From Ammoniphilus oxalaticus (lineage in GTDB: Bacteria; Bacillota; Bacilli; Aneurinibacillales; RAOX-1), in the NCBI RefSeq assembly GCF_003609605.1, contig NZ_MCHY01000009.1, positions 613,058 to 677,057 on the forward strand: 64,000 nucleotides of DNA, in the 5' to 3' direction. Positions 1 to 64,000 of the stretch are shown here, in pieces. How positions within the stretch are numbered: position 1 is the stretch's first letter; every line of letters starts with the position of its first letter. The position numbers and the translations under genes were made by a program. Under the pieces are notes generated by a model, which did not search any database, was not told the origin of the DNA, and saw nothing but the letters and a program-made list of their open reading frames with translations.

Positions 1-146
1 CTTTATGTAAGCTATTTTAGTTTAATAATTATATTTTGTCAACAGGTTGTTAATGAATTCGCATCTTTTCTCCTATAGAAAAGAATCGTATGGGACTCAA
101 TGGAAATGGAGATTGTTAATTTGGAAAGATAAGTGTTGATTAAAGA

Positions 147-178
147 GGAACAAACCAGCCATCGACTGGTTTGTCCTT
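147..178 (-). terminator. Terminator of the HxlR-family gene
   Basis: Inverted repeat with arms GGAACAAACCAG (147-158) and CTGGTTTGTCC (166-176) and a 7-nt loop, directly after the stop codon of the minus-strand gene. Read on the minus strand it is followed by a short T-rich stretch (TCTTTAA). Confidence 0.7.
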
Positions 179-499
179 TTATTCTACCCAAATATCGGCC
201 CACTTTTCGCATTCATCCATCATAGGTTTCAAGGATTTCCCTTTTTCTGTTAATTCGTATTCAATTCGAATCGGCGTTTCAGGGTATACATTTCTTTTGA
301 TGATTCCGGCCTCTTCCAATTGTTTAAATCGTTCTGAAAGTACCCGATCGCTAAGATTTGGGATCAAATTGGATACTTCCTTGAATCTTGTCGGACCATT
401 CAACAACACACGGATAATTAAGCCTGTCCATCGTTTGCCCAGTAACTCAAAAGCGGATTCAAATTTAGGGCATATTGTAAAATCCTTCAGTCTAAACAA
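179..499 (-). CDS. HxlR-family winged-helix transcriptional regulator
   Basis: A 106-aa protein with the HxlR layout: an N-terminal CPKFESAFELLGKRWTG segment (the family cysteine followed by the KW/KRW helix), a central recognition helix region (LSDRVLSERFKQLEEAGII) and a wing with the YELTEKGKSL signature. HxlR proteins are small dimeric DNA-binding regulators, often controlling an adjacent enzyme or transporter in response to redox or aldehyde stress. The start is TTG at 499, with GGAG about 8 nt upstream. The divergently placed DNA at 540-950 holds only decayed coding sequence, so its original target may be lost. Family assignment is firm; the effector and target are unknown. Confidence 0.9.
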   Translation of the reverse strand: MFRLKDFTICPKFESAFELLGKRWTGLIIRVLLNGPTRFKEVSNLIPNLSDRVLSERFKQLEEAGIIKRNVYPETPIRIEYELTEKGKSLKPMMDECEKWADIWVE

Positions 500-539
500 C
501 CTCCAATCTCCAAATTTTTAAATAGTTGCTTGACATAGG

Positions 540-1025
540 TTAGTATAACATAGCAAAGCGCTTGTTAAGAGTAAGTTTATATATAAATACAATCTACCAA
601 TAAAATGTAAGCCATTGAGACGTCATCATGTACTATGGCCATTGGTGTAGCACTCATTGGAGCAGGCACACATTCGATTACGTTCGGCAGTGGATTAGCG
701 TTATGATGTTACTATAAAATTCCCTGCAAATGATGCATATGAGCTTTTAAGGGGGGCTTCAATCGGCTATGGCATATGAATGGTAATGGACGCCCTTGAA
801 CAATATCCCTCGAGTAGGGGAACCAGATGACAAGATGAATGACTTAAAGGAACATGCAGAACTCTTTCCGTGAAGATCTTATCCGGGTTTATAGGCATGT
901 TTCTACGAAAATCGTATTTTCCGTCTATCAATTTTTGTATTCAATAAGGGTCTATTGTATGATGGCAAGAACAATCGCGCATGTTACGCTAAAATGAATC
1001 GGATTTACCAAAAAATACTACGATA
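540..1025. other. Gene-free stretch with decayed coding traces
   Basis: No intact ORF. A plus-strand stretch around 636-703 reads as a hydrophobic Gly/Ala-rich peptide ending at a stop, and short frames follow at 740-900. This looks like remains of a small membrane-protein gene broken by several frame changes, but I cannot assign a family. An inverted arrangement of AT-rich promoter-like sequence lies next to the HxlR start (520-570). Confidence 0.35.
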
Positions 1026-1044
1026 TGGAAGGATTAATAGAGTT

Positions 1045-1710
1045 ATGCGTAAAATTTATTCGATAGCTTCTTGCTGCATGGTAGGCGTCACCATTGGTCT
1101 ATTTCCTTTGATCACAAAGCCGAAGGTAGTGCCTGCAATGAGTACCGTCAGATCAGCGCCAACAGAATCTATACCAAATGAGACTGTGGACGACCCTGAG
1201 GATCAAATAGAAGAGGAAGAAACATCTAGTGTTTCACCCGGTCAACTAGATGACGTTTCCACGACACCCCCTGTTTCAAAGGAAGAGGAAGCCCCCGCAC
1301 CAACACCGACACCAACGCCTCAACCTGCGCGGGAGAGGGCTACTGTGGAAACTTCGGTAACAGAAAAGGAAAAAGTAGCGCCGATTCCTGCCCCAGCGCC
1401 GAAGAAAGAAGCGGTAAAGGCGCCCTCGCCACCGCCGCCCCCACCACCTGCGCCGATACAAGAGAAGAAAGAACCCGTTATTCCACCGGTTGCCCCACCC
1501 ACACCTGTGAATCCAAGTTCAGCTGATAAACCGGTTACGAATCCACAGGAGGAACCTGTCGTCATTCCGCCGAATGAACCAAAAGGCAATGCGCCAGTCA
1601 CTCCAAATACTCCAAAGCAGGATGGAAACGCTCAACGGATCCCACCCGCATCTCATCAAGGAGAAATGCCGCCAGAGCCACCTTCTGTGGAATCAATGGA
1701 GGGTAATTAA
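1045..1710 (+). CDS. Proline-rich, membrane-anchored extracellular protein of unknown function
   Basis: About 221 aa from the ATG at 1045 (GGAAGG lies 12 nt upstream); an in-frame ATG exists at 955 but has no ribosome-binding site. The N-terminus (MRKIYSIASCCMVGVTIGLF) is a basic-plus-hydrophobic signal or anchor. The remainder is low complexity: an acidic stretch (DDPEDQIEEEE), TPTPTP repeats, an eight-proline run with alanine, and more P/E/K-rich sequence. No catalytic domain is visible. Such sequences usually form extended, wall-spanning linkers. Together with the lipoprotein at 2045 it may form a two-gene cell-surface unit, but the 330-bp gap argues against tight coupling. Function not recognised. 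Confidence 0.6.
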   Translation: MRKIYSIASCCMVGVTIGLFPLITKPKVVPAMSTVRSAPTESIPNETVDDPEDQIEEEETSSVSPGQLDDVSTTPPVSKEEEAPAPTPTPTPQPARERATVETSVTEKEKVAPIPAPAPKKEAVKAPSPPPPPPPAPIQEKKEPVIPPVAPPTPVNPSSADKPVTNPQEEPVVIPPNEPKGNAPVTPNTPKQDGNAQRIPPASHQGEMPPEPPSVESMEGN

Positions 1711-2044
1711 ACTATGAATAAAGCGCTAATGAGGCACAATCTGGATTAGGTCTCGTTGATAAGGTAGATGTCTTTTTCACAAGGATCCCAAAAACCCATA
1801 AAGATGCTCAATTCCCTTATAACCATAAATGTTCCTGTCATTGAAGATGAACACATGGAGAAGGGCTACATCATTCTCGGAATCAACGTCTGTCCCGCTG
1901 AAATGGTTTTAATATTCAGTTATCATTTTGAAGGTTGTTATTTAAGTGGGAATAATGTACTATTTTGAAGGAAGAATTCCGCGTAGATTCCAGTGGATTG
2001 AGACATAAGAGGGATGGTTGAGCGGGGAAAGAGGGGGGTATTCT
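1711..2044. other. Intergenic region, no convincing gene
   Basis: A 66-codon frame at 1768-1968 lacks a ribosome-binding site and resembles no family I know. The last 14 bases contain AGAGGGGGG (about 2030-2038), the ribosome-binding site of the downstream lipoprotein gene. Confidence 0.4.
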
Positions 2045-3679
2045 GTGAGTTTAGTCATAAGGAAATATCTAATTCAACTATGTTTAGTGATACCTATTGC
2101 TTTTTTAGGCGGTTGTTCCATAGGGACTTCGGGTGGCAAACTGGAAACAAAGGATCTGCCTCCGATCCTTTGGATGACAAAGACGCTTCCCAATGACCCG
2201 GGAAAAGGACTAGTGGATCTTTATGCGAAAAGAAAAGATGAACCTGAACCGGAAAAGTTAGCTAGTAATATCATTCATTATAGTATTGAAGTCTCTGAGG
2301 ATCATCAGAAGCTGCTGGCGATGGACCAGGAGGAAAATGTAGCGCTTTTTCACGGCGAGGAAAGGGAAAAGATCGGCTCCGATTTATATGCATATGAGTT
2401 TTCGTTGGATATGGAACGAGTCATCTATGTAAGCGAAGATCACGGATTTTACGTGAAACAAATAGGCGGCGAAAAAGATAAGTTGTTGAGCAATGTCATC
2501 AGCTTTGAGCAGTCGTACATCGGAGGACCGCTTTATGTCTTAACGGATGAAGATGATCTATATCGCATTTCCGACTCAGGGGAGAAGCAAAAAATTGCTT
2601 TTGATGTTACGGATTACTACGTGAAAAATCAGGGGAAAACCGTTTTTGCGGGTATGAAAGATGGATCAATCTACGCGATTGAGGATGGCGAAGAGAGAAA
2701 AAAGATGATCGATGGCGATACTCAAGTGAATCCTTATTGGATCGACGTATCTCCAACAGGACAATACGTGACTTACGTGGAAACAGTAGTCCATTACGAA
2801 GATGGAAGAGGCGAGCTATACATAGTTGATAGGAGTAGCGGTGAAAGGAAAAAAGTTGCCTCGGATGTCATTATTGACGAGCGGTTTTTCGACCAAAAAG
2901 GAGAATTCATTTATTACCGAAATACCGATCATGTACTGAACAGTTACCAGATCAAGACAGGCGACAAAGAAAAACTGGCGGAAGGTGTTCAAACATTTCG
3001 TTATGAGGCGGCGTCAGATACGCTTACCTATTTAACGAAAAGCGATGAGCTATATGGCGGCTCGCCGGGGAAAGCGATCGAGAAGATTACGGAAGACACT
3101 TACTCCTTCGATGTAGCAAAAAATGGCGTGATCTGTTTTGTCACAGCTGATGGCGACTTACGAACGAAGACACCGGGCAAAGAAGCGCTTACCGTCGCGC
3201 AAGAGGTCGAATCGTTTGAGTTGCAAAACAATCATCTCTTTTATGTTACAAAAGAAAATAAAGTTTGGTACCGTCACGCGGGGGACACGGAGAGTGTCGT
3301 TTACTTAGATAATCTAGAAAACTATTCAAAAGCAAATACCGAATTTAAACATCATTATGGAGATTTTACTTATTTGTATGAACAAGAAGCCAAACTAGCC
3401 GATGTTGAAGGGTATTGGACTGATCATACGGATTATCTGAAATTCGAAGCGCTAACAGAGGATGTATTGAAAGTTTCTATCCTAGACAACGGAAGTTCAG
3501 AATGGATCGAATCTGTAGATCTCTATCATCAATATAGTAGAGAAGATCAACTGTTTTTTGAAGACGCCCTGTTTACCATCGATTCTACTCATGTGATTAA
3601 AGTGGAAGAAGGCGTACAATCTTTTGTTCTCTATCGGATGAGTCAAGGGGAAATGGATGAAATCGTCTCAAGACAATAA
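2045..3679 (+). CDS. Large lipoprotein with probable beta-propeller-like repeats
   Basis: A 544-aa protein from GTG 2045, chosen because AGAGGGGGG lies 6 nt upstream; the frame is open to a TTG at 2018. A signal peptide ends in the lipobox FLGGC, so the mature protein should be attached to the outer face of the membrane through cysteine about 25. The body is a succession of short beta-strand-like units of roughly 40 aa (for example YAYEFSLDMERVIYVSED, TLTYLTKSDELYGG, NHLFYVTKENKVWY), recalling TolB/DPP-IV-like or DUF5050-type propellers that bind peptides or sugars. No enzyme motif is visible. The fold is inference from the repeat rhythm; the lipoprotein call is firm. Confidence 0.75.
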   Translation: MSLVIRKYLIQLCLVIPIAFLGGCSIGTSGGKLETKDLPPILWMTKTLPNDPGKGLVDLYAKRKDEPEPEKLASNIIHYSIEVSEDHQKLLAMDQEENVALFHGEEREKIGSDLYAYEFSLDMERVIYVSEDHGFYVKQIGGEKDKLLSNVISFEQSYIGGPLYVLTDEDDLYRISDSGEKQKIAFDVTDYYVKNQGKTVFAGMKDGSIYAIEDGEERKKMIDGDTQVNPYWIDVSPTGQYVTYVETVVHYEDGRGELYIVDRSSGERKKVASDVIIDERFFDQKGEFIYYRNTDHVLNSYQIKTGDKEKLAEGVQTFRYEAASDTLTYLTKSDELYGGSPGKAIEKITEDTYSFDVAKNGVICFVTADGDLRTKTPGKEALTVAQEVESFELQNNHLFYVTKENKVWYRHAGDTESVVYLDNLENYSKANTEFKHHYGDFTYLYEQEAKLADVEGYWTDHTDYLKFEALTEDVLKVSILDNGSSEWIESVDLYHQYSREDQLFFEDALFTIDSTHVIKVEEGVQSFVLYRMSQGEMDEIVSRQ

Positions 3680-3691
3680 TGCCTCGGGGGA

Positions 3692-3776
3692 ATTACCCCC
3701 TCGGGTAGGGGTCTGACCCTAGTCGAATTTTGTCGATTCTCGGGTAGGGGTCCGACCCCACTCGCCTCGGGATAAT
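3692..3776. repeat. Short GC-rich palindromic direct repeats
   Basis: Two near-identical units, each TCGGGTAGGGGTC followed by a central T or C and then GACCC, lie about 38 bp apart. They are flanked by CCTCGGGGG and CTCGCCTCGGG. Each unit contains the inverted repeat GGGGTC/GACCCC. They follow the lipoprotein gene and could act as its transcription end, but no T-tract follows. This may be a small REP-like element. Confidence 0.6.
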
Positions 3777-3880
3777 GTTGTTAAATCCACTGGCCCTGCC
3801 GCGTTTCAACTTACTTTGAAAGTCGATGTCCTTCGAGACACAATGGACCGTATGCTCTTTTCTTATTAAAATAACCGTAA

Positions 3881-4075
3881 TCATGAATTTTCCCAATCAA
3901 AGATATCGACTGGCGAGTTTAAGATTGTTCCTTTCAGATCGTCCCATTCGGAGCAACCCGATACATGTAAATAAACAGCGTCCGCCGCGTCTATTGGGTT
4001 CGTATAGGTCCGACAAATCATATTTCTAATTGATAATACAAACCAATTGTTCCGTGAATCAAAGTGAATTTCCAT
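3881..4075 (-). CDS. Small hypothetical protein (64 aa)
   Basis: The start is ATG 4075, preceded by AAAAGGTG at 5 nt spacing; an in-frame GTG pair further upstream (4117) has poor spacing. The protein begins MEIHFDSRNNWFVLSIRN and is rich in aromatic residues and aspartate/asparagine, with one cysteine pair and no signal peptide. No family recognised. It precedes the 24-aa ORF region in opposite gene order and seems to be a single-gene unit. A further 67-codon frame overlapping its stop (3693-3896) is mostly translated repeat sequence and is not listed. Confidence 0.5.
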   Translation of the reverse strand: MEIHFDSRNNWFVLSIRNMICRTYTNPIDAADAVYLHVSGCSEWDDLKGTILNSPVDIFDWENS

Positions 4076-4305
4076 TGTCACCTTTTCACTTTTATAAATA
4101 AAAATAGGATTCACCACCTTTCATCTAGCGTTTTCAAAACTACTCGCTATCTAAAAGATTAAAATCAGTGATGAATGGTTATAACAATGACCGGTTAGGT
4201 CTAAGATGAAGATGATTCTTTAATCAGGTCTACTAGGGTTCATTTACTTTTGTGAAGTTATGTTTATAGCGTGGATGTTTTGATTAAGAGTACCCATTTT
4301 AACTT

Positions 4306-4380
4306 TTAACTGTCATTGCCTATTAAAACTACAAGCATAATCGCGGGGGATAAAGCGATAAGTAATGTAATATAAGGCAT
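4306..4380 (-). CDS. Very small hydrophobic peptide (24 aa)
   Basis: An ORF with an excellent ribosome-binding site (AAAGGAGG, 5 nt before ATG 4380). It encodes MPYITLLIALSPAIMLVVLI and a short polar end (GNDS). It would be a single-pass membrane peptide with the N-terminus likely outside or buried. It resembles in type the small membrane subunits and holin-like toxic peptides of Firmicutes, but I cannot assign it. Too short for standard gene callers; support rests on the ribosome-binding site plus a clean hydrophobic segment. Confidence 0.5.
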   Translation of the reverse strand: MPYITLLIALSPAIMLVVLIGNDS

Positions 4381-4739
4381 GGCTCCTCCTTTCTATTAAT
4401 CTATCGTGATATCTCTTGGTAATCATTGGGGATAATATTAATATAACAAGATTCTATACAGTATTAATAGTACCAAATTATAAATAAGTCATTCGGACTA
4501 TCCATGATCCAAGAACATCTCAGTATAGGATGGACAAGCAACGATATCGGTCGATTAATAAGTTGAATCAAACATTCACCTGCCCCTCTATTAGACGATT
4601 AAAAGTAATAGAGATGTTTGTTCTATCTATGGTTCTGAATAATCTAAACTTTCAAAAATAGGGGAAGTGTTGTATAGTTAGATTATTACCACAAAATATG
4701 GTAATAGTCTCCATCTTATTTTATGAGAGGGTGAATAGG
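4381..4739. promoter_or_regulatory. Upstream region of fdhF with an operator-like palindrome
   Basis: No gene is visible between the 24-aa ORF and fdhF. At 4685-4705 there is a perfect 7-bp inverted repeat, ATTACCA and TGGTAAT, separated by 7 bp, just 35 bp before the start codon. It overlaps the likely -10 region and may bind a regulator of formate or selenium metabolism. The regulator is unknown. Confidence 0.4.
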
Positions 4740-6785
4740 ATGAACAAGGCGCAAACAGTCAATACCATCTGTAGTTTTTGTGGAACAGGTTGTGGTCTTT
4801 CAGTACAAGTTGAAGCGGGTCGAATCACTAGAGTTAGAGGACAAAAAGAAAACCCATCCAGCCACGGAGAAACGTGTGTGAAAGGATCGTTGGGTTGGCG
4901 GTATGTCTATAGTGATCGAAGACTAACCGAACCTTTGGTCCGAAAAGATGGTAAACTCGTACCTGTTTCCTGGGAAGAAGCTTTAAGCGTCATTGCTGAT
5001 CGATTTTCTTCAATCAAGGCAAAACATGGTCCCGATGTCTTAGGGTGCTTTAGTTCATCACGATCAACCAACGAATTAAACTATTTAGCTCAAAAATTTA
5101 TGCGCGCGGTCATTGGTTCGAACAATGTGGACAGCTGCAATCGAACTTGACACGCCCCTAGTGTCACCGGTCTGGTGACTGTTTTCGGACAAGGCGCCTC
5201 AACCACATCTTACGATGAATTGGAAGAGACAGACCTCATCATTGCATGGGGAAGCAATACGCAAGAATGTCACCCCATTATCTTCAATCATATGCGAAGA
5301 GGGATACGAAACGGGGCAAAAATGATTGTGATTGATCCACGTGAGATTACACAGACAAAATTAGCCCATAAATGGCTCCCTGTTCGTGTTGGATCTGATA
5401 TCGCTTTAGCCAATGCAATGGCCCATGTCATTATTGAAGAAGGCTTGTATAACGAAGCATTCATCAACCGAGCAACCCTCGACTTTGAAACTTATCGCAA
5501 ACAAATGAAAGCGTATACACCTGAGCGAGCTGAACAGTTAACAGGTGTTTCTGCAACGGATATCCGTGAAGTCGCCCGACTCTATGCGAAAGCGGATAAA
5601 GCGATCATTTGTTGGACATTAGGAATTACCGAACATCAAAATGGGACAGATAACGTTTTTTCATTGATAAACTTAGCGTTATTGACAGGACATATCGGAA
5701 AATATGGATCAGGACTTAATCCACTGCGCGGACAAAATAATGTTCAAGGCAGTGGAGATATGGGGGCTTTGCCCAATCGCCTAGTTGGCGGGTGGAGCTA
5801 TGATGATCCGATCGGAAGAAAACTCCATGAAGACATATGGGGAGTTCCTGTTCCAAACACGATCGGGTTAAATCTAACTGAAATGCAAGATGCGATGGTT
5901 CGTAAAGAGCTGAAAGCTTTATATGTAATCGGAGAAAATCCGATGCAATCTGAAGCGGATGCAAACTTTGCGAAACAAGCATTTGAAAATTTAGAGTTTC
6001 TCGTTGTTCAAGATATCTTAATGACTAAAACCGCCCAAATGGCGGATGTCGTACTTCCTGCGGCTGGTTGGGCAGAAAATGATGGAACAATCACGAATTC
6101 GGAACGCCGCGTCCAACGAGTTCGTCCCGCGATTACACCTCCTGGCGTGGCCAAAAAAGATCACATCATTGTACAAGACATCGCCAACAGGCTTGGAGCA
6201 AACTGGAATTACCAGTCCGCAGAAGAGGTATGGGATGAAATTAGAAAACTGGCTCCCCAGTTTGCGGGAATCAGCTATCAAAGATTAGATCAAGAGGGAA
6301 TCCAATGGCCTTGCCTAGATGAATCACATAACGGTACAACATTCTTGCATGATCGTCTCTGGGAGGATGAGGTAGCGGCTAAAGCGCCCTTTATACCTAC
6401 AGATTATCAACCCCCAGCCGAGCCTCCTGACGAAGATTTTCCATTGCAACTCACAACGGGAAGACGTTTAGAATTTTACAATACGGGTGTGCAAACATCC
6501 GATTATGAGAAAATTCGAAATGCGGAGGAGGGGTTGGAAATTCATGCGGAAGATGCGGAGGCTTATCAATTTAACGATGGTGATCCGGTCAAAGTTAGTT
6601 CTCGACGCGGACAAGTCCTAACCAAAATCAAGATAAGCAAAAAAGTTCCGCGTGGTCTCGTTTTTATGACTTTTCATTTTCCAGATCAAACCCCAACAAA
6701 CGAACTTACGATTAACGCAACCGATCCCTTGTCAGGCACAGCTGAATTTAAATCAAGCGCCGTTAGAATTGAACACGTAAAATAA
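4740..6785 (+). CDS. fdhF: Selenocysteine-containing formate dehydrogenase, molybdopterin catalytic subunit
   Basis: One 681-residue protein if the TGA at 5148-5150 is read as selenocysteine (residue 137); both halves are in the same frame. It oxidises formate to CO2 with a molybdenum or tungsten bis-pterin cofactor. The N-terminus has C11-x2-C14-x3-C18 and C46 for one [4Fe-4S] cluster. The residues around the TGA read VDSCNRT-Sec-HAPSVTGL, matching the active site of E. coli FdhF (Sec140, followed by HGPSVAGL). Downstream are molybdopterin-binding segments (AWGSNTQECHP, GQNNVQG, LPAAGWAENDGT) and the C-terminal dinucleotide-binding domain (TTGRRLEFYNTG). The start is ATG 4740, with GAGAGGG 9 nt before it. 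At 681 aa it resembles the short single-cluster FdhF type, not the approximately 980-aa YrhE/YjgC type. No partner subunit or sel gene lies in this window, so its electron acceptor is unknown. Confidence 0.93.
5148..5179 (+). promoter_or_regulatory. Selenocysteine codon and bacterial SECIS hairpin
   Basis: The UGA is followed at nucleotide 16 by GTCACC (5163-5168), loop GGTCT (5169-5173) and GGTGAC (5174-5179), a perfect 6-bp stem. Counting the U of UGA as 1, the loop bases GGUCU occupy 22-26. This is where E. coli fdhF carries the same five bases, with G23 and U24 contacted by SelB. The hairpin is within the reading frame, as expected for bacterial SECIS. Confidence 0.9.
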
Positions 6786-6795
6786 AACACACGCT

Positions 6796-6833
6796 AGTAA
6801 AAAGGGACACTGTTATCAGTGTCCCTTTTTACT
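6796..6833. terminator. Strong bidirectional terminator after fdhF
   Basis: A perfect 17-bp inverted repeat (arms begin AGTAAAAAGGGACACTG at 6796 and end at 6833) with a 4-nt loop TTAT. The A- and T-rich arm ends give a U-tract in both directions. Confidence 0.9.
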
Positions 6834-6844
6834 GTTGCAACATC

Positions 6845-6888
6845 GTCAAAGAGTAGCTAGGTGAGTAATCCTTAAGCTACTCTTTGAC
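6845..6888. repeat. Second long hairpin downstream of fdhF
   Basis: 14-bp perfect arms GTCAAAGAGTAGCT (6845-6858) and AGCTACTCTTTGAC (6875-6888) around a 16-nt loop, 11 bp after the terminator. There is no clear T-tract, so it may be a protein site, an element end or the terminator of the small minus-strand ORF next to it. Its stem core (AGAGTAGC...GCTACTCT) recurs in the terminator at 31836-31871. Confidence 0.7.
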
Positions 6889-6913
6889 ATAAATCCAATT
6901 CATATTTCATTTA

Positions 6914-7015
6914 CTACTTTTGTTTGCTACGATTTTGCTCATTGACTAAAGCAGTAAGTAATTTCATCCTCATCCCATCGGATAATCGACTCCACAACCT
7001 GACACTTATCTTCAT
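6914..7015 (-). CDS. Possible small basic protein (33 aa)
   Basis: ATG 7015 is preceded by AAGGAGG at 6 nt spacing. The product begins MKISVRLWSRLSDGMRMKLL and is strongly basic, ending NRSKQK. No family recognised. The good ribosome-binding site and the hairpin immediately downstream (6845-6888) support expression; the short length and lack of homology argue for caution. An overlapping 31-codon frame starting 14 nt earlier (MNKEAAN) uses the same bases and is less likely. Confidence 0.35.
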   Translation of the reverse strand: MKISVRLWSRLSDGMRMKLLTALVNEQNRSKQK

Positions 7016-7524
7016 TGGCTGCCTCCTTGTTCATTCCTAGCCCAGTATTAGATCAGTCAATGTGAATTTTTCAAATTAGACAAGTTTCTGCATTGAATCT
7101 AACTACCATATTGATAGCTGTCGTCATGTAGGGTACTAACTATCCGCGATGAGCGCAATTACCTTCAATCATCAATCTAGTCAAAATAATAATCTAGTCC
7201 GACCTACCCTTTGAACATTCTGAAATTTACATCAGTAAGGTTCTGCTTAGACACAAGTATTTTGCAAAACGTCTGATCATGTACTTCCTTTTATCCAACC
7301 CCTCCCCTTGAATATTTTTCCATTTATTATATATCGTAAATCATTTATTTTCAATATCAAACTATGAATCTAACTGAATCAGCGGTTGAGGAGAACGTTG
7401 GGTGTATCTTGAATGATTGATCATTCTTGGGTTCACTAGCCTCCTTAAACTCGCCCATAAGCTGCGCCGACGCGAGTTCCGCCTCCGCTTTCGCATCCCC
7501 ACAACCCCCACCCACAAAAACAAA
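7016..7524. other. Gene-free region
   Basis: AT-rich sequence with no credible ORF on either strand; a short GC-rich patch (7450-7500) precedes the fbp terminator. I see no repeat of the families described elsewhere in the window. Confidence 0.5.
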
Positions 7525-7567
7525 AATAGTCACCGCTCCTTTTTCAGAAAAAGGTGTAGTGACTATT
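7525..7567 (-). terminator. Terminator of the fbpABC operon
   Basis: Nested inverted repeats: outer arms AATAGTCAC (7525-7533) and GTGACTATT (7559-7567), inner arms CCTTTTT and AAAAAGG around a CAG loop. Read on the minus strand the stem is followed by TTTTTGTTTTTGT. Confidence 0.85.
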
Positions 7568-7592
7568 TGTTTCCGCTCGCGCTATTCAATTA

Positions 7593-8645
7593 CTAACTCA
7601 TGACCGGGTAGGCCATGACTTCTCCGTTGATTTTCAGTCCGATGGGTTCGCCTGGTTGATAATGGTGTGTGCCGAGTAGGCGCACTTGAATTTCGTGACC
7701 GCCGAGGTGGTCGTCTAATTGTAAATGGACCAGTGAATCGTGACCGAAAAATGTGGTTTTGAGCACGCGACCCGAGACGGTGCCGTTTGCTGGTTTACCG
7801 ATTACGAATTGTTCAGGGCGGATCATGATGACCGCTTTATCACAGTTTTTCAGGCAAGTTTCCGCGACGGGGAGCAGGTCTCCGAGTGGACATTCAACGA
7901 TGTTTCCATCGCAAACGGCCGCTTCAAGAATGGTCGCTTCCCCAATAAATGTCGCCACGTCAATGTCGGCCGGATACTTATACAGCGTGACGGGGTCTGA
8001 CGTTTGGATGCAGGCCCCACTGCGCATGACCGCGATCACGTCCGCCATCGAGAGGGCCTCTTCCTGATCGTGGGTGACAAGCACAGCCGTTGCGTTGATT
8101 TCTTTTAGGGCGGTTTTTACATCCTCGCGTAAAGTCGCTCGCAAGCCCGCGTCTAAGGCGCTGAATGGTTCATCGAGCAGCACCAACGATGGAGAGGGGG
8201 CCAAAGCTCGGGCTAAGGCGACCCTTTGTTGCTGGCCACCGGATAGTTCATGCGGCATCCGCTCGCCTAATCCAGGAAGTCCAACCAATTCCAGCATTTC
8301 ATCGATCCGTTTGGACCGCTTTTCCCTGCGCGGCAAGCCGAAGGCGATGTTTTGGGCTACCGTAATATGCGGGAATAACGCTCCTTCTTGCGGCACGTAA
8401 CCGACACGTCTTTTTTCAGGGGGAAGATTCAAGCCGTCTCCAAACACCTTTTTCCCGCCAAGTCGTATTTCTCCGCTGTCGGGAATTTCAAACCCAGCAA
8501 TACACCGCAGCAATGTCGTTTTTCCGCACCCCGATGGACCTAACACGGCAAGCATATGGCCTGCGCTCACCTCTAAGTTAACCTGATGCAGCGCCTGCAC
8601 ATTCTGAAATGTTTTATTAAGATTTGAAATTTGAAGCTCAAACAT
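7593..8645 (-). CDS. fbpC: Ferric iron ABC transporter, ATP-binding protein
   Basis: A 350-aa ATPase that powers Fe3+ import at the cytoplasmic face. Walker A is GPSGCGKTT (residues about 37-45), followed by the Q-loop, the signature [15 protein letters not shown], Walker B LVLLDEPFSALD and the switch histidine VTHDQEEAL. The C-terminal third is the TOBE-like regulatory domain typical of the FbpC/CysA/MalK group. The start ATG 8645 has AGAGGG upstream, better than the in-frame TTG at 8651. It overlaps the end of fbpB by a few bases, so translation is probably coupled. Substrate is inferred from the FbpA partner and the Fur box upstream of the operon. Confidence 0.93.
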   Translation of the reverse strand: MFELQISNLNKTFQNVQALHQVNLEVSAGHMLAVLGPSGCGKTTLLRCIAGFEIPDSGEIRLGGKKVFGDGLNLPPEKRRVGYVPQEGALFPHITVAQNIAFGLPRREKRSKRIDEMLELVGLPGLGERMPHELSGGQQQRVALARALAPSPSLVLLDEPFSALDAGLRATLREDVKTALKEINATAVLVTHDQEEALSMADVIAVMRSGACIQTSDPVTLYKYPADIDVATFIGEATILEAAVCDGNIVECPLGDLLPVAETCLKNCDKAVIMIRPEQFVIGKPANGTVSGRVLKTTFFGHDSLVHLQLDDHLGGHEIQVRLLGTHHYQPGEPIGLKINGEVMAYPVMS

Positions 8646-8647
8646 GA

Positions 8648-10225
8648 TCAACCCTCTTTTCTATTCGTAAATGAACGCATCGTCAGCAAGTAAACAGGCA
8701 ACCCTGAAATTAAAATTAACAACGCGGCGTACGGAGCTGAAGCGGCAAATTCGGCATTGGCCGTATGTTCCCAAATCGCGACCGCTAACGTGTTCACGCC
8801 AGTAGGGCGCAGCAATAGGGTTGCAGTCAGCTCTTTCATAATTTGTAAAAAAACGAGCGCGGCTCCCGCCCCAACCCCCGGGGTAATCAGCGGCAGCGTG
8901 ACTTTGAAGAAAACCGTAATCGGCTTTTTTCCCAACGTGCGGGCTACTTCCTCCAACCGCTCAGGCGCTTGTTCCATCGCTCCGCGGATCGATGATTGGG
9001 CAAGCGGCAAGTAAAGCATCGCGTAGGCGATCAACAGGAGGGGAGTCGTTTGATATAACGGATTCACGTACCGAACCGCGAAAAAGACAAACGTTAAACC
9101 GATCACAAGGCCAGGTAAGCAATGTATAAAATAGGGTAACCGATCCGCTAAAGATGGGAAAAATCCGCGATAGCGAATGGATAAGATCACTAAAGGTAAC
9201 GCAAATAAAATGGTGATTAAGGCCCCGCTAAATCCAAACGTGAGCGTGGAATATAAAGCGGACCAAATTTCATTTGTCGGAAAAGAGACCGATGTCCCCG
9301 TGATGAGCCAGTAGGCGAGTGTGCCAAAGGGAACAGCCACGCCTAAAATCCCCAAAATCGTTAAGCCGAGCAAGACAAATGGTTTACTCCATCCGAGTTT
9401 GAGCAATGTTTGAGCCCGCGGCGCCCCTTTTCCAATACTTACATAACGGGATTTTCCGCGAACAATTAACTCCATAGCTAATATTATCACACATAGTAAC
9501 AGTAAAACAGACGTTAACATGGCCGCCGACGCGCTGTTGAAGACGACGTTGTACTGATCAAAGATCGCTGTTGTGAACGTATCAAAGCGTAACAAGGACA
9601 GTGAGCCAAACTCTGCCAACATATGGAGCGCAATCAGTAATGCCCCGCCGAGCAGAGATGGTCGTAATTGCGGCAAAATCACACGCCAAAACGTACGCCA
9701 TTTGCCAAGTCCGAGCGAGTGCGCCGTTTCTTCAAGGGCTGGGTCCATCCCGCGTAACGCGGCGGAAACGGGCAGGTAAACAAGTGGATAATTGGATAAG
9801 GTCAAAATCAGCACCGCCCCGCCAAACCCTTCAAGCTTCGAGCTAATCGAAATCCAACTGTAACTGCTCACAAAAGCGGGCACGACAAACGGCAAAGTGA
9901 CGATAATGTTCCACACTTTTCTGCCTGGTAAGTCGGTCCGTTCAATAAACCACGCCGCTGACACGCCGATCAAAACGCATAGAATTGTTACACTGATATC
10001 GAGTTTCAACGTGTTAATGAGTAATTCGTAAACGCGAGGCCGAAAAATCAAATCGAGCGCTTGCTTCCAGCCCGCTTCTTTGGCTCGCAAAATGACATAT
10101 AGGATAGGCAAGGAAGAAAGGACAATTAAGATAAATACGGGAAAAAGGAGCCACGTCGGACGTTTCTTCCGTGACCCCTTTTGTTTCTTCCCGAATAATG
10201 GCCGTTTTACTGATTGACTGGCCAT
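8648..10225 (-). CDS. fbpB: Ferric iron ABC transporter, fused double permease
   Basis: About 525 aa from ATG 10225; a longer frame reaches 10273 inside fbpA. The protein is two permease halves in tandem, each with about six transmembrane helices and one EAA loop: EETAHSLGLGKWRTFWRVIL in the first half and EEVARTLGKKPITVFFKVTL in the second. That fusion is characteristic of FbpB/ThiP-type importers. The N-terminus is highly basic (KKQKGSRKKRP), as expected for a cytoplasmic start. No strong ribosome-binding site precedes it and it follows the fbpA stop by only 1 nt, so translation probably depends on reinitiation after fbpA. Confidence 0.92.
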   Translation of the reverse strand: MASQSVKRPLFGKKQKGSRKKRPTWLLFPVFILIVLSSLPILYVILRAKEAGWKQALDLIFRPRVYELLINTLKLDISVTILCVLIGVSAAWFIERTDLPGRKVWNIIVTLPFVVPAFVSSYSWISISSKLEGFGGAVLILTLSNYPLVYLPVSAALRGMDPALEETAHSLGLGKWRTFWRVILPQLRPSLLGGALLIALHMLAEFGSLSLLRFDTFTTAIFDQYNVVFNSASAAMLTSVLLLLCVIILAMELIVRGKSRYVSIGKGAPRAQTLLKLGWSKPFVLLGLTILGILGVAVPFGTLAYWLITGTSVSFPTNEIWSALYSTLTFGFSGALITILFALPLVILSIRYRGFFPSLADRLPYFIHCLPGLVIGLTFVFFAVRYVNPLYQTTPLLLIAYAMLYLPLAQSSIRGAMEQAPERLEEVARTLGKKPITVFFKVTLPLITPGVGAGAALVFLQIMKELTATLLLRPTGVNTLAVAIWEHTANAEFAASAPYAALLILISGLPVYLLTMRSFTNRKEG

Positions 10226-10226
10226 T

Positions 10227-11306
10227 TTATAGCAAGCCGACCTCTTGCAATAGGTCCAGCGTCGCTTCACCATTACTGAACTCGCCTAAATCGAGCGTGC
10301 CGTTTGGCGGTGTTAATTCAGAAAATGGCTTTAACCCGTGTGTGTCCACCTTTTGGTTAAGTGGGTATTGCGCGCTGACGTCTGTTAAAACTTGTTGTCC
10401 TGCCTCACCTGTCGCAAATTCAATAAACTTTTGCGCTGCTTCCTTATGTTTACTGGATTTGAGAATCGCTACCCCCGATACAGAAACCATATCGCCAATG
10501 TCATGCGTTCCAAAGAAATACAACTTTGAATTCATGTTCTCCGCGCCTTTTTCGCGCGCTTCCTGATCCCAATAGTAGTTATTGATCAAAGCGACCGCAA
10601 TTTCACCGCGTTCAACGGCTTCGAGCGCCATCTTATTTTTCTTATAAATCTTACCGTGTTCTTTTAAACCTTCCAAATACGCTTTTGCCGTCTCTTTGCC
10701 TTCTGTCTTAATCAAAGCCGATAACTGCATTTGGAATGCCCCGCTCGATGGCACAAAAGCGACTTTATCTTTCCATTCGGGTTTCGCAAAATCAAGCGCC
10801 GACTTCGGTAAATCCGCTTCATCGATCAATTCCGGGTTGTATGCAACCACACGCGAACGGGCGAGTAATCCCGTCCAGTTGCCATTCGGATCGCGGTATT
10901 CCGCTGGAATCGGTTCAAGCGCTGGATCATCGATTTTTTCAAGCAAATCTCTTTCCGCTAACATGAACAGAGGCGTTGTTTCCTCGGTATAAATGAGGTC
11001 CGCTGGCGATTTATCGCCTTCTTCCACGATCTGGTGAGCAAGCTCATTGCTGGACCCTTCACGTGACACAACTTTAATGCCCGTTTCTTTCTCGAAAGCT
11101 TCTATTAAAGCGATCGTAGCGTCCTTATGCTGCCCATTGTAGAGGGTGAGCGTGGTTTGTTCCTCTGAAGTTGCGCCGTCGCTGTTTCCATCTTTGTTGC
11201 CTTGTTGATCCGCATTGCCGCCACCGCACGCAGTAAGAGAAGTAACGAATAAGACCGCTAAAATGCTGGCAAAAATGCTTGATCGGGTGAATTTAAATGC
11301 CTTCAT
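10227..11306 (-). CDS. fbpA: Ferric iron-binding lipoprotein of the Fbp ABC importer
   Basis: 359 aa from ATG 11306 (GGAAGGGG 7 nt upstream; the longer frame to 11345 has none). The signal peptide ends in the lipobox LTACGGG, so the protein is anchored to the membrane outside the cell. The mature part is a class II periplasmic-binding fold of the iron/thiamine group: TLTLYNGQHKDATIALIEAFEKETGI at the start, then a region with paired tyrosines (NNYYWDQEA) that in FbpA homologues bind ferric iron. It captures Fe3+ and delivers it to FbpB. It is the first gene of a three-gene operon and sits directly behind a Fur box. Confidence 0.93.
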   Translation of the reverse strand: MKAFKFTRSSIFASILAVLFVTSLTACGGGNADQQGNKDGNSDGATSEEQTTLTLYNGQHKDATIALIEAFEKETGIKVVSREGSSNELAHQIVEEGDKSPADLIYTEETTPLFMLAERDLLEKIDDPALEPIPAEYRDPNGNWTGLLARSRVVAYNPELIDEADLPKSALDFAKPEWKDKVAFVPSSGAFQMQLSALIKTEGKETAKAYLEGLKEHGKIYKKNKMALEAVERGEIAVALINNYYWDQEAREKGAENMNSKLYFFGTHDIGDMVSVSGVAILKSSKHKEAAQKFIEFATGEAGQQVLTDVSAQYPLNQKVDTHGLKPFSELTPPNGTLDLGEFSNGEATLDLLQEVGLL

Positions 11307-11329
11307 GATAATCCCCTTCCAATCAACAT

Positions 11330-11344
11330 TGATAATTATTATCA
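11330..11344 (-). promoter_or_regulatory. Fur box of the fbp operon
   Basis: A perfect 7-1-7 palindrome, TGATAAT-T-ATTATCA, matching the Bacillus Fur consensus. It lies between the promoter and the fbpA start, so iron-loaded Fur would block early transcription. Confidence 0.9.
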
Positions 11345-11356
11345 TTCTTAATTACA

Positions 11357-11385
11357 ATTAAACTAGTTGTACACTCATCTGTCAA
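11357..11385 (-). promoter_or_regulatory. SigA-type promoter of the fbp operon
   Basis: On the minus strand TTGACA (11380-11385) is separated by 17 bp from TTTAAT (11357-11362). The predicted start point falls just before the Fur box. Confidence 0.75.
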
Positions 11386-11454
11386 CAACTTTTTACACAA
11401 AAACTACATTAAACTTATTGTTAGCGTTATCAGTGTCGTTATTCGATAAAATCT

Positions 11455-11900
11455 GGATTGATTGGCCGTGGAAATGGGGGCGGGGTGTGTGGGTCAGGGG
11501 ATGTGCGTGTGAGCGGGGACAAGGGCGGTTTGATGGGGGGCGGGGGATTGATGCGCGGTGGGAAAAGGTGATTTGATGTGCAGTGGGAAAAGGTGATTTG
11601 ATGTGCAGGGGAGAGTGTTATTGGGGGGAAGATTGGAATCATGTTCGGTGGGAAAGGTGATTTGATGGGGGCGGACGTGTACCCTTTTTGGTGGCGGGTG
11701 AGGTGAGCGTCGTTGGGAGGCGGTTCGGTTGGAGTCGTGTTTGGTGGGCGATCAGTTTGTAGGCGGACAGTCATTGTTAGGCGGTGGAAGACGTTGGGGA
11801 GAACGGCTACTTTTGCAAGGGGGCGGGACTATCTCTGGGAGAGGGCGGGTAGCCTTTTTAGTGGTGGGGACGTCTAGGTTTTTAAAGTGGGTCAATTTCG
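11455..11900. other. G-rich strand-biased intergenic tract
   Basis: The plus strand is extremely rich in G with many GGGG runs (for example GGGGGCGGGGTGTGTGGG) and could form G-quadruplexes. It contains three imperfect copies of a unit with GGTGGGAAAAGG followed by TGATTTGATG, at about 11560, 11585 and 11650. Frames on both strands are open by composition but have no gene-like features. It forms the left flank of the tandem array at 12052. Confidence 0.7.
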
Positions 11901-11959
11901 AGGCATCATCTTACCTCTTTTACTAAATGATGTTGTGGGTGGATTTGGAGAGGTTACCG

Positions 11960-12033
11960 TAGTTGACGAAAGTCCACGTATTGCAGGGTAGGCATTCAAA
12001 CCTTGGGTGCATAGTTGTCAAAAGTCCACTTAA
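11960..12033 (+). repeat. Pair of 22-nt repeats, 52 bp apart (family C)
   Basis: Copies start at 11960 and 12012. The consensus begins TAGTTGWCRMAAGTCCAC and ends TTAA in the better copies. A second pair with the same 52-bp offset lies at 16891/16943. Both pairs adjoin palindrome arrays. Confidence 0.75.
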
Positions 12034-12051
12034 CATGTGGGAGATCAGTGC

Positions 12052-12817
12052 GAAATCAGCGGTTGCGTGTTCTGTAAGGGTCGTACCTCCCGTTCCAGCG
12101 TTCACCCGCAACGATCCTCGTCTGTAGAGGTCAAAACTCCCGTTAGGAGTGTTGAATCGATCGAAATCAGCGGTTGCGTGTTCTGTAAGGGTCGTACCTC
12201 CCGTTCCAGCGTTCACCCGCAACGATCCTCGTCTGTAGAGGTCAAAACTCCCGCTAGGAGTGTTGAATCGATCGGAATCAGGGGTTGCGTGTTCTGTAAG
12301 GGTCGCATCTCCCGTTCCAGCGTTCGCTCCGCAACGATCCTCATCTGTAAAGGTCAAAACTCCCGTTAGGAGTGTTGAATCGATCGGAATCAGGGGTTGC
12401 GTGTTCTGTAAGGGTCGCATCTCCCGTTCCAGCGTTCGCCCCGCAACGATCCGCATCTGTAAAGGTCAAAACTCCCGTTAGAAGTGTTGAATCGATCGAA
12501 ATCAGGGATTGCGTGTTCTGTAAGGGTCGTACCTCCCGTTCCAGCGTTCGCCCGCAACGATCCTCATCTATAAAGGTCAAAACTCCCGTTAGGAGTGTTG
12601 AATCGATCGGAATCAGGGGTTGCGTGTTCTGTAAGGGTCGCATCTCCCGTTCCAGCGTTCGCCCCGCAACGATCCGCATCTGTAAAGGTCAAAACTCCCG
12701 TTAGAAGTGTTGAATCGATCGAAATCAGGGATTGCGTGTTCTGTAAGGGTCGCATCTCCCTTTCCAGCGTTCGCCCCGCAACGATCCGCATCTGTAAAGG
12801 CCTCAACTCCCGTTCCA
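12052..12817 (+). repeat. Tandem array of seven 111-112-bp units carrying 14 palindromic cores
   Basis: Unit boundaries are 12052, 12163, 12274, 12386, 12498, 12609 and 12721; units are 90% or more identical and alternate between 111 and 112 bp. Each unit holds two 25-nt cores of the TGTAARGG...CCC type, the first at unit position 22 and the second 50-51 bp later, so core spacing alternates 50-51 and 61 bp. The last unit decays after its second core (12793-12817). Because the unit is near a multiple of three, long frames open on both strands, but they are repeat translations, with no ribosome-binding sites. Confidence 0.95.
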
Positions 12818-13030
12818 GCCACCACCCTAGCTCCTCGTCCAAGTCTTCGGCCCTCGGCCCAGGTCCAGCGTCCCAGCCGCGGCTTCTGCCTCCGATCAGC
12901 CGACCGCCCAATCGCTTGTCCTTCCATCTCAACCCGCCCCGCCCCGCCTCGCAGCCCTTCCCCCAAGCCTCCCAGTCTTAATCGGGCATCCTTCCCCTGG
13001 CCACGCGTCCCTATTTTGGACACAACAAAG
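12818..13030. other. C-rich strand-biased tract, right flank of the array
   Basis: The plus strand is pyrimidine-rich (CCCGCCCCGCCCCGCCTCG and similar), the mirror image of the G-rich left flank at 11455-11900. No gene. Confidence 0.6.
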
Positions 13031-13139
13031 CCACCATTTTCATCAGTAAGCGATGTGGGAGGTGAAAACGATGGCTTACGTTTATTTAACCATAGATAGA
13101 GGCATAGTGGAAGTGACAAATTTGCGAAGAAGGGGTCGC

Positions 13140-13907
13140 ATGACGATGCAATCTACGCAATTGCAGCATTATTTACCGATGATCCGAAGCTTACCGAATG
13201 AGATTGAAAAAAGCGATCTAATCAATGCGAGATTTCTAATGGAAAGAAGTGGTCCGCTTGAGATGTATTATGCGCCGCACAATGAATACGTGAATCGTGG
13301 GGCTCGGCTGGTAATTGTGGGGATTACGCCGGGCTGGACTCAGATGAAAGCCGCTTTTGAGCAGGCAAAACGGTCAATCGAAAAGGGGGCGTCTACCACT
13401 GAAATTGAAATCTTGAAAAACTCCAAGCGAGCGGCTCGTTTTTCGGGAACAATGCGCAATAACCTTATCGAGATGCTCGATCAATGCGGGGTCCAGACTC
13501 CTTTCCAGCTGGGAACAAGCGCGCAATTATTCAACGATGAATTGCCCCTTTTACATACGACATCCCTCATTAAGTACCCCGTTTTCATCGATGGAAAAAA
13601 CTACAACGGTCACGCCCCCAAAATTGAGCAATCTTCATTATTGATTGAATATGCTTTTCATCACTTTCCGCAAGAGATCGCGCAGCTCAGTAAACAGGAT
13701 CCATTATTGATCGTTCCGCTAGGCAAAACGGTGAGCGCGACGCTGCAAACGTTAATCGCTCAGGGGAAAATTGGCTCACATCACTTTTGTTTGTACGGTT
13801 TTCCGCATCCATCGGGGGCCAACGGTCACCGTAAAAAGCAGTTTTCGGAGGCAAAACAGCGTTTGCAACAGATCGTCCAAAACTACTCGTCTAAGGCATT
13901 AAGGTGA
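13140..13907 (+). CDS. Uracil-DNA-glycosylase-superfamily-like protein
   Basis: About 255 aa from ATG 13140, preceded by GAAGGGG at 5 nt; the frame is open further upstream through the GC-rich tract, which is unlikely to be coding. Two segments recall the UDG fold. RLVIVGITPGWTQ occupies the motif-1 position (usually GxxPG) and YGFPHPSGANGHR occupies the motif-2 position (HPS plus loop), with LLIVPLGKTVSATL between them as the core strand. The usual catalytic Asp or Asn after the first glycine motif is not evident and no 4Fe-4S cysteines are present. It may be a nucleic-acid-binding relative without classical glycosylase activity. Cytoplasmic, with its own terminator. Confidence 0.65.
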   Translation: MTMQSTQLQHYLPMIRSLPNEIEKSDLINARFLMERSGPLEMYYAPHNEYVNRGARLVIVGITPGWTQMKAAFEQAKRSIEKGASTTEIEILKNSKRAARFSGTMRNNLIEMLDQCGVQTPFQLGTSAQLFNDELPLLHTTSLIKYPVFIDGKNYNGHAPKIEQSSLLIEYAFHHFPQEIAQLSKQDPLLIVPLGKTVSATLQTLIAQGKIGSHHFCLYGFPHPSGANGHRKKQFSEAKQRLQQIVQNYSSKALR

Positions 13908-13956
13908 ACAGGTGATCACGAGTATCCGAATTGTAGCTCCCCAGTATATAAAAAAC

Positions 13957-13989
13957 AGCCCTAAACCTCGACTAGCGTTTTTTAGGGCT
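13957..13989. terminator. Bidirectional terminator between convergent genes
   Basis: AGCCCTAAA (13957-13965) and TTTAGGGCT (13981-13989), flanked by AAAAAC and ATTTTT. It serves the UDG-like gene and the convergent GGDEF gene. Confidence 0.85.
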
Positions 13990-15475
13990 ATTTTTGTTCT
14001 TGGTAAAATTGATATTGATTTTTCCCTTTTAACTTGGCATTGGCTAAAGCGATGTCGGCGTGTTTGTACAACATTTCCGCGTCGACGCCGTGTTCTGGCG
14101 CGAAGGCGATCCCGATACTGACGGTGACCTTCGCTCCGTTCAGAAGATTAAAGTTTTGTTCTTCGCAATACGCTTGCAACTTTTCGATAAAACTGGCCGC
14201 TAGCTTTTCCGCTTGTTGTGGTGTGGCGGAAGGGAGGATGACTGCAAATTCATCTCCGCCCCAACGGAACACCGACTCCTTTTTACTAATGAGTGACTTC
14301 ATGCGGGCCGCAACCCCTTTTAACAAATCATCTCCAACCTGGTGTCCGAACGTATCGTTAATCAATTTAAAATTGTCAAAATCAAGTAACAGCAAGGCTG
14401 TTGTCCCCTGATTTTCGCCCAGTGTGGAGGAGAGTGTTTCATTAAAAGCAGTCTTATTTTTTAACCCGGTTAAATTATCGTGAAAAGCGAGATAGATGAG
14501 TTCCGTGACCCGCTTGGATATTAAATGGGATAAGCCGATCGTGATCAACAAAATAATCGTCAAACGAAGCAAAAACATTTTTTTATTATCATTTAAAATA
14601 GCGAGCAATTCTTTTTTGTTGTGTACAATTTCCAACACTTTGTTGCGGGTGGTCCCATTGTCGAGTTCAGATACATAATGAGAATATCGGTATGTAGCCG
14701 GTTCGCCGCGCCAGTTTTCTTTTACTTCCGTTGTCTCTTTGGTGGCCAGCGTCTGTTCGAAAGCTTCTCTCCTTTGCGGGGACAGCTTGTTTTGCTCAGT
14801 GTCTGGTTGACCGAACGCAATTCCGCCAATATTTAAAATATGAATGCTATTAATCGATGGATACTTTCTTTTCCACCTCTCCAAATTTCCCAAAAGATTA
14901 AATTCCGTAAAAATAGGGGTATCCTCGAGTGAAAGGCTAAGTTGAATTAAATATTTTTTATCGGCTGTCGCCATGTAGCTGTACTTTTTTACTTTTCCTG
15001 AACTTTGTTCGATATCCAGCATGTCCGTAAAAAAGCCGCCCGCCGCTCTTCTTTCATCTAGAGTTCGGGCCAATTTTTGGCAGCAATCGTTGAAATCGAG
15101 GCCGATATCTGTCGCGTGGCTACTATGTGTGATGATATTCCGTCGATTGATCATATAAATATCAAAGCCAAACTCATTTTTTAGTTGGTCAAAATCCCAT
15201 CGGTCCAGCTCCGAATTTTGGTCATATCGCGTAGCGAGATCGCGGGAAACGATTTCCATTTCTTCGGCCATTTTTTCTCCAAATAAAAAATATGATTTTT
15301 CGACGGTTTGAATGGAGTATTTTATAATCGCTTCCATACTTTCGATTTGGAACTCGTTGCTTGTAATCTCTTGTTGCCTCAATTTAAAATAGTCCATCGT
15401 CGCTACGGTAAAAGAAATGAGAACTGCAAACAGGATCATGATCATAGATAATCTAAATCTTACGCGTGATTTCAC
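13988..15475 (-). CDS. Membrane-bound diguanylate cyclase with extracytoplasmic sensor
   Basis: About 495 aa from GTG 15475, chosen because AAAGGGG lies 9 nt upstream; an in-frame TTG at 15505 has none. A transmembrane helix (MIMILFAVLISFTVATM) is followed by an approximately 250-aa extracytoplasmic Cache-like region, a second helix (LLRLTIILLITIGLSHLI) and a C-terminal GGDEF domain. The active site RWGGDEFAVILP is intact and the substrate-pocket LLLDFDNFKLINDTFGHQVGD is typical, so it should make c-di-GMP from GTP. An RxxD inhibitory site is not obvious. In Bacilli c-di-GMP controls motility and exopolysaccharide output, which may connect it with the eps locus. Ligand unknown. Confidence 0.9.
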   Translation of the reverse strand: MKSRVRFRLSMIMILFAVLISFTVATMDYFKLRQQEITSNEFQIESMEAIIKYSIQTVEKSYFLFGEKMAEEMEIVSRDLATRYDQNSELDRWDFDQLKNEFGFDIYMINRRNIITHSSHATDIGLDFNDCCQKLARTLDERRAAGGFFTDMLDIEQSSGKVKKYSYMATADKKYLIQLSLSLEDTPIFTEFNLLGNLERWKRKYPSINSIHILNIGGIAFGQPDTEQNKLSPQRREAFEQTLATKETTEVKENWRGEPATYRYSHYVSELDNGTTRNKVLEIVHNKKELLAILNDNKKMFLLRLTIILLITIGLSHLISKRVTELIYLAFHDNLTGLKNKTAFNETLSSTLGENQGTTALLLLDFDNFKLINDTFGHQVGDDLLKGVAARMKSLISKKESVFRWGGDEFAVILPSATPQQAEKLAASFIEKLQAYCEEQNFNLLNGAKVTVSIGIAFAPEHGVDAEMLYKHADIALANAKLKGKNQYQFYQEQK

Positions 15476-15860
15476 CGAACTCACCCCTTTGACGATGATC
15501 TTCAACTAGACTCATAGGGCCTTTTGGACTAATCCTAATGCACTAAGGATGGCCCCTTTATTCTATTCGATTTAAAAGGTTTGTCAAGGGGGAATGGTGT
15601 TAAAATTTATCGTGTCAACAAGCTGTTTCTAGGACGTAGCGTCCTGAAAATTTTAGGTTGTAATTGTCGTTTTTAAGGAGTTTTGTTATCCCAAATTTTA
15701 TAGCAGTTGATGGAGAGGGGACTCCTTCATATAAAAAGGATGTTTTCAGTTTTAGCGATGAGTTAGGTCAAAATTTATTTGCAATGTGGGTTGTTCGTTG
15801 TAAGATGAGAATAATGGCGTTATAGTTAGTCAATTTTGTTGATAGGCGGTGAAAAATACG
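15476..15860. other. Intergenic region with a decayed coding fragment
   Basis: A frame without a start codon at about 15691-15824 encodes NFIAVDGEGTPSYKKDVF and ends at a stop. The IAVDGEG motif resembles the exonuclease-like start of phage or plasmid replication proteins, so this could be a remnant. A short hairpin AGGACG/CGTCCT lies near 15632. No intact gene. Confidence 0.35.
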
Positions 15861-16436
15861 GTGAAAAAGTGGTTGTGGGGGTTGATGATTACCCTCGTCA
15901 TCGTTTTGGGCGCGGGTTTTGCGGGCTATAACTTTTTCATGGAAAAGGCGGCGGAAAAACTATCCCGAGAATTGTCGAGTAACGAGAATCTGATGAAGGA
16001 TATTGAAAAATTTGGCGTCGCGGCTGGATCGTTGAGTGAGGATGAACAATCGAAGGAACAGACAGGAAACGAGGGTAGCGGGGAACCCGATTCGGACCAA
16101 GTGGACGCGGATGGCGGGGCGAGTGGACCTGACGATCAATCAGCTCCAAATCCAGCATCATCGACATCGGATCCGAACAGTGAAAAATCGAATGCGAGCA
16201 AAACGGGTAACAGTGGCGCAGGTAAAAACGCCAGCGGTGGCGGGCTGCAATTTAAAAGTAAGCAAGAGGCGGTAAAGTTTGTGATGACCCGTTTCTCGGC
16301 TTCGGAAGTTAGTCGATTAAGCAAAATGTCCGTTTCCGATCTAACCCCTGCGGAAAAACAGGAATTGAAGGCGCTCGCCTATTCCAAATTCTCTCCCGCC
16401 GAAATTGAAGCCGTGCGAAAAGCCGTTTCCCAATAA
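15861..16436 (+). CDS. Membrane-anchored protein with disordered linker and small helical C-terminal domain
   Basis: About 191 aa from GTG 15861 (AGGCGGTG 9 nt upstream). One transmembrane helix (LWGLMITLVIVLGAGFAGYNFF) is followed by a charged helix, then a 70-aa linker rich in S, G, N, D and P. A compact C-terminal domain of about 60 aa reads FKSKQEAVKFVMTRFSASEV... and ends FSPAEIEAVRKAVSQ. The C-terminal domain has the pattern of a helical bundle with two SxxE/SPAE turns. I do not recognise a named family; similar architectures occur in Paenibacillaceae as uncharacterised proteins. Location: membrane-anchored, domain probably outside. Confidence 0.7.
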   Translation: MKKWLWGLMITLVIVLGAGFAGYNFFMEKAAEKLSRELSSNENLMKDIEKFGVAAGSLSEDEQSKEQTGNEGSGEPDSDQVDADGGASGPDDQSAPNPASSTSDPNSEKSNASKTGNSGAGKNASGGGLQFKSKQEAVKFVMTRFSASEVSRLSKMSVSDLTPAEKQELKALAYSKFSPAEIEAVRKAVSQ

Positions 16437-16625
16437 GCAACACCGATTAGACGTAGGCAACACGAAAAAAGGGAATCTTGGCCCATGTTAGCCATAGGCT
16501 CACGTGAAGCGCTAACTTCATGGAGACGTGGCGGGGGCGACGAGCAACGCGGGTATTTTTTACCCGCCCGCTCCCAGGGGATCCAGCTGTCGTTCGGGGG
16601 GGGCCCGCCGCCCGCCATCCGTTTT
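16437..16625. other. G-rich left flank of a palindrome array
   Basis: Contains ACGCGGGTATTTTTTACCCGCC (split as inverted repeat GCGGGTA/TACCCGC at about 16549-16565) and the run GGGGGGGGCCCGCCGCCCGCC near 16597. The inverted repeat has an internal T-tract and could terminate transcription from the upstream gene. No gene. Confidence 0.5.
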
Positions 16626-16812
16626 TGTAACGGGAGTCTGGACCCTTACAGCGCGACAATCCTGTAAACATAGATCTATAACGGGAGCTGGGCCCCTTAC
16701 AGCCAAGTTATCCATTGAATCCGCGATTTCATTCGCGCGTAGAGGTCAAAAATCCCTTTACAGCGCTCAATTCCACCTCCCTCTATTTGTAACGGGACTT
16801 GCGACCTTTACA
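16626..16812. repeat. Four-core palindrome array (family B, locus 2)
   Basis: Four 25-nt imperfect palindromes start at 16626, 16677, 16738 and 16788 (spacings 51, 61 and 50 bp). Arms are TGTAACGG / CCTTTACA-like; the third core is CGTAGAGGTCAAAAATC followed by CCTTTACA. Spacing matches the arrays at 20665 and 28832 and the alternation in the tandem array at 12052. Confidence 0.9.
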
Positions 16813-16890
16813 GCTCTGCGCCCACAACTTGGTTTAGTAAAAGTCGAGGGTAGGGGGAGCTCATGCGGAAAATCGGGACCGCCGCGTCCA

Positions 16891-16964
16891 TAGTTGTCAA
16901 AAGTCCATCTAAGTCGTTGCGTGTAGGCCAGTCCGCCCTAGTTAGTTGACGCAAGTCCACTTAA
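16891..16964 (+). repeat. Second pair of 22-nt family C repeats
   Basis: Copies start at 16891 (TAGTTGTCAAAAGTCC...) and 16943 (TAGTTGACGCAAGTCCAC followed by TTAA), exactly 52 bp apart as in the pair at 11960/12012. They are followed by a C-rich tract (16965-17080) that mirrors the G-rich left flank. Confidence 0.75.
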
Positions 16965-17177
16965 CCCCCCCATCCAGAATCCCTCTCTTCATCAATCCTC
17001 TCCTCTTCCTGCGCCAATCGGCGTCATGCATGGCCCGCAAGAATCCCCGACTCGTCCCCAGCGAACCATCGACCTTCCTCAATTCCCCCTTTCCGCTTTT
17101 CGCAAAAGATGGGTATAATAAAAAATAGCATGATCGTCAAAACGGCAGGCAATCAGAAAGTAGAGGGAGTGTGCGTG

Positions 17178-17858
17178 TTGGAGACAGTTTACATAGGCAA
17201 GACGAAAGATGTGTACCGCAAAGAAGATGGGAATTTTCTATTGAAGTTTAAAGATGATGTAACCGGAACGGATGGCGTTTTTGATCCGGGGGCGAATACG
17301 GTTGGTCTAACGATCGAAGGAGCGGGCCAAGCGGGGCTGCGGCTCACGCAATTTTTCTTTGAAAAAATCAATGCGGCGGGCATTCCAACGCACTATATCG
17401 ATGCGGACATCGAGCAGGCGACGATGACGGTGAAGCCGGCTCAAATGTTTGGCGAAGGTGTTGAAGTGATTTTGCGTTATCGGGCGGTCGGCAGTTTTCA
17501 TAGACGTTATGCAAAATATTGTAATGAGGGCGACGCGCTCGCTGGCTACGTGGAAGTCACCTTGAAAGATGACGATCGAAATGACCCGCTGATCACGGCG
17601 GACGGCCTTGAGATGCTGGGTATCATGACCAAACAAGAGTATCAAACGTTAGTGGAGTTTACGAAGCAAATAGGGGAGATTGTAAAAGGGGAGTTAGCTA
17701 AAAAGGAGCTCGAGCTGTACGACATAAAATTTGAATTTGGCCGCGTTGGCGAAGACAATCATGTTGCCCTGATCGATGAAATTTCGGGGGGAAATATGCG
17801 CGTCTATCGCAATGGGGAATATATCGAACCGCTTCAGTTGGAAAAGTTAATGTTTTAA
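17178..17858 (+). CDS. purC: Phosphoribosylaminoimidazole-succinocarboxamide synthase
   Basis: About 226 aa from TTG 17178, with AGAGGGAG 8 nt upstream; the frame is open to 17109. SAICAR synthetase joins aspartate to CAIR with ATP in purine synthesis. Family features are YIGKTKDVY at the N-terminus, DDVTGTDG replacing the usual ITAFDG-type loop, RYRAVGSFHRRY (R-x-x-A-x-GS), LKDDDRNDPLI (K-D-D-x-x-D-P) and the C-terminal LIDEISGGNMRVY, where DEI-S/T-D-R is usual. It stands alone, outside a pur operon, between a repeat island and a terminator. This and the divergent loop suggest a specialised paralogue, possibly acting on a related substrate; that is inference. Confidence 0.88.
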   Translation: METVYIGKTKDVYRKEDGNFLLKFKDDVTGTDGVFDPGANTVGLTIEGAGQAGLRLTQFFFEKINAAGIPTHYIDADIEQATMTVKPAQMFGEGVEVILRYRAVGSFHRRYAKYCNEGDALAGYVEVTLKDDDRNDPLITADGLEMLGIMTKQEYQTLVEFTKQIGEIVKGELAKKELELYDIKFEFGRVGEDNHVALIDEISGGNMRVYRNGEYIEPLQLEKLMF

Positions 17859-17873
17859 TTCTAGATAAACGGA

Positions 17874-17908
17874 AAAAAGCCTATCGCATATAAAATGATA
17901 GGCTTTTT
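17874..17908. terminator. Bidirectional terminator between purC and the P450 gene
   Basis: AAAAAGCCTATC (17874-17885) and GATAGGCTTTTT (17897-17908) around an 11-nt loop, with T-tracts on both strands for the convergent genes. Confidence 0.9.
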
Positions 17909-17934
17909 CGCGCTTGGTCTGCTCACAACAAATG

Positions 17935-19131
17935 TTAAGCTTTAAACGTAATCGGAAACGCTTTGACCCCATATACAAACGGGCTCTCGATAAACTCCAA
18001 ATTTGCTTCGGGAGCTAATTGAATATCTTGTAGCCGTTCGAGGATCGCGCGAATAGCATGCAGTCCTTCTAAACGAGCGAGCGGCGCCCCAAGGCAAAAG
18101 TGGATGCCAAAGCCAAACGAGAGGTGGTTGTTCGGTTTGCGATCGATGATGAATGTATTTGGATCGGTAAATTGAGCTTCGTCGCGGTTGGCGGAAGCGA
18201 CCCAGTTCACGACTTGTTCACCGGCCATAATCTGTTTGCCGCCTATTTGAATATCTTCGGTGGCGATGCGGCTAACCGCTTGAATCGGCGGGTAGAAGCG
18301 CAAGGCCTCCTCAATAAAGTTTTTAATTTGCGTGGGATCGTTTCGTAACTGTTGTTGCAAAGCTAGATCTTCTGTTAGTCGGCGTACGGAGTTGGTGATC
18401 AAGTTTGTCGTCGTTTCGTTGCCTGCCGCCAACAATAGAATGGAAAATCCGAGAATTTCCTCGTCGCTCAATTTTTCCCCTTCAATCTCCGCTGAAAGGA
18501 GCACTGAAATTAAATCATCTTTTGGCTGGCTGCGGCGTTGTCCGATAATTTTTGCAAAATAGGCCCCCAGTTCCTTGGTCGCTTTATCCTTTTCCATCAT
18601 CACACGCTCAAACGCCTCGGCAGAACTGTCCGCGCTCCCTTTAACGAGCGCATCCGACCACTCTTTAAACAGCTGTCGATCCTCAGCTGGGACACCCAAT
18701 AATTCGGCGATGATGATCACCGGCAACGGAGTTGCTAGATCATGGACCATGTCCATTTGCCCTTTCCCTTGTACAGCAGCGAGCAGCTCGCTGGTAATCG
18801 ATTCGATGCGCGGGGCTAAATCATTCACCATTTTCGGCGTAAAGGCCTTGTTCACCAATGCTCGCATCTGGCTGTGGCGCGGCGGGTCCATCGTCAAAAT
18901 GGTGACCGTATTTCCGCGTTCTAAGCTGCGTTTTGAGGAAAAGGTGGCAGGATCTTTTAAAATACGGTGTACATCTTCATAGCGAAAAATATCCCAACAG
19001 CCACGTGTTTCGTCGTAACGAACCGGAGTCGTCTGGCGTAATCGTTCGTAAATCGAAAAAGGATTTGCCCGATCTTCTGGCGATTGTAATTCTGGCATAG
19101 GAATTAGCGTTCTAGTCAACGTCGTTTGCAT
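17935..19131 (-). CDS. Cytochrome P450 (class I bacterial type)
   Basis: 398 aa, soluble. The heme-binding loop is FGFGIHFCLGAPLARLE with the axial cysteine; the I-helix oxygen-activation motif is AGNETTTNLI; the K-helix ExxR is EEALRFYPPI. The length and these motifs fit CYP107/YjiB-like monooxygenases, which hydroxylate fatty acids, macrolides or steroids. The start ATG 19131 has AAAGGAG 9 nt upstream. No ferredoxin or reductase gene is adjacent, so it must borrow redox partners. Single-gene unit. Substrate unknown. Confidence 0.93.
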   Translation of the reverse strand: MQTTLTRTLIPMPELQSPEDRANPFSIYERLRQTTPVRYDETRGCWDIFRYEDVHRILKDPATFSSKRSLERGNTVTILTMDPPRHSQMRALVNKAFTPKMVNDLAPRIESITSELLAAVQGKGQMDMVHDLATPLPVIIIAELLGVPAEDRQLFKEWSDALVKGSADSSAEAFERVMMEKDKATKELGAYFAKIIGQRRSQPKDDLISVLLSAEIEGEKLSDEEILGFSILLLAAGNETTTNLITNSVRRLTEDLALQQQLRNDPTQIKNFIEEALRFYPPIQAVSRIATEDIQIGGKQIMAGEQVVNWVASANRDEAQFTDPNTFIIDRKPNNHLSFGFGIHFCLGAPLARLEGLHAIRAILERLQDIQLAPEANLEFIESPFVYGVKAFPITFKA

Positions 19132-19376
19132 CGTATAGTCTCCTTTGTTTGGTAGTCGTCACTAGTAGGTTATCCCAATCTTGAGCATTTCATCGGACAA
19201 CGGTAAAACTTTGCTTTTAAAATTAACATCAACTTCTCACAACATGTGGCAGACGACGTCGCGCGAGCCCCTTGTCATCGTAAAAAGTTGATCACTGCTA
19301 GTTTCATCAACTTTGGCGGGAGAAAAGTGGTATGATAGATTGAACAATTTTTTTGAAAAAAAGTGAGGGGTTGTCG
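19132..19376. promoter_or_regulatory. Divergent promoter region of the P450 and VOC genes
   Basis: A -10-like TATGAT lies at 19331-19336, 46 bp before the VOC start; its -35 is weak. No further gene is visible. Confidence 0.4.
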
Positions 19377-19757
19377 TTGATTAAAGGGATTGAACATGTC
19401 GGAATTTTGGTGCCTAATATGGACCAGGCCATTGCTTTTTATCAGGAGGCGTTTGGATTGTCATTACGTAGGCGGGAGAGCCTCAACGCGGAGGTCGAAT
19501 TGGCCTTTCTCACGTTTGCCGACCAGCCAAATGTGGAAGTCGAACTGATCGCGGGACCTGGAGTTGAACATAACGGAGCCGGGTTGATCGATCATCTGGC
19601 GTTTCGCGTGGAGGGAATCGAGTTAGAAATTGAACGTTTGAAAAAACTCGGGGCAGAACCAATTGACCTCGAACCACGCGTCATCCTTGGTGACGTAAAA
19701 ATTGCCTTTTTAAAAGGACCGCATGGTGAAAAACTAGAATTAGTGGAAAGAAGTTAA
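19377..19757 (+). CDS. VOC-fold protein, methylmalonyl-CoA-epimerase/glyoxalase-like
   Basis: 126 aa from TTG 19377 (GAGGGG 6 nt upstream). It has the two beta-alpha-beta-beta-beta modules of the vicinal oxygen chelate fold. Metal-ligand positions are visible: His in IEHVGILVPNM, Glu in VEVELIAGP, His in LIDHLAFRV and Glu in GEKLELVE. This H-E/H-E arrangement fits methylmalonyl-CoA epimerase or glyoxalase I. The VP-x-M-x-x-A-x-x-F-Y stretch is common to both. No mutase gene is adjacent, so the substrate is undecided. Cytoplasmic. Confidence 0.85.
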   Translation: MIKGIEHVGILVPNMDQAIAFYQEAFGLSLRRRESLNAEVELAFLTFADQPNVEVELIAGPGVEHNGAGLIDHLAFRVEGIELEIERLKKLGAEPIDLEPRVILGDVKIAFLKGPHGEKLELVERS

Positions 19758-19799
19758 CGCAATGGAACCCATTTTTGAATAAAGAGGGGCGCAAGGTAT

Positions 19800-20327
19800 A
19801 TGACAAAAGTAGCATCACGTACTGCCGCCGCAAAAATCGTATCATGGACCGTCGTGTTTTTGTGGATGGCCCTCATCTTCTTTTTATCGCGCCAACCTGG
19901 GACGGAATCGGGTGAACTCAGCCGCGGAATAACCGCTTTTATTATAGATATTGCCAGAAAAGTAGCGCCCCAGTTTGATCTCGAAACGAGCAATTTCCAC
20001 TTTTTCATACGGAAAAACGCTCACTTTTTCGCTTACTTCATCCTCGGTGTCTTCGTGATGAACGCCATGCGGACAAGCCGTATCGTTGGATTTCGTCGTT
20101 TCGCCTGGACCATCGTAATCTGCGTCCTGTACGCGATTTCCGATGAAACCCATCAGCTCTTTATTCCCGGCCGCTCCGGTGAAGTGAGGGATGTTTTGAT
20201 CGACACTGCCGGCGCAGCCACAGGCATCGGCTTTTATTTATTGATAAGTTGGTTTTTTAGTAAGAGAAGCCGTTACAGCAAAAAAGTCCATGAAGCCGAT
20301 TCTATTCACGCGCGCCAACGATTTTGA
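19800..20327 (+). CDS. VanZ-family membrane protein
   Basis: 175 aa, about four transmembrane helices. Family signatures: VVFLWMALIFFLSRQPG in helix 1, FFIRKNAHFFAYFILG (the R-K-x-x-H-F/A-Y core), and YAISDETHQLFIPGRSGEVRDVLIDTAGAATG (the S-D-E-x-H-Q and D-x-x-x-D motifs). VanZ gave its name through low-level teicoplanin resistance; the general role of the family is unknown. The start ATG 19800 has AGAGGGG upstream. A diverged paralogue is at 29224; both are next to repeat islands. Confidence 0.9.
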   Translation: MTKVASRTAAAKIVSWTVVFLWMALIFFLSRQPGTESGELSRGITAFIIDIARKVAPQFDLETSNFHFFIRKNAHFFAYFILGVFVMNAMRTSRIVGFRRFAWTIVICVLYAISDETHQLFIPGRSGEVRDVLIDTAGAATGIGFYLLISWFFSKRSRYSKKVHEADSIHARQRF

Positions 20328-20461
20328 ATACTGAACGTTGAATATGAAGGCCGCTTGTCAAAGAAATTTTGATTTCAAATTAAATCATTCCGATCCACCA
20401 TTCTAGGGGCAAAACTAAGGGGCGCGCTCCCTTTTTTGATGTGGCTTGGATCGCGCGCGGC

Positions 20462-20484
20462 CTTTATTATCGAATATTGTGGAC
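20462..20484 (+). repeat. Family A 23-mer
   Basis: One plus-oriented copy: CTTTATTATCG followed by AATATTGTGGAC, after a GCGCGCGG stretch. Confidence 0.85.
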
Positions 20485-20664
20485 GGTATATCAGCGCGTT
20501 TTTCTCAGGATGTAGTTCCTTGCATGGGAATACTTTCCTCACCTTACTTCGACTGTGATCTCCTAGAATTCAACCACCTTATGCGAGTCAATCGTAAATT
20601 CGTCGTTTGCAGACAATACGACCAAGAAGCGGCTATTTCTGAAAAGCATACCCCGAGAAACTAC

Positions 20665-20850
20665 TGCAACGGTCAAAATTCCCTTTAGAAAACGGATCCG
20701 CATCTATCTTGATGTGTAGTGGTCTTTGAGGCCCTTGCAATTGGAATTTTTAAAAAAACAAGGGCGCAAACGAGCTGCAAGGGCCAGATCGACCATTGCA
20801 TGCTTAATTTTATCCATCTGTCTTTTGTAATGGTCGCAAATACTCTTAGA
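20665..20850. repeat. Four-core palindrome array (family B, locus 4, degenerate)
   Basis: 25-nt cores start at 20665, 20715, 20776 and 20826 (spacings 50, 61 and 50 bp). The first reads TGCAACGGTCAAAATTC followed by CCTTTAGA, close to the second core of the tandem array; the third is TGCAAGGGCCAG...CATTGCA. Sequence has drifted but spacing is unchanged. Confidence 0.8.
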
Positions 20851-20941
20851 GCAATTAACCATCTATCCCACGCGGTCCTCTTACCTCAGTCCATAATGAG
20901 TTCCCTTCCCCCACCCGCCAAATCGCAAAGCGCCCATGATG

Positions 20942-21114
20942 ATCCACAACATTCGATAACTATATTAGGAATTGGAAGGCGCCTTCTCGAAATCTCCAAT
21001 GTGTAGCATCCACAATATTCGATAAAAAAGAGTGCCGCCCTTCGCCCCCGATCCGCCGCGGCCCGCATCTCCGAAAATTCCCCCCAACTCCATCCACAAT
21101 ATTCGATAATAAAG
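20942..21114 (-). repeat. Three family A 23-mers
   Basis: Minus-oriented copies start at 20942, 21008 and 21092: ATCCACAATATTCG followed by ATAAAAAAG, with small changes. The interval between them is C-rich. No gene lies between 20328 and 21317. Confidence 0.9.
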
Positions 21115-21317
21115 CGCGCCACCGTCCTTCCCTGACCATGCCTGTGTATCTAGGAGGAAACATGAGGACCCGATAGGTCATAACCGCTTATACAGGCTCA
21201 TTACGCTATACTCGGCCATATCGCTGAATATCCTTTTTGTGGAAATCCACGCAACCGCGTACAATACGTTGATATATAAACAAATGAGTCAGAAAAACAG
21301 ACTAAAGGGGAAGAAAA

Positions 21318-22160
21318 ATGAGAAAATCAGTGTTAACTGTATTTGGACTATTTATGATTTTATCAATGGCCTTAGTTGGTTGCGGCGGCAGCGCGTCCGT
21401 AGATACGGCAGAGGGCGAAACGAACGCAGAACCAGGCGACACGACAGACGGCAAATTGTTGGACCCGAACAAGTTCCATTTTGCCATGAGCGGCGTGTAT
21501 AAACCGTACAACTACGTGAATGAAAAGAATGAGCTAGAAGGCTTTGATGTGGATATCGCCCATGAAATCGCGAAGCGAATGGAGTTGGAGCCTGTTTCGG
21601 AACAGTTGCCGTGGGACTCGCTGATCATGGAACTGAAATCAGGTAAGTTTGACGCGATTACGGCAAGTATGGCAATCACCGATGATCGACTGAAAGAAGT
21701 CGACTTCACCCGCCCGTACTACTTGTCACAAGCCGTCATGTTTGTTCACGAAGACAATGCGGATAAGATCCGATCCAAAGAGGATCTCGAAGGCAAAAAG
21801 GTAGGCGTGGTGGCGGCCTCCACGTTTAAAGAAGCGGCAGAAAAATTGATCGGCCCCGAGGGCGAAGTCGTCGAATACACCAGTGACCTGCTTGCTCTAG
21901 AAGAACTAAAAGATGCGCGTCGCCTCGATGCGGTCATTACGGACTTAGGGGTGGGCCAGCATGCGATTGAACACGCAAATTTACCGGCAATCGCAGTGGG
22001 CGAAGCGCTTTTTGTTGATAAGATCGGAATTGCCGTGCAAAAAGGCAATCAAGAGCTGCTCGATGAGCTGAACGAAGCGCTCGAAGCGATGATCGAGGAT
22101 GGAACGTACTTAAAAATCAGTGAAGAGTGGTTTAACGAAGATATGTTAGAAGAGAAATAG
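21318..22160 (+). CDS. Polar amino acid ABC transporter, substrate-binding lipoprotein
   Basis: 280 aa. The signal peptide ends in the lipobox ALVGCGG, so the mature protein is tethered outside the membrane. After a short acidic linker comes a type II binding fold of the amino-acid family: FDVDIAHEIAKRM, WDSLIMELKSGKFDAITASMAIT (substrate pocket) and the R-x-x-x-V-D-F-T-x-P-Y motif as RLKEVDFTRPYY. AAGGGG precedes ATG 21318. It feeds the permease and ATPase downstream, after an attenuating hairpin that would favour higher binding-protein levels. Likely substrates: glutamine, arginine or cystine; not decidable here. Confidence 0.92.
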   Translation: MRKSVLTVFGLFMILSMALVGCGGSASVDTAEGETNAEPGDTTDGKLLDPNKFHFAMSGVYKPYNYVNEKNELEGFDVDIAHEIAKRMELEPVSEQLPWDSLIMELKSGKFDAITASMAITDDRLKEVDFTRPYYLSQAVMFVHEDNADKIRSKEDLEGKKVGVVAASTFKEAAEKLIGPEGEVVEYTSDLLALEELKDARRLDAVITDLGVGQHAIEHANLPAIAVGEALFVDKIGIAVQKGNQELLDELNEALEAMIEDGTYLKISEEWFNEDMLEEK

Positions 22161-22191
22161 GCGACACAAAAAGCTTGCTTCAACAAAAAGG

Positions 22192-22244
22192 GGCTGGTTC
22201 ATTGAGTAGGCGGTTAAATAAACACCTAAGCGAATGAATCAGCC
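22192..22244 (+). terminator. Attenuator-like hairpin between binding protein and permease
   Basis: GGCTGGTTCATT (22192-22203) pairs with AATGAATCAGCC (22233-22244; one G-U pair), followed by TTTTCTATTTTTCTTTT. Partial termination here would give more binding protein than permease. Confidence 0.75.
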
Positions 22245-22284
22245 TTTTCTATTTTTCTTTTAGGTTTCTTTCAGGGAGGTCAAC

Positions 22285-22995
22285 ATGGCGGACATTATCA
22301 ACTTATTTATGCAAACGTGGCCAGGTTTTTTGAAGGCGGCCTGGTTTACTTTACGCTTAACTGCGGTCGCGCTCGTTTTTGGCAGCGTCGTTGGATTGAT
22401 CGTTGCTTTTATGCGCTTGTCAAAATGGCGAATCATCTCGGGTTTGTCACAAATTTACATCACGATGGTTCGGGGCACGCCGCTTATTTTACAAATTTAC
22501 GTGCTGTATTGGGGGATGCGCGAAATTATTTTGCTCGATCGATTTTGGGCGGGAGTGATTGCGCTTGCGATTCACAACGGGGCGTACATCGCCGAAATTT
22601 TCCGCGGAGCGATCCAGTCGATCGACAAAGGGCAGGCAGAAGCGGCTCGGTCGCTGGGCATGTCTCTGCCGTTAACGATGCGGCGAATCATATTGCCGCA
22701 GGCTTTTAAGCGGGCGATTCCGCCGCTCGGCAACCAATTTATTATCGGGCTGAAAGATTCATCGCTTGTCGGCTTTATCGGGTATCAGGAGTTGTACATG
22801 TTTTCCAACTCGACCGCGGCTCGCACGTTGTTGAACTTGGAATCCTATATGATCGCGGGCCTTTATTATCTGGCGCTCGTTTTAATTTTCACCTATATCG
22901 TCCATCGTTTGGAACAGCGGCTAGATGTGGACAACAATCATAAAGGAGGTGTAACGCATGTCGAAGGAACGCATGGTCGAGGCGCGCAAGCTTAA
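22285..22995 (+). CDS. Polar amino acid ABC transporter, permease
   Basis: 236 aa with about five transmembrane helices (first: [23 protein letters not shown]). The conserved cytoplasmic EAA loop reads [23 protein letters not shown], and [14 protein letters not shown] is the HisM/GlnP family N-terminal signature. It forms the membrane channel with the neighbouring ATPase. Its 3' end overlaps the ATPase start by 38 bp; the overlapped tail ([17 protein letters not shown]) is not a conserved part. Confidence 0.92.
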
Positions 22996-23695
22996 CAAAT
23001 CGTTCGGTCAACTGCATGTTTTAAAAGATTGTGACCTACAAGTCGATCGCAACGAAGTCGTCGTGATGATCGGGGCGAGCGGCTCGGGCAAAAGCACGTT
23101 GCTGCGTTGCCTTAACTTCTTGGAACTCGAAGACAGCGGTGAGATCTTTATTTCTGGAAAAAAGGTGGACCCGCGTAAAGACGACTTGAATCGCATTCGC
23201 CAACAAGTCGGGATGGTGTTCCAGCATTTTAACTTGTTCCCGCATATGAACGTGTTGCAAAATGTGATCGAGGCGCCGATGCAGGTTAAAGGGGTGAGCA
23301 AAGCGCAGGCGATCGCCTTGGCCCAAGAGCTATTGGAAAAAGTCGGGCTCGCCGATAAAGCGGACAGTTATCCGAGTCAGTTGTCAGGCGGACAACAACA
23401 ACGCGTCGCCATCGCGCGGGCGTTGGCGATGAAGCCGGATGTGATGTTGTTCGATGAACCGACCTCGGCGCTCGATCCCGAACTCGTCGGCGAAGTGCTC
23501 GGCGTCATGCGCGATTTAGCCAAAGAGGGGATGACGATGGTCGTCGTCACCCATGAAATGGGCTTCGCTCAAGAAGTCGCCGATCGAGTCATCGTCATGC
23601 ACGACGGGGCGATCATCGAACATGGTCCGCCCGAGCAAATTTTCCAACACCCGAAACACGAACGCACCCAGCGGTTCCTAAGTCAAGTACTCTAA
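22958..23695 (+). CDS. Polar amino acid ABC transporter, ATP-binding protein
   Basis: 245 aa ATPase with Walker [10 protein letters not shown] (about residues 37-45), signature [15 protein letters not shown], Walker [15 protein letters not shown] and H-switch VVTHEMGFA, all typical of the GlnQ/ArtP/TcyC group. The start ATG 22958 has AAAGGAGGTG 5-6 nt upstream, inside the permease gene. Last gene of the three-gene importer and followed by a strong terminator. Confidence 0.94.
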
Positions 23696-23703
23696 AACAA
23701 AAC

Positions 23704-23740
23704 AAGCGGATCAGATAACGGGTAGTTATCTGATCCGCTT
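23704..23740. terminator. Strong terminator after the amino acid importer
   Basis: A 16-bp perfect inverted repeat, AAGCGGATCAGATAAC and its complement, with loop GGGTA, followed by TTCATTT. It can also serve the convergent ABC exporter. Confidence 0.9.
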
Positions 23741-23774
23741 TTCATTTAAACCATTCCATCCTCATCTCACTATC

Positions 23775-25697
23775 TTAACCGACCTTGTCAAACTGACTTT
23801 GATACAGTTGAGCGTAAAACCCATCATTGGCGAGCAATTCATCGTGTGAGCCTTGTTCAATGATGTCCCCGTCTCGCATCACCAAAATCAGGTCAGCGTT
23901 GCGAATCGTGGACAGTCGATGGGCGATCACAAAGCTGGTGCGCCCTTGCATCAGATGGTCCATCGCTTTTTGAATGAGCGCCTCGGTGCGCGTATCGACT
24001 TTACTGGTCGCTTCATCCAAAATCAAAATTTTCGGATCGGACAAAATCGCGCGAGCAATCGTCAACAGCTGTTTCTGCCCTTGTGAAATGTTGTCGGCCG
24101 CCTCATTTAAGACCATCTCATATCCGTCCGGTAACGCCCGAACAAAATGATCAACCTGAGCCGCTTTTGCCGCTTCAATCACGTCTTCGTCCGTCGCGTC
24201 GAGCCGACCGTATCGAATGTTATCGGCGATCGTCCCATTAAACAACCATGTATCTTGCAGCACCATCCCGAACAGCCCGCGCAGTTCATTCCGTTCAAAA
24301 TCGCGAATGTCATGACCATCGATGCGGATCGTCCCACTGTTCACATCGTAAAAACGCATTAGCAGTTTGACGATCGTCGATTTACCGGCCCCGGTTGGAC
24401 CGACGATGGCGATTTTTTGTCCCGGATTCACGTTTGCGTTGAAATTGCGGATGACGGTTTGTCCAGGTTCATAGCCGAACGCGACCTGTTCAAACTGGAC
24501 GCCGCCCTCAATCGCCACCGCATTTTTTCCATCGACGCCAGTTTGTTGAACCGTCAAGGCCTCAGCCGCTTCCTCGACTTCTTCCTCTTCCGCCAAAAAC
24601 TCAAAAACGCGTTCCGCGGCCGCCGCTGTTTGTTGCAGCACGTTGGAAATGTTGGCGATCTGGGTGACAGGATGGGTAAACGAGCGCACATATTGAATGA
24701 ACGCCTGGATGCCTCCGACCGTCAAACTGCCTGTCACCGTCAAGTAGCCGCCGAGAATACAGATGACGACATACGTCAAGTTCCCGATAAAGGTGGTGAT
24801 CGGCATGATCATCCCTGACAAAAAGTTCGCCTTCCAAGCCGACGCGTACAGCGTGTTGTTGTACTCATCGAACGTGGTGGCCGCTTCCTTTTCCCCGTTG
24901 AACGCTTTGACTACCTCATGGCTGCTAAAAATTTCTTCTACATGCCCGTTCACATGACCTAAATATTGTTGTTGATTGCGAAAATGAGTTTGTGATTTTT
25001 TCACGATGCCGATGACAGATACCATCGATAGCGGTAAAATCAGCAAGGCCGCTAGCGTCATCTGCCAACTGATCGTTAGCATCATCACCGTAATCCCGAT
25101 CACTGTCGTTACCGACGTGATGATTTGCGTCATGCTTTGGTTTAGTGTCTGGTTGATCGTGTCGACGTCGTTCGTAATCCGCGACAGCACCTCGCCGTGG
25201 TTTGTTTTATCGAAATAACGAAACGGTAATTTATGAATCTTCTCATTAATATCACTGCGCAGCTTGCGGGTGATCTGCATGCTGACCCCCGCCATCACAT
25301 ACCCTTGTAAATAGGAAAAGACGGCGCTGATGATGTACAAGCCGAGCAACCATAATAAAATTTTCCCAATCTTTTCAAAGTGGATCCCGCCAATGCCCGC
25401 GATTTGGTCCATGATTCCTTTAAAAAGTTCGTCCGTCGCTTGACCTAGAATTTTGGGGGCCACAATTGTAAACACGGTGGAGATGATCGCCAATATCCAG
25501 ACGCCCGCAATCGTCCACTTGTGCCGCCCGACATAACTGAGCAACTGCTTCATCGTTGCTTTAAAGTTTTTCGCTTTTTGGCCCGGCATCATGCCGTGTC
25601 CGCCGTGCCCGCGTCCGCCAAAACCACCCATTGGTCCGCGACCGCCGCCAGCCCCGTGTCCCGCGGGTCCGCGATGCCCACTTTGTTGTTGACTCAT
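23775..25697 (-). CDS. Heterodimeric ABC exporter, catalytically canonical half
   Basis: 640 aa. A glycine/histidine-rich N-terminal tail (about residues 1-35, GRGPMGGFGGRGHGGHGMM) precedes a six-helix exporter membrane domain and a C-terminal ATPase. ATPase motifs: Walker A GPTGAGKST, signature ISQGQKQLLTIARA, Walker B ILILDEATSKVD with the catalytic Glu, and VIAHRLSTI. It pairs with the 751-aa half upstream. Such pairs (BmrCD, YfiBC, TM287/288 type) export drugs, lipids or peptides. The ATG overlaps the partner stop by 4 nt, and AAAGGAGGAG precedes it. The His-rich tail could bind metal. Substrate unknown. Confidence 0.93.
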   Translation of the reverse strand: MSQQQSGHRGPAGHGAGGGRGPMGGFGGRGHGGHGMMPGQKAKNFKATMKQLLSYVGRHKWTIAGVWILAIISTVFTIVAPKILGQATDELFKGIMDQIAGIGGIHFEKIGKILLWLLGLYIISAVFSYLQGYVMAGVSMQITRKLRSDINEKIHKLPFRYFDKTNHGEVLSRITNDVDTINQTLNQSMTQIITSVTTVIGITVMMLTISWQMTLAALLILPLSMVSVIGIVKKSQTHFRNQQQYLGHVNGHVEEIFSSHEVVKAFNGEKEAATTFDEYNNTLYASAWKANFLSGMIMPITTFIGNLTYVVICILGGYLTVTGSLTVGGIQAFIQYVRSFTHPVTQIANISNVLQQTAAAAERVFEFLAEEEEVEEAAEALTVQQTGVDGKNAVAIEGGVQFEQVAFGYEPGQTVIRNFNANVNPGQKIAIVGPTGAGKSTIVKLLMRFYDVNSGTIRIDGHDIRDFERNELRGLFGMVLQDTWLFNGTIADNIRYGRLDATDEDVIEAAKAAQVDHFVRALPDGYEMVLNEAADNISQGQKQLLTIARAILSDPKILILDEATSKVDTRTEALIQKAMDHLMQGRTSFVIAHRLSTIRNADLILVMRDGDIIEQGSHDELLANDGFYAQLYQSQFDKVG

Positions 25698-27949
25698 GCT
25701 AACTCCTCCTTTGACAGCTGCGAAGAAGCAATCTCGCGATACTCAGGGCATTGTTGCAGGAGTTCGCGGTGGGTGCCGCGTCCGACAATTTCGCCTTTTT
25801 CCAGCACGAGAATTTGTTCGGCATGCATAATCGTGCTCACGCGTTGGGCGACGATAATCATCGTTGCGTTCGCCGTTTGCTCCTTCAACGCCTGGCGCAA
25901 CCTGGCATCGGTGCGAAAATCGAGCGCGGAGAAACTATCATCAAAAATGAGCGCGTCAGGACGTTTCGCCAAGGCGCGGGCGATCGTTAACCGTTGTTTC
26001 TGTCCGCCCGACACGTTGGACCCGCCTTGCGAGATCGGCGCCTCAAACTGCTCGGGTTTTTCCGAAATAAACTCCGTCGCCTGAGCGACTTCAGCCGCCC
26101 ACTTCATTTCTTCTTCGGTCGCATCGGGTTTGCCGTAAATCACATTCGAGGCGATCGTCCCCGATAAAAGTAATCCTTGTTGGGGCGCGTACCCGATTTT
26201 TGCCCGTAAATCTCCCAGTTTTACGTGACGAATATCGACGCCGTCCAATTGAATTTCACCCGCGCTCACATCGTAAAAACGGAGAGCTAAGTTGGCAATC
26301 GTTGATTTACCTGAACCGGTTGACCCGATAATCGCGGTCGTTTGTCCGGGCTTGGCCACAAAAGAAATCGCGCGCAGGGCGTCTTCTTCGGCGCCTTCAT
26401 AACGGAAATAAACGTCCTTGAATTCGAGTACCCCTCTTTTCTGCGGGTCAAACGATTGTGGTTCGACAGGATCGGAAATGGCGATTTCCGTTTCTAACAC
26501 TTCCGTGATCCGTCCCGCTGACACCGCCGCTCGCGGCACCATAATAAACATCATCGAGACCATCATAAACGACATTAAAATTTGCATGACGTATTGCATA
26601 AAAGCCATCATGTCGCCCACTTGCATTGAAGAAGCGGCGATCCGCTGGGCCCCGACCCAAACGATCAGCAGAGTAACGGCGTTCATAATGAACATCATCG
26701 TAGGAAACATGAACACCATCACGCGGTTAACGAATAAGTTTGTTTGCGTCAAATCGGTGTTCGTTTGTTCAAAACGTTCTGTTTCGTGGCGCTGGGCTCC
26801 GACCGAGCGAATCACCATCAGCCCGTTCAAATTTTCCCGAGAAACCAAGTTCAATTTATCCATTAACTTTTGAATTAATTTGAATTTAGGCATGGCAATC
26901 GTCATCACGACAATAATCATCCCCAACAAAATCACGACGGCGAGGGCAATAATCCAACTCATCGAAGCCGATTTGTTGACAGCCATAATGATCCCGCCAA
27001 TCCCCAAAATCGGGGCGTAACACATCATCCGAATCCCGATCAGCAGCACTTGCTGCACTTGGTTGACGTCGTTTGTGCAGCGGGTGATCAGTGACGCGGT
27101 TGAAAATTGATCAAATTCCCGCTTCGAGAAATCCTCGACTTTGGCAAAAATTTGCGTCCGCAAGTTTCGGGCCACGCCTGTTGCCGTTCGCGAAGCAAGA
27201 AAACCGACAATCACCGTCGCCAGTCCACCAAGTAAGGCGATGCCGAGCATTTTGAGTCCAACTTTGAGAATGTAGCTGGTCTGTTTGGCTCCTAAATCAA
27301 CGCCTAATTCATTGTAAAAAGCTTTCGTAAACAGGATCCCCGTTTGTTTTTGCATCATCGGGTCGGTCGCCGCAAGTTGCCGCGCCTCTTGGATCGCTGA
27401 TTCTGGCAACGAATGTAGCATCGGTATCATTGGATACAATTTTGTCACATCGATGTTGGTGGCCTGTTCCGCCTGGGAAGCTGCCTCGGCATCTCCTGTT
27501 GGAGGCTGCATGTCTGGCGCCATTTCTGTCATCAGGTGGACCAACGTGAGCGACGCCGCCCCAAAAGCATCGTCGAGCGCTTCCGAATCAGCGCTGGGTT
27601 TGCCGCCGTCATTGGTCTTTTTTATATAATATTGTGGATCCGCTGCGGCAGGGTACAAACTTCCATACAATTCCCCTTCGGTATTTTTATCCGTGGCTGA
27701 AACGGGCGCATAGTTCGCTTCCACTAATCGCTGTTCCTCATCCGTCATCAATGTCGTCGCCAACCGCATTCCGTCTTCGCTCAGCGCGTCAGGCGCGGCG
27801 TGTTCAATTCCGCTTTGTTGAATCCCAACATTGACGATCTCTGACATGTAGTTTGGCAAGTTCAAATCGGCAAAAGCCTGCGTAAACAGGAACACAATCG
27901 CCAACAAAATCCCGCCTAAAAATGGTTTAAGCTGCTTTGCAAATTTCAT
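25694..27949 (-). CDS. Heterodimeric ABC exporter, half with degenerate catalytic site
   Basis: 751 aa, longer than a usual half exporter (about 580-600) because of an approximately 150-aa hydrophilic insertion after helix 1 (about residues 45-210), which should lie outside the membrane. ATPase: Walker A GSTGSGKST, signature VSGGQKQRLTIARA, and Walker B ALIFDDSFSALD, where Asp replaces the catalytic Glu. In paired exporters one half carries such a non-hydrolysing site, so this half and the 640-aa half form one asymmetric transporter. Overlaps of 4 nt with both neighbours show one operon with the MarR gene. Confidence 0.93.
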   Translation of the reverse strand: MKFAKQLKPFLGGILLAIVFLFTQAFADLNLPNYMSEIVNVGIQQSGIEHAAPDALSEDGMRLATTLMTDEEQRLVEANYAPVSATDKNTEGELYGSLYPAAADPQYYIKKTNDGGKPSADSEALDDAFGAASLTLVHLMTEMAPDMQPPTGDAEAASQAEQATNIDVTKLYPMIPMLHSLPESAIQEARQLAATDPMMQKQTGILFTKAFYNELGVDLGAKQTSYILKVGLKMLGIALLGGLATVIVGFLASRTATGVARNLRTQIFAKVEDFSKREFDQFSTASLITRCTNDVNQVQQVLLIGIRMMCYAPILGIGGIIMAVNKSASMSWIIALAVVILLGMIIVVMTIAMPKFKLIQKLMDKLNLVSRENLNGLMVIRSVGAQRHETERFEQTNTDLTQTNLFVNRVMVFMFPTMMFIMNAVTLLIVWVGAQRIAASSMQVGDMMAFMQYVMQILMSFMMVSMMFIMVPRAAVSAGRITEVLETEIAISDPVEPQSFDPQKRGVLEFKDVYFRYEGAEEDALRAISFVAKPGQTTAIIGSTGSGKSTIANLALRFYDVSAGEIQLDGVDIRHVKLGDLRAKIGYAPQQGLLLSGTIASNVIYGKPDATEEEMKWAAEVAQATEFISEKPEQFEAPISQGGSNVSGGQKQRLTIARALAKRPDALIFDDSFSALDFRTDARLRQALKEQTANATMIIVAQRVSTIMHAEQILVLEKGEIVGRGTHRELLQQCPEYREIASSQLSKEELA

Positions 27950-28419
27950 CCGCGATCCTCCTCCCCTTTTTCATTCAACTGCTCGGAAATATCGGCGAAA
28001 CGTTGAAACAAATCCACCAGTTGCCGTGTGTCATCCTCGCCAAACAACGTAATGATCTCCTCCAAGCGCTGATTAAAATACCGCTCCATCTGGGCCAACA
28101 TCTCCACGCCCGCCGAAGTCAGCGTCACCACCACTTTGCGGCGATCCGCCTTGTCCGTCTCACGAACAATGTACCCCTTTTTCTCAAGCGAACGATACAT
28201 CTGTGAAATGGCAGGCTTCGTCACATGCAGCTTTTTTTGCAATTCCTTCGTCAAAATCGGGCGATCGGAGTCCGCCGCGTGCCGCGCGATTCGCTTCATC
28301 AAAAAAACTTCTCCCATATGCAAATCCAATTCCGGCGGGAACTGAATCGTAACCTTTCTAAAACGAAAAAGAGAGCGGGCGAGCTGTTCCTTCAATTGAT
28401 GGTCTGCATGGCTTCCCAT
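27946..28419 (-). CDS. MarR-family regulator of the ABC exporter operon
   Basis: About 157 aa from ATG 28419 (GAGGAG 10 nt upstream); the frame continues to 28482. Winged helix of the MarR type: ILTKELQKKLHVTKPAISQMYRSLEKKGYIVRETDKADRRKVVVTLTSAG, with the DxRxx wing. First gene of the operon, overlapping the 751-aa exporter half by 4 nt. It probably represses this operon through the tandem site at 28486-28515 until a ligand is bound. Ligand unknown. Confidence 0.92.
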   Translation of the reverse strand: MGSHADHQLKEQLARSLFRFRKVTIQFPPELDLHMGEVFLMKRIARHAADSDRPILTKELQKKLHVTKPAISQMYRSLEKKGYIVRETDKADRRKVVVTLTSAGVEMLAQMERYFNQRLEEIITLFGEDDTRQLVDLFQRFADISEQLNEKGEEDRG

Positions 28420-28485
28420 TCGTTGCTTGCTCCTCGCAGTCCGTTCATCGTCAACCACCGTTCGTACCCTCCTTCTGATCACAAA

Positions 28486-28515
28486 CTATTAAGCACTTAA
28501 CTATTAAGCATTAAA
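28486..28515 (-). promoter_or_regulatory. Tandem 15-bp repeat, likely MarR operator
   Basis: CTATTAAGCACTTAA (28486-28500) is directly followed by CTATTAAGCATTAAA (28501-28515), 67 bp upstream of the MarR start. Each unit contains the partial palindrome TTAAGCNNTTAA. Confidence 0.6.
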
Positions 28516-28659
28516 CAGTATACAACCATTAGCGCGAAAAATAAACCTTTTTTAAAAAGGGGATCGCTGGAAGCGAGGCATTGCGACGGGTAACGAGTTA
28601 AACCGCGATTGTATTGGGGGAGGACGAGGGGAGCATTCCGCTCCCGCTTCGAGCGGTAT

Positions 28660-28751
28660 ATCCACAATACTCGATAAAAAAGGGCCGCGATGACAGAGAA
28701 GACCAGCGAGATTAAAGTCAATCCACAAATCCACAATATTCGATAAAAAAG
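28660..28751 (-). repeat. Two family A 23-mers
   Basis: Minus-oriented copies at 28660-28682 and 28729-28751; the second is preceded by an extra ATCCACAA. A G-rich tract (28752-28830) follows. Confidence 0.9.
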
Positions 28752-28831
28752 CGAGGCGCGGCGGGGATGGGGGCGGAAGGTAGGCGCGGAAGGGGAGGTT
28801 GGTTGGCAGGTCGGCAGGCGGGAAGGTTGGC

Positions 28832-29018
28832 TGTAAAGGCCAAAACGGCCCTTACAAATTTAAGATTCGAGCATCAATCCCCTGTAAGGGGCTCCCAGGC
28901 CTTTACAACAAGATAAGTGGGGAAAAAATGGGGCATGATCACTTGTAAGGGTCTGAGCTGCCTTTACAAACCCAAATTTGCGGGTGACATTTATGCAAGA
29001 GTCAAAACTCCCTTTACA
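28832..29018. repeat. Four-core palindrome array (family B, locus 3)
   Basis: 25-nt cores start at 28832, 28883, 28944 and 28994 (spacings 51, 61 and 50 bp, the same as locus 2). This is the most palindromic set: TGTAAAGGCC...GGCCCTTACA, TGTAAGGGGC...GCCTTTACA and so on. A family A copy follows at 29057 and a C-rich tract at 29080-29120. Confidence 0.93.
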
Positions 29019-29056
29019 GTCCGATCAAACGCGCAAATTTGATCCCGGCTAACTCG

Positions 29057-29079
29057 ATCCACAATATTCGATAAAAAAG
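29057..29079 (-). repeat. Family A 23-mer
   Basis: A consensus copy: ATCCACAATATTCG followed by ATAAAAAAG, then GCGAGGCGC. The same ending, AAAAAAGCGAGGCGC, follows the copy at 28729. Confidence 0.9.
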
Positions 29080-29223
29080 CGAGGCGCTCCCTCCCTCCAC
29101 CGACCGCTGCCCCACCACCCATTAGCAAAAATTGGTTAACCACCAAAATATCTGCTAACATAAACACACGCACAATCGTTTTAATCGATTAGTTCATTTT
29201 ATATATAATGATAGGAAGGTATT

Positions 29224-29745
29224 ATGACGCGTAAAAAAAGGAAAAGCAAGTTCAAAAGATTGCTCTACTGGATTCCCGTCATTCTTTGGATGGCTGTCAT
29301 TTTTAAAGCGTCTTCGCAACCATACGAAGATCAAGATTTACGACCGATGTTGGACCAATATGCTCCGAAAGCAACGGTAGAAAAATATCTCGGTGATGTC
29401 AAAGTAAACTATGCGGGCAGGGAAATCAGTATCGAACAAAGGGGTGTGCCCGCGTTTCTTGAGTTTTTCATTCGTAAAGGAGCGCATATTTTCGTATTCA
29501 TGATGCTGGCGATTCTCATTCAATGGGTTGTCCAAAAAACATGGTTAAGAGGATTCCGCAGTTACGCCTTTACCTTGATCGTCACGTTTCTGTATGCGTG
29601 CAGTGACGAATGGCATCAATCGTTTAACCCCAATCGCACCGCCAAATTATCAGACGTAGGAATCGACATGGTTGGCGTTTTCATCGGCCTCGCGTTCATC
29701 TTTGCGATCAACACTTGGAATCGATTTCAGCAGCGTATCCGTTAA
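29224..29745 (+). CDS. VanZ-family membrane protein (second copy)
   Basis: 173 aa with about four transmembrane helices and a basic N-terminus (MTRKKRKSKFKR). Signatures: IPVILWMAVIFKASSQPY, FFIRKGAHIFVFMMLA and YACSDEWHQSFNPNRTAKLSDVGIDMVGVFIG, matching the core of the paralogue at 19800 but otherwise diverged. A 60-aa loop between helices 1 and 2 (DLRPMLDQYAPK...) is longer than in the first copy. AGGAAGG precedes ATG 29224. Role unknown, membrane-located. Confidence 0.9.
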   Translation: MTRKKRKSKFKRLLYWIPVILWMAVIFKASSQPYEDQDLRPMLDQYAPKATVEKYLGDVKVNYAGREISIEQRGVPAFLEFFIRKGAHIFVFMMLAILIQWVVQKTWLRGFRSYAFTLIVTFLYACSDEWHQSFNPNRTAKLSDVGIDMVGVFIGLAFIFAINTWNRFQQRIR

Positions 29746-29870
29746 AAGGAAAGTTTTTTGAACATTTATATTGTTTCGTTCATCGACTAATTATAAAATA
29801 GAGCATAGGCAACTGGTTCTTTCTTATATACAGAAAGCGTTCGGTTGGTTAAAAGGGTCAAATTTGCTAA

Positions 29871-31292
<1,422 letters not shown>

Positions 31293-31325
31293 TTAAAGGC
31301 GCGTATTAGCGCATATGCGTATCAC

Positions 31326-31361
31326 GGCGGCGAAAAGCGATCCATTCGTTTTTCGCCGCTT
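31326..31361 (+). terminator. Terminator of gdhA
   Basis: GGCGGCGAAAAGCG pairs with CGTTTTTCGCCGC (one mismatch) around ATCCATT, followed by TTTTATATTTT. Confidence 0.85.
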
Positions 31362-31418
31362 TTATATTTTACCCAAATCCTCACGTGGTCAATGGGGGAT
31401 GTCCCCCTTCGTAACGGC

Positions 31419-31835
31419 CTTTTTTATCGAATATTGTGGATGAGTGATGTGGATAGATAGACCAATAATTGCTTTTTTATCGAAAATTGTGGATGGAATA
31501 ACGGCTCTTCCTTCGTTCGTTTCCTTTTATATCTGAAAATGTGGATGAAGGCGGAGTGAAAAGCGGAAAAGTCGGTGTCGAAGCTCTCATAATGGATAGA
31601 ATGCTCAGTCATTTTCTTTTTCATCGAGTATTGTGGATAATGTGCTACGAATCAATTTTGATAGTTCGCTTTATTATTAGAAATTGTGGATGGATTACTG
31701 GGCTTGGCTTAACTAGCATTTAGATATCCACAATGCGACATTTTGCCCGATGACTTTCAGAAGAACCCTGTTTGCTTGGTCCTAAAAAAGTTTTTCTCGC
31801 CCGCTCAACTTGATCCACAATATTCGCTAAAAAAA
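31419..31835. repeat. Cluster of seven family A 23-mers
   Basis: Plus-oriented copies start at 31419, 31472, 31524, 31616 and 31669 (offsets 53, 52, 92 and 53 bp) and minus-oriented ones at 31726 and 31813. The first is consensus; later ones carry 2-6 changes. The approximately 52-bp rhythm echoes the spacing in families B and C. No gene lies in 31293-31943. Confidence 0.85.
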
Positions 31836-31871
31836 GAAGAGTAGCCCAAAAGCGTTCGCAGGCTACTCTTC
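31836..31871 (-). terminator. Terminator of the 45-aa gene
   Basis: GAAGAGTAGCC (31836-31846) and GGCTACTCTTC (31861-31871) around a 14-nt loop; read on the minus strand it is followed by TTTTTTT, which is provided by the adjoining family A copy at 31813. Confidence 0.8.
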
Positions 31872-31943
31872 CTCTCCAGTTTTTATATCCACTTCCTACT
31901 TATCAAAATAATTCCACCTAGCATCTTCCTCGACGATCTCTTT

Positions 31944-32081
31944 TCAGGCCAAACCGATTGCCTCTTTTACGCGACTTAATTCCAACTCTATAAACTCCTG
32001 AAAAGTAATGCTCAATTTTTGATTTCGGTAAATGTCCGCCATTTTTTCAATGAACTCATCAGAAAGAATAACATGTCTCAT
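31944..32081 (-). CDS. Small acidic/amphipathic protein (45 aa)
   Basis: ATG 32081 with AAAGGAG about 12 nt upstream and a dedicated terminator downstream. The product begins MRHVILSDEFIEKMADIYRN, continues with a predicted helix (SITFQEFIELELSRVKEAIG) and ends LA. The pattern beta-strand followed by two helices resembles ribbon-helix-helix proteins, so a small DNA-binding regulator or antitoxin-like protein is possible, without a toxin gene nearby. Family not recognised. The gene precedes galE divergently. Confidence 0.6.
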   Translation of the reverse strand: MRHVILSDEFIEKMADIYRNQKLSITFQEFIELELSRVKEAIGLA

Positions 32082-32211
32082 AACCAATCAGCGCTCCTTT
32101 TTGAATATAAAATCCCGCGATTTAGGGTACTTAAAGTATTCGACCTGTAGGTCTGTCGAATCCTTTGATGAAAAAGGTCTTTCTTTGACTTGTTTCGTTG
32201 AATTGAATTTT

Positions 32212-32220
32212 TGTTATAAT
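32212..32220 (+). promoter_or_regulatory. Extended -10 promoter of galE
   Basis: TGTTATAAT (TG-N-TATAAT, -10 at 32215-32220), 43 bp before the start codon. A TTGACT at 32186 is too far away (24 bp) for a standard -35. Confidence 0.6.
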
Positions 32221-32262
32221 AGGGTAACTAATTCTAATTTATAGGAAGGGGGATGGGACCTT

Positions 32263-33273
32263 ATGGCTATTTTAGTAACCGGTGGCGCCGGGTACATCGG
32301 CAGCCACGCGTGTGTGGAATTGTTGAACGAAGGGTATGACATCGTTGTCGTCGATAATTTTAGTAATAGTAAACCAACCTCGTTAAAAAGGGTAGAAGAG
32401 ATTACGGGAAAAACTTTTCCGTTTTATGAGGCGGATTTATTGGACTGCGCAGCGTTGGACCGTATTTTTCAGGAGAATGAAATTGAGGCTGTGATCCATT
32501 TTGCGGGGTTAAAAGCCGTCGGGGAGTCGGTTGAAAAACCACTCAGTTATTACCATAACAACATCACGGGTACGTTAGTGTTGTGCGAGGTGATGCAAGC
32601 CCATGGCGTATATAATATCGTATTCAGTTCCTCGGCAACGGTGTACGGTTCACCGGAAAAAGTGCCGATCAAAGAAACGGCTGCGTTACAAACGACGAAC
32701 CCGTATGGACGGACAAAACTAATGATTGAAGAGATTTTACGCGATTTGCGGGTGGCAGATGAAAGGTGGAGCATTGCTTTGCTCCGTTATTTTAACCCAA
32801 TCGGCGCTCATAAGAGTGGAAAAATTGGCGAAGATCCAAGCGGATTACCTAACAATTTGATGCCATATATCACCCAAGTGGCGATTGGCAAACTGGCTGA
32901 GTTAAAAGTTTTTGGTAACGATTATGAAACGGTGGATGGAACAGGCGTTAGGGATTACATTCACGTTGTCGATTTGGCAAAGGGGCACTTAAAAGCGTTA
33001 CAAAAAACGCAGCTCCATAGTGGAGTTGAAGCGTATAATTTGGGGACAGGCAAAGGGTACAGCGTATTGGAAGTGGTGGCTGCTTTTGAAGAAGCGTCAA
33101 AATGTAAGATTCCTTACGCGATCGATGAACGCAGACCTGGGGATATTGCCGCCTGTTACGCGGATCCACAAAAAGCGAAAGAACAATTGGGTTGGCAGGC
33201 AGAAATGGGAATCGCGGAGATGTGCGCTGATTCGTGGCGGTGGCAATCGCAAAATCCAAATGGGTATGAGTGA
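32263..33273 (+). CDS. galE: UDP-glucose 4-epimerase
   Basis: 336 aa short-chain dehydrogenase-type enzyme that interconverts UDP-glucose and UDP-galactose with bound NAD. N-terminal GGAGYIGSH binds NAD; catalytic Ser/Thr in SSSATVYG and Tyr-Lys in [25 protein letters not shown] and [17 protein letters not shown] are GalE hallmarks. GGAAGGGGG precedes ATG 32263. A single-gene unit; with gtaB at 46413 it could supply UDP-galactose for the exopolysaccharide made by the eps operon. Confidence 0.96.
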
Positions 33274-33290
33274 GTTAAATGAACAGGAAG

Positions 33291-33318
33291 AGGGGAGCGA
33301 ATTCGCTCTCTTTTTTTT
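33291..33318 (+). terminator. Terminator of galE
   Basis: The self-complementary stem GAGCGAATTCGCTC is followed by TCTTTTTTTT. Confidence 0.8.
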
Positions 33319-33592
33319 CCCATTAACCTTGATTCACATTAGGTGAATCGACATGAAGGATTGCGCGAGAAAGAGGACGGACGGTGTTAAGTGACGCCTC
33401 ACGATCTGCTAGTGTATTGTTGTGAGGTGTGAATGGACTTCACAGACCGCGCGGTGGGATGGGACAGGGGACAATCGCGCTCGACACAGGATAAAATGTT
33501 TTATCTTTATAAGAAGGATTAGTCGTGGTTTAACCCGAAATATATACAGTATGAAATGATGTGAATAAAGATGAAAAAGGGGGGTGATCTGG
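33319..33592. other. Intergenic region, no gene seen
   Basis: Contains ACCTTGATTCACATTAGGTG-type imperfect inverted sequence (33326-33346) but no ORF; AAAAAGGGGGG at 33575-33584 is the ribosome-binding site of the next gene. Confidence 0.4.
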
Positions 33593-34138
33593 TTGTTGGT
33601 CGGGGAGTTTTTGAATCGTATTCAACAAGGGGAAACGGTAACTGGGATTAGTGAAGCGCTAGGATTGCATCGCAAAACACTGCAACGGCGGTTGCGACGT
33701 TTAGGGTATAAGTGGGATTCAGATAACTTAAGATGGCGTTGGGACGGTAAGGAAGGGTCGGAGCCGCTGCATATGTCTCTAGTCGACATGAATATGAGTT
33801 GGTCAAAACAATTGGATAAATCCGATTCACAGCCTATGAATCAAGACAAAAAAAATATTATTTCGTCCCCTTTCACTTTGGATGAAATAAGAGATTTAAA
33901 GGACATGCTGGAGCAATGGCGTCAATCCCCTGATTCGTTATCCGTTTCTGAACAAGACTTGGTCGATCGTATACAACAGATACGTAATAGTGAGAACGAA
34001 AAAGTGCGCAAGACGATTGTGATTGACCATGAGATCGGCGATCGGTTCGATGATTACGCGGATAAGACACGTTTAAATAAATCCGATTTGCTTCATTTGG
34101 CTATATATGAGTTAATGGAGAAGTATCGACTACCTTAA
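33593..34138 (+). CDS. Putative DNA-binding protein: N-terminal HTH plus C-terminal ribbon-helix-helix
   Basis: About 181 aa from TTG 33593, 8 nt after AAGGGGGG; the earlier GTG 33584 abuts the ribosome-binding site. The first 50 residues form a resolvase/Psq-like HTH (GETVTGISEALGLHRKTLQRRLRRLGYKW). An acidic, Ser/Asn-rich linker follows. The last 45 residues (VRKTIVIDHEIGDRFDDYADKTRLNKSDLLHLAIYELMEKY) have the strand-helix-helix pattern of RHH/CopG domains. Two DNA-binding modules in one small protein suggest a regulator or a segregation-type factor that bridges sites. I know no named family with this order. It is followed by the HU gene. Confidence 0.7.
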   Translation: MLVGEFLNRIQQGETVTGISEALGLHRKTLQRRLRRLGYKWDSDNLRWRWDGKEGSEPLHMSLVDMNMSWSKQLDKSDSQPMNQDKKNIISSPFTLDEIRDLKDMLEQWRQSPDSLSVSEQDLVDRIQQIRNSENEKVRKTIVIDHEIGDRFDDYADKTRLNKSDLLHLAIYELMEKYRLP

Positions 34139-34319
34139 AGAGTAGCAGCGGGAGTAGGCATTTTAGCTGATCGAAACAATAAATTGTGAAAAAAGCGGTA
34201 ATATTTAAGAAAAAAGCGAGGAAATGTCTAAAAAACCTTGCCAAACCGCTGAAATGAATGTATTTTGTAAGCAGGCCAAACAATTGTTTGGAAAAGTTTT
34301 CTATCGAGGAGGGCTACGC

Positions 34320-34592
34320 GTGAACAAGTCAGAATTGATCGCATATGTAGCAGAGCAATCAGAATTAACGAAGAAGGACGCAACAAGAGCCGTAGAGGCG
34401 GTATTTGAAGCGATCGAAAGTACTTTAAAGAATGGCGAGAGGGTTCAACTTATTGGGTTTGGGAATTTTGAGGTTCGTGATCGCGCTGCGCGTAAGGGGC
34501 GTAACCCACAAACAGGTGAAGAAATCCAAATCGCAGCGAGCAAGGTTCCTGCGTTCAAACCTGGAAAGCAATTAAGAGACGCTGTAAACTAA
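34320..34592 (+). CDS. hup: HU-family DNA-binding protein
   Basis: 90 aa from GTG 34320 (GAGGAGGG 6 nt upstream). Complete [31 protein letters not shown], then [26 protein letters not shown] (the DNA-embracing beta arm with the R-x-x-R-N-P signature) and [15 protein letters not shown]. It bends and compacts DNA without sequence specificity. Single gene with its own terminator. Confidence 0.96.
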
Positions 34593-34680
34593 AAGCGTTC
34601 CACTTTCCAGTCATTTTAAAGGTTACGTTTTCCACTATAAAAGAGAGAACGTGTTTTACGATGCTTCGAGATTTCAAAAG

Positions 34681-34717
34681 AAACCGAGATTTCCGAAAAG
34701 GGATTTCGGTTTTTTTG
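34681..34717 (+). terminator. Terminator of hup
   Basis: AAACCGAGATTTCC pairs with GGGATTTCGGTTT around GAAAA, followed by TTTTT. Confidence 0.8.
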
Positions 34718-34785
34718 AATCCTTTTTTTAGAAGTGAGGGCTACATTGGGTGGCGCGGGGGATTGGAGTTGTCGGACAGGAACAG

Positions 34786-34808
34786 CTTTTTTATCGAATA
34801 TTGTGGAT
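34786..34808 (+). repeat. Family A 23-mer
   Basis: A perfect consensus copy in plus orientation: CTTTTTTATCG followed by AATATTGTGGAT. The remainder of 34718-35107 holds no gene. Confidence 0.9.
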
Positions 34809-35107
34809 GGCAGTGATAGGGAGTTACCCCTGCATATATGGATATAGTTGTTTTCTGTAATCTGCTTATACGAAAAAAAACGCGGCGATCCATTGGAAGG
34901 TCTTCTCCATTGTTTCGACTTTATTAAAGGGAGTCCTATATGGCGCGTCTGCGAGTCGGATCTATTCATCGAAGTTGCCCCTACATCAGGCGATTGATCG
35001 TAATAGTAAGTGGATTGGTTTGCAGACCATTGAACAATGTAGTGTTTATTGTTCGGCTTATGTTGGCAAGCGCGTGTAAAAAAGATAGTTGAAATGAAAA
35101 GTCTAGT

Positions 35108-35770
35108 CTAGCAGGGTTCTCGGACAGAATTATACGTTTGATTGAGGCGAGGTGAGCAGGTCAGTAAAAAAAGTTCTTTCATCCGCTCAAATCGGGATTT
35201 ATACGTCGTGTCAAGATGAAGAAAATAAAACCAAGCTAAATAACGATTCAAATATTTAAAAGAGATCCAGCTGAAATAGGCGATCCAACTTACAAATGTG
35301 GGGCGCAAGTCATGGTCCATATGCATGAGTGGAATAAATGCGCCGCTACGGAATGTAATGTAGGGGCTCTTCCAGCCAAGTTTTTCGGTCTCGAATAGCT
35401 TTACGTTAAGTTCAGCGCTTGCCAGAGCTTGAAGGATTTTGTGCCGCCAGTAGAAAGCAGTCGTAATCGAAATGCGAACGACAAGAGCAGCATTGAATAG
35501 GGAGTAACCTTTTACCATGCATTCAAGGAATTTTACGAATTTTTGCGGCGAATGTGTCCAATGGAACGGAGTGTTGGTCAAATCATTAAAAGTCCGCTCG
35601 CAACATTTGCATTTATAACGTTGGCGATCACGATATTTTCCGTAGCGAACAATTTGCTTACTTTTGCAGTGGGGACAAGCATGCTCTCTCTCTTTCAAGG
35701 CGTTTAGAATCGCGAGATACGATGGGTAGTCAGTGTAACGCTCAAATAAATTAAAATAAGCCTTGTTCAT
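35108..35770 (-). CDS. IS1595-like transposase, internally deleted
   Basis: 220 aa from ATG 35770 (GGGGGAGG 8 nt upstream). The N-terminus has the IS1595 zinc ribbon (CPHCKSKQIVRYGKYRDRQRYKCKCC: two CxxC pairs) followed by FHWTHSPQKFVKFLECMVKGYSLFNAA and a helix-turn-helix ending FYWRHKIL. The C-terminus (FKYLNRYLAWFYFLHLD) matches the end of the family. The roughly 130 residues between, with the DDE/N catalytic residues (usually starting VEVDETYF), are missing, so it cannot transpose. The frame and ribosome-binding site are intact, which leaves open a DNA-binding role. No clear terminal inverted repeats found. Confidence 0.75.
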   Translation of the reverse strand: MNKAYFNLFERYTDYPSYLAILNALKEREHACPHCKSKQIVRYGKYRDRQRYKCKCCERTFNDLTNTPFHWTHSPQKFVKFLECMVKGYSLFNAALVVRISITTAFYWRHKILQALASAELNVKLFETEKLGWKSPYITFRSGAFIPLMHMDHDLRPTFVSWIAYFSWISFKYLNRYLAWFYFLHLDTTYKSRFERMKELFLLTCSPRLNQTYNSVREPC

Positions 35771-35834
35771 TTTGAAAACCTCCCCCTTTTTCGAACGCCT
35801 GTTCCCATAATAACGTAGATAGCTGATTTTGTCC

Positions 35835-36028
35835 ACCCACAATTTTCAATAAAAAAGGGAACTTTTGAACTCCTTACTTGTATTTTTTCGGAAGCCTCTT
35901 TAAGGCTAAATTGGATCAACAATATTCGATAAAAAACAGGGGATAGCAGGCGCCTCGCTGGCTTTTTTAGTTTGAGAAAAATGGTTTTGGCGTAAGGAAA
36001 AAAGCATCAACAATATTCGGTAATAAAG
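35835..36028 (-). repeat. Three diverged family A 23-mers
   Basis: Minus-oriented copies at 35835-35857 (ACCCACAATTTTC followed by AATAAAAAAG), 35915-35937 and 36006-36028. The last two share the variant ATCAACAATATTCG. They lie upstream of the transposase-like gene. Confidence 0.8.
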
Positions 36029-36076
36029 CAAAGCGCACGGCGATCACCCCGCCAGAGCCCCCGCCAACAAGCAAAA

Positions 36077-36110
36077 AAAATTCCTCCTGAATCAGACCAG
36101 AAGGAATTTT
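36077..36110 (-). terminator. Terminator of the MFS gene
   Basis: AAAATTCCTCCTG (36077) and CAGAAGGAATTTT (to 36110) form the stem; read on the minus strand an eight-T run follows. Confidence 0.85.
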
Positions 36111-36122
36111 CACGCTTTTATC

Positions 36123-37745
36123 TTATTCGGCTTTTGCCTTCGCTTTTTGCGGTTGCTGAGTTTTATAGTCTTTTTCGGATACTAACGGAATTGCTCGGAT
36201 GAAAATAGCGACAACGACAGCGACGAGCATAATGATCGATCCCGTTAGAAAAGTTGTCGTCAATGCATCGCTAAATATCCCTCTTATCATGACAACCATT
36301 TTTTCCGCTAAAGGTAAAATTTCCGTAGGCATCCCATTTAAAATAGTCGTTAATCTCGGTTGATCCAGCAGCGTCTCGGGATTCATTAATTGAGCAAACT
36401 GATTCACTTGATCAGGAGGAAGCTGCTCCATCTGTTGACCGCCCGCGCCTGCAAACGCGTCTGTCATCCTGCTCGTCATCCGTGAGCTCATCACACTCCC
36501 CAGCACTCCGATTCCAATTGTGCTTCCTAATGAACGGAACAATTGCGAAGATGCCGACGCCACACCAAGCTGAGTTAACGGAACCGCATTTTGTACGGTG
36601 AGAGAGAACACGGGTAGGCTAGCGCCGAGTCCAATTCCAATGACAGCTAAGTACAAGATGAGAATTGAGATCGGCGTATCCATATGGATAAAGTGCAGTA
36701 AAAACATGCCAATGGACGTGGTCAGTAACCCCGCTACCGCTAACGCCTTGTATTTCCCTGTCTTTGTCATAAATTGACCCGCAAAAGAGGTCGCGATCAC
36801 CATCACGATCGACATCGGCATCATAATATAGCCGGACCCGCTTGGTGAAATTCCTTTTACACCTTGAATGAAAAACGGCGTATAGATCATCACGCCCATC
36901 ATCCCCGCCCCGAGTAAAAACACAGCGATATTGGACAACGTCACTATATCATTTTTAAATAACGAAAGAGGCAGCACAGGTGATTTTACTTTTGATTCTG
37001 TAATAATAAACGCGATCAAACCTACTATCGTAAGACCAAACAAACTCAAAATTTCCCACGAAGTCCATGCGTACTTACCAGGTCCCTGACCGGCTAAACT
37101 AAACGCAAGCAGTAAGGAAACGATGGTTACAGTGAGGAAAAAGGAGCCAAAATAATCGATCGTTTCTCCTTGTCTGCGCTCGACTTTTGGAAATAGCGTC
37201 ATAATCATGATGAAAGCGACGATGCCGAGCGGGAGAAACACCCAAAACACCCAGTGCCAGTCGAGGTGGTCAACAATATAGCCGCCCATTAACGGCCCGA
37301 GCACACTCGAAATACCAAAAATACCACTCATTAATCCGGTCCAACGCGCCCTTTCTCGCGGCAGATACAAATCTCCGATCGCAGTAAAAGCGGTTGACAT
37401 AATAATCCCCGCTCCGAATCCTGTTATCCCCCGATAAGCAATCAGTTGAAAAATGCTATTTGAGAGTCCAGATAAAAAGGCGCCGAGCGTAAACAAGCCA
37501 ATTCCTGCTAATATAAACGGTTTCCTTCCATATATATCAGAAAGCTTTCCAACAAGAATCGTCGCGACGGCCGTCGTTAGCAAATAAATCGTAATCGCCC
37601 ATGTGTAGTAATCCATCCCGCCGAGGCTCGCAATAATACGCGGCATCGCCACACCGATAATTGTCTGGTTAATCGCCGAGAAAAACATCGCAACCATAAT
37701 TGCGATCATAATCGTTATTTTCTTTTTCTCTGTTAAGTCGTTCAT
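36123..37745 (-). CDS. MFS multidrug efflux pump, DHA2/EmrB-QacA type
   Basis: 540 aa with 14 predicted transmembrane helices. Signatures: NQTIIGVAMPRIIASLGGM in helix 1, GKLSDIYGRKPFILAG (motif A), RGITGFGAGIIMSTAFTAIGDLY (motif B region), and GISSVLGPLMGGYIVDHLDWHWVFWVFLPLG (motif C, antiporter). It exports lipophilic or cationic compounds with proton motive force. An extra extramembrane loop near residues 430-470 (GGQQMEQLPPDQVNQF) is typical of 14-helix pumps. The start overlaps the upstream MarR gene by 4 nt, so the two form an operon. Confidence 0.94.
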   Translation of the reverse strand: MNDLTEKKKITIMIAIMVAMFFSAINQTIIGVAMPRIIASLGGMDYYTWAITIYLLTTAVATILVGKLSDIYGRKPFILAGIGLFTLGAFLSGLSNSIFQLIAYRGITGFGAGIIMSTAFTAIGDLYLPRERARWTGLMSGIFGISSVLGPLMGGYIVDHLDWHWVFWVFLPLGIVAFIMIMTLFPKVERRQGETIDYFGSFFLTVTIVSLLLAFSLAGQGPGKYAWTSWEILSLFGLTIVGLIAFIITESKVKSPVLPLSLFKNDIVTLSNIAVFLLGAGMMGVMIYTPFFIQGVKGISPSGSGYIMMPMSIVMVIATSFAGQFMTKTGKYKALAVAGLLTTSIGMFLLHFIHMDTPISILILYLAVIGIGLGASLPVFSLTVQNAVPLTQLGVASASSQLFRSLGSTIGIGVLGSVMSSRMTSRMTDAFAGAGGQQMEQLPPDQVNQFAQLMNPETLLDQPRLTTILNGMPTEILPLAEKMVVMIRGIFSDALTTTFLTGSIIMLVAVVVAIFIRAIPLVSEKDYKTQQPQKAKAKAE

Positions 37746-38200
37746 TCGTTTTTCCCCCTTCGTAAATCGTCGATGTTGCGGGAGGCCCGTTCAAAGCAGT
37801 TTATAAAAAACGTCAAGTCCGCATCGGATAAGTCGTTGAACACGAGCCTCATCAGTTCAGAGCCCTCGTTTTGCAGCTCCCGAATTGCTTCCTTCCCTTT
37901 GTTCGTAATCTTCAAATAGACAACTCGACGATCATCTTGATCACGTAGGCGGGTAATATACCCGTTTTCAATGAGTTTGTCTGCTACCGTTGTCGCCGCT
38001 CCAGGTGTGAGGTTCAATGCGTCCGCCAACTCTGACATCCGCTTGTGGGCCCCATTTCGTTCGAGTAAAAAGAGCATATGTGACTGTGATCCAGGGAACC
38101 GTTCTTCAAAAATTTGCTTCCATAGAGAACCCAACTTTTTGGATAAATGCCAGTATACCCTCTCAAATTGTCCGAAAAGGTGTTGTTCGTTCGTTAACAA
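37742..38200 (-). CDS. MarR-family regulator of the MFS pump
   Basis: About 152 aa from TTG 38200, 6 nt after GGGAGGA; the ATG at 38215 overlaps that ribosome-binding site and has none of its own. MarR core: MSELADALNLTPGAATTVADKLIENGYITRLRDQDDRRVVYLKITNKG, with the wing RDQDDRR. Probably a drug-responsive repressor of its own operon through the palindrome at 38233-38253. Confidence 0.92.
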   Translation of the reverse strand: MLTNEQHLFGQFERVYWHLSKKLGSLWKQIFEERFPGSQSHMLFLLERNGAHKRMSELADALNLTPGAATTVADKLIENGYITRLRDQDDRRVVYLKITNKGKEAIRELQNEGSELMRLVFNDLSDADLTFFINCFERASRNIDDLRRGKNE

Positions 38201-38232
38201 AAGTTTTCCTCCCATAAATGTTTATGTGATTA

Positions 38233-38253
38233 ATAGTTTGACTATCAAAGTAT
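38233..38253 (-). promoter_or_regulatory. Likely MarR operator
   Basis: ATAGTTTGACTATCAAAGTAT, with the inverted repeat TTTGA-CTA-TCAAA, lies 33 bp upstream of the MarR start. Confidence 0.55.
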
Positions 38254-38728
38254 AATGCAGGAGATTGCGGGTTGTCAAACCCAATAATTCCCTCAAATCG
38301 CCTTACTCCAGTATGAGGAAAAAGAGTGTTATTTATTCAGAATTGAAAAGGGACATATAGGCATAGATACGGCCGACACATCCCTTTTTATCGAAGATTG
38401 TAGACTTTGTAGGGTGTCGTGTGATCGGAAATTCTAAATTAGGTATAAAAGAAATAGGGGCTCGAAAGCCCTACTGTATGATTGTTATATATAGACTAGC
38501 AAGACTAAAGGCACTCTTTTTTTTAGTGAAAAGCAGATAAATGAGCTTTTTGTCATTGTAATGTTGTAAAAACTCTGTTATTTTATATTAAAGTTATTCT
38601 AATTAAGGAAATTAAGACCTGAGACAGTCGGTGTAGTAGGATTGGACCGTAATCGTAAGGATGTACTGTACCGCCAAGCGGTGGTTACACTTATATGATT
38701 TTGTAAATAAGGACTAGGGGGAGATGAG
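38254..38728. other. Intergenic region upstream of sinI
   Basis: Holds one diverged family A copy (38384-38405), a stable GGGCT-CGAA-AGCCC hairpin (about 38457-38471) followed at distance by a T-run (38515-38524), and the short palindrome ACCGC-CAA-GCGGT (about 38669-38681) ahead of sinI. No other gene. The T-run end may terminate an unlisted small transcript. Confidence 0.5.
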
Positions 38729-38884
38729 ATGGGGTTGGATACTCCACTAGCAGGGATAGACAGTTTGGCATTCGAAAATGAAGGTCCATTAGATATGGAG
38801 TGGGTGGAACTAATTCTGGAAGCCAAAAGGTTGGGGTTGAGTTTCGAAGAAGTTCGTAATTATTTTCGCCTTTTTCAAAAGTAA
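38729..38884 (+). CDS. sinI: SinI-type antirepressor
   Basis: 51 aa from ATG 38729 (AGGGGGAG 7 nt upstream). The second half, DMEWVELILEAKRLGLSFEEVRNYFRLFQK, is the SinI dimerisation domain (B. subtilis SinI has LDQEWVELMVEAKEANISPEEIRKYL). SinI binds SinR, breaks its dimers and so switches on matrix genes. sinR is 3.6 kb away instead of adjacent as in B. subtilis. Expression in B. subtilis depends on Spo0A; I see no clear Spo0A box here. Confidence 0.9.
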   Translation: MGLDTPLAGIDSLAFENEGPLDMEWVELILEAKRLGLSFEEVRNYFRLFQK

Positions 38885-39064
38885 TGATATGGGTTTTAAA
38901 AATTTGTTGGTCGATTCGATAGGTTGGTAGTTTAGCTAAAAAGAAGAACTACAATCTGTCGAAGATTGATGTGACCCCCAAAAATTAGATTTGTGACTCT
39001 CGCTCTTGTGGCGCGGGTCAGACTCCTTTCGAGTGTTGCCATGCATTAATTTTTGAGTCCTATC

Positions 39065-39103
39065 GTTCTTGATATAGAACAAGGGCGTTATGATATAAAG
39101 AAC
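39065..39103 (+). promoter_or_regulatory. SinR-type operator(s) upstream of the 62-aa gene
   Basis: GTTCTTGATATAGAAC (39065-39080) fits GTTC-N8-GAAC as at the eps promoter. A second, looser site ends in AAAGAAC at 39097-39103. TTGATA (39069-39074) and GATATA (39092-39097) at 17 bp could be the promoter, so both sites would overlap it. Confidence 0.55.
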
Positions 39104-39118
39104 GATCATAAGGAAGTA

Positions 39119-39307
39119 ATGAAACGTGATTTCAACAATTATGAAGCGTCGCAGGTTATTTTTCATCAGCCATTCGCTTTTAAAATGCCCAATCTTGGAA
39201 TCCGGGCCAAGGGAACAGAGATCACCTTGGAAAAGGAAACGGATCGCCTAACGGTCATCCAGTCGGATCGACGAATCCGGGAAAGGGTAAAGGCAATAAA
39301 AAAATAG
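39119..39307 (+). CDS. Small basic hypothetical protein (62 aa), probable SinR target
   Basis: ATG 39119 with AAGGAA 4-5 nt upstream. The product starts MKRDFNNYEASQVIFHQPFA and ends with a charged helix (SDRRIRERVKAIKK). No signal peptide and no recognised domain. Two SinR-like sites lie directly upstream and a terminator directly downstream, so it appears as an individually regulated gene of the biofilm regulon; it could be a small regulator. Function is not known to me. Confidence 0.5.
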   Translation: MKRDFNNYEASQVIFHQPFAFKMPNLGIRAKGTEITLEKETDRLTVIQSDRRIRERVKAIKK

Positions 39308-39347
39308 GTTACTTTTAAAGCAACCACCTATCAAACAGTAATCCATT

Positions 39348-39569
39348 TTACATAAGACCTGTAACCAAGGTCTTCTTTTTTTCCTCGCTAATCCAATTCT
39401 TCATGCCTTCTTGGAAGCTCAACCAGCTGCTTGCAAATCCAATAAAAGGGTAGACGAGGTCATTCCTGAAACTAATAAATGCTAATAAGGCTCCGACCGT
39501 GCGCGTTCTATAGGCGCCCATCCACGAGAGATCGCCATGAAGACGAGCAAGATGAGGTACGTTTTCCAC
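39348..39569 (-). pseudogene. Remnant of an ABC exporter membrane domain
   Basis: The frame contains TVGALLAFISFRNDLVYPF followed by IGFASSWLSFQEG, which matches the fifth/sixth helix region of peptide-type ABC exporters (usually TVGxLIAFxSFLxxLxxPI...). It then ends after 17 unrelated residues, and the upstream part is not ABC-like, so only about 60 codons survive. It lies directly downstream of the S26-peptidase/PqqD/HPr-kinase cassette in the same direction. An exporter may therefore once have belonged to that operon. Confidence 0.6.
39354..39382 (+). terminator. Terminator of the 62-aa gene
   Basis: AAGACCT (39354-39360), loop GTAACCA, AGGTCTT (39368-39374), then CTTTTTTT. Confidence 0.8.
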
Positions 39570-39629
39570 TAGGTACGAATAAAAGAAAAAATCCTTTGCA
39601 GTGGAATCATGCTATGAGTTCGCATGTAT

Positions 39630-40124
39630 TTAATGGGATCCATTTGATTGTCCCTTCCTGGATGCGATCTCTTTTAATCGTCTCCAATAGTAAAAACCCT
39701 TTTTGCAATAAACAGGAACTGTGGGAAAAGAGAGAATGAACCGAGTCCAGATGCGCGTCACCCTCCCGCCTGTTTTTAGAACCGATCGTTTCTTTTTAAT
39801 GGATATCAATTTACCAATTAGCTGTTCAGGCGAAAGCGGGGGATCAAATTGAACATTCGAATCCCCTTTGAAAGCGTGAAAAAGAATCTGGTTCTTTAAA
39901 AAACTGTGATAATAACGGTGCCCGATCAGTTGACCGTCCTCCGTTTGGAACAAATAGACATCTCCTTTTTTAAGATCCAGCTCTGCGGATAATGGGACAA
40001 AGCGGCATATATCGCCTTCTTTAATCAACGGAAACATGCTCACTCCGCTGGCAGGGATATCGACCCAGCCTTTTTTTGCAAGGATCGATTTAATGCTTGA
40101 ACCTAGTGGGTTAACGTTGCTCAT
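39630..40124 (-). CDS. S24/S26-family signal-peptidase-like protein
   Basis: About 164 aa from ATG 40124 (overlapping the PqqD gene by 14 bp). WVDIPASGVSMFPLIKEGDI holds the nucleophile serine (S-M-x-P) and FHAFKGDSN a lysine in the KGD motif; both are typical of the short S24/S26 proteins that occur with HPr-kinase-like and PqqD-like genes in polysaccharide or peptide loci. Only one C-terminal hydrophobic stretch (FILSFPTVPVYC) is visible, so membrane attachment is weak. It may cut a precursor handled by its operon partners. Last gene of a four-gene operon. Confidence 0.8.
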   Translation of the reverse strand: MSNVNPLGSSIKSILAKKGWVDIPASGVSMFPLIKEGDICRFVPLSAELDLKKGDVYLFQTEDGQLIGHRYYHSFLKNQILFHAFKGDSNVQFDPPLSPEQLIGKLISIKKKRSVLKTGGRVTRIWTRFILSFPTVPVYCKKGFYYWRRLKEIASRKGQSNGSH

Positions 40125-40359
40125 GAACGAGCCCGATCTTTTCCAGTTGTTGAATAAATCCAATTGTTTCATATCTGATTTTTTCGGAGTCGGCTTGAAA
40201 TTGACGCGTGATCATTTCTATGATCTGCTCGATTGTTTTATGCGCTAACAACGCCTCCACAATATAGGCGCCCATCCGATTAATTTTTGTAATCGTAAAT
40301 CCTTCGGTATCCATGACGACCCATTCTCCATCCATCTCAATCAGTTCGATGTGATTCAT
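40111..40359 (-). CDS. PqqD-family peptide chaperone (HPr-rel-A type)
   Basis: 82 aa from ATG 40359, sharing ATGA with the stop of the HPr-kinase gene. It starts MNHIELIEMDGEWVVMDTEG and continues FTITKINRMGAYIVEALLAHKTIEQIIEMI, the winged-helix fold of PqqD and of RiPP recognition elements. Such proteins present a peptide to a modifying enzyme. No precursor peptide gene is evident next to it. Confidence 0.85.
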   Translation of the reverse strand: MNHIELIEMDGEWVVMDTEGFTITKINRMGAYIVEALLAHKTIEQIIEMITRQFQADSEKIRYETIGFIQQLEKIGLVHEQR

Positions 40360-41147
40360 GAAATCAACTCCCAAAATCGGTTGTTTTTTTGAAAATACAA
40401 TTGGCGCGCGGGTACCGCGGTAATTAACTGCTGGCATAAGTGAAGTATTTTTTTCGTCTCGCTTGTATCATGCGGCCAGTAGAACACTTTGTCGATGAGT
40501 TGAAAAAGTGTTTCCGTTCGGTTGAGCGGCTTTGTTTTCACGTCCGACGATTGTGTAAGTAAGTAGATCGCGGTGAGCGGACAAAAGGGTTGACGCCCTG
40601 TCATTGCCAATTCACTATTAAAAGGCGACGGCAGTACCTGAACTGCCCCGTCCGTAATTTTTAGAATGGTTGCTTCATCGGAATAAACTGCCCGCGGCTG
40701 AGATAGTTTGGCCACGGTTGATTTTCCCGCTCCCGAACGCCCCGCAAATAAATAGGCTTTCCCCGCCTGTTCAAGGCAAGAGGAATGGAGCAGCAATCCC
40801 CAAGATTGATAAACAATGAACGCGCTGTATAAATTCATCAGGGCATGTTTTAAAGCGACCGCATCGAGAACGAGCAGCTTTGCGCGATTAAAAGATGTAT
40901 CAATAGTGATCCGATAATCCGAGCGTTCATAAGCGATCATTCCTTGTCTATTCGTTATAACGACATGAAAATCAGTCGTTGTCACGCCAATTGGGTATGG
41001 TTCAAGACGCGCCTGAAGATCCACCTTCTTTGGCGGGGGATTAAGGATGAACGAAGCATAGTCTTGGTAGATTAGTTGAATCATTTGTTCCTGAGCGCTT
41101 TCGATTTGAAAAATGTGTTCACCAATTTTAAGATGAGTCTGGTACAT
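40356..41147 (-). CDS. HPr-kinase-related protein (HprK-related kinase)
   Basis: 263 aa. The C-terminal half has the HprK core: catalytic His in LLLHSSCLEQAGKAYLFAG, P-loop GRSGAGKST (about residues 133-142) and YSDEATIL in place of ADDxVE. The N-terminal half is not the HprK Ser-sensing domain but a short approximately 110-aa beta region. Homologues are paired with PqqD-like proteins and nucleotidyltransferases in exopolysaccharide loci (HPr-rel-A system) and in some lasso peptide clusters, where the kinase phosphorylates the precursor peptide. The start is ATG 41147 with AGGAGG at 6 nt; that ribosome-binding site directly continues a family A repeat (41158-41180). Confidence 0.85.
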   Translation of the reverse strand: MYQTHLKIGEHIFQIESAQEQMIQLIYQDYASFILNPPPKKVDLQARLEPYPIGVTTTDFHVVITNRQGMIAYERSDYRITIDTSFNRAKLLVLDAVALKHALMNLYSAFIVYQSWGLLLHSSCLEQAGKAYLFAGRSGAGKSTVAKLSQPRAVYSDEATILKITDGAVQVLPSPFNSELAMTGRQPFCPLTAIYLLTQSSDVKTKPLNRTETLFQLIDKVFYWPHDTSETKKILHLCQQLITAVPARQLYFQKNNRFWELIS

Positions 41148-41157
41148 AGGATGCCTC

Positions 41158-41180
41158 CTTTTTTATTGAATATTGTTGGT
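41158..41180 (+). repeat. Family A 23-mer abutting a ribosome-binding site
   Basis: CTTTTTTATTG followed by AATATTGTTGGT. Read on the minus strand its AAAAAAG end runs into GAGG, making AAGGAGG, the ribosome-binding site of the HPr-kinase-like gene. Confidence 0.8.
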
Positions 41181-41200
41181 TTTTACGGCGCGGTCGACAG

Positions 41201-42310
41201 TCATTTCCTGCTGATCATCGCCGCAAATTGCCCCCATCTTTGTTTGTACAATTTGAATAAGGAGCTCCCGTGGGAATCTTCGTCACCTACCGCTTTACAC
41301 TCATAAGCGGCCATCGCTTGTCCTGGGATGAACCATGTGGCCAGCTTTCTCAGTCGGTCCCGAGGTGAATCGAAATCAAGGAATTCAAAACAGAACATGT
41401 TGGCGTATTGCTTGTATGTTTTGTAATCGTGATTGCGGATCGCCTCGTATTCCCACCAGCGTGTTGTATTGCTTGTCAAAGGAAAGATATTAACTGGTTT
41501 AAGGTGAGGAAATTGTTGATAGACGATCGATAGTGTTTTGCGTATTCGTTGTTCGGTTCCTTGTCTGATCATCTCTCTTTCTAGTCGTTTCCAGTCAAAC
41601 TGTGGACCGATTACACTGATCACCCGCAAAATATCAATGAAGTATTTTAAACAGTTTAAATGATGTCGCCAGCCGTGCAGACAAATCATATAGAAGGTGT
41701 GATAGTCGCTCAATTCACGGATATATTCACTCGTTTGGATCGGTTTCGACTCCGCCCAAAATTCATCCATCGACAATTGAGAAGTTCGCTCTTGCAACAA
41801 TCCCCAGTGCAATTCAACTGTTAAGGGGATATTAGAGTGAGGAAGCGCTTGACTAAAGCTGAGATGAAAATGCGCAGGGATCGGTTCTTCATCGATTGTA
41901 AAGCCTAAATCCCTCACGACAGCGGCTGCCTGACTCAGCTCGGCTTGAGGGATGAGCAGATCAATATCTGACGTCCACCTTGCAGATAGTTTCCCGAAAT
42001 ACGTTTCGATAAAATGGGTTCCTTTTAATGGAATCACATAAATGTGAGCTTCCTCAAAGGCAGCTAAAATTTGTTCCATCTTTCTTTTAATGTACAGATT
42101 TTGTAAGAAGGCCTGATTGGCCTGTTGTTTTAAAGCCTTTTGGAAAAAAACTGGCGTTTGATGTACGGCGTTTCGCTGTTCTAAGTAAAATAGAATTTGC
42201 GGTGAGATGGAGAAGTGCTCAATATCAGTAAGAGCCTTTTCATACCAGGTAGTCTCACTTGGTAAAGGGAGCTCTGGGTCATGCAGAGTGGTGATGAATG
42301 GGCGTAACAA
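41201..42310 (-). CDS. Nucleotidyltransferase-fold protein (PF14907-like)
   Basis: About 369 aa from TTG 42310, 6 nt after AGGAGGG; the frame extends to a TTG at 42343, which lies next to the predicted transcription start. The nucleotidyltransferase centre is visible as LKGTHFIETYFGKLSARWTSDIDLLIP (G-x-x-x ... D-x-D), followed by a helical domain and LTVELHWGLLQ, typical of the uncharacterised NTP_transf_5 family. These occur beside HPr-kinase-like and PqqD genes. First gene of the operon. Target unknown; it may transfer a nucleotide to a sugar, lipid or peptide. Confidence 0.8.
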   Translation of the reverse strand: MLRPFITTLHDPELPLPSETTWYEKALTDIEHFSISPQILFYLEQRNAVHQTPVFFQKALKQQANQAFLQNLYIKRKMEQILAAFEEAHIYVIPLKGTHFIETYFGKLSARWTSDIDLLIPQAELSQAAAVVRDLGFTIDEEPIPAHFHLSFSQALPHSNIPLTVELHWGLLQERTSQLSMDEFWAESKPIQTSEYIRELSDYHTFYMICLHGWRHHLNCLKYFIDILRVISVIGPQFDWKRLEREMIRQGTEQRIRKTLSIVYQQFPHLKPVNIFPLTSNTTRWWEYEAIRNHDYKTYKQYANMFCFEFLDFDSPRDRLRKLATWFIPGQAMAAYECKAVGDEDSHGSSLFKLYKQRWGQFAAMISRK

Positions 42311-42344
42311 AGAATACCCTCCTAACAATTTGGATTCAATCAAC

Positions 42345-42377
42345 GTTCATTATAAAGAACGTAATTGGAGTTGTAAA
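42345..42377 (-). promoter_or_regulatory. SinR-box promoter of the HPr-kinase/PqqD operon
   Basis: On the minus strand TTTACA (42372-42377), 17 bp, TATAAT (42349-42354). The -10 is inside the palindrome GTTCATTATAAAGAAC (42345-42360), the same 16-mer found in the sinR promoter. SinR should repress this operon. Confidence 0.8.
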
Positions 42378-42403
42378 GAGATGTAAAAACAGTCGAATAA
42401 CTA

Positions 42404-42432
42404 TTGACTCGTTCATTATAAAGAACTATAAT
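42404..42432 (+). promoter_or_regulatory. sinR promoter with SinR operator filling the spacer
   Basis: TTGACT (42404-42409), 17-bp spacer, TATAAT (42427-42432). The 16-bp palindrome GTTCATTATAAAGAAC (42411-42426) fills the spacer, which indicates autoregulation. Its right half AAAGAAC equals the complement of the B. subtilis SinR half-site GTTCTTT. Confidence 0.85.
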
Positions 42433-42478
42433 GGAGCGCGATTGCTCTCGGAAAAATGAATGGATTGTAGGTGACGTG

Positions 42479-42817
42479 GTGATTGGACAGCGCATTAAAA
42501 GATTAAGGGAAGAGAGAGGATATTCCATCACGGAACTTGCTAGCCTGGCGGAAGTATCTAAATCATATTTAAGTTACATTGAGAGGAACTTGCAAAATAA
42601 TCCTTCTCTTCAGTTTTTAACAAAGGTGGCAGTACCCTTGGAGACTACCCTCGAGTTCTTACTCGAAGACACTGCCAAAGAGGAGGATAAGCTTGACGAG
42701 GAATGGAAGCAGCTCATTCAAAATGGGATTGAAGAGGGCATGAGCAAAGAGGATTTTCAAGCCTTCAAAGATTTTATTCGTTTTAAAAAGTGGAAAAATA
42801 ATGAACAGGATAATTAA
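42479..42817 (+). CDS. sinR: SinR-type master regulator of biofilm formation
   Basis: 112 aa from GTG 42479 (AGGTG just upstream); B. subtilis SinR has 111. The N-terminal HTH is MIGQRIKRLREERGYSITELASLAEVSKSYLSYIERNLQNNPSLQFL, nearly collinear with SinR. The C-terminal LDEEWKQLIQNGIEEGMSKEDFQAFKDFIRFKKW is the SinI-binding/dimerisation domain. It should repress eps genes through GTTC-N8-GAAC sites until SinI binds it. It lies between its own promoter and the eps promoter; both contain operators. Confidence 0.95.
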   Translation: MIGQRIKRLREERGYSITELASLAEVSKSYLSYIERNLQNNPSLQFLTKVAVPLETTLEFLLEDTAKEEDKLDEEWKQLIQNGIEEGMSKEDFQAFKDFIRFKKWKNNEQDN

Positions 42818-42823
42818 TTTCTA

Positions 42824-42852
42824 TTGACTTGTTCGTTATAAAGAACTACACT
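42824..42852 (+). promoter_or_regulatory. eps operon promoter with SinR operator in the spacer
   Basis: TTGACT (42824-42829), 17 bp, TACACT (42847-42852). The palindrome GTTCGTTATAAAGAAC (42831-42846) occupies the spacer. The weaker -10 compared with the sinR promoter fits a gene set that is off by default. Confidence 0.85.
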
Positions 42853-42939
42853 GATTAGTATGTTAGTCCGTTTTATCTATTTGCAGTGGTGTTCTGTATA
42901 TTGAACATTCCATCCAAAAAAAGAACGATGGAGGAAACC

Positions 42940-43659
42940 GTGGACAAAGAAATTAAAATCATTGATTTTATTCATCCGCTTAAGAAACGATGGAAATTAA
43001 TCTTGCTTGTTACGGTCGCGACGGCCCTGATTAGTGGGTTGTATAGCTTCAAGACGACGACGCTTTTGTATCAAACGCATACGCGTATTTTACTTGGTCC
43101 GCAGCAAGGGAATTTAGTATCAACAATGGCGATCGTAATTAAGGATCCCGTTGTGCTTGATCAAGTGTCGGACAGGCTAGATCAGTCCCGCTCGTCACGG
43201 GCGCTGAGCGGCCAGATTAGTCTTTCTAGCGAGAATGATTCCCAGTTTGTGAAGATCACGGCGTCAGATGCGGATCCTGAGATGGCCGCTCAAATTGCCA
43301 ATATCGGCGCCGAAGTTTTCATTAAGGAAATTGGGAACATCCTCGGTGTTTACGATGCAAAAGTGTTATCTGAGGCTAGCCCGAATTTTGCGCCGATCAA
43401 TGCCAAGCCCCGCTACAATATGGATCTTGGTTTAGTCGCTGGGATCGTCATTAGTATCGGAATTGTATTGTTATTGGATAGCATGGACCACAGCATCCGC
43501 TCTGAACGAGAAATTCGAGAAAAATTACATTTGTCTGTCTTAGGGACCGTTTCGAAAGGATCGAAGAAAAATTTTCGGCGCGTAACGAGTGTTGAGCGCG
43601 CGGTTAGGAAGGATCAGAAGAAACGGGCGAGGGGAGAGGACGGTGTGGTCGATGTTTAA
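42940..43659 (+). CDS. epsA: Chain-length regulator / BY-kinase activator (Wzz-YveK type)
   Basis: 239 aa from GTG 42940 (GGAGG 6 nt upstream). Two transmembrane helices, ILLVTVATALISGLYSF near the N-terminus and LVAGIVISIGIVLLLD near residue 165, enclose an extracellular domain; the cytoplasmic C-terminus is basic. This is the CapA/YveK layout: it activates the partner kinase and sets polysaccharide length. First gene of the eps operon, directly after the SinR-controlled promoter. It overlaps the next gene slightly. Confidence 0.9.
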   Translation: MDKEIKIIDFIHPLKKRWKLILLVTVATALISGLYSFKTTTLLYQTHTRILLGPQQGNLVSTMAIVIKDPVVLDQVSDRLDQSRSSRALSGQISLSSENDSQFVKITASDADPEMAAQIANIGAEVFIKEIGNILGVYDAKVLSEASPNFAPINAKPRYNMDLGLVAGIVISIGIVLLLDSMDHSIRSEREIREKLHLSVLGTVSKGSKKNFRRVTSVERAVRKDQKKRARGEDGVVDV

Positions 43660-44293
43660 ACCAAAAAGAGCCAAGTTGGAAGCGTGGATTCGCCCTCATT
43701 CGGTTATTGCCGAACAATTTCGGGCGATTCGGGAGAATATAGGATTCACAGCCCATAATCAATCCCTTAATAGTATCGCAATCACATCCCCGCAGTCGGG
43801 AGAAGGCAAGTCACTGATCGCGGCTAATTTGGCAGTATCGATGAGTCGCCAAGGACAGCGTGTGTTGCTTGTGGACGCCCATTTTAAAAGCCCTATGATT
43901 CATACGCTATTTTCCCTTTCTAACGCAGTCGGACTAGCAGATGTTTTACGAGGCGCGATTGGGTGGGAAGAAGCGACTCAGCAGTCGGAGTTGGCTGGGA
44001 TAGACATTCTAACAGCTGGGTCGCTCATAGGCGGCTCGAACGAATGGTTGTATCCCCAAGCATTTCGAGGGTGGCTTTCAATGACAACAGATCTATATGA
44101 TGTTGTTTTAGTTGATTGCCCTCCGATTATTGATTGCGCGGATACTCAAATCATCGCTTATCAAGTGGATGGCGTGATCCTTACGCTCAGAAGAGGAGTA
44201 AGCGACCTAGCGCGCGCGGAAGAAGCGAAAAATAGACTTACGCTTAGTAAGGCAAATATTTTAGGTGTTATATTCAATGATAAGGACAATTGA
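43652..44293 (+). CDS. epsB: CpsD/CapB-family bacterial tyrosine kinase
   Basis: About 213 aa from ATG 43652 (a GTG at 43643 is also possible). Walker A SPQSGEGKS, Walker A' RVLLVDAHFKSPMIH and Walker B VVLVDCPPIID are those of BY-kinases. The last residues are ILGVIFNDKDN, and no tyrosine cluster is present, although such a tail is the usual autophosphorylation site. The kinase may phosphorylate other proteins or act only as an ATP-driven partner of EpsA. Second gene of the operon. Confidence 0.9.
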   Translation: MFKPKRAKLEAWIRPHSVIAEQFRAIRENIGFTAHNQSLNSIAITSPQSGEGKSLIAANLAVSMSRQGQRVLLVDAHFKSPMIHTLFSLSNAVGLADVLRGAIGWEEATQQSELAGIDILTAGSLIGGSNEWLYPQAFRGWLSMTTDLYDVVLVDCPPIIDCADTQIIAYQVDGVILTLRRGVSDLARAEEAKNRLTLSKANILGVIFNDKDN

Positions 44294-44313
44294 ATCGATC
44301 AATATCGCGATGC

Positions 44314-44329
44314 GTTCATTATAAAGAAC
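44314..44329 (+). promoter_or_regulatory. SinR-type site between epsB and epsC
   Basis: GTTCATTATAAAGAAC, identical to the site in the sinR promoter. No -35/-10 pair fits around it, so it may be a roadblock or an auxiliary binding site. Confidence 0.75.
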
Positions 44330-44509
44330 AGACCGTGATAACGGTGATGTCTCCTCTCCGGTAACAATGGAGGCACTCGGCTATGCTGTGGGTTTAAAAA
44401 CCTTAGCATTAATTGGCGAAAGTATAGCGTGAGGAAGGGTTAGATGCCCTAGGGAGTTTTTCCCTGCGCGGTTTACGCGATAGTAGACCGCGCAGGGAAA
44501 CGCTTTTTT
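44330..44509 (+). ncRNA. Structured leader/antitermination RNA candidate (EAR position) with terminator
   Basis: Located between epsB and epsC, where Bacilli carry the EAR antitermination RNA. Stems I can see: CCTC...GGAGG (about 44353-44373); GCTAT...ATAGC (44380-44428) enclosing GCT-GGGTTT...AACC-AGC; AGGG...CCCT (about 44436-44450); and AGGGA-GTTTT-TCCCT (44451-44465). The last excludes the 5' arm of the final stem: CCCTGCGCGGTTTAC (44462-44476) pairing with GTAGACCGCGCAGGG (44483-44497), followed after AAACGC by TTTTTT. This is a terminator/antiterminator layout. The identity as EAR is inferred from position; I cannot match its consensus by memory. Confidence 0.6.
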
Positions 44510-44542
44510 AGTTAGAAATAAGAGAAAGTGGAGGTGAACAAG

Positions 44543-46381
44543 ATGACCTATCGACAACGGTTATTCTTGTTGGCTTTTGTGGATTCAATCAGTATCATCA
44601 GCGGCATGGCGCTCGGGAATGTCATCATTAAAAATAGCTTGCCGATGAATGGATTTATGCTATGGGTTAGCGCTTGGATCCTGCTGCTAAGCCATTTTGG
44701 GTGGTCTGTTCGCTACAAAATTTATAAAAAGGCGTGGGAATACGCGAGTGTCGGCGAACTGATTGCAATTGTGAAGTGTTCGCTTTTTTCCATTCTTTTT
44801 ACAGCAATTGCTCAACTTGTTCTTTTTAGCGAAGTTCATTTCCGCTTGCTGATTGTTTCTTGGATGATGTACCTCCTTTTATTCGGCGGTTCAAGATTTG
44901 GTTGGCGTCTATTTCGCGATCGTTATTTTAAAGAAACTACCAATCGAAGACGCGCGCTGATTATTGGAGCGGGATCCGCAGGAACAATGGTTGCCAGACA
45001 ACTACTGCATAACAACGACGCCCAATTGTTGCCGATTGCCTTCATTGATGATTGTCCATCTAAACAAAACCTTGAAATTTTAGGGCTGCCTGTGATTGGC
45101 GGTGTTGATCAGATTAAGCAGAAAGTAGCGGAATTGCAGATAGAAAATATCGTCATTGCGATTCCATCTTTAAAGAAAAGGGAGCTGCGAGTTATTTTTC
45201 AGGCCTGTTCTGGAACTGCTGCGAAGACGAAAATGATTCCAATGCTTGAGGATATTGTAATGGGAAAAGTGTCGGTTAGCCAATTTCGCGATGTGCGGGT
45301 GGAAGATCTACTCGGGAGAGATCCGGTTGAATTGTATACAAACAGTATCTCCGAATACATCACGGGTAAAACAGTCCTTGTGACGGGCGCGGGGGGCTCA
45401 ATTGGCTCTGAGCTTTGCAGACAAATCATGTGCTTTAGCCCAGCCCAGTTGGTTTTACTCGGACACGGTGAAAATAGCATTTATACAATAGAAATGGAAT
45501 TAAAGGATGCCCATGGTAGTACGGGCGTACAGATCCATACGGAAATTGCTGACTTGCAAGATCGTGACAAAATGATGGCCATCATCGCTGAATATCAACC
45601 GCATGTTGTGTATCATGCCGCGGCTCATAAACACGTGCCGTTAATGGAGCGGAATCCTGAAGAAGCTGTTAAAAACAATATGATAGGCACGCTGAATATA
45701 GCCGAGGCTGCCAGTCAGTACGGTGTTGAAACATTTGTCATGATTTCAACGGACAAAGCGGTGAATCCAACGAGTGTGATGGGAGCGAGTAAAAGATTAG
45801 CGGAGATGCTCATTCAACGCTTAGATCAAGTCAGCCCCGAAAGTCGCTTTGTAACTGTTCGTTTTGGGAATGTGCTGGGGAGTCGCGGCAGTGTGATTCC
45901 TCGCTTTAAAAAGCAAATCCAAACAGGAGGTCCTGTAACCGTTACGCATCCTGAGATGGTTCGTTATTTCATGACGATTCCCGAAGCATCGCGTTTAGTC
46001 ATACAGGCTGGCGCATTGGCTGAAGGCGGTGAAGTTTTTGTGCTCGATATGGGGGAGCCTGTCAAAATTGTTGATCTAGCCAAAAACTTGATTCGCTTAT
46101 CGGGTAACTCTTTGGACGAGATCGGGATTCAGTTTTCAGGCATTCGTCCAGGCGAAAAATTGTTTGAAGAATTGTTGCAAGAGGATGAAATCGGTGATCA
46201 TCAGGTTCACCCTAAAATTTACATCGGTAAAACATCTACCTTATTAATAGAAGAGATTGAGGAATTGATTCAAGAGTACGCGCAATTAGACCGAGGGGAA
46301 TTGCGAGAGCGATTATTAAAGTTAGCGAATCACAAAGTTGAAGCTAAAGCGGCGCCTGAATTGCTCTCCGTTGGGGGATAA
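44543..46381 (+). CDS. epsC: Membrane-bound NDP-sugar 4,6-dehydratase (CapD/EpsC type)
   Basis: 612 aa from ATG 44543 (GTGGAGGTG 6 nt before). Four N-terminal transmembrane helices, a first Rossmann region (ALIIGAGSAGTMVARQL) and a C-terminal SDR dehydratase: VLVTGAGGSIGSELCRQI for NAD and ISTDKAVNPTSVMGASKRLAE with the S-M-K triad characteristic of this group. It converts UDP-GlcNAc to UDP-4-keto-6-deoxy-sugar, a first step of unusual amino-sugar synthesis for the polymer. Orthologue of B. subtilis EpsC in size and position. Confidence 0.94.
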   Translation: MTYRQRLFLLAFVDSISIISGMALGNVIIKNSLPMNGFMLWVSAWILLLSHFGWSVRYKIYKKAWEYASVGELIAIVKCSLFSILFTAIAQLVLFSEVHFRLLIVSWMMYLLLFGGSRFGWRLFRDRYFKETTNRRRALIIGAGSAGTMVARQLLHNNDAQLLPIAFIDDCPSKQNLEILGLPVIGGVDQIKQKVAELQIENIVIAIPSLKKRELRVIFQACSGTAAKTKMIPMLEDIVMGKVSVSQFRDVRVEDLLGRDPVELYTNSISEYITGKTVLVTGAGGSIGSELCRQIMCFSPAQLVLLGHGENSIYTIEMELKDAHGSTGVQIHTEIADLQDRDKMMAIIAEYQPHVVYHAAAHKHVPLMERNPEEAVKNNMIGTLNIAEAASQYGVETFVMISTDKAVNPTSVMGASKRLAEMLIQRLDQVSPESRFVTVRFGNVLGSRGSVIPRFKKQIQTGGPVTVTHPEMVRYFMTIPEASRLVIQAGALAEGGEVFVLDMGEPVKIVDLAKNLIRLSGNSLDEIGIQFSGIRPGEKLFEELLQEDEIGDHQVHPKIYIGKTSTLLIEEIEELIQEYAQLDRGELRERLLKLANHKVEAKAAPELLSVGG

Positions 46382-46412
46382 AAAATTAAAGCTTAGGGGA
46401 GGAACATAAAGA

Positions 46413-47294
46413 ATGAAAGTGAAAAAAGCGATCATTCCAGCCGCGGGTCTTGGCACTCGGTTCTTACCGGCCACGAAAGCGATGCCGAAAGAAATGCTGC
46501 CAATCGTAGACAAACCGACGATTCAATACATTATTGAAGAAGCCGTCGCATCTGGAATTGAAGATATTATTATTGTTACCGGAAAAGGGAAACGGGCGAT
46601 CGAGGATCATTTCGATCATTCATTTGAACTTGAACAAAACCTGTTGGAACAAGGGAAGCTAGACTTGCTTCATAAGGTTCGACATCCATCTAAATTGGTG
46701 GACATCCATTATATACGTCAAAAGGAACCGAAAGGTTTGGGTCATGCGATTTGGCGCGCGCGTAAGTTTATCGGGAATGAACCATTCGCCGTGTTGTTAG
46801 GAGACGATATCGTTCAGGCTGATAAGCCATGCTTGCTGCAATTGATGGAACAGTATGAACGGTACAATGCCTCAATCATTGGTGTTCAAGCCGTGCCCGA
46901 GTCCGAAGTCGACCGATATGGTATCGTCGATGCTCGCATCATGGATGAGCGCTTTTATCGCGTTAATAATTTAGTAGAAAAACCGCGTCAAGAAGAGGCG
47001 CCTTCCAATCTTGCTATCTTAGGACGCTATATTCTAAGTCCGCGTATTTTCGATATCTTAGCGAGGCAAGAGCCCGGTAGCGGCGGGGAAATTCAATTAA
47101 CTGACGCCATTGCGGGATTGAATCGGCATGAGGCGGTATATGCATATGATTTTGAAGGCGTTCGTCATGATGTTGGGGAGAAAATGGGCTTTATTAAAAC
47201 GACGATCGAGTACGCGTTGCAACGAACGGAATTGCGCTCGGATTTGCTTGATTATTTAGCGGAGCTCACTGAGCGAGAACTAGCGCGTCTGTAA
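46413..47294 (+). CDS. gtaB: UTP-glucose-1-phosphate uridylyltransferase
   Basis: 293 aa. N-terminal nucleotide-binding [27 protein letters not shown] and [20 protein letters not shown] and the acidic loop YGIVDA are all GalU/GtaB type. It makes UDP-glucose from glucose 1-phosphate for the polymer and for galE. AGGGGAGG precedes the start. Here it is a member of the eps operon, whereas in B. subtilis gtaB is elsewhere. Confidence 0.95.
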
Positions 47295-47309
47295 AGGGGG
47301 ATAAAAAAC

Positions 47310-48731
47310 ATGTCTGTTAAGAATGCAATTGAAACAAGAAAGAATAGCCTTATCCAAAAGAATAAAGCCGAACAGCTCGGTATGTCAACCGATGTTATTT
47401 CCTATCTTGTTGGTCGGCTAGATATTAAACAGGTAGAATCAGCATTATTGCGAGTTGCTGCTTATTCGGCAATGGTAAATCGGGAAGTAACGATTGAGCT
47501 AGTTGAAGAAGCATTGCAGGATGAAGCTGTCATTTCGCTTAGCCGAAGTAAGCGAAAAGAACGTCGCAGAAATTGGTCCTCTAGTGGAATGGTCGCTATG
47601 TTAAGCGGGCTTTTATTATTAAACGGTTGTTCGTTTAATTCAGCCGTTGGATCGCCACTTGCAGAAAAGGCATCCGCTCAGTCGGATGAAGCGTCCGCGG
47701 ACGCGGCTACCCAGTCGGATATTACACTTCCAGGAAAAGCGATCCCATTTGAAGAAGTCACTGTATCGCCGTCGATTGCTGGAAATGTGCAAGCATTGAT
47801 GGTCGAAATGGGGGCCTATGTGACGAAGGACCAAACGTTGGCTCAAATAGATGAAAGTGACTTAGGACTGCAAATCAAACAAGCCGAGGCGCATGTGAAA
47901 ACGGTAGAAGCGCAAGCGCAGGCGCAGTCGATTGAACAACAGATTCGTTTAAATGAAGTGAAAGCCTCGTTAGAGCAAGGCAATACAGCCGGTGGGAGTT
48001 CAGCGGGGACCACGCTCGTAACGGCGGAAGCTTCATTGGCGGAAGCGCTTGATGAATTAGAAAAGGCCGTTTTTGTATTCGAACATGGCGGTATTTCCGA
48101 GGAAGAGTTGCAACAGAAAAAGAATAAAGCGCAGCAGGTCGAACAGCAGATTCAAGCGCACAAAGAAAGCGCCGCTGCTCAAGCCGCTGAGTCCCAAAAG
48201 AAACAACAAGCAACAGCGGAAGTGGCTAAATTACAACAACAAGCGATTAATGTAAGCGCGAGACTAACCCAGATGGGTAGAGATCAAGCGTTGGCTGATC
48301 TTGAGTTGGTGCGTTATCAATATAACAATCTGACGGTCAAGGCCCCAATCGCCGGGTTTATCACGGCGAAAGAGGTCATTACCGGTGATTCTGTCTCTCC
48401 TTCTACGCCGCTGTTCGTTATAACGAATCTTGATAAATTATACATTCAGGTGGACGTTCCGGAAGCGGTGATCAACCGCGTGAAAGTCGGTCAGCATGCA
48501 CATGCCCAAATTCCATCCATTAATAAGCGTGTGGAAGGAAAAGTGGCTTATGTCGCTCCAATGAGCAACGCTGAATCTCAGTCGTTTCCTGTGCGAATCC
48601 TTGTAGAAAATGCAGAACATCTGATTAAAGGTGGAATGAAAGCGCGAGTTCGAATCCTATTTGAATCGGAGCAACCAGAACCTACTGAGCCAGAGGCGAC
48701 AAAAGAAGCTTCAGCTCAACAGGAGGGGTAA
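47310..48731 (+). CDS. HlyD/RND-type adaptor lipoprotein with N-terminal DnaA-lid-like domain
   Basis: 473 aa; AAGGGGG precedes ATG 47310. Residues about 20-72 (LGMSTDVISYLVGRLDIKQVESALLRVAAYSAMVNREVTIELVEEAL) resemble the helical lid after the DnaA ATPase (in DnaA: IRELEGALxRVxAYSS...). A hydrophobic segment with lipobox-like LLLLNGCSF follows (about 95-112). The rest is a membrane-fusion protein: lipoyl halves (ITLPGKAIPFEEVTVSPSIAGNVQAL and NNLTVKAPIAGFITAKEVITGD), a long Ala/Gln-rich coiled coil and a beta-barrel (INRVKVGQHAHAQIP). It may connect an exporter with the cell wall for polysaccharide release. The DnaA-like head is unusual and would be cytoplasmic. Confidence 0.8.
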   Translation: MSVKNAIETRKNSLIQKNKAEQLGMSTDVISYLVGRLDIKQVESALLRVAAYSAMVNREVTIELVEEALQDEAVISLSRSKRKERRRNWSSSGMVAMLSGLLLLNGCSFNSAVGSPLAEKASAQSDEASADAATQSDITLPGKAIPFEEVTVSPSIAGNVQALMVEMGAYVTKDQTLAQIDESDLGLQIKQAEAHVKTVEAQAQAQSIEQQIRLNEVKASLEQGNTAGGSSAGTTLVTAEASLAEALDELEKAVFVFEHGGISEEELQQKKNKAQQVEQQIQAHKESAAAQAAESQKKQQATAEVAKLQQQAINVSARLTQMGRDQALADLELVRYQYNNLTVKAPIAGFITAKEVITGDSVSPSTPLFVITNLDKLYIQVDVPEAVINRVKVGQHAHAQIPSINKRVEGKVAYVAPMSNAESQSFPVRILVENAEHLIKGGMKARVRILFESEQPEPTEPEATKEASAQQEG

Positions 48732-48732
48732 G

Positions 48733-49896
48733 ATGAGCAAAAAGGTGTTGTTTTGCGCGACGGTTGATTATCATTTCGAACTTTTCCATCTGCCCTATTT
48801 AAAGTGGTTTAAGGAACAAGGTTGGGAGATTCATGTTGCTGCCCAAGGTCAACGGAATCTCCCTTTTGTCGATCAAAAATATGATATACCGATCCAACGA
48901 TCGCCGTTTAAGAAGCAAAATATATTCGCCTATACCGCGCTTCGCAAGCTGATGGATGAGCACCGATATGAGCTCGTGCATTGCCATACGCCAATGGGCG
49001 GAGCGCTTGCTCGTCTTGCGGCTCGACGCGCTCGAAAACGCGGCGCAAAAGTAATCTATACCGCGCACGGATTTCACTTTTGTCAGGGGGCTCCTTTATT
49101 AAATTGGTTGTTGTATTATCCGATTGAAAAACAGCTCGCTCGTTACACCGACTGCCTGATCACGATTAATCAGGAAGATTATCAACTGGCCCGCAGGCGA
49201 AAATTTAAAGCGGGGAAGATCGTTCATGTGCATGGCGTTGGCGTCGATTCAGAGCGGTTTGCGCCGATCACACAGGAACAATGCATTGAACAACGGCAAA
49301 TGTTAGGTTACGAGGCGGATGAATTTTTAATGCTCTACGCTGCCGAATTTAATCAGAATAAAAATCAACAGCTGTTGCTCCACGCCTTAGCCATCATTCA
49401 TGATGAGGCTCCGCAAGCGAGATTGGTGCTCGCGGGAGAAGGGCCGCTGCTTGATGAGTGTAAAGAACTCGCCCGCCGTCTCGGCATCGAGCAGAAAGTT
49501 GACTTTCTTGGCTTCCGCAACGACCTTGAACGATGGTTGCCGATTTGTGATCTCGCCGTTGCCTCAAGTTTGCGTGAAGGACTACCCGTTAACATCATGG
49601 AAGCGATGGCTTGCGGACTGCCTGTCGTCGCCAGCGATAACCGCGGACATCGGGAGTTGGTGAAAAACGACGCCAATGGGTGGGTTGTAGCCACGCGAGA
49701 CGTAAAAGAAATGGCTGAAAAAATTAAATTAGTCATTGCTAATCCGACTTGGAAAAGAGAGTTAGGTTTAACGGGCAGGCAAAGGATTGATCAAACATAC
49801 AGTGAGAGAAATGTTTTGCGCCAAAAGACAGAAATCTATTCTTCGTTGATAGAAGAACGGGCAAAGATGGAGGAGTTAACGTGGGTCGTCCCTTAA
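48733..49896 (+). CDS. epsD: GT4 glycosyltransferase, EpsD-like
   Basis: 387 aa from ATG 48733 (AGGAGGGG upstream, 1 nt after the previous stop). GT-B fold: KVLFCATVDYHFELFHLPYLKWFKEQGWEIHVAA at the start, HCHTPMGGALARLAAR, YTAHGFHF, and the donor-site motif SLREGLPVNIMEAMACGLPVV (E-x7-E). This is the EpsD/PelF-like layout of Bacillus operons. It transfers a sugar from a nucleotide donor to the lipid-linked repeat unit at the cytoplasmic membrane face. Confidence 0.92.
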   Translation: MSKKVLFCATVDYHFELFHLPYLKWFKEQGWEIHVAAQGQRNLPFVDQKYDIPIQRSPFKKQNIFAYTALRKLMDEHRYELVHCHTPMGGALARLAARRARKRGAKVIYTAHGFHFCQGAPLLNWLLYYPIEKQLARYTDCLITINQEDYQLARRRKFKAGKIVHVHGVGVDSERFAPITQEQCIEQRQMLGYEADEFLMLYAAEFNQNKNQQLLLHALAIIHDEAPQARLVLAGEGPLLDECKELARRLGIEQKVDFLGFRNDLERWLPICDLAVASSLREGLPVNIMEAMACGLPVVASDNRGHRELVKNDANGWVVATRDVKEMAEKIKLVIANPTWKRELGLTGRQRIDQTYSERNVLRQKTEIYSSLIEERAKMEELTWVVP

Positions 49897-50978
49897 GGAT
49901 ACTACATAGTGTGGTCAACATGAACCGTGGCGGCGCCGAAACGCTGCTAATGAATCTGTATCGAAATATCGATCGGACAAAAATAAAATTCGATTTCCTC
50001 ACAAATAAAGAAGGCGTCTTTGACCCTGAAATCGAACAACTGGGTGGTCGCGTTTATCGAATTCCTTATATCACTGACGTCGGCCACTTTGGCTATATAA
50101 AAGCCTTGGACCGCTTTTTTAAAGATCATCAGCAATATAAGGTCGTTCACTCTCACATGGATAAAATGAGCGGATTCGTTCTTCGCGCGGCAAAGAGGGC
50201 GGGGGTTCCCATGCGGATCGCGCATAGTCACAATACGAGCAGTGAAGGAGGGGCATTTGCCCGATTGTATAAATGGTATGCGGGGACACGCATTTCATCT
50301 AACGCGAGCCATCTGTTTTCCTGTTCGCGGGAAGCGGCTAAGTGGCTGTTTCATAGCCAAGCGGCTCATAGCGCCATCTTGAAAAATGGGATTGAAAGTG
50401 AACGATTTTTGTTCTCGCCTGATGTTCGATTACAAGTACGGAGAGATTTGGGATTAACAGAGGATCATTTTGTTTTAGGACATGTAGGGAGGTTTAATCG
50501 GCAAAAAAACCACCGGTTCCTGATTGAAATGTTCGCTGAATTACAGAAAGTGAAAAAGGATGCAAGGCTGATCCTAACGGGAGATGGTCCGCTTAGGCCT
50601 GAAATAGAGCAGCAAGTAAAAGACTTTGGATTGGATGAGCGCGTTACATTTTTAGGCGTCCGCTCGGATATTGACCGACTCATGCAGGCGTTTGATGTGT
50701 TTGCGTTTCCCTCGTTTCATGAAGGGTTGCCCGTTACGCTAATTGAGGCCCAAGGAGCGGGATTACCTTGCGTGCTTTCCGATACGATTACGAAAGAAGT
50801 CGATCTAGGCATGCAACTCGTCCATTACTGCCCTTTGGGAGATATGACAAGTTGGCTGGAAAAGATACTTGAAAGCTCTAATGCATCAAGAAAATCGTCA
50901 GCTAAAGCCCTGTTCCGAAATGGTTACGACATTTCAGATACCGCAGTGTGGTTAGGGGATTTTTATTTAGGAGTATAG
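49881..50978 (+). CDS. epsF: GT4 glycosyltransferase, EpsF-like
   Basis: 365 aa from GTG 49881 (GGAGG 6 nt upstream), overlapping epsD by 16 bp. ILHSVVNMNRGGAETLLMNLYRNIDR is the EpsF N-terminal signature, VVHSHMDKMSG and RIAHSHNT follow, and the donor site is SFHEGLPVTLIEAQGAGLP. A paralogue at 52966 shares the N-terminal motif nearly word for word. Confidence 0.92.
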   Translation: MGRPLRILHSVVNMNRGGAETLLMNLYRNIDRTKIKFDFLTNKEGVFDPEIEQLGGRVYRIPYITDVGHFGYIKALDRFFKDHQQYKVVHSHMDKMSGFVLRAAKRAGVPMRIAHSHNTSSEGGAFARLYKWYAGTRISSNASHLFSCSREAAKWLFHSQAAHSAILKNGIESERFLFSPDVRLQVRRDLGLTEDHFVLGHVGRFNRQKNHRFLIEMFAELQKVKKDARLILTGDGPLRPEIEQQVKDFGLDERVTFLGVRSDIDRLMQAFDVFAFPSFHEGLPVTLIEAQGAGLPCVLSDTITKEVDLGMQLVHYCPLGDMTSWLEKILESSNASRKSSAKALFRNGYDISDTAVWLGDFYLGV

Positions 50979-50980
50979 GG

Positions 50981-51871
50981 ATGAAAAATATGAGATTAAC
51001 TGTTTTTACACCTACTTATAATCGCGCGTATTGTCTCCAAGACTGCTATGAAAGTTTGAAGCGCCAAACGAATAAAGATTTTATGTGGTTAATTATCGAT
51101 GATGGTTCGACGGATGGCACACCAGAGTTAGTCGAACAGTGGATAGCGGAAGAGGCTGTGCCGATTCGTTATTACTGGCAAGAAAATCATGGGATGCATG
51201 GGGCGCACAATACGGCCTACGAGCTGATTGAAACAGAGTTGAATGTTTGTATTGACTCAGATGATTACATGCCAGACGATGCCGTCGAAAAAATTCTTGC
51301 TTTTTGGGAACGGCATGGCAGCGATCAAGTGAGTGGCATCATTGGGTTGGATTCAGACAGAGAAGGAAAGGTGCTTGGAACCCGATTGCCTGAAGATCTG
51401 AAGCAGAGCACACTGTTTGATCTCTATCGTAAACATGGCGTCACGGGCGACAAAAAACTAGTCTACCGAACCGAATTGACAAAGAAGTATCGCTATCCCA
51501 TTTTTGAAGGTGAAAAATACGTCGGGTTGGCGTACAAGTACTATAAACTAGACGAACAATACGAAATGTTGTTGCTAAATGAGGTGTTATGCTGCGTTGA
51601 GTACCTTGCCGATGGATCCTCCATGAATATGTTGAGTCAGTATAAAAGGAATCCGAGGGGATTTGCTTTCTATCGAAAGGAATTGATGAAGCTCTCCTTT
51701 GCTAATTTTTCATTTAAATTCAGGCAAGCGATCCATCTAGTATCAAGCAGCATCATCGCTAGAAATCGCAACCTATTAATTGAAACACCAAGCAAATTAA
51801 TCACTCTATTAGCTTTACCTTTAGGGGTTGTTTTGTATGGTTTTATCGTAGTTAAAACAAAGAGAGCCTAA
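50981..51871 (+). CDS. GT2 glycosyltransferase
   Basis: 296 aa from ATG 50981, after TTAGGAG. GT-A fold: TVFTPTYNRAYCLQDCYESLKRQTNKDFMWLIIDDGSTDGT, NVCIDSDDYMPDD (D-x-D metal site). In position and type it resembles EpsE, which in B. subtilis also stops flagella; whether that applies here cannot be told. Member of the eps operon. Confidence 0.9.
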   Translation: MKNMRLTVFTPTYNRAYCLQDCYESLKRQTNKDFMWLIIDDGSTDGTPELVEQWIAEEAVPIRYYWQENHGMHGAHNTAYELIETELNVCIDSDDYMPDDAVEKILAFWERHGSDQVSGIIGLDSDREGKVLGTRLPEDLKQSTLFDLYRKHGVTGDKKLVYRTELTKKYRYPIFEGEKYVGLAYKYYKLDEQYEMLLLNEVLCCVEYLADGSSMNMLSQYKRNPRGFAFYRKELMKLSFANFSFKFRQAIHLVSSSIIARNRNLLIETPSKLITLLALPLGVVLYGFIVVKTKRA

Positions 51872-51885
51872 GGGGACAGGTAGAG

Positions 51886-52950
51886 ATGACGGTAATTTGG
51901 ATAACGTTAGTGATTGCGTACATGTTCTCTTTATATGCTAGGTACTTGTCTACCCCTGTTCCCTTAGGGCTGGTCGAAGTTAGACCGAATAAGCTAATGG
52001 CGATCGTAGCTGTATTCACGTTAGCGCTTGTTGCAGGTTTAAGAAACAATATAGGCGATACGTACTTTTATATGCATACATACCGAACACAAGATGTCGG
52101 AAGTTGGGATTTTGTTCTCTCTCAGAAGGATGTCGGATTTAATATTTATCAGATGATTTTAAAGCAATTTTCGGATGATCCTCAACTTCTCGTTTTTGTG
52201 TCCGCGTTGATTACAAACGTATTGATTGGGTATGTGCTGTATAAGTATTCTAGATTGCTAGAGTTAAGCATTTTTGTTTTTGTTACTTCCGGGATGTATA
52301 TCGTCTCTATGAATGGAATTAGGCAATATTTGGCTGCCGCGATCTTATTCGCCGCAACGAAGTATTTATTAGAAGGAGACTGGAAGAAATATTGTTTGGT
52401 AATTCTACTCGCTTCGGGCTTTCATCAAACGGCTATTATTTTGATTCCGATCTATTTTATGGTGAGAAGAAAAGCTTGGACAGTCACGACCTTCGTTCTT
52501 CTTTTTATTGCGATTATCTTTACAGTAGGATATGGGCAATTTTCATCCGCTTTTTTTAGCGCAATCGATGATACGCATTATAGCGAATATCAGAACTTTA
52601 ACGAAGGTGGAGCGAATATCATCCGCGTGTTTGTTGATCTAATGCCTGTTGTTTTAGCTTATTTAGGAAGAGAAAGGTTACGGGAGTTATTTCCAAAAAG
52701 TGACTACATTGTTAACCTATCCTTGCTAAGTGTTGTGTTTATGATTATTGCCACGCAAAATTGGATATTTGCGAGAATGTCCATTTACTTTGGTCTGTAT
52801 CAGTTACTGCTCATTTCATGGATTATTAAAGCCTTTCGAGAAAAGGAACAAAGATTTGTCTACTATTCAATTCTCATTTGCTATTGTGTTTATTTTTATT
52901 ATGAGAATGTCGTGACCCTTGGAATTGTATACCGTAGTCATTATTTATAG
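51886..52950 (+). CDS. epsG: EpsG-family exopolysaccharide polymerase
   Basis: 354 aa with about nine transmembrane helices. Family marks: LVAGLRNNIGDTYFYMHTYR after helix 2, DVGFNIYQMILKQFSDDPQLLVFVSALITN, and SMNGIRQYLAAAILFAATKYLLEGDWKKY with the invariant R-Q. EpsG/Wzy-type enzymes polymerise the repeat unit at the outer membrane face. GGGGACAGG precedes the start. Confidence 0.92.
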   Translation: MTVIWITLVIAYMFSLYARYLSTPVPLGLVEVRPNKLMAIVAVFTLALVAGLRNNIGDTYFYMHTYRTQDVGSWDFVLSQKDVGFNIYQMILKQFSDDPQLLVFVSALITNVLIGYVLYKYSRLLELSIFVFVTSGMYIVSMNGIRQYLAAAILFAATKYLLEGDWKKYCLVILLASGFHQTAIILIPIYFMVRRKAWTVTTFVLLFIAIIFTVGYGQFSSAFFSAIDDTHYSEYQNFNEGGANIIRVFVDLMPVVLAYLGRERLRELFPKSDYIVNLSLLSVVFMIIATQNWIFARMSIYFGLYQLLLISWIIKAFREKEQRFVYYSILICYCVYFYYENVVTLGIVYRSHYL

Positions 52951-52965
52951 GGTGGTTTCTTTTTT

Positions 52966-54081
52966 ATGGACAAGAAAAAGAGGGTTCTGCATGTGGTCAG
53001 CGCCATGAATCGCGGCGGCGCGGAAACATTGTTAATGAACGTCTATAGAAATATAGATCGAGATCGAATCCAATTCGACTTTGTTTCCCATCGATCTGTT
53101 GAGGGTGATTTCGATCGTGAGATTTGTCAGTTGGGTGGGAAGATTTACAGAGTTAAAAGCTTAGGGCAGTCGGGGTTATTTTCATACATCTCTGCATTAA
53201 GGGGAATCATGGTTTCCGAAGAATATGCAGCGGTCCATGCCCATACTGACTATCAAGCAGGATTTCCACTGCTGGCGGCAAAGAGGGCTGGTATAAAGAG
53301 AAGAATTTGTCATTCACATAGCAACCATTTTCCGAAAGGGAATCGGTTGAAGGAAAGGGCTCTGCTGAAAGTGTTGCAAATGGTTATCACGCGGGCGGCG
53401 ACGGACTACTGCGCATGTAGTCAGGAGGCGGCCCAATTTTTATATGGGAACAGGCAAGGTGTACATCTGCTAAAGAACGGGATTGATATCGATTCTTTTC
53501 TTGGGGAGATGGAACCTCCGCAAGCCAGAAGTGTGAGACAGGAACTGGGGATTCCGACAAATGCAAAACTGATCGGTCATATTGGTCATTTTTCACCTTC
53601 AAAAAACCATTCGTTTATGTTGAGGCTATTAAAAGAACTCGTTACGGAACGAAGCGATATATTCCTAATCCTAGTTGGGGGTGGTCCCTTACGGGAAGAA
53701 ATAGAGGGTGAAGCTAGGAGACTTGGCGTTGATGACCATGTCCGTTTCCTTGGTGTTCGCTCAGACGCGCCTCGATTAATGAAAGCTTTTGACGTCTTTT
53801 TGTTCCCTTCGATTTATGAGGGTTTCGGCATTGTCGCAATCGAAGCGCAAAGCGCGGGCACGCCGTGTATTATAGCGGACAGTGTGCCGAAGAGCGTAGA
53901 CATGGGGCTCGGACTCGTGTCATTCGTTTCCTTACAGGACAGTCTAGCAGAGTGGACCAAACAGATTCATAAAGCATTTTTAACAGAGCAGATATCAAAC
54001 GAGGCGATTGTGAGTAAAATCTCGTCGGCGGGTTTTGATATCAAACAAAATGTTTCGGAATGGTTGGGGTTATACGGATGA
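52966..54081 (+). CDS. GT4 glycosyltransferase, EpsF-like paralogue
   Basis: 371 aa. RVLHVVSAMNRGGAETLLMNVYRNIDRDRIQFDFVSH matches the gene at 49881, as do HSHSNHF and the donor site SIYEGFGIVAIEAQSAGTP. A later duplication of epsF is likely. It ends in GGATGA, sharing bases with the next start. Confidence 0.92.
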   Translation: MDKKKRVLHVVSAMNRGGAETLLMNVYRNIDRDRIQFDFVSHRSVEGDFDREICQLGGKIYRVKSLGQSGLFSYISALRGIMVSEEYAAVHAHTDYQAGFPLLAAKRAGIKRRICHSHSNHFPKGNRLKERALLKVLQMVITRAATDYCACSQEAAQFLYGNRQGVHLLKNGIDIDSFLGEMEPPQARSVRQELGIPTNAKLIGHIGHFSPSKNHSFMLRLLKELVTERSDIFLILVGGGPLREEIEGEARRLGVDDHVRFLGVRSDAPRLMKAFDVFLFPSIYEGFGIVAIEAQSAGTPCIIADSVPKSVDMGLGLVSFVSLQDSLAEWTKQIHKAFLTEQISNEAIVSKISSAGFDIKQNVSEWLGLYG

Positions 54082-55313
54082 AAAAGAAAAAAATATTAAT
54101 CAGCTCTTTTGATTTAGCAATCGGCGGAGTCGAACGGAGTCTGATCGGATTGCTCAATCAATTGGATTATAGTCGATTCGATGTCGATCTTCTGTTATTT
54201 AGACATGAGGGGGAATTTATGCCTTTATTGCCGAGCGGCCCCAACTTACTAGCGGAAATCCCCCAATACGCAACTTTCAGACAATCGATAAAAGAAATCG
54301 TAAAAAGTGGACACGCTTCGATTGGACTCTCCCGATTGATCGCTCGGTACGTAGGAACGGTCCAAGGTAAGTTAACCCGAAGCGCGGAACCAGGGTATCG
54401 GGTGATCCAGTATGGATGGAAATATTCCCTGCCGTTTCTTCCCGAAATGAAAGAAGAATACGATGTTGCCATCAGCTTTCTTTGGCCCCATTACTTTATT
54501 GGAGATAAAGTGCGAGCGAAGCAAAAGTTGGGATGGGTTCACACAGATTATTCTAACATTCAAATCAATCAAGCGTTGGAGCAACAAATGTGGGAGCAAC
54601 TGGATCAAGTTGTCGCTGTATCCGAGGAGTGCCGTCAATCGTTTCTAAAAGTAATGCCATCCTTGCGCGCCAAAACAATGGTGATCGAAAATATTATTTC
54701 TCCCGCATTTGTTCGTGAACAAGCCTTGGCCGAGGTTGCGGAAGGGATGTCGCAGATCGCTGGACGAGTAAAATTGCTTACTGTCGGTAGACTGTCTTTC
54801 GCCAAAGGAATTGACCAAGCGGCGTACGCTTGTCGGAAGCTAGTCGATCAAGGAATCGACGTCGAATGGACGATCGTCGGCTATGGCCCTTTGCAAGCTG
54901 AGATTGAGGAAATTATCGAAAATTTGAACCTGCGTGATCATTTTAAACTGGTCGGAAAAAAGACGAATCCATATCCTTATATGCGGGCATGCGATATTTA
55001 TGTGCAGCCTTCGCGTTATGAAGGGAAAGCGGTGACGGTGCGTGAGGCCCAGATTTTAGGAAAACCCGTCTTGATTACGCATTTTCCTACAGCGCCTAGC
55101 CAAGTTCAAGACGGACTAGATGGTCTGATTACACCGATGGGAGTCGATGGAATCGTAGTCGGAGTAAAAAAGTTACTAGAGGATAACGATTTGCGAAAGA
55201 AGCTTGCCGCAAATGCGCAAAGACGTGATTATAGCAATAATGACCAGGTTGAAAAATTATATTCATTAATAGAGTCGAATGAAGGGAAAATAAGTAAGGC
55301 GGCGGATAGATGA
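54078..55313 (+). CDS. GT4 glycosyltransferase (GGVE family, copy 1)
   Basis: 411 aa from ATG 54078. Begins MKKKKILISSFDLAIGGVERSLIGLLNQ, with GWVHTDY, VSEECRQSFL, GRLSFAKGIDQA and the donor site SRYEGKAVTVREAQILGKP. It is one of four related proteins (with those at 60083, 61294 and 62590) that share I-G-G/V-G-G-x-E-K/R-S-L and the approximately 400-aa length. Overlaps its neighbours by 4 bp on both sides. Confidence 0.9.
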   Translation: MKKKKILISSFDLAIGGVERSLIGLLNQLDYSRFDVDLLLFRHEGEFMPLLPSGPNLLAEIPQYATFRQSIKEIVKSGHASIGLSRLIARYVGTVQGKLTRSAEPGYRVIQYGWKYSLPFLPEMKEEYDVAISFLWPHYFIGDKVRAKQKLGWVHTDYSNIQINQALEQQMWEQLDQVVAVSEECRQSFLKVMPSLRAKTMVIENIISPAFVREQALAEVAEGMSQIAGRVKLLTVGRLSFAKGIDQAAYACRKLVDQGIDVEWTIVGYGPLQAEIEEIIENLNLRDHFKLVGKKTNPYPYMRACDIYVQPSRYEGKAVTVREAQILGKPVLITHFPTAPSQVQDGLDGLITPMGVDGIVVGVKKLLEDNDLRKKLAANAQRRDYSNNDQVEKLYSLIESNEGKISKAADR

Positions 55314-56338
55314 TACCCAAAGTTAGCTTAGTTGTTCCTATTTACAAGGTTGAACAATACCTTGCCCAGTGTGTCGAAAGCATCCTCAGGCAGACCTATC
55401 CGAATTTAGAGATCATCTTAGTCAATGATGGATCTCCGGATAATTGCGGACACATAGCTGATCGCTATGCCGCGTTGGATCCGCGGGTTTACGTCATCCA
55501 TAAGGAAAATGGCGGACTATCTGATGCGCGTAATGTCGGTATGCAACGGGTGACTGGCGATTATGTGCTATTTGTCGACAGTGATGATTGGCTGGATGAA
55601 AAAATGGTAGAGGAAATGGTGAATAAAAGTTTGAGCTATGAAGCCGATGTCGTTCAATCGGCTTTTTATTATGCCTACGATGATCATCTCCTTTACGACA
55701 ATCGGTATTTCTCGCGTGAAGATGAGCCGCTCGTCTTAGATCGACAGCGTCTGATGAAGGAATTAGTGATCAATGAAAAGGTCAAAAACTTTGCTTGGGG
55801 CAAGCTTTTCAAGACGAATCTGGCGCGCGATATTCCATTTAAAAAAGGCGTTTTATTTGAAGACGTGTTTTGGGCGCATCAAGTCATGCACCGCGCGCAA
55901 ACGTATGTCATTTTGCATCAACCGATGTTCTATTATCGTCAACGCAAGGACAGTATCGTGGCGACCTACACACCGCGCAATTTAGATTATTTACGGGGAT
56001 TGAAGGAGCGGCACTCATTTATAGCTTCACATTATCAAGAACTATCGGCCCAGTCGTACAAAAACATCTTAAATGCCAGTTTGATCCACTACAACTTGCT
56101 GTTTTTGAATAAAGAGCAAGACAAGGGCGGCGCATTAAGACGGGAGATACAAAACTATGTTAAAAACCATCATCAACAATTAAAGAAAGCCGCCAAAAAT
56201 GACAATGGACTAAGTCGGCAGCTAACATGGTTTGTCATCCACCCCAACCTTTATCTCGTGTATAACGTAGTGATCAAGGGTTTGAAGAAATTGAAAGTTA
56301 TTTCGCAACCGAGCGGATTAGAACGGATTAATTTGTAA
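55310..56338 (+). CDS. GT2 glycosyltransferase (EpsJ/EpsH type)
   Basis: 342 aa, ATG shared with the upstream stop (ATGA). GT-A signature: SLVVPIYKVEQYLAQCVESILRQTYPNLEIILVNDGSPDNCG, GGLSDARNVGM and VLFVDSDDWLDEKM; C-terminal KNFAWGKLFKTNLARDIPF and ...GVLFEDVFW are typical of EpsJ-like enzymes. Adds a sugar in repeat-unit assembly. Confidence 0.92.
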   Translation: MIPKVSLVVPIYKVEQYLAQCVESILRQTYPNLEIILVNDGSPDNCGHIADRYAALDPRVYVIHKENGGLSDARNVGMQRVTGDYVLFVDSDDWLDEKMVEEMVNKSLSYEADVVQSAFYYAYDDHLLYDNRYFSREDEPLVLDRQRLMKELVINEKVKNFAWGKLFKTNLARDIPFKKGVLFEDVFWAHQVMHRAQTYVILHQPMFYYRQRKDSIVATYTPRNLDYLRGLKERHSFIASHYQELSAQSYKNILNASLIHYNLLFLNKEQDKGGALRREIQNYVKNHHQQLKKAAKNDNGLSRQLTWFVIHPNLYLVYNVVIKGLKKLKVISQPSGLERINL

Positions 56339-56351
56339 ATGAGGAAATAGA

Positions 56352-57539
56352 ATGAATCGATTCTTGGAAAAAGTAAAGAAAACCATATGGTTTATTCTCA
56401 TTCGTCTCTTTAACTGCTTTCCGATTAAAGAAAATAAGATCTTTTTAACGAGCTACTATGGCAGTCAGTATGGAGACAACCCCAAATACATTACGGAATA
56501 TATCTTAGAACATGCTCCGAAAAATAAGTTTGATCTTGTCTGGGGGTTTACGGATCCAGAAGCTCGAGAGGGTATCCCCGGAATCCGAAAGGTCAAGAGA
56601 ATGTCGATTGGCTATTTTTACGAGTTATGCACTGCGAAAGTTGTTATTACAAATTATCGAACGACTGAATTTTTTGTGAAAAGAAAGAATCAATATTATA
56701 TCCAAACATGGCACAGTTCTTTGCGATTGAAACAGATCGAAAAGGATGCGGAAGCGTCTTTACCTGAGGGCTATCTTCGTATGGCGAAACAAGATTCGAA
56801 AAAATGCGATCTTCTATTGTCCGGAAGCGCTTTTAGCACCGACATTTTTGAAAGATCCTTTTGGTATAGCGGAGAAATCTTTGAGCATGGAACTCCGCGC
56901 AATGATTTTCTTTTTCGGAACAACACAGAGAAAAGAAGGGATGTTTTGAAACAATTAAACATTCCGAGCGATAGCAAAGTTGTATTGTATGCTCCGACGT
57001 TTAGAAAAAATAAGGGTTTAGAGGTGTATGACCTACAATATCAAAACATCTTAGATAGATTAAAACATCGATTTGGCGGCGACTGGATCTGCTTGGTGAG
57101 GTTGCATCCGCATCTACTAGCTCAATCTAGCCAACTGCAATTTGCTTCAAACGTTTTAGATGTGACTGCTTACGATGATATTCAGGAATTGCTTAGTGTT
57201 TCGGATATTTTGATTTCCGATTACTCTTCGCTCATGTTCGATTTCTCGATTACGAATCGCCCTTGTTTTCTCTATGTTCCCGATTTGGAAGAATATATCC
57301 AAACCGATCGCAATCTCTATTTCGATTTGAATGAATTGCCTTTTATTAGTGTGATGAACAACGAGGAACTAGTCGCTGAAATAGACAATTTTGATCCTGA
57401 TCAATACACGCAAGACCTGCAAGTGTTCTTGCAGCGGATTGGGACTTTTGAAAACGGAGATGCTTGTGAGCATTTATTGAGTCGCATTCATCGGGTGTGC
57501 TTTAAAGAAAAGGGGAGATATGAAGATGAAGCCGTATAA
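56352..57539 (+). CDS. CDP-glycerol glycerophosphotransferase family protein
   Basis: 395 aa of the TagB/TagF type: YIQTWHSSLRLKQIEKDA (H-x-S), VLYAPTFRKNK, LVRLHPHL and SDILISDYSSLMFDFSI (S-D-Y-S-S). It transfers glycerol phosphate from CDP-glycerol to a lipid- or sugar-linked acceptor. With the tagD-like gene just behind it, it implies that the polymer or a linked teichoic-acid-like chain carries glycerol phosphate, not found in the standard B. subtilis eps operon. Its 3' end overlaps tagD. Confidence 0.9.
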   Translation: MNRFLEKVKKTIWFILIRLFNCFPIKENKIFLTSYYGSQYGDNPKYITEYILEHAPKNKFDLVWGFTDPEAREGIPGIRKVKRMSIGYFYELCTAKVVITNYRTTEFFVKRKNQYYIQTWHSSLRLKQIEKDAEASLPEGYLRMAKQDSKKCDLLLSGSAFSTDIFERSFWYSGEIFEHGTPRNDFLFRNNTEKRRDVLKQLNIPSDSKVVLYAPTFRKNKGLEVYDLQYQNILDRLKHRFGGDWICLVRLHPHLLAQSSQLQFASNVLDVTAYDDIQELLSVSDILISDYSSLMFDFSITNRPCFLYVPDLEEYIQTDRNLYFDLNELPFISVMNNEELVAEIDNFDPDQYTQDLQVFLQRIGTFENGDACEHLLSRIHRVCFKEKGRYEDEAV

Positions 57540-57957
57540 AATAGGATATACAACCGGGGTATTTGATCTTTTCCATGTTGGGCATCTTAACATCTTAAAA
57601 AGGGCTAAGGAACAATGCGATTATTTGATTGTAGGGGTAAGTACAGACGAGTTAGTGATGGAGTATAAAAGTAAGAAGCCCGTCATTCCCCAGCAAGAAC
57701 GCGTGGAAATCGTGAACTCGATTAAATATGTTGATCTAGTTGTCCATCAAACCAATCGGAATAAGTTTTTTGCTTGGGAAGAATTAAAATTTGACGTTCT
57801 CTTCGTGGGGGATGATTGGAAAGGAGACAGCCTGTTCGTGGAAATGGAGAAGAAGTTCAATCATGTAGGGGTGGAGATCATCTATTTCCCATATACCAGC
57901 GGCGTTTCCTCCACTGGACTTAAGGAGAAAATTAGATACAAAAAATCGGTTGTGTGA
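57526..57957 (+). CDS. tagD: Glycerol-3-phosphate cytidylyltransferase
   Basis: 143 aa from ATG 57526 (GGGGAG 9 nt upstream; ATG 57520 is too close). HxGH motif in TTGVFDLFHVGHLNILKRAKEQC, and TSGVSSTGLKEKIR replaces RTxGISTT. It makes CDP-glycerol from glycerol 3-phosphate and CTP for the preceding transferase. Length 143 compared with 129 for B. subtilis TagD. Confidence 0.93.
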   Translation: MKPYKIGYTTGVFDLFHVGHLNILKRAKEQCDYLIVGVSTDELVMEYKSKKPVIPQQERVEIVNSIKYVDLVVHQTNRNKFFAWEELKFDVLFVGDDWKGDSLFVEMEKKFNHVGVEIIYFPYTSGVSSTGLKEKIRYKKSVV

Positions 57958-57959
57958 AG

Positions 57960-58946
57960 ATGATCAGGCCAGCCATTAGTATTATTGTCCCTGTTTATAA
58001 TGATGAGCTCCACTTAAGGGCTTGCGTTGATAGTCTTTTAACTCAATCTTTTACCGACTTTGAAATCATACTCGTCAATGATGGATCGACAGACGGAAGC
58101 GGTAAAATTTGTGATGATTTTGCCGTGAAAGATGCTAGAGTGCGAGTGATTCACAAGCATAATGGGGGAGTAAGTTCAGCAAGAAATATAGGGGTGGCAG
58201 CGGCTAGGGGAGAATACATCGGATTTGTAGACGGGGATGACCGAATTGAGACAAATATGTATGTTGAACTCCATACTTTGTGCGTGGAGACCGATAGCGA
58301 TATCGCCATCTGCAGGTTGGGTAGGGAGATTAATGGTGAATTAATGAATAATGATCCGAGACCATTTGTGAAAGAATTAGATCACAATGAAGCGATTGCG
58401 CGGCTATTTGAAGGTGTTTTGTATAGGTTTTCGCTGTGTAATAAACTGTTCAAAAAGACGTGTTTTGAAGGGGTGTCCTTTCCTGAAGGGAGGATTCACG
58501 AGGATCTGTCTTCAACCTATAGGCTATTCGCTAATGCAAATAAAGCTATATATTCTAATTTTATCGGATATATTTACGTGAAAAGGGAAAACAGCATTTT
58601 AACATCAACATATAGCGAAAAAAGATTGGATGCCTTTTTAGGATGGGATGAAATATTAACATTTATGAATGATAGATACAAACATCTAACCCATACGGTC
58701 ATAACTTGTTTTTTATATTGGTGCATAGATAATGTTTTTTATATATTAAAGCAGGTAGAGAATAGGAGGGACCGCAATCAATATTTGGGTGTCATTCAAC
58801 AATGTGTTAAAAAGCATTATAAAGAGATCATGAGCAGTAAAATTTCAATGAAACATAGAATGATTATCACCCTGTTGAATTACAATGTGCGGTTACTGAC
58901 TATTAGCTATTCGTTGAGGGGAGCGATATTCGATACATCGAGCTAA
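57960..58946 (+). CDS. GT2 glycosyltransferase
   Basis: About 328 aa from ATG 57960 (GTG 57954 is possible; neither has a strong ribosome-binding site). SIIVPVYNDELHLRACVDSLLTQSFTDFEIILVNDGSTDGSG, GGVSSARNIGV and IGFVDGDDRIETNMY are GT-A signatures; SLCNKLFKKTCFEGVSFPEGRIHEDLSSTY matches EpsJ/EpsH-like enzymes. It overlaps or abuts tagD, so translational coupling is likely. Confidence 0.88.
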   Translation: MIRPAISIIVPVYNDELHLRACVDSLLTQSFTDFEIILVNDGSTDGSGKICDDFAVKDARVRVIHKHNGGVSSARNIGVAAARGEYIGFVDGDDRIETNMYVELHTLCVETDSDIAICRLGREINGELMNNDPRPFVKELDHNEAIARLFEGVLYRFSLCNKLFKKTCFEGVSFPEGRIHEDLSSTYRLFANANKAIYSNFIGYIYVKRENSILTSTYSEKRLDAFLGWDEILTFMNDRYKHLTHTVITCFLYWCIDNVFYILKQVENRRDRNQYLGVIQQCVKKHYKEIMSSKISMKHRMIITLLNYNVRLLTISYSLRGAIFDTSS

Positions 58947-58971
58947 GTCGATTGGCAAGCAAAGGAGAGTT

Positions 58972-60054
58972 TTGATTTCAGCTTATTTCGCAAGGAATCT
59001 TGGCGATGATTTGTTTTTAAAAATACTTTTTGATCGCTACCCGCATATTCAATGGGAGCTGTTGACGGCCAATAGAAACTACAACGACATATTTAAATCG
59101 TACCGTAATGTAAAAATTATTTACTCGTACAGAGACGTTAAGATTGGAAAGTCGCGTTTCAATTTATTTTATAAGATAAGCGAATTAATTAACGGTTTTA
59201 GAAAATATGATGCTCTTGTGATTATAGGCGGTTCAATATTTATGCAAAGTCCGGCTTGGAAGATGAAGTGGGAAGAAAGAAAATACTTGCTGGATAGATT
59301 TAAAAGAATGAATAAGAAAACATTCATACTGGGCGCAAATTTTGGGCCTTTTACCGATAATGTATTTCTTGAAAGGTATACAGAGTTATTCAGTGAATTT
59401 GATGATGTATGTTTTAGAGATCAGCACTCCTATCGTTTTTTTAAAGACCTTAAAAATGTACGAGTCGCTCCAGATGTCGTTTTTAATCTCGATACTGGTT
59501 TCCCGGAAACCAAAGAAAAGAATGTAGGATTTTCAATTATAGATATTAAGGAAAGAGAAGGATTGAAAGAAAGTTACAATCGTTATAACGACAAGATGGA
59601 ACAAATCATCAGACGGTATGCCGAGCAAGGTTATAACATAAAATTATTTTCCTTCTGTGAAAACGAAGGAGATTTAAGAGTCGCCAACCAATTGTCGAGG
59701 AAGCTTAAAGATGTTCATAATGGAAACAATATTCAAGTCGTAAATTACGAAGGCAAAATTAAGGAGTTTTTAGAAGTGTTTCATTCGTGCCAGATAATAA
59801 TTGGCGCTAGGTTTCATTCCATTATTTTGGCGGTGATATACGATCAAAGCGTATTTCCCATTATTTATAATGAAAAAACATTGAATGCGCTAAAAGACCT
59901 GAGCATGGAGCAAAACAGTATCCATCTTAAAGAGATTCACAACATGGATGTTATAGATATCGTCCAAATCGCCGCAGATAATAGAAATCAAGACCGACAT
60001 GTATTTAATGAAGCAAGTAGACAATTTGAGAAGTTAGATACGATTTTAAGATGA
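58972..60054 (+). CDS. Polysaccharide pyruvyl transferase family protein
   Basis: About 360 aa from TTG 58972, AAGGAGAG 2-3 nt upstream (tight spacing). SAYFARNLGDDLFLKIL (N-x-G-D), IIGGSIFMQ, ILGANFGPF, VCFRDQHSYRFFKDL, VAPDVVFNL and IIGARFHSIILAV are the PF04230 hallmarks. Such enzymes add pyruvate ketals to sugars (EpsO, CsaB). The N-terminus is a few residues shorter than in relatives. Negative charge on the polymer would be the effect. Confidence 0.87.
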   Translation: MISAYFARNLGDDLFLKILFDRYPHIQWELLTANRNYNDIFKSYRNVKIIYSYRDVKIGKSRFNLFYKISELINGFRKYDALVIIGGSIFMQSPAWKMKWEERKYLLDRFKRMNKKTFILGANFGPFTDNVFLERYTELFSEFDDVCFRDQHSYRFFKDLKNVRVAPDVVFNLDTGFPETKEKNVGFSIIDIKEREGLKESYNRYNDKMEQIIRRYAEQGYNIKLFSFCENEGDLRVANQLSRKLKDVHNGNNIQVVNYEGKIKEFLEVFHSCQIIIGARFHSIILAVIYDQSVFPIIYNEKTLNALKDLSMEQNSIHLKEIHNMDVIDIVQIAADNRNQDRHVFNEASRQFEKLDTILR

Positions 60055-60082
60055 TAATATAAAATTGGGTGATCTATTAATC

Positions 60083-61273
60083 ATGAAAAAGAACCTTCTA
60101 TTTGTGATAGATTCATTGGACTGCGCTGGCGCGGAAAAGAGTCTAGTCACATTATTGTCGCTTATTGATTATTCGGAGTATTCCGTTGATCTTAGGCTTT
60201 TTGCCCATGGCTATTTACTCGAGGAACTAGTTCCTCAAGAGGTTAATATTTTAAAGCCATTGGACTATACGCAATACGCAAATTTAAGCTTGGTAGAAGC
60301 CTTGGGAAATTCACTGAAAAAATTTAATTTTAGCATGCTCTACTCAAGGATAAACTACTCCTCAAAAATTAGGAGAGGGAAATATAGCAATCCGCAAAAA
60401 GCAAGGATCTTCTGGCAGGCTGTGGGGCATAACATTGAAAACAATCCAAAGGAATATGACATAGCGATCGCTTATGCTCAAGGGGTTCCAACTTTTTACG
60501 TGGCGGAAAAGGTGAAAGCTAAGAAAAAGTTTGCTTGGGTTAACGTCAGCTACAGATTAAAAGATGAAGATAAAATCTTCCAAAGAAAGTTTTATGATGA
60601 ATTTAATGGAATTGTAGCCGTATCGGAATCAACAAAAGAGATTTTAACAGAAACATTTCCGTATTACTCGGATAAAATAGACGTTATTTATGATATTAAC
60701 AATCCCGAGTTTATAGCTAATATGGCCAAGTTAGGAAACGGTTATGATGATGGCTTCGATGGATTGAAGATATTAACGATTGGTCGATTTAACTATCAAA
60801 AAGGATATGATATTGCTCTTGAAGCGTGTAAAAAGCTGAAGGAACAAGGTATCCAATTTAGATGGTATGTGTTGGGTAAAGGCCCTATGGAAGAAGAAAT
60901 AAAAGCAAGTATTGAAGAAAAAGGCCTATCTGATCATTTTATATTGCTTGGGATCAAGTCGAATCCTTATCCATATATAGTGAATTCGGACATCTATGTC
61001 CAGACATCTCGATTTGAAGGATTCGGATTAGCGATAGCGGAAGCGCGCATGCTGAATGTGCCGATTGTGACGACAAGATTTGACGCCGTTTACAGTCAAA
61101 TGGTAGAGGGGAAAAATGGTCTGGTTGTCGATATGAACGCCGATGCGGTTTGCGCCGGGATTGAAAAGCTGATTGAGAATCAGCAGCTAAGAGAGCAAAT
61201 TATAGAATATCTAAAGGTTGAAAAAAAGGGAAACGTCGAGGAAATAGAAAAGTTTCATCAGTTAATAAGCTAA
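60083..61273 (+). CDS. GT4 glycosyltransferase (GG-x-E family, copy 2)
   Basis: About 396 aa from ATG 60083; an in-frame TTG at 60065 lacks a ribosome-binding site. MKKNLLFVIDSLDCAGAEKSLVTLLSLIDY at the start, FAWVNVSYRLKDED, GRFNYQKGYDIALEACKKL and SRFEGFGLAIAEARMLNVP as donor site. Related to the genes at 54078, 61294 and 62590; base composition is more AT-rich than the first half of the operon. Confidence 0.88.
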   Translation: MKKNLLFVIDSLDCAGAEKSLVTLLSLIDYSEYSVDLRLFAHGYLLEELVPQEVNILKPLDYTQYANLSLVEALGNSLKKFNFSMLYSRINYSSKIRRGKYSNPQKARIFWQAVGHNIENNPKEYDIAIAYAQGVPTFYVAEKVKAKKKFAWVNVSYRLKDEDKIFQRKFYDEFNGIVAVSESTKEILTETFPYYSDKIDVIYDINNPEFIANMAKLGNGYDDGFDGLKILTIGRFNYQKGYDIALEACKKLKEQGIQFRWYVLGKGPMEEEIKASIEEKGLSDHFILLGIKSNPYPYIVNSDIYVQTSRFEGFGLAIAEARMLNVPIVTTRFDAVYSQMVEGKNGLVVDMNADAVCAGIEKLIENQQLREQIIEYLKVEKKGNVEEIEKFHQLIS

Positions 61274-61293
61274 TGAATATGGAAGAGAGTCAA

Positions 61294-62493
61294 GTGAACA
61301 TGAAAAAGAAAGTATTATTCATGCTAATTAATATGAATGTGGGTGGGACGGAAAAGGCGTTATTAACGATGTTATCTGAGATTCCTAAGGATAAGTACGA
61401 TATTACATTGCTATTGTTAGAGGAGATTGGAGGCTTCATGGAATCTATTCCAGATGAAGTGGAAGTAATTCACCTTAAGAATTATGACAAAATGAAAACC
61501 CTGCTCAACGACCCGCCCAACGTTCAGGCGAAACGTTTTATGAAACAAGGACAATGGCTGAAAGCGGCCAATATTATAAAACACCGAATTTTAGCTAAGG
61601 TGTTTGGAGAAAGAAAATTATTTTTTCAATATGTATTAAGGGACCATCATCCATTAAAAGATACGTATGATGTAGCGATTGCTTATGCGGGACCGATGGA
61701 TTTCATTAGTTACTACATAGCGGAAGAGGTAACAGCTAAAAAGAAAGTTCAATGGATTCATTTTGATATCACGAAGATCGGATTTAATCGCAAATTTGCA
61801 TCCAAAACCTATCAAAGATTCGATAATATATTCGTTGTTTCAGATGAAGGGAAAGATAAATTAATCTCTTTTACGCCGAGGCTGAAAAATAAAATAGAGA
61901 GGTTCTCAAATATCCTTTCCCAAAAGTTAATTGTTCAATTAGCTGACGAGGGGAAGGGGTTTGAGGATGAATTTCAAGGGATTAGAATTCTAACAGTTGG
62001 ACGTTTAAGCAAGGAAAAAGGACAGGACCTAAGCATCCCTGTCTTAGCAAAGCTTAAGGCCGCGGGATATGAGGTTCGTTGGTACTGTGTTGGCGACGGC
62101 CAGGCCAAATCTGAATATCAAAGGTTGATCAAGCAATATAAAGTGGAAAATGACTATATTCTACTTGGCGCCGATCCGAATCCATATCCTTATATGAAAC
62201 AGTGTGACCTTTACGTACAATCATCCCGTCATGAAGGATATTGCATTACCCTTGCGGAAGCTAGGTGTTTCGATAATCCGATCATTACGACCCATTTTAC
62301 AGGAGCAAAAGAACAGATAACGCATGGAGAAACTGGTTTAATCGTTGAATTTGATCAAGAACAAATGTTTACTGCGATTAAACGTTTGTTAGATGATGCC
62401 TTATTGAGAAAGAAATTGAAGAAGAATCTAAGGAACGAAAAAGTAGACACAACGGTGGAGATGGAAAGATTTTATCACTTAGTTGACAATTAA
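61294..62493 (+). CDS. GT4 glycosyltransferase (GG-x-E family, copy 3)
   Basis: About 399 aa if started at GTG 61294, 4-5 nt after GGAAGAGAG; ATG 61273, which overlaps the previous stop, is possible too. MLINMNVGGTEKALLTMLSEIPKDKYDITLLLLEEIGGFMESIP, VQWIHFDIT, GRLSKEKGQDL and SSRHEGYCITLAEARCFDNPIITTHFTGAKEQI. It is very similar to the following gene, with a terminator-like hairpin between them, suggesting tandem duplication. Confidence 0.88.
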   Translation: MNMKKKVLFMLINMNVGGTEKALLTMLSEIPKDKYDITLLLLEEIGGFMESIPDEVEVIHLKNYDKMKTLLNDPPNVQAKRFMKQGQWLKAANIIKHRILAKVFGERKLFFQYVLRDHHPLKDTYDVAIAYAGPMDFISYYIAEEVTAKKKVQWIHFDITKIGFNRKFASKTYQRFDNIFVVSDEGKDKLISFTPRLKNKIERFSNILSQKLIVQLADEGKGFEDEFQGIRILTVGRLSKEKGQDLSIPVLAKLKAAGYEVRWYCVGDGQAKSEYQRLIKQYKVENDYILLGADPNPYPYMKQCDLYVQSSRHEGYCITLAEARCFDNPIITTHFTGAKEQITHGETGLIVEFDQEQMFTAIKRLLDDALLRKKLKKNLRNEKVDTTVEMERFYHLVDN

Positions 62494-62508
62494 CAAAAGT
62501 TTAAAAAG

Positions 62509-62560
62509 ACGCACCTTTTCATTGGACGTAAAGACAACCAAAGAAGAGGTGTGTTTTTTT
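62509..62560 (+). terminator. Terminator-like hairpin inside the eps operon
   Basis: ACGCACCTTTTC (62509-62520) pairs with GAAGAGGTGTGT (62543-62554; G-U pairs and one mismatch), followed by TTTTTTAT. No promoter is evident after it, so the downstream genes need read-through. Confidence 0.7.
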
Positions 62561-62589
62561 ATAGGGGATATGGATAGGAGGGATAAGGA

Positions 62590-63777
62590 ATGAAGAAAAT
62601 TTTGATTATGATGACCAGTATGAATATTGGCGGAGTGGAAAAATCGTTGGTGTCTCTCCTATCCGAAATCCCGAAAGATCAATTTGAGATCACCCTATTG
62701 TTATTAGAGAAAAAGGGCGGGTTTTTGGAACATGTCCCTGAATGGGTGAGAGTGGTGGAGGTTAACTGGTATCAAGATATTAAACCAATTATTATGCAAC
62801 CGCCACATGAGACCGTACAGGGGTATCTTAAAAACAAGCAGTACCTTAAGATCCCGTTTTTTATTGCTTCCTATTATATATCCAAATACTTTGATAATCG
62901 ATACGTCTATTACCGCCATGTTATGAAGGAAGTGCCTGAATGGACAGAGACGTATGATGTAGCGATCAGTTATCAGGGTCCGACTGATATTATTGACTTT
63001 TTTGTAGCAAATAAAGTAAGAGCAAAGAAAAAAATATCCTGGATTCATTTTGATATATCCAAACACCTGATTAATCAGAAATTATATGAAAGATTGTATA
63101 AGCAATACGACCAGATATTTGCGGTTTCAAATGAAGCAAGATCTTGTCTTGTTGGGAAGATTCCTTCGATTAAAAACAAAACGGATGTCTTTTATAATAT
63201 CGTCCCAGAAACGTTGATATGGGAGATGTCACAGGAAGAAATCGAATTTGATCAAGATTACCAAGGGATAAAAATTGTAACTGTCGGAAGGCTCTCTTTT
63301 GAGAAAGGACAAGATTTGGCGATCAAAACGCTAGCCAAACTTCGCGCCGAAGGAATAGAAGTTAGGTGGTACTGTATTGGAGAGGGGAACTATCGAATGG
63401 ATTGTAAAAAGTTAATTGAACATTATGGTTTGGAAGACGATTTTATGTTACTTGGCGCAACAGTGAATCCGTATCCGTACATTGCAAAAGCTGATATTTA
63501 TGTCCAAACCTCAAGACATGAAGGCTATTGTTTGACCCTCGCTGAGGCCAAGTGTTTACAAAAACCGATAGTAACGACAAACTTTATTGGCGCTTACGAA
63601 CAAATTATAGATGGTGAGACGGGGTATATTGTTGAATGTGATGCAGAGGAACTTTATCAAAGGATTCAATATCTTGGAGAAGAACGCCTCGAACGAGAGA
63701 GGTTGGAAAATAATTTATCCAACATAATACATGATTCAGAAAAGGGGTTCATGAGCATATTTAATATATTTAACTAA
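62590..63777 (+). CDS. GT4 glycosyltransferase (GG-x-E family, copy 4)
   Basis: 395 aa; GGAGGGATAAGG precedes ATG 62590. MTSMNIGGVEKSLVSLLSEIPKDQFEITLLLLEKKGGFLEHVP, SWIHFDIS, GRLSFEKGQDLAIKTLAKL and TSRHEGYCLTLAEAKCLQKPIVTTNF line up with copy 3 over most of the length. Probably adds the next residue of the same repeat unit or a closely related one. Confidence 0.9.
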   Translation: MKKILIMMTSMNIGGVEKSLVSLLSEIPKDQFEITLLLLEKKGGFLEHVPEWVRVVEVNWYQDIKPIIMQPPHETVQGYLKNKQYLKIPFFIASYYISKYFDNRYVYYRHVMKEVPEWTETYDVAISYQGPTDIIDFFVANKVRAKKKISWIHFDISKHLINQKLYERLYKQYDQIFAVSNEARSCLVGKIPSIKNKTDVFYNIVPETLIWEMSQEEIEFDQDYQGIKIVTVGRLSFEKGQDLAIKTLAKLRAEGIEVRWYCIGEGNYRMDCKKLIEHYGLEDDFMLLGATVNPYPYIAKADIYVQTSRHEGYCLTLAEAKCLQKPIVTTNFIGAYEQIIDGETGYIVECDAEELYQRIQYLGEERLERERLENNLSNIIHDSEKGFMSIFNIFN

Positions 63778-63792
63778 AGAAGGTGTAACCAA

Positions 63793-64000
63793 TTGATAGA
63801 ATCAACGCAAAAATTACTTAGAATGTTTAACAAGAAAGAAAAGAAAAAGCTGTTGATCATATTTTTTATGATATTTGTAGCGGCAATATTAGAGACGGTT
63901 GGTATTGGCCTTATCGTACCGTTCGTTACCATTGTAACGGAACCTAGTCTTATTCAAGAACAAGCGATTTTAGCTTATGTATATGATCTTTTTCAATTTC
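63793..64000 (+). CDS. ABC exporter (MsbA/HetA-like), 5' part only
   Basis: Partial: begins at TTG 63793 (GAAGGTG 7 nt upstream) and runs off the window. The 69 visible residues include a basic start (MFNKKEKKKLL) and the first exporter helix IIFFMIFVAAILETVGIGLIVPFVTIVTEP, the typical helix 1 of polysaccharide- or lipid-flipping ABC exporters. In this operon it could be the flippase for the lipid-linked repeat unit. Confidence 0.75.
   Translation, partial: MIESTQKLLRMFNKKEKKKLLIIFFMIFVAAILETVGIGLIVPFVTIVTEPSLIQEQAILAYVYDLFQF

Follow-up and report, generated by a model that had tools for sequence, protein, structure and literature searches.

A SinR-linked lppN-K-B-S core in Ammoniphilus oxalaticus and a distal, putatively wall-anchored LppA as its candidate substrate

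The 64,000-nucleotide stretch of Ammoniphilus oxalaticus DNA analysed here (the window) contains four genes, divergent from a sinR-like gene, which we identify with near certainty as the lppN-K-B-S core of a linear polyphosphorylated peptide (LPP) RiPP system, a family described by Popov et al. 2026 (published in May 2026, PMC13381572). Control of this core by SinR is predicted from its operators and appears very probable. The reading that we favour with reasonable confidence combines this control with a distal LppA as the most likely substrate, acted on in trans; for the action of the window machinery on the distal LppA, taken by itself, we would put the chances at about even. We classify the LPP cluster of the window as incomplete and split, its leader precursor being encoded on the same contig at a distance of about 38 kb.

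The cassette consists of four minus-strand genes with an exporter pseudogene behind them.
41201..42310, minus strand: lppN, NTP_transf_5 nucleotidyltransferase (369 aa from TTG 42310; GxxSxRxTSDxDLL intact)
40356..41147, minus strand: lppK, HprK-like peptide kinase (P-loop GRSGAGKST, SDEA motif)
40111..40359, minus strand: lppB, PqqD/RRE peptide chaperone (PF05402, E 1e-12; ATG 40359)
39630..40172, minus strand: lppS, SipW-like S26 leader peptidase (possible later start 40124)
39402..39628, minus strand: lppD pseudogene, ABC exporter remnant (tblastn E 1e-7 and 6e-4; BLASTP)
A sequence-only reading had described the four genes as overlapping. Their position and strand were given correctly, and the kinase and PqqD frames (ATG 40359 overlaps the lppK stop) as well as the PqqD and peptidase frames do overlap, but lppN and lppK lie 53 nt apart. 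The lppN product matches PF14907 (NTP_transf_5) with an E value of about 2e-34 to 3e-34; its preferred start, TTG 42310, has GGAGGG 7 nt upstream, and G117, R122, D126 and D128 (numbering of the longer ORF) are invariant, the lasso N included. LppK is 47-48% identical to the LppK of two relatives, the catalytic block being invariant in the alignment, and S45, H85, D104 and D110 of LppS are intact when aligned with its relatives, its S26 assignment (TIGR02228 and NF046067 matches) lying under the curated cut-offs. A single-sequence search of the PDB with the window LppB returned 9x8z ('PqqD family protein', E 2e-9) as its sole match, which we take to be the LppB of PMC13381572 because its sequence fits the residue numbering of that paper. 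There, Asn33 and Asp70 of LppB were reported to be decisive for the Tyr leader, Asp70 contacting the leader Tyr. According to the alignment, the window LppB keeps Asn33 (LPP type) and has Glu in place of Asp70, and the lasso B1 protein of the same genome has Gly at position 33, like paeninodin RREs; Asn33 and Gly33 thus agree with the published specificity rule.

A kinase profile led to 39 named Bacillales loci, and in nearly all of them kinase, PqqD protein, S26 peptidase, ABC exporter and NTP transferase form a unit, so that the neighbourhood comparison proposed with the sequence-only reading yielded a conserved five-gene set. The search for short leader ORFs, proposed likewise, was also productive: in a blind search for short ORFs common to the loci, most of them proved to have one ahead of the kinase gene, with the conserved leader YxxPxVLxHQxIxFETxxS, as published, and a variable core that is often rich in Gly/Asn. 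About one third of the homologous cassettes adjoin a complete lasso cluster and several adjoin Wzz/Wze genes. In Ammoniphilus sp. YIM 78166, which belongs to the same family, the exporter, S26, PqqD, kinase and NTP transferase genes are divergent from sinR (69% identical to the window sinR), followed by eps; its differences from the window are an intact lppD and a local lppA. The window thus shares with the published LPP systems the joint encoding of an HprK-like kinase, an RRE, a SipW-like peptidase and an NTP transferase, and its relatives also share the MsbA-like exporter, the leader motif and the link with lasso and polysaccharide genes. Unlike them, the window copy has neither lppA nor a working lppD.

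The polysaccharide neighbourhood, together with weak HprK_rel_A and ScmC matches, would fit an HPr-rel-A type system that is associated with polysaccharides and has no peptide substrate. An HprK-related kinase and a PqqD-like protein are indeed common to the cassette and the HPr-rel-A and SynChlorMet systems. We nevertheless abandoned this identity as extremely improbable, given that the matches reach only 42-48 bits against curated cut-offs of 200 and 125 (TIGR04352, HprK_rel_A: 41.8 bits against 200; ScmC likewise below its cut-off), that RRE, leader peptides and leader peptidase are conserved in the homologous loci and that the published LppK phosphorylates a peptide (PMC13381572).

A lasso cluster that was stripped and turned to another use, as the sequence-only reading had also proposed in the form of a converted, once complete peptide cluster, would explain why kinase, PqqD protein and NTP_transf_5 are common to the cassette and to paeninodin clusters and why about a third of the related cassettes adjoin lasso clusters. 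Paeninodin-type clusters, however, require the cyclase C, B2 and a WxxP leader. The cassette is devoid of cyclase, B2 protease and WxxP precursor and has a SipW-like S26 peptidase instead, and its relatives have a precursor family of their own but neither cyclase nor B2. Moreover, the cassette proteins are nearer to LPP than to lasso relatives (kinase 47-48% vs 28%), and a complete lasso cluster, equipped with a kinase, an RRE and a nucleotidyltransferase of its own, exists separately in the genome, in the segment L003 (C9:676000-695900).
L003:9430-15108: complete paeninodin-type lasso cluster, about 30 kb from the cassette
Its genes encode an NTP transferase, a cyclase, a precursor of the PadeA family (NF033524, E 2e-14), a kinase, B1, B2 and an exporter; sinI-like and sinR-like genes follow, and the cluster has SinR-type operators, too. 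Such a conversion is therefore very unlikely, and the set is better described as an LPP core.

The regulatory part of our reading starts from the following features (operators without strand).
42349..42377, minus strand: lppN promoter TTTACA-17-TATAAT (11/12 matches, joint best in 5.7 kb)
42345..42360: SinR-type operator holding the lppN -10 hexamer, GTTCATTATAAAGAAC
42411..42426: SinR-type operator in the sinR promoter spacer, GTTCATTATAAAGAAC (TTGACT 42404 ... TATAAT 42432)
42431..42817, plus strand: sinR-like repressor (likely start GTG 42479; HTH and SinI-type domain)
42831..42846: SinR-type operator in the eps promoter spacer, GTTCGTTATAAAGAAC (TTGACT 42824 ... TACACT 42852)
42886..43659, plus strand: first gene of eps, chain-length protein of the Wzz/CpsC type (TIGR01006 below cut-off, E 1e-34)
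42891..42906: second SinR-type operator of eps, where the operon starts
44314..44329: SinR-type operator that precedes the next eps gene (44528)
39065..39080: SinR-type operator past the lppD remnant
An operator common to the cassette and sinR had been recognized before, and this was borne out, with eps as a further member. The GTTC-N8-GAAC operators overlap the core promoters of all three; for sinR (TTGACT-17-TATAAT) and eps (TTGACT-17-TACACT) the best promoter matches have the operators in their spacers, and the operator of the lasso cluster, at L003:9309, is located directly 3' of TTGACA-17-TACAAT. The preferred target of purified B. subtilis SinR is an inverted repeat with GTTCTCTAAAGAGAAC, i.e. 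GTTC-N8-GAAC (PMC3163267), and the window operators share the exact 16-bp geometry of that oligonucleotide. The SinR homologue itself matches B. subtilis SinR (1b0n/3zkc, E 1e-28) with a nearly identical recognition helix. As in the B. subtilis regulon (eps, tapA-sipW-tasA), a GTTCTYT inverted repeat of equal spacing overlaps promoters and eps is among the putative targets; RiPP operons, not reported as members of that regulon in the open-access papers searched, are putative members here. A refined operator, GTTCNNNWWNNAGAAC, has 18 sites in the 3.3 Mb genome, 11 of which fall in a single 40 kb block that begins with the lpp cassette and extends to the sinI genes (binomial P 2e-17).

This association extends beyond a single genome and is seen across Bacillales. 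With a matrix built from the sites of this genome and one B. subtilis-type operator (score of at least 12, within 700 nt of the lpp operon), an operator was detected before lpp in 30 of 34 genomes with full-length SinR, four having no lpp site, and in none of the five without it (Fisher P 2e-4), counts that are not independent because the loci are phylogenetically related. The exact GTTC-N8-GAAC occurs in 24 of 40 lpp upstream regions, whereas permuted arms and other gaps each give at most one, and the sites usually precede the leader Tyr codon by about 50-60 and 150-170 nt. Each of the 11 lasso cyclase genes examined has, near its start, a site with a score of at least 12, here with a matrix trained without lasso sites. 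The homologous cassettes thus carry SinR-type sites and adjoin eps loci, and their catalytic residues are conserved in the alignments; the idea that a RiPP-type kinase cassette would provide a phosphorylated peptide together with the matrix was, in our judgement, right. A search of open-access papers found no report linking SinR with lasso peptides or LPPs, and neither SinR nor sortases are mentioned in PMC13381572, whose authors call the role of LPPs and paeninodins unknown and a role in biofilms untested. The SinR regulon link of the LPP system appears to be new.

The MsbA-like exporter gene, intact in nearly all relatives, is disrupted in the window. Two collinear fragments remain, one for residues 38-70 (interrupted by a stop) and one for residues 304-345 of the 619-aa exporter, which is intact in Ammoniphilus sp. 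YIM 78166. We therefore regard lppD as a pseudogene, and the exporter remnant noted earlier behind the cassette was confirmed. No close full-length LppD was found elsewhere in the genome, the best of 26 ABC matches showing 34% identity. The leader HMM detected no significant lppA in the window. The ORF 39119-39307 (plus strand), considered as an lppA relic, reads YEASQVIFHQPFAFKM, resembling YxAPQVLxHQPIxFET; we rejected it at a leader HMM E value of 7, and a nearby match of the genome-wide LppA search lies in a different frame. The slot of this ORF is the one taken by the antisense lppA in the related loci L019, L049 and L051.

These losses raise the possibility of a decaying LPP cluster that recently lost its exporter and local precursor, its four remaining genes still being intact and yielding no product. 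The clear lppD pseudogene, the failure to find lppA in the window, the D70E replacement in LppB and the patchy gain and loss of LPP systems in Bacilli (PMC13381572) are all in line with decay. However, the ORFs, catalytic residues, ribosome sites, promoter and operator of lppN, lppK, lppB and lppS are all intact, and the genome still encodes a full-length LppA in which no required residue is missing. We consider decay a possible but somewhat doubtful explanation and continue to favour a SinR-controlled core with a distal substrate.
L003:17111-17737, minus strand: distal LppA, 208 aa, about 38 kb from the cassette, containing KKEPYVSPLILEHKKMIFETMIS
This was the one protein found by the genome-wide LppA search. 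The claim that precursor, cyclase and B2 are not visible holds for the window, but all three are encoded 30-38 kb along the same contig. The distal LppA keeps Y-16, P-13, L-10, F-3, E-2, T-1 and S3, the positions tested in PMC13381572, and an HMM derived from short LppAs only recovers it with an E value of 0.0015 per 100,000 ORFs. Behind the leader come a Gly/Ser-rich region, LPNTG, a hydrophobic segment and a basic tail, and the gene overlaps, at its 3' end, that of a class D sortase (NF058671, E 9e-50). The protein is therefore probably wall-anchored, an assignment that rests on motif and neighbour because no library model reaches threshold for the sorting tail. A comparison of the 208-aa protein with plasmids gave no match. 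Its promoter contains the operator-like GTCCTATAATGAGAAC, with one mismatch, around the -10. This mismatch, the broken lppD, the failure to find a significant lppA in the window and Glu in place of Asp70 in LppB are points against the reading that we favour.

In P. alginolyticus, the one species in which polyphosphorylation of Ser3 is shown, LppK carries out this reaction and LppS, helped by LppB, cuts after FET; no activity of LppN was seen in the host that was used (PMC13381572), and PsmN, a relative of LppN from a lasso cluster, puts hexoses on phosphoserine (PMC9266682). By analogy with the P. alginolyticus system, the LppB of A. oxalaticus would bind the YxxP leader, LppK would polyphosphorylate Ser3 of the core and LppS would cleave after FET, with LppN possibly attaching another group. 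SinR would obstruct RNA polymerase at four places, namely lppN, sinR, eps and the lasso operon. SinI would release all four together, and the modified product would therefore appear with the matrix. The distal LppA would leave the cell through a different ABC transporter and become attached to the wall. As a likely substrate, a wall-anchored distal LppA would offer the first concrete handle on the role of LPP peptides. Because conserved SinR-type operators precede both kinds of cluster, LPP and lasso clusters are predicted to be derepressed along with the matrix genes.

Long precursors are not confined to this genome. Ammoniphilus sp. YIM 78166 encodes a homologous LppA of 214 aa whose tail is similar (LPNAS..., with TIGR01167 slightly below its cut-off); the gene has an operator and adjoins the lasso cluster and a second sinR. 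Its sortase homologue is about 32 kb from this gene, so that the coupling of LppA and sortase is seen only in the window genome. In Domibacillus, an LppA of 564 aa contains Pro/Glu repeats (E 1.5e-9). PMC13381572, in which LppAs range from 35 to 200 aa, describes no SinR-type operators, no wall-sorting tails and no precursors far beyond 200 aa; the LPP family itself is known, and precursors that have a wall anchor or are very long appear to be new. Wall-anchored precursors and lengths of 200-560 aa point to surface proteins with a modified N-terminus, not diffusible peptides, as some of the products, which, if true, changes the target for mass spectrometry. Going further, LPP and paeninodin RiPPs might be structural parts of a SinR-controlled matrix, the LPP machinery adding phosphate, and perhaps sugar, at the N-terminus of surface proteins that are either anchored by sortase or long and repetitive, so that these tether exopolysaccharide to the wall, a speculation that we hold to be unlikely. 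An Alicyclobacillus protein (L091:2056-2901), encoded beside a sortase gene, combines a leader-like stretch with Thr/Pro repeats and a sorting tail; a Sec-type signal precedes the leader-like stretch, and at an E value of 0.16 we left this ambiguous candidate out of the LppAs. The LppA of Rossellomorea ends in a C-terminus with a CFI box.

The surroundings of the lpp locus encode three SinI-like antirepressors together with two SinR-like proteins, which suggests that there is more than one Sin switch. Features in the window and in L003, the stretch of the same contig running on past its end (C9:676000-695900), are:

Window 38729-38884 (+); L003:16027-16164 and 17957-18112 (-): Sin regulators
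Window 39053-39307 (+): small ORF starting near a SinR-type operator
L003:8121-15108: complete paeninodin-type lasso cluster (genes N, C, A, K, B1, B2, D)
L003:17111-17737 (-): LppA-type leader, Gly/Ser-rich core and LPNTG sorting tail fused in one protein
L003:16563-17123 (-): class D sortase

The N-terminus of the small ORF resembles an LPP leader by eye, and the HMM gives no support for such a leader. In the lasso cluster, whose peptide core GNDGDFTDDVFPTNTPRGELTFS ends in Ser, two SinR-type operators precede the cyclase gene. The sortase gene overlaps that of the LPNTG-tailed protein, and this pair sits approximately 16 kb past the window end.

LPP leaders or similar stretches were also found on proteins of other genera:

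L090:2646-4340, Domibacillus: 564-aa protein in which long Pro/Glu repeats come after an LPP leader
L029:8926-9441 and L033:8994-9473, Rossellomorea: CFI-box-CTERM domain fused to an LPP leader
L091:2056-2901, Alicyclobacillus: leader-like stretch, Thr/Pro repeats and sorting-like tail in one surface-type protein

The Domibacillus gene adjoins a lasso exporter and has two SinR-type sites upstream. The Rossellomorea protein in L029 matched NF041770 (E 1e-12). The Alicyclobacillus gene adjoins a sortase gene, but in its product a Sec-type signal stands before the leader-like stretch.

A further repeat, TTTG-N8-CAAA, was present in 16 of the 40 upstream regions of lpp loci.
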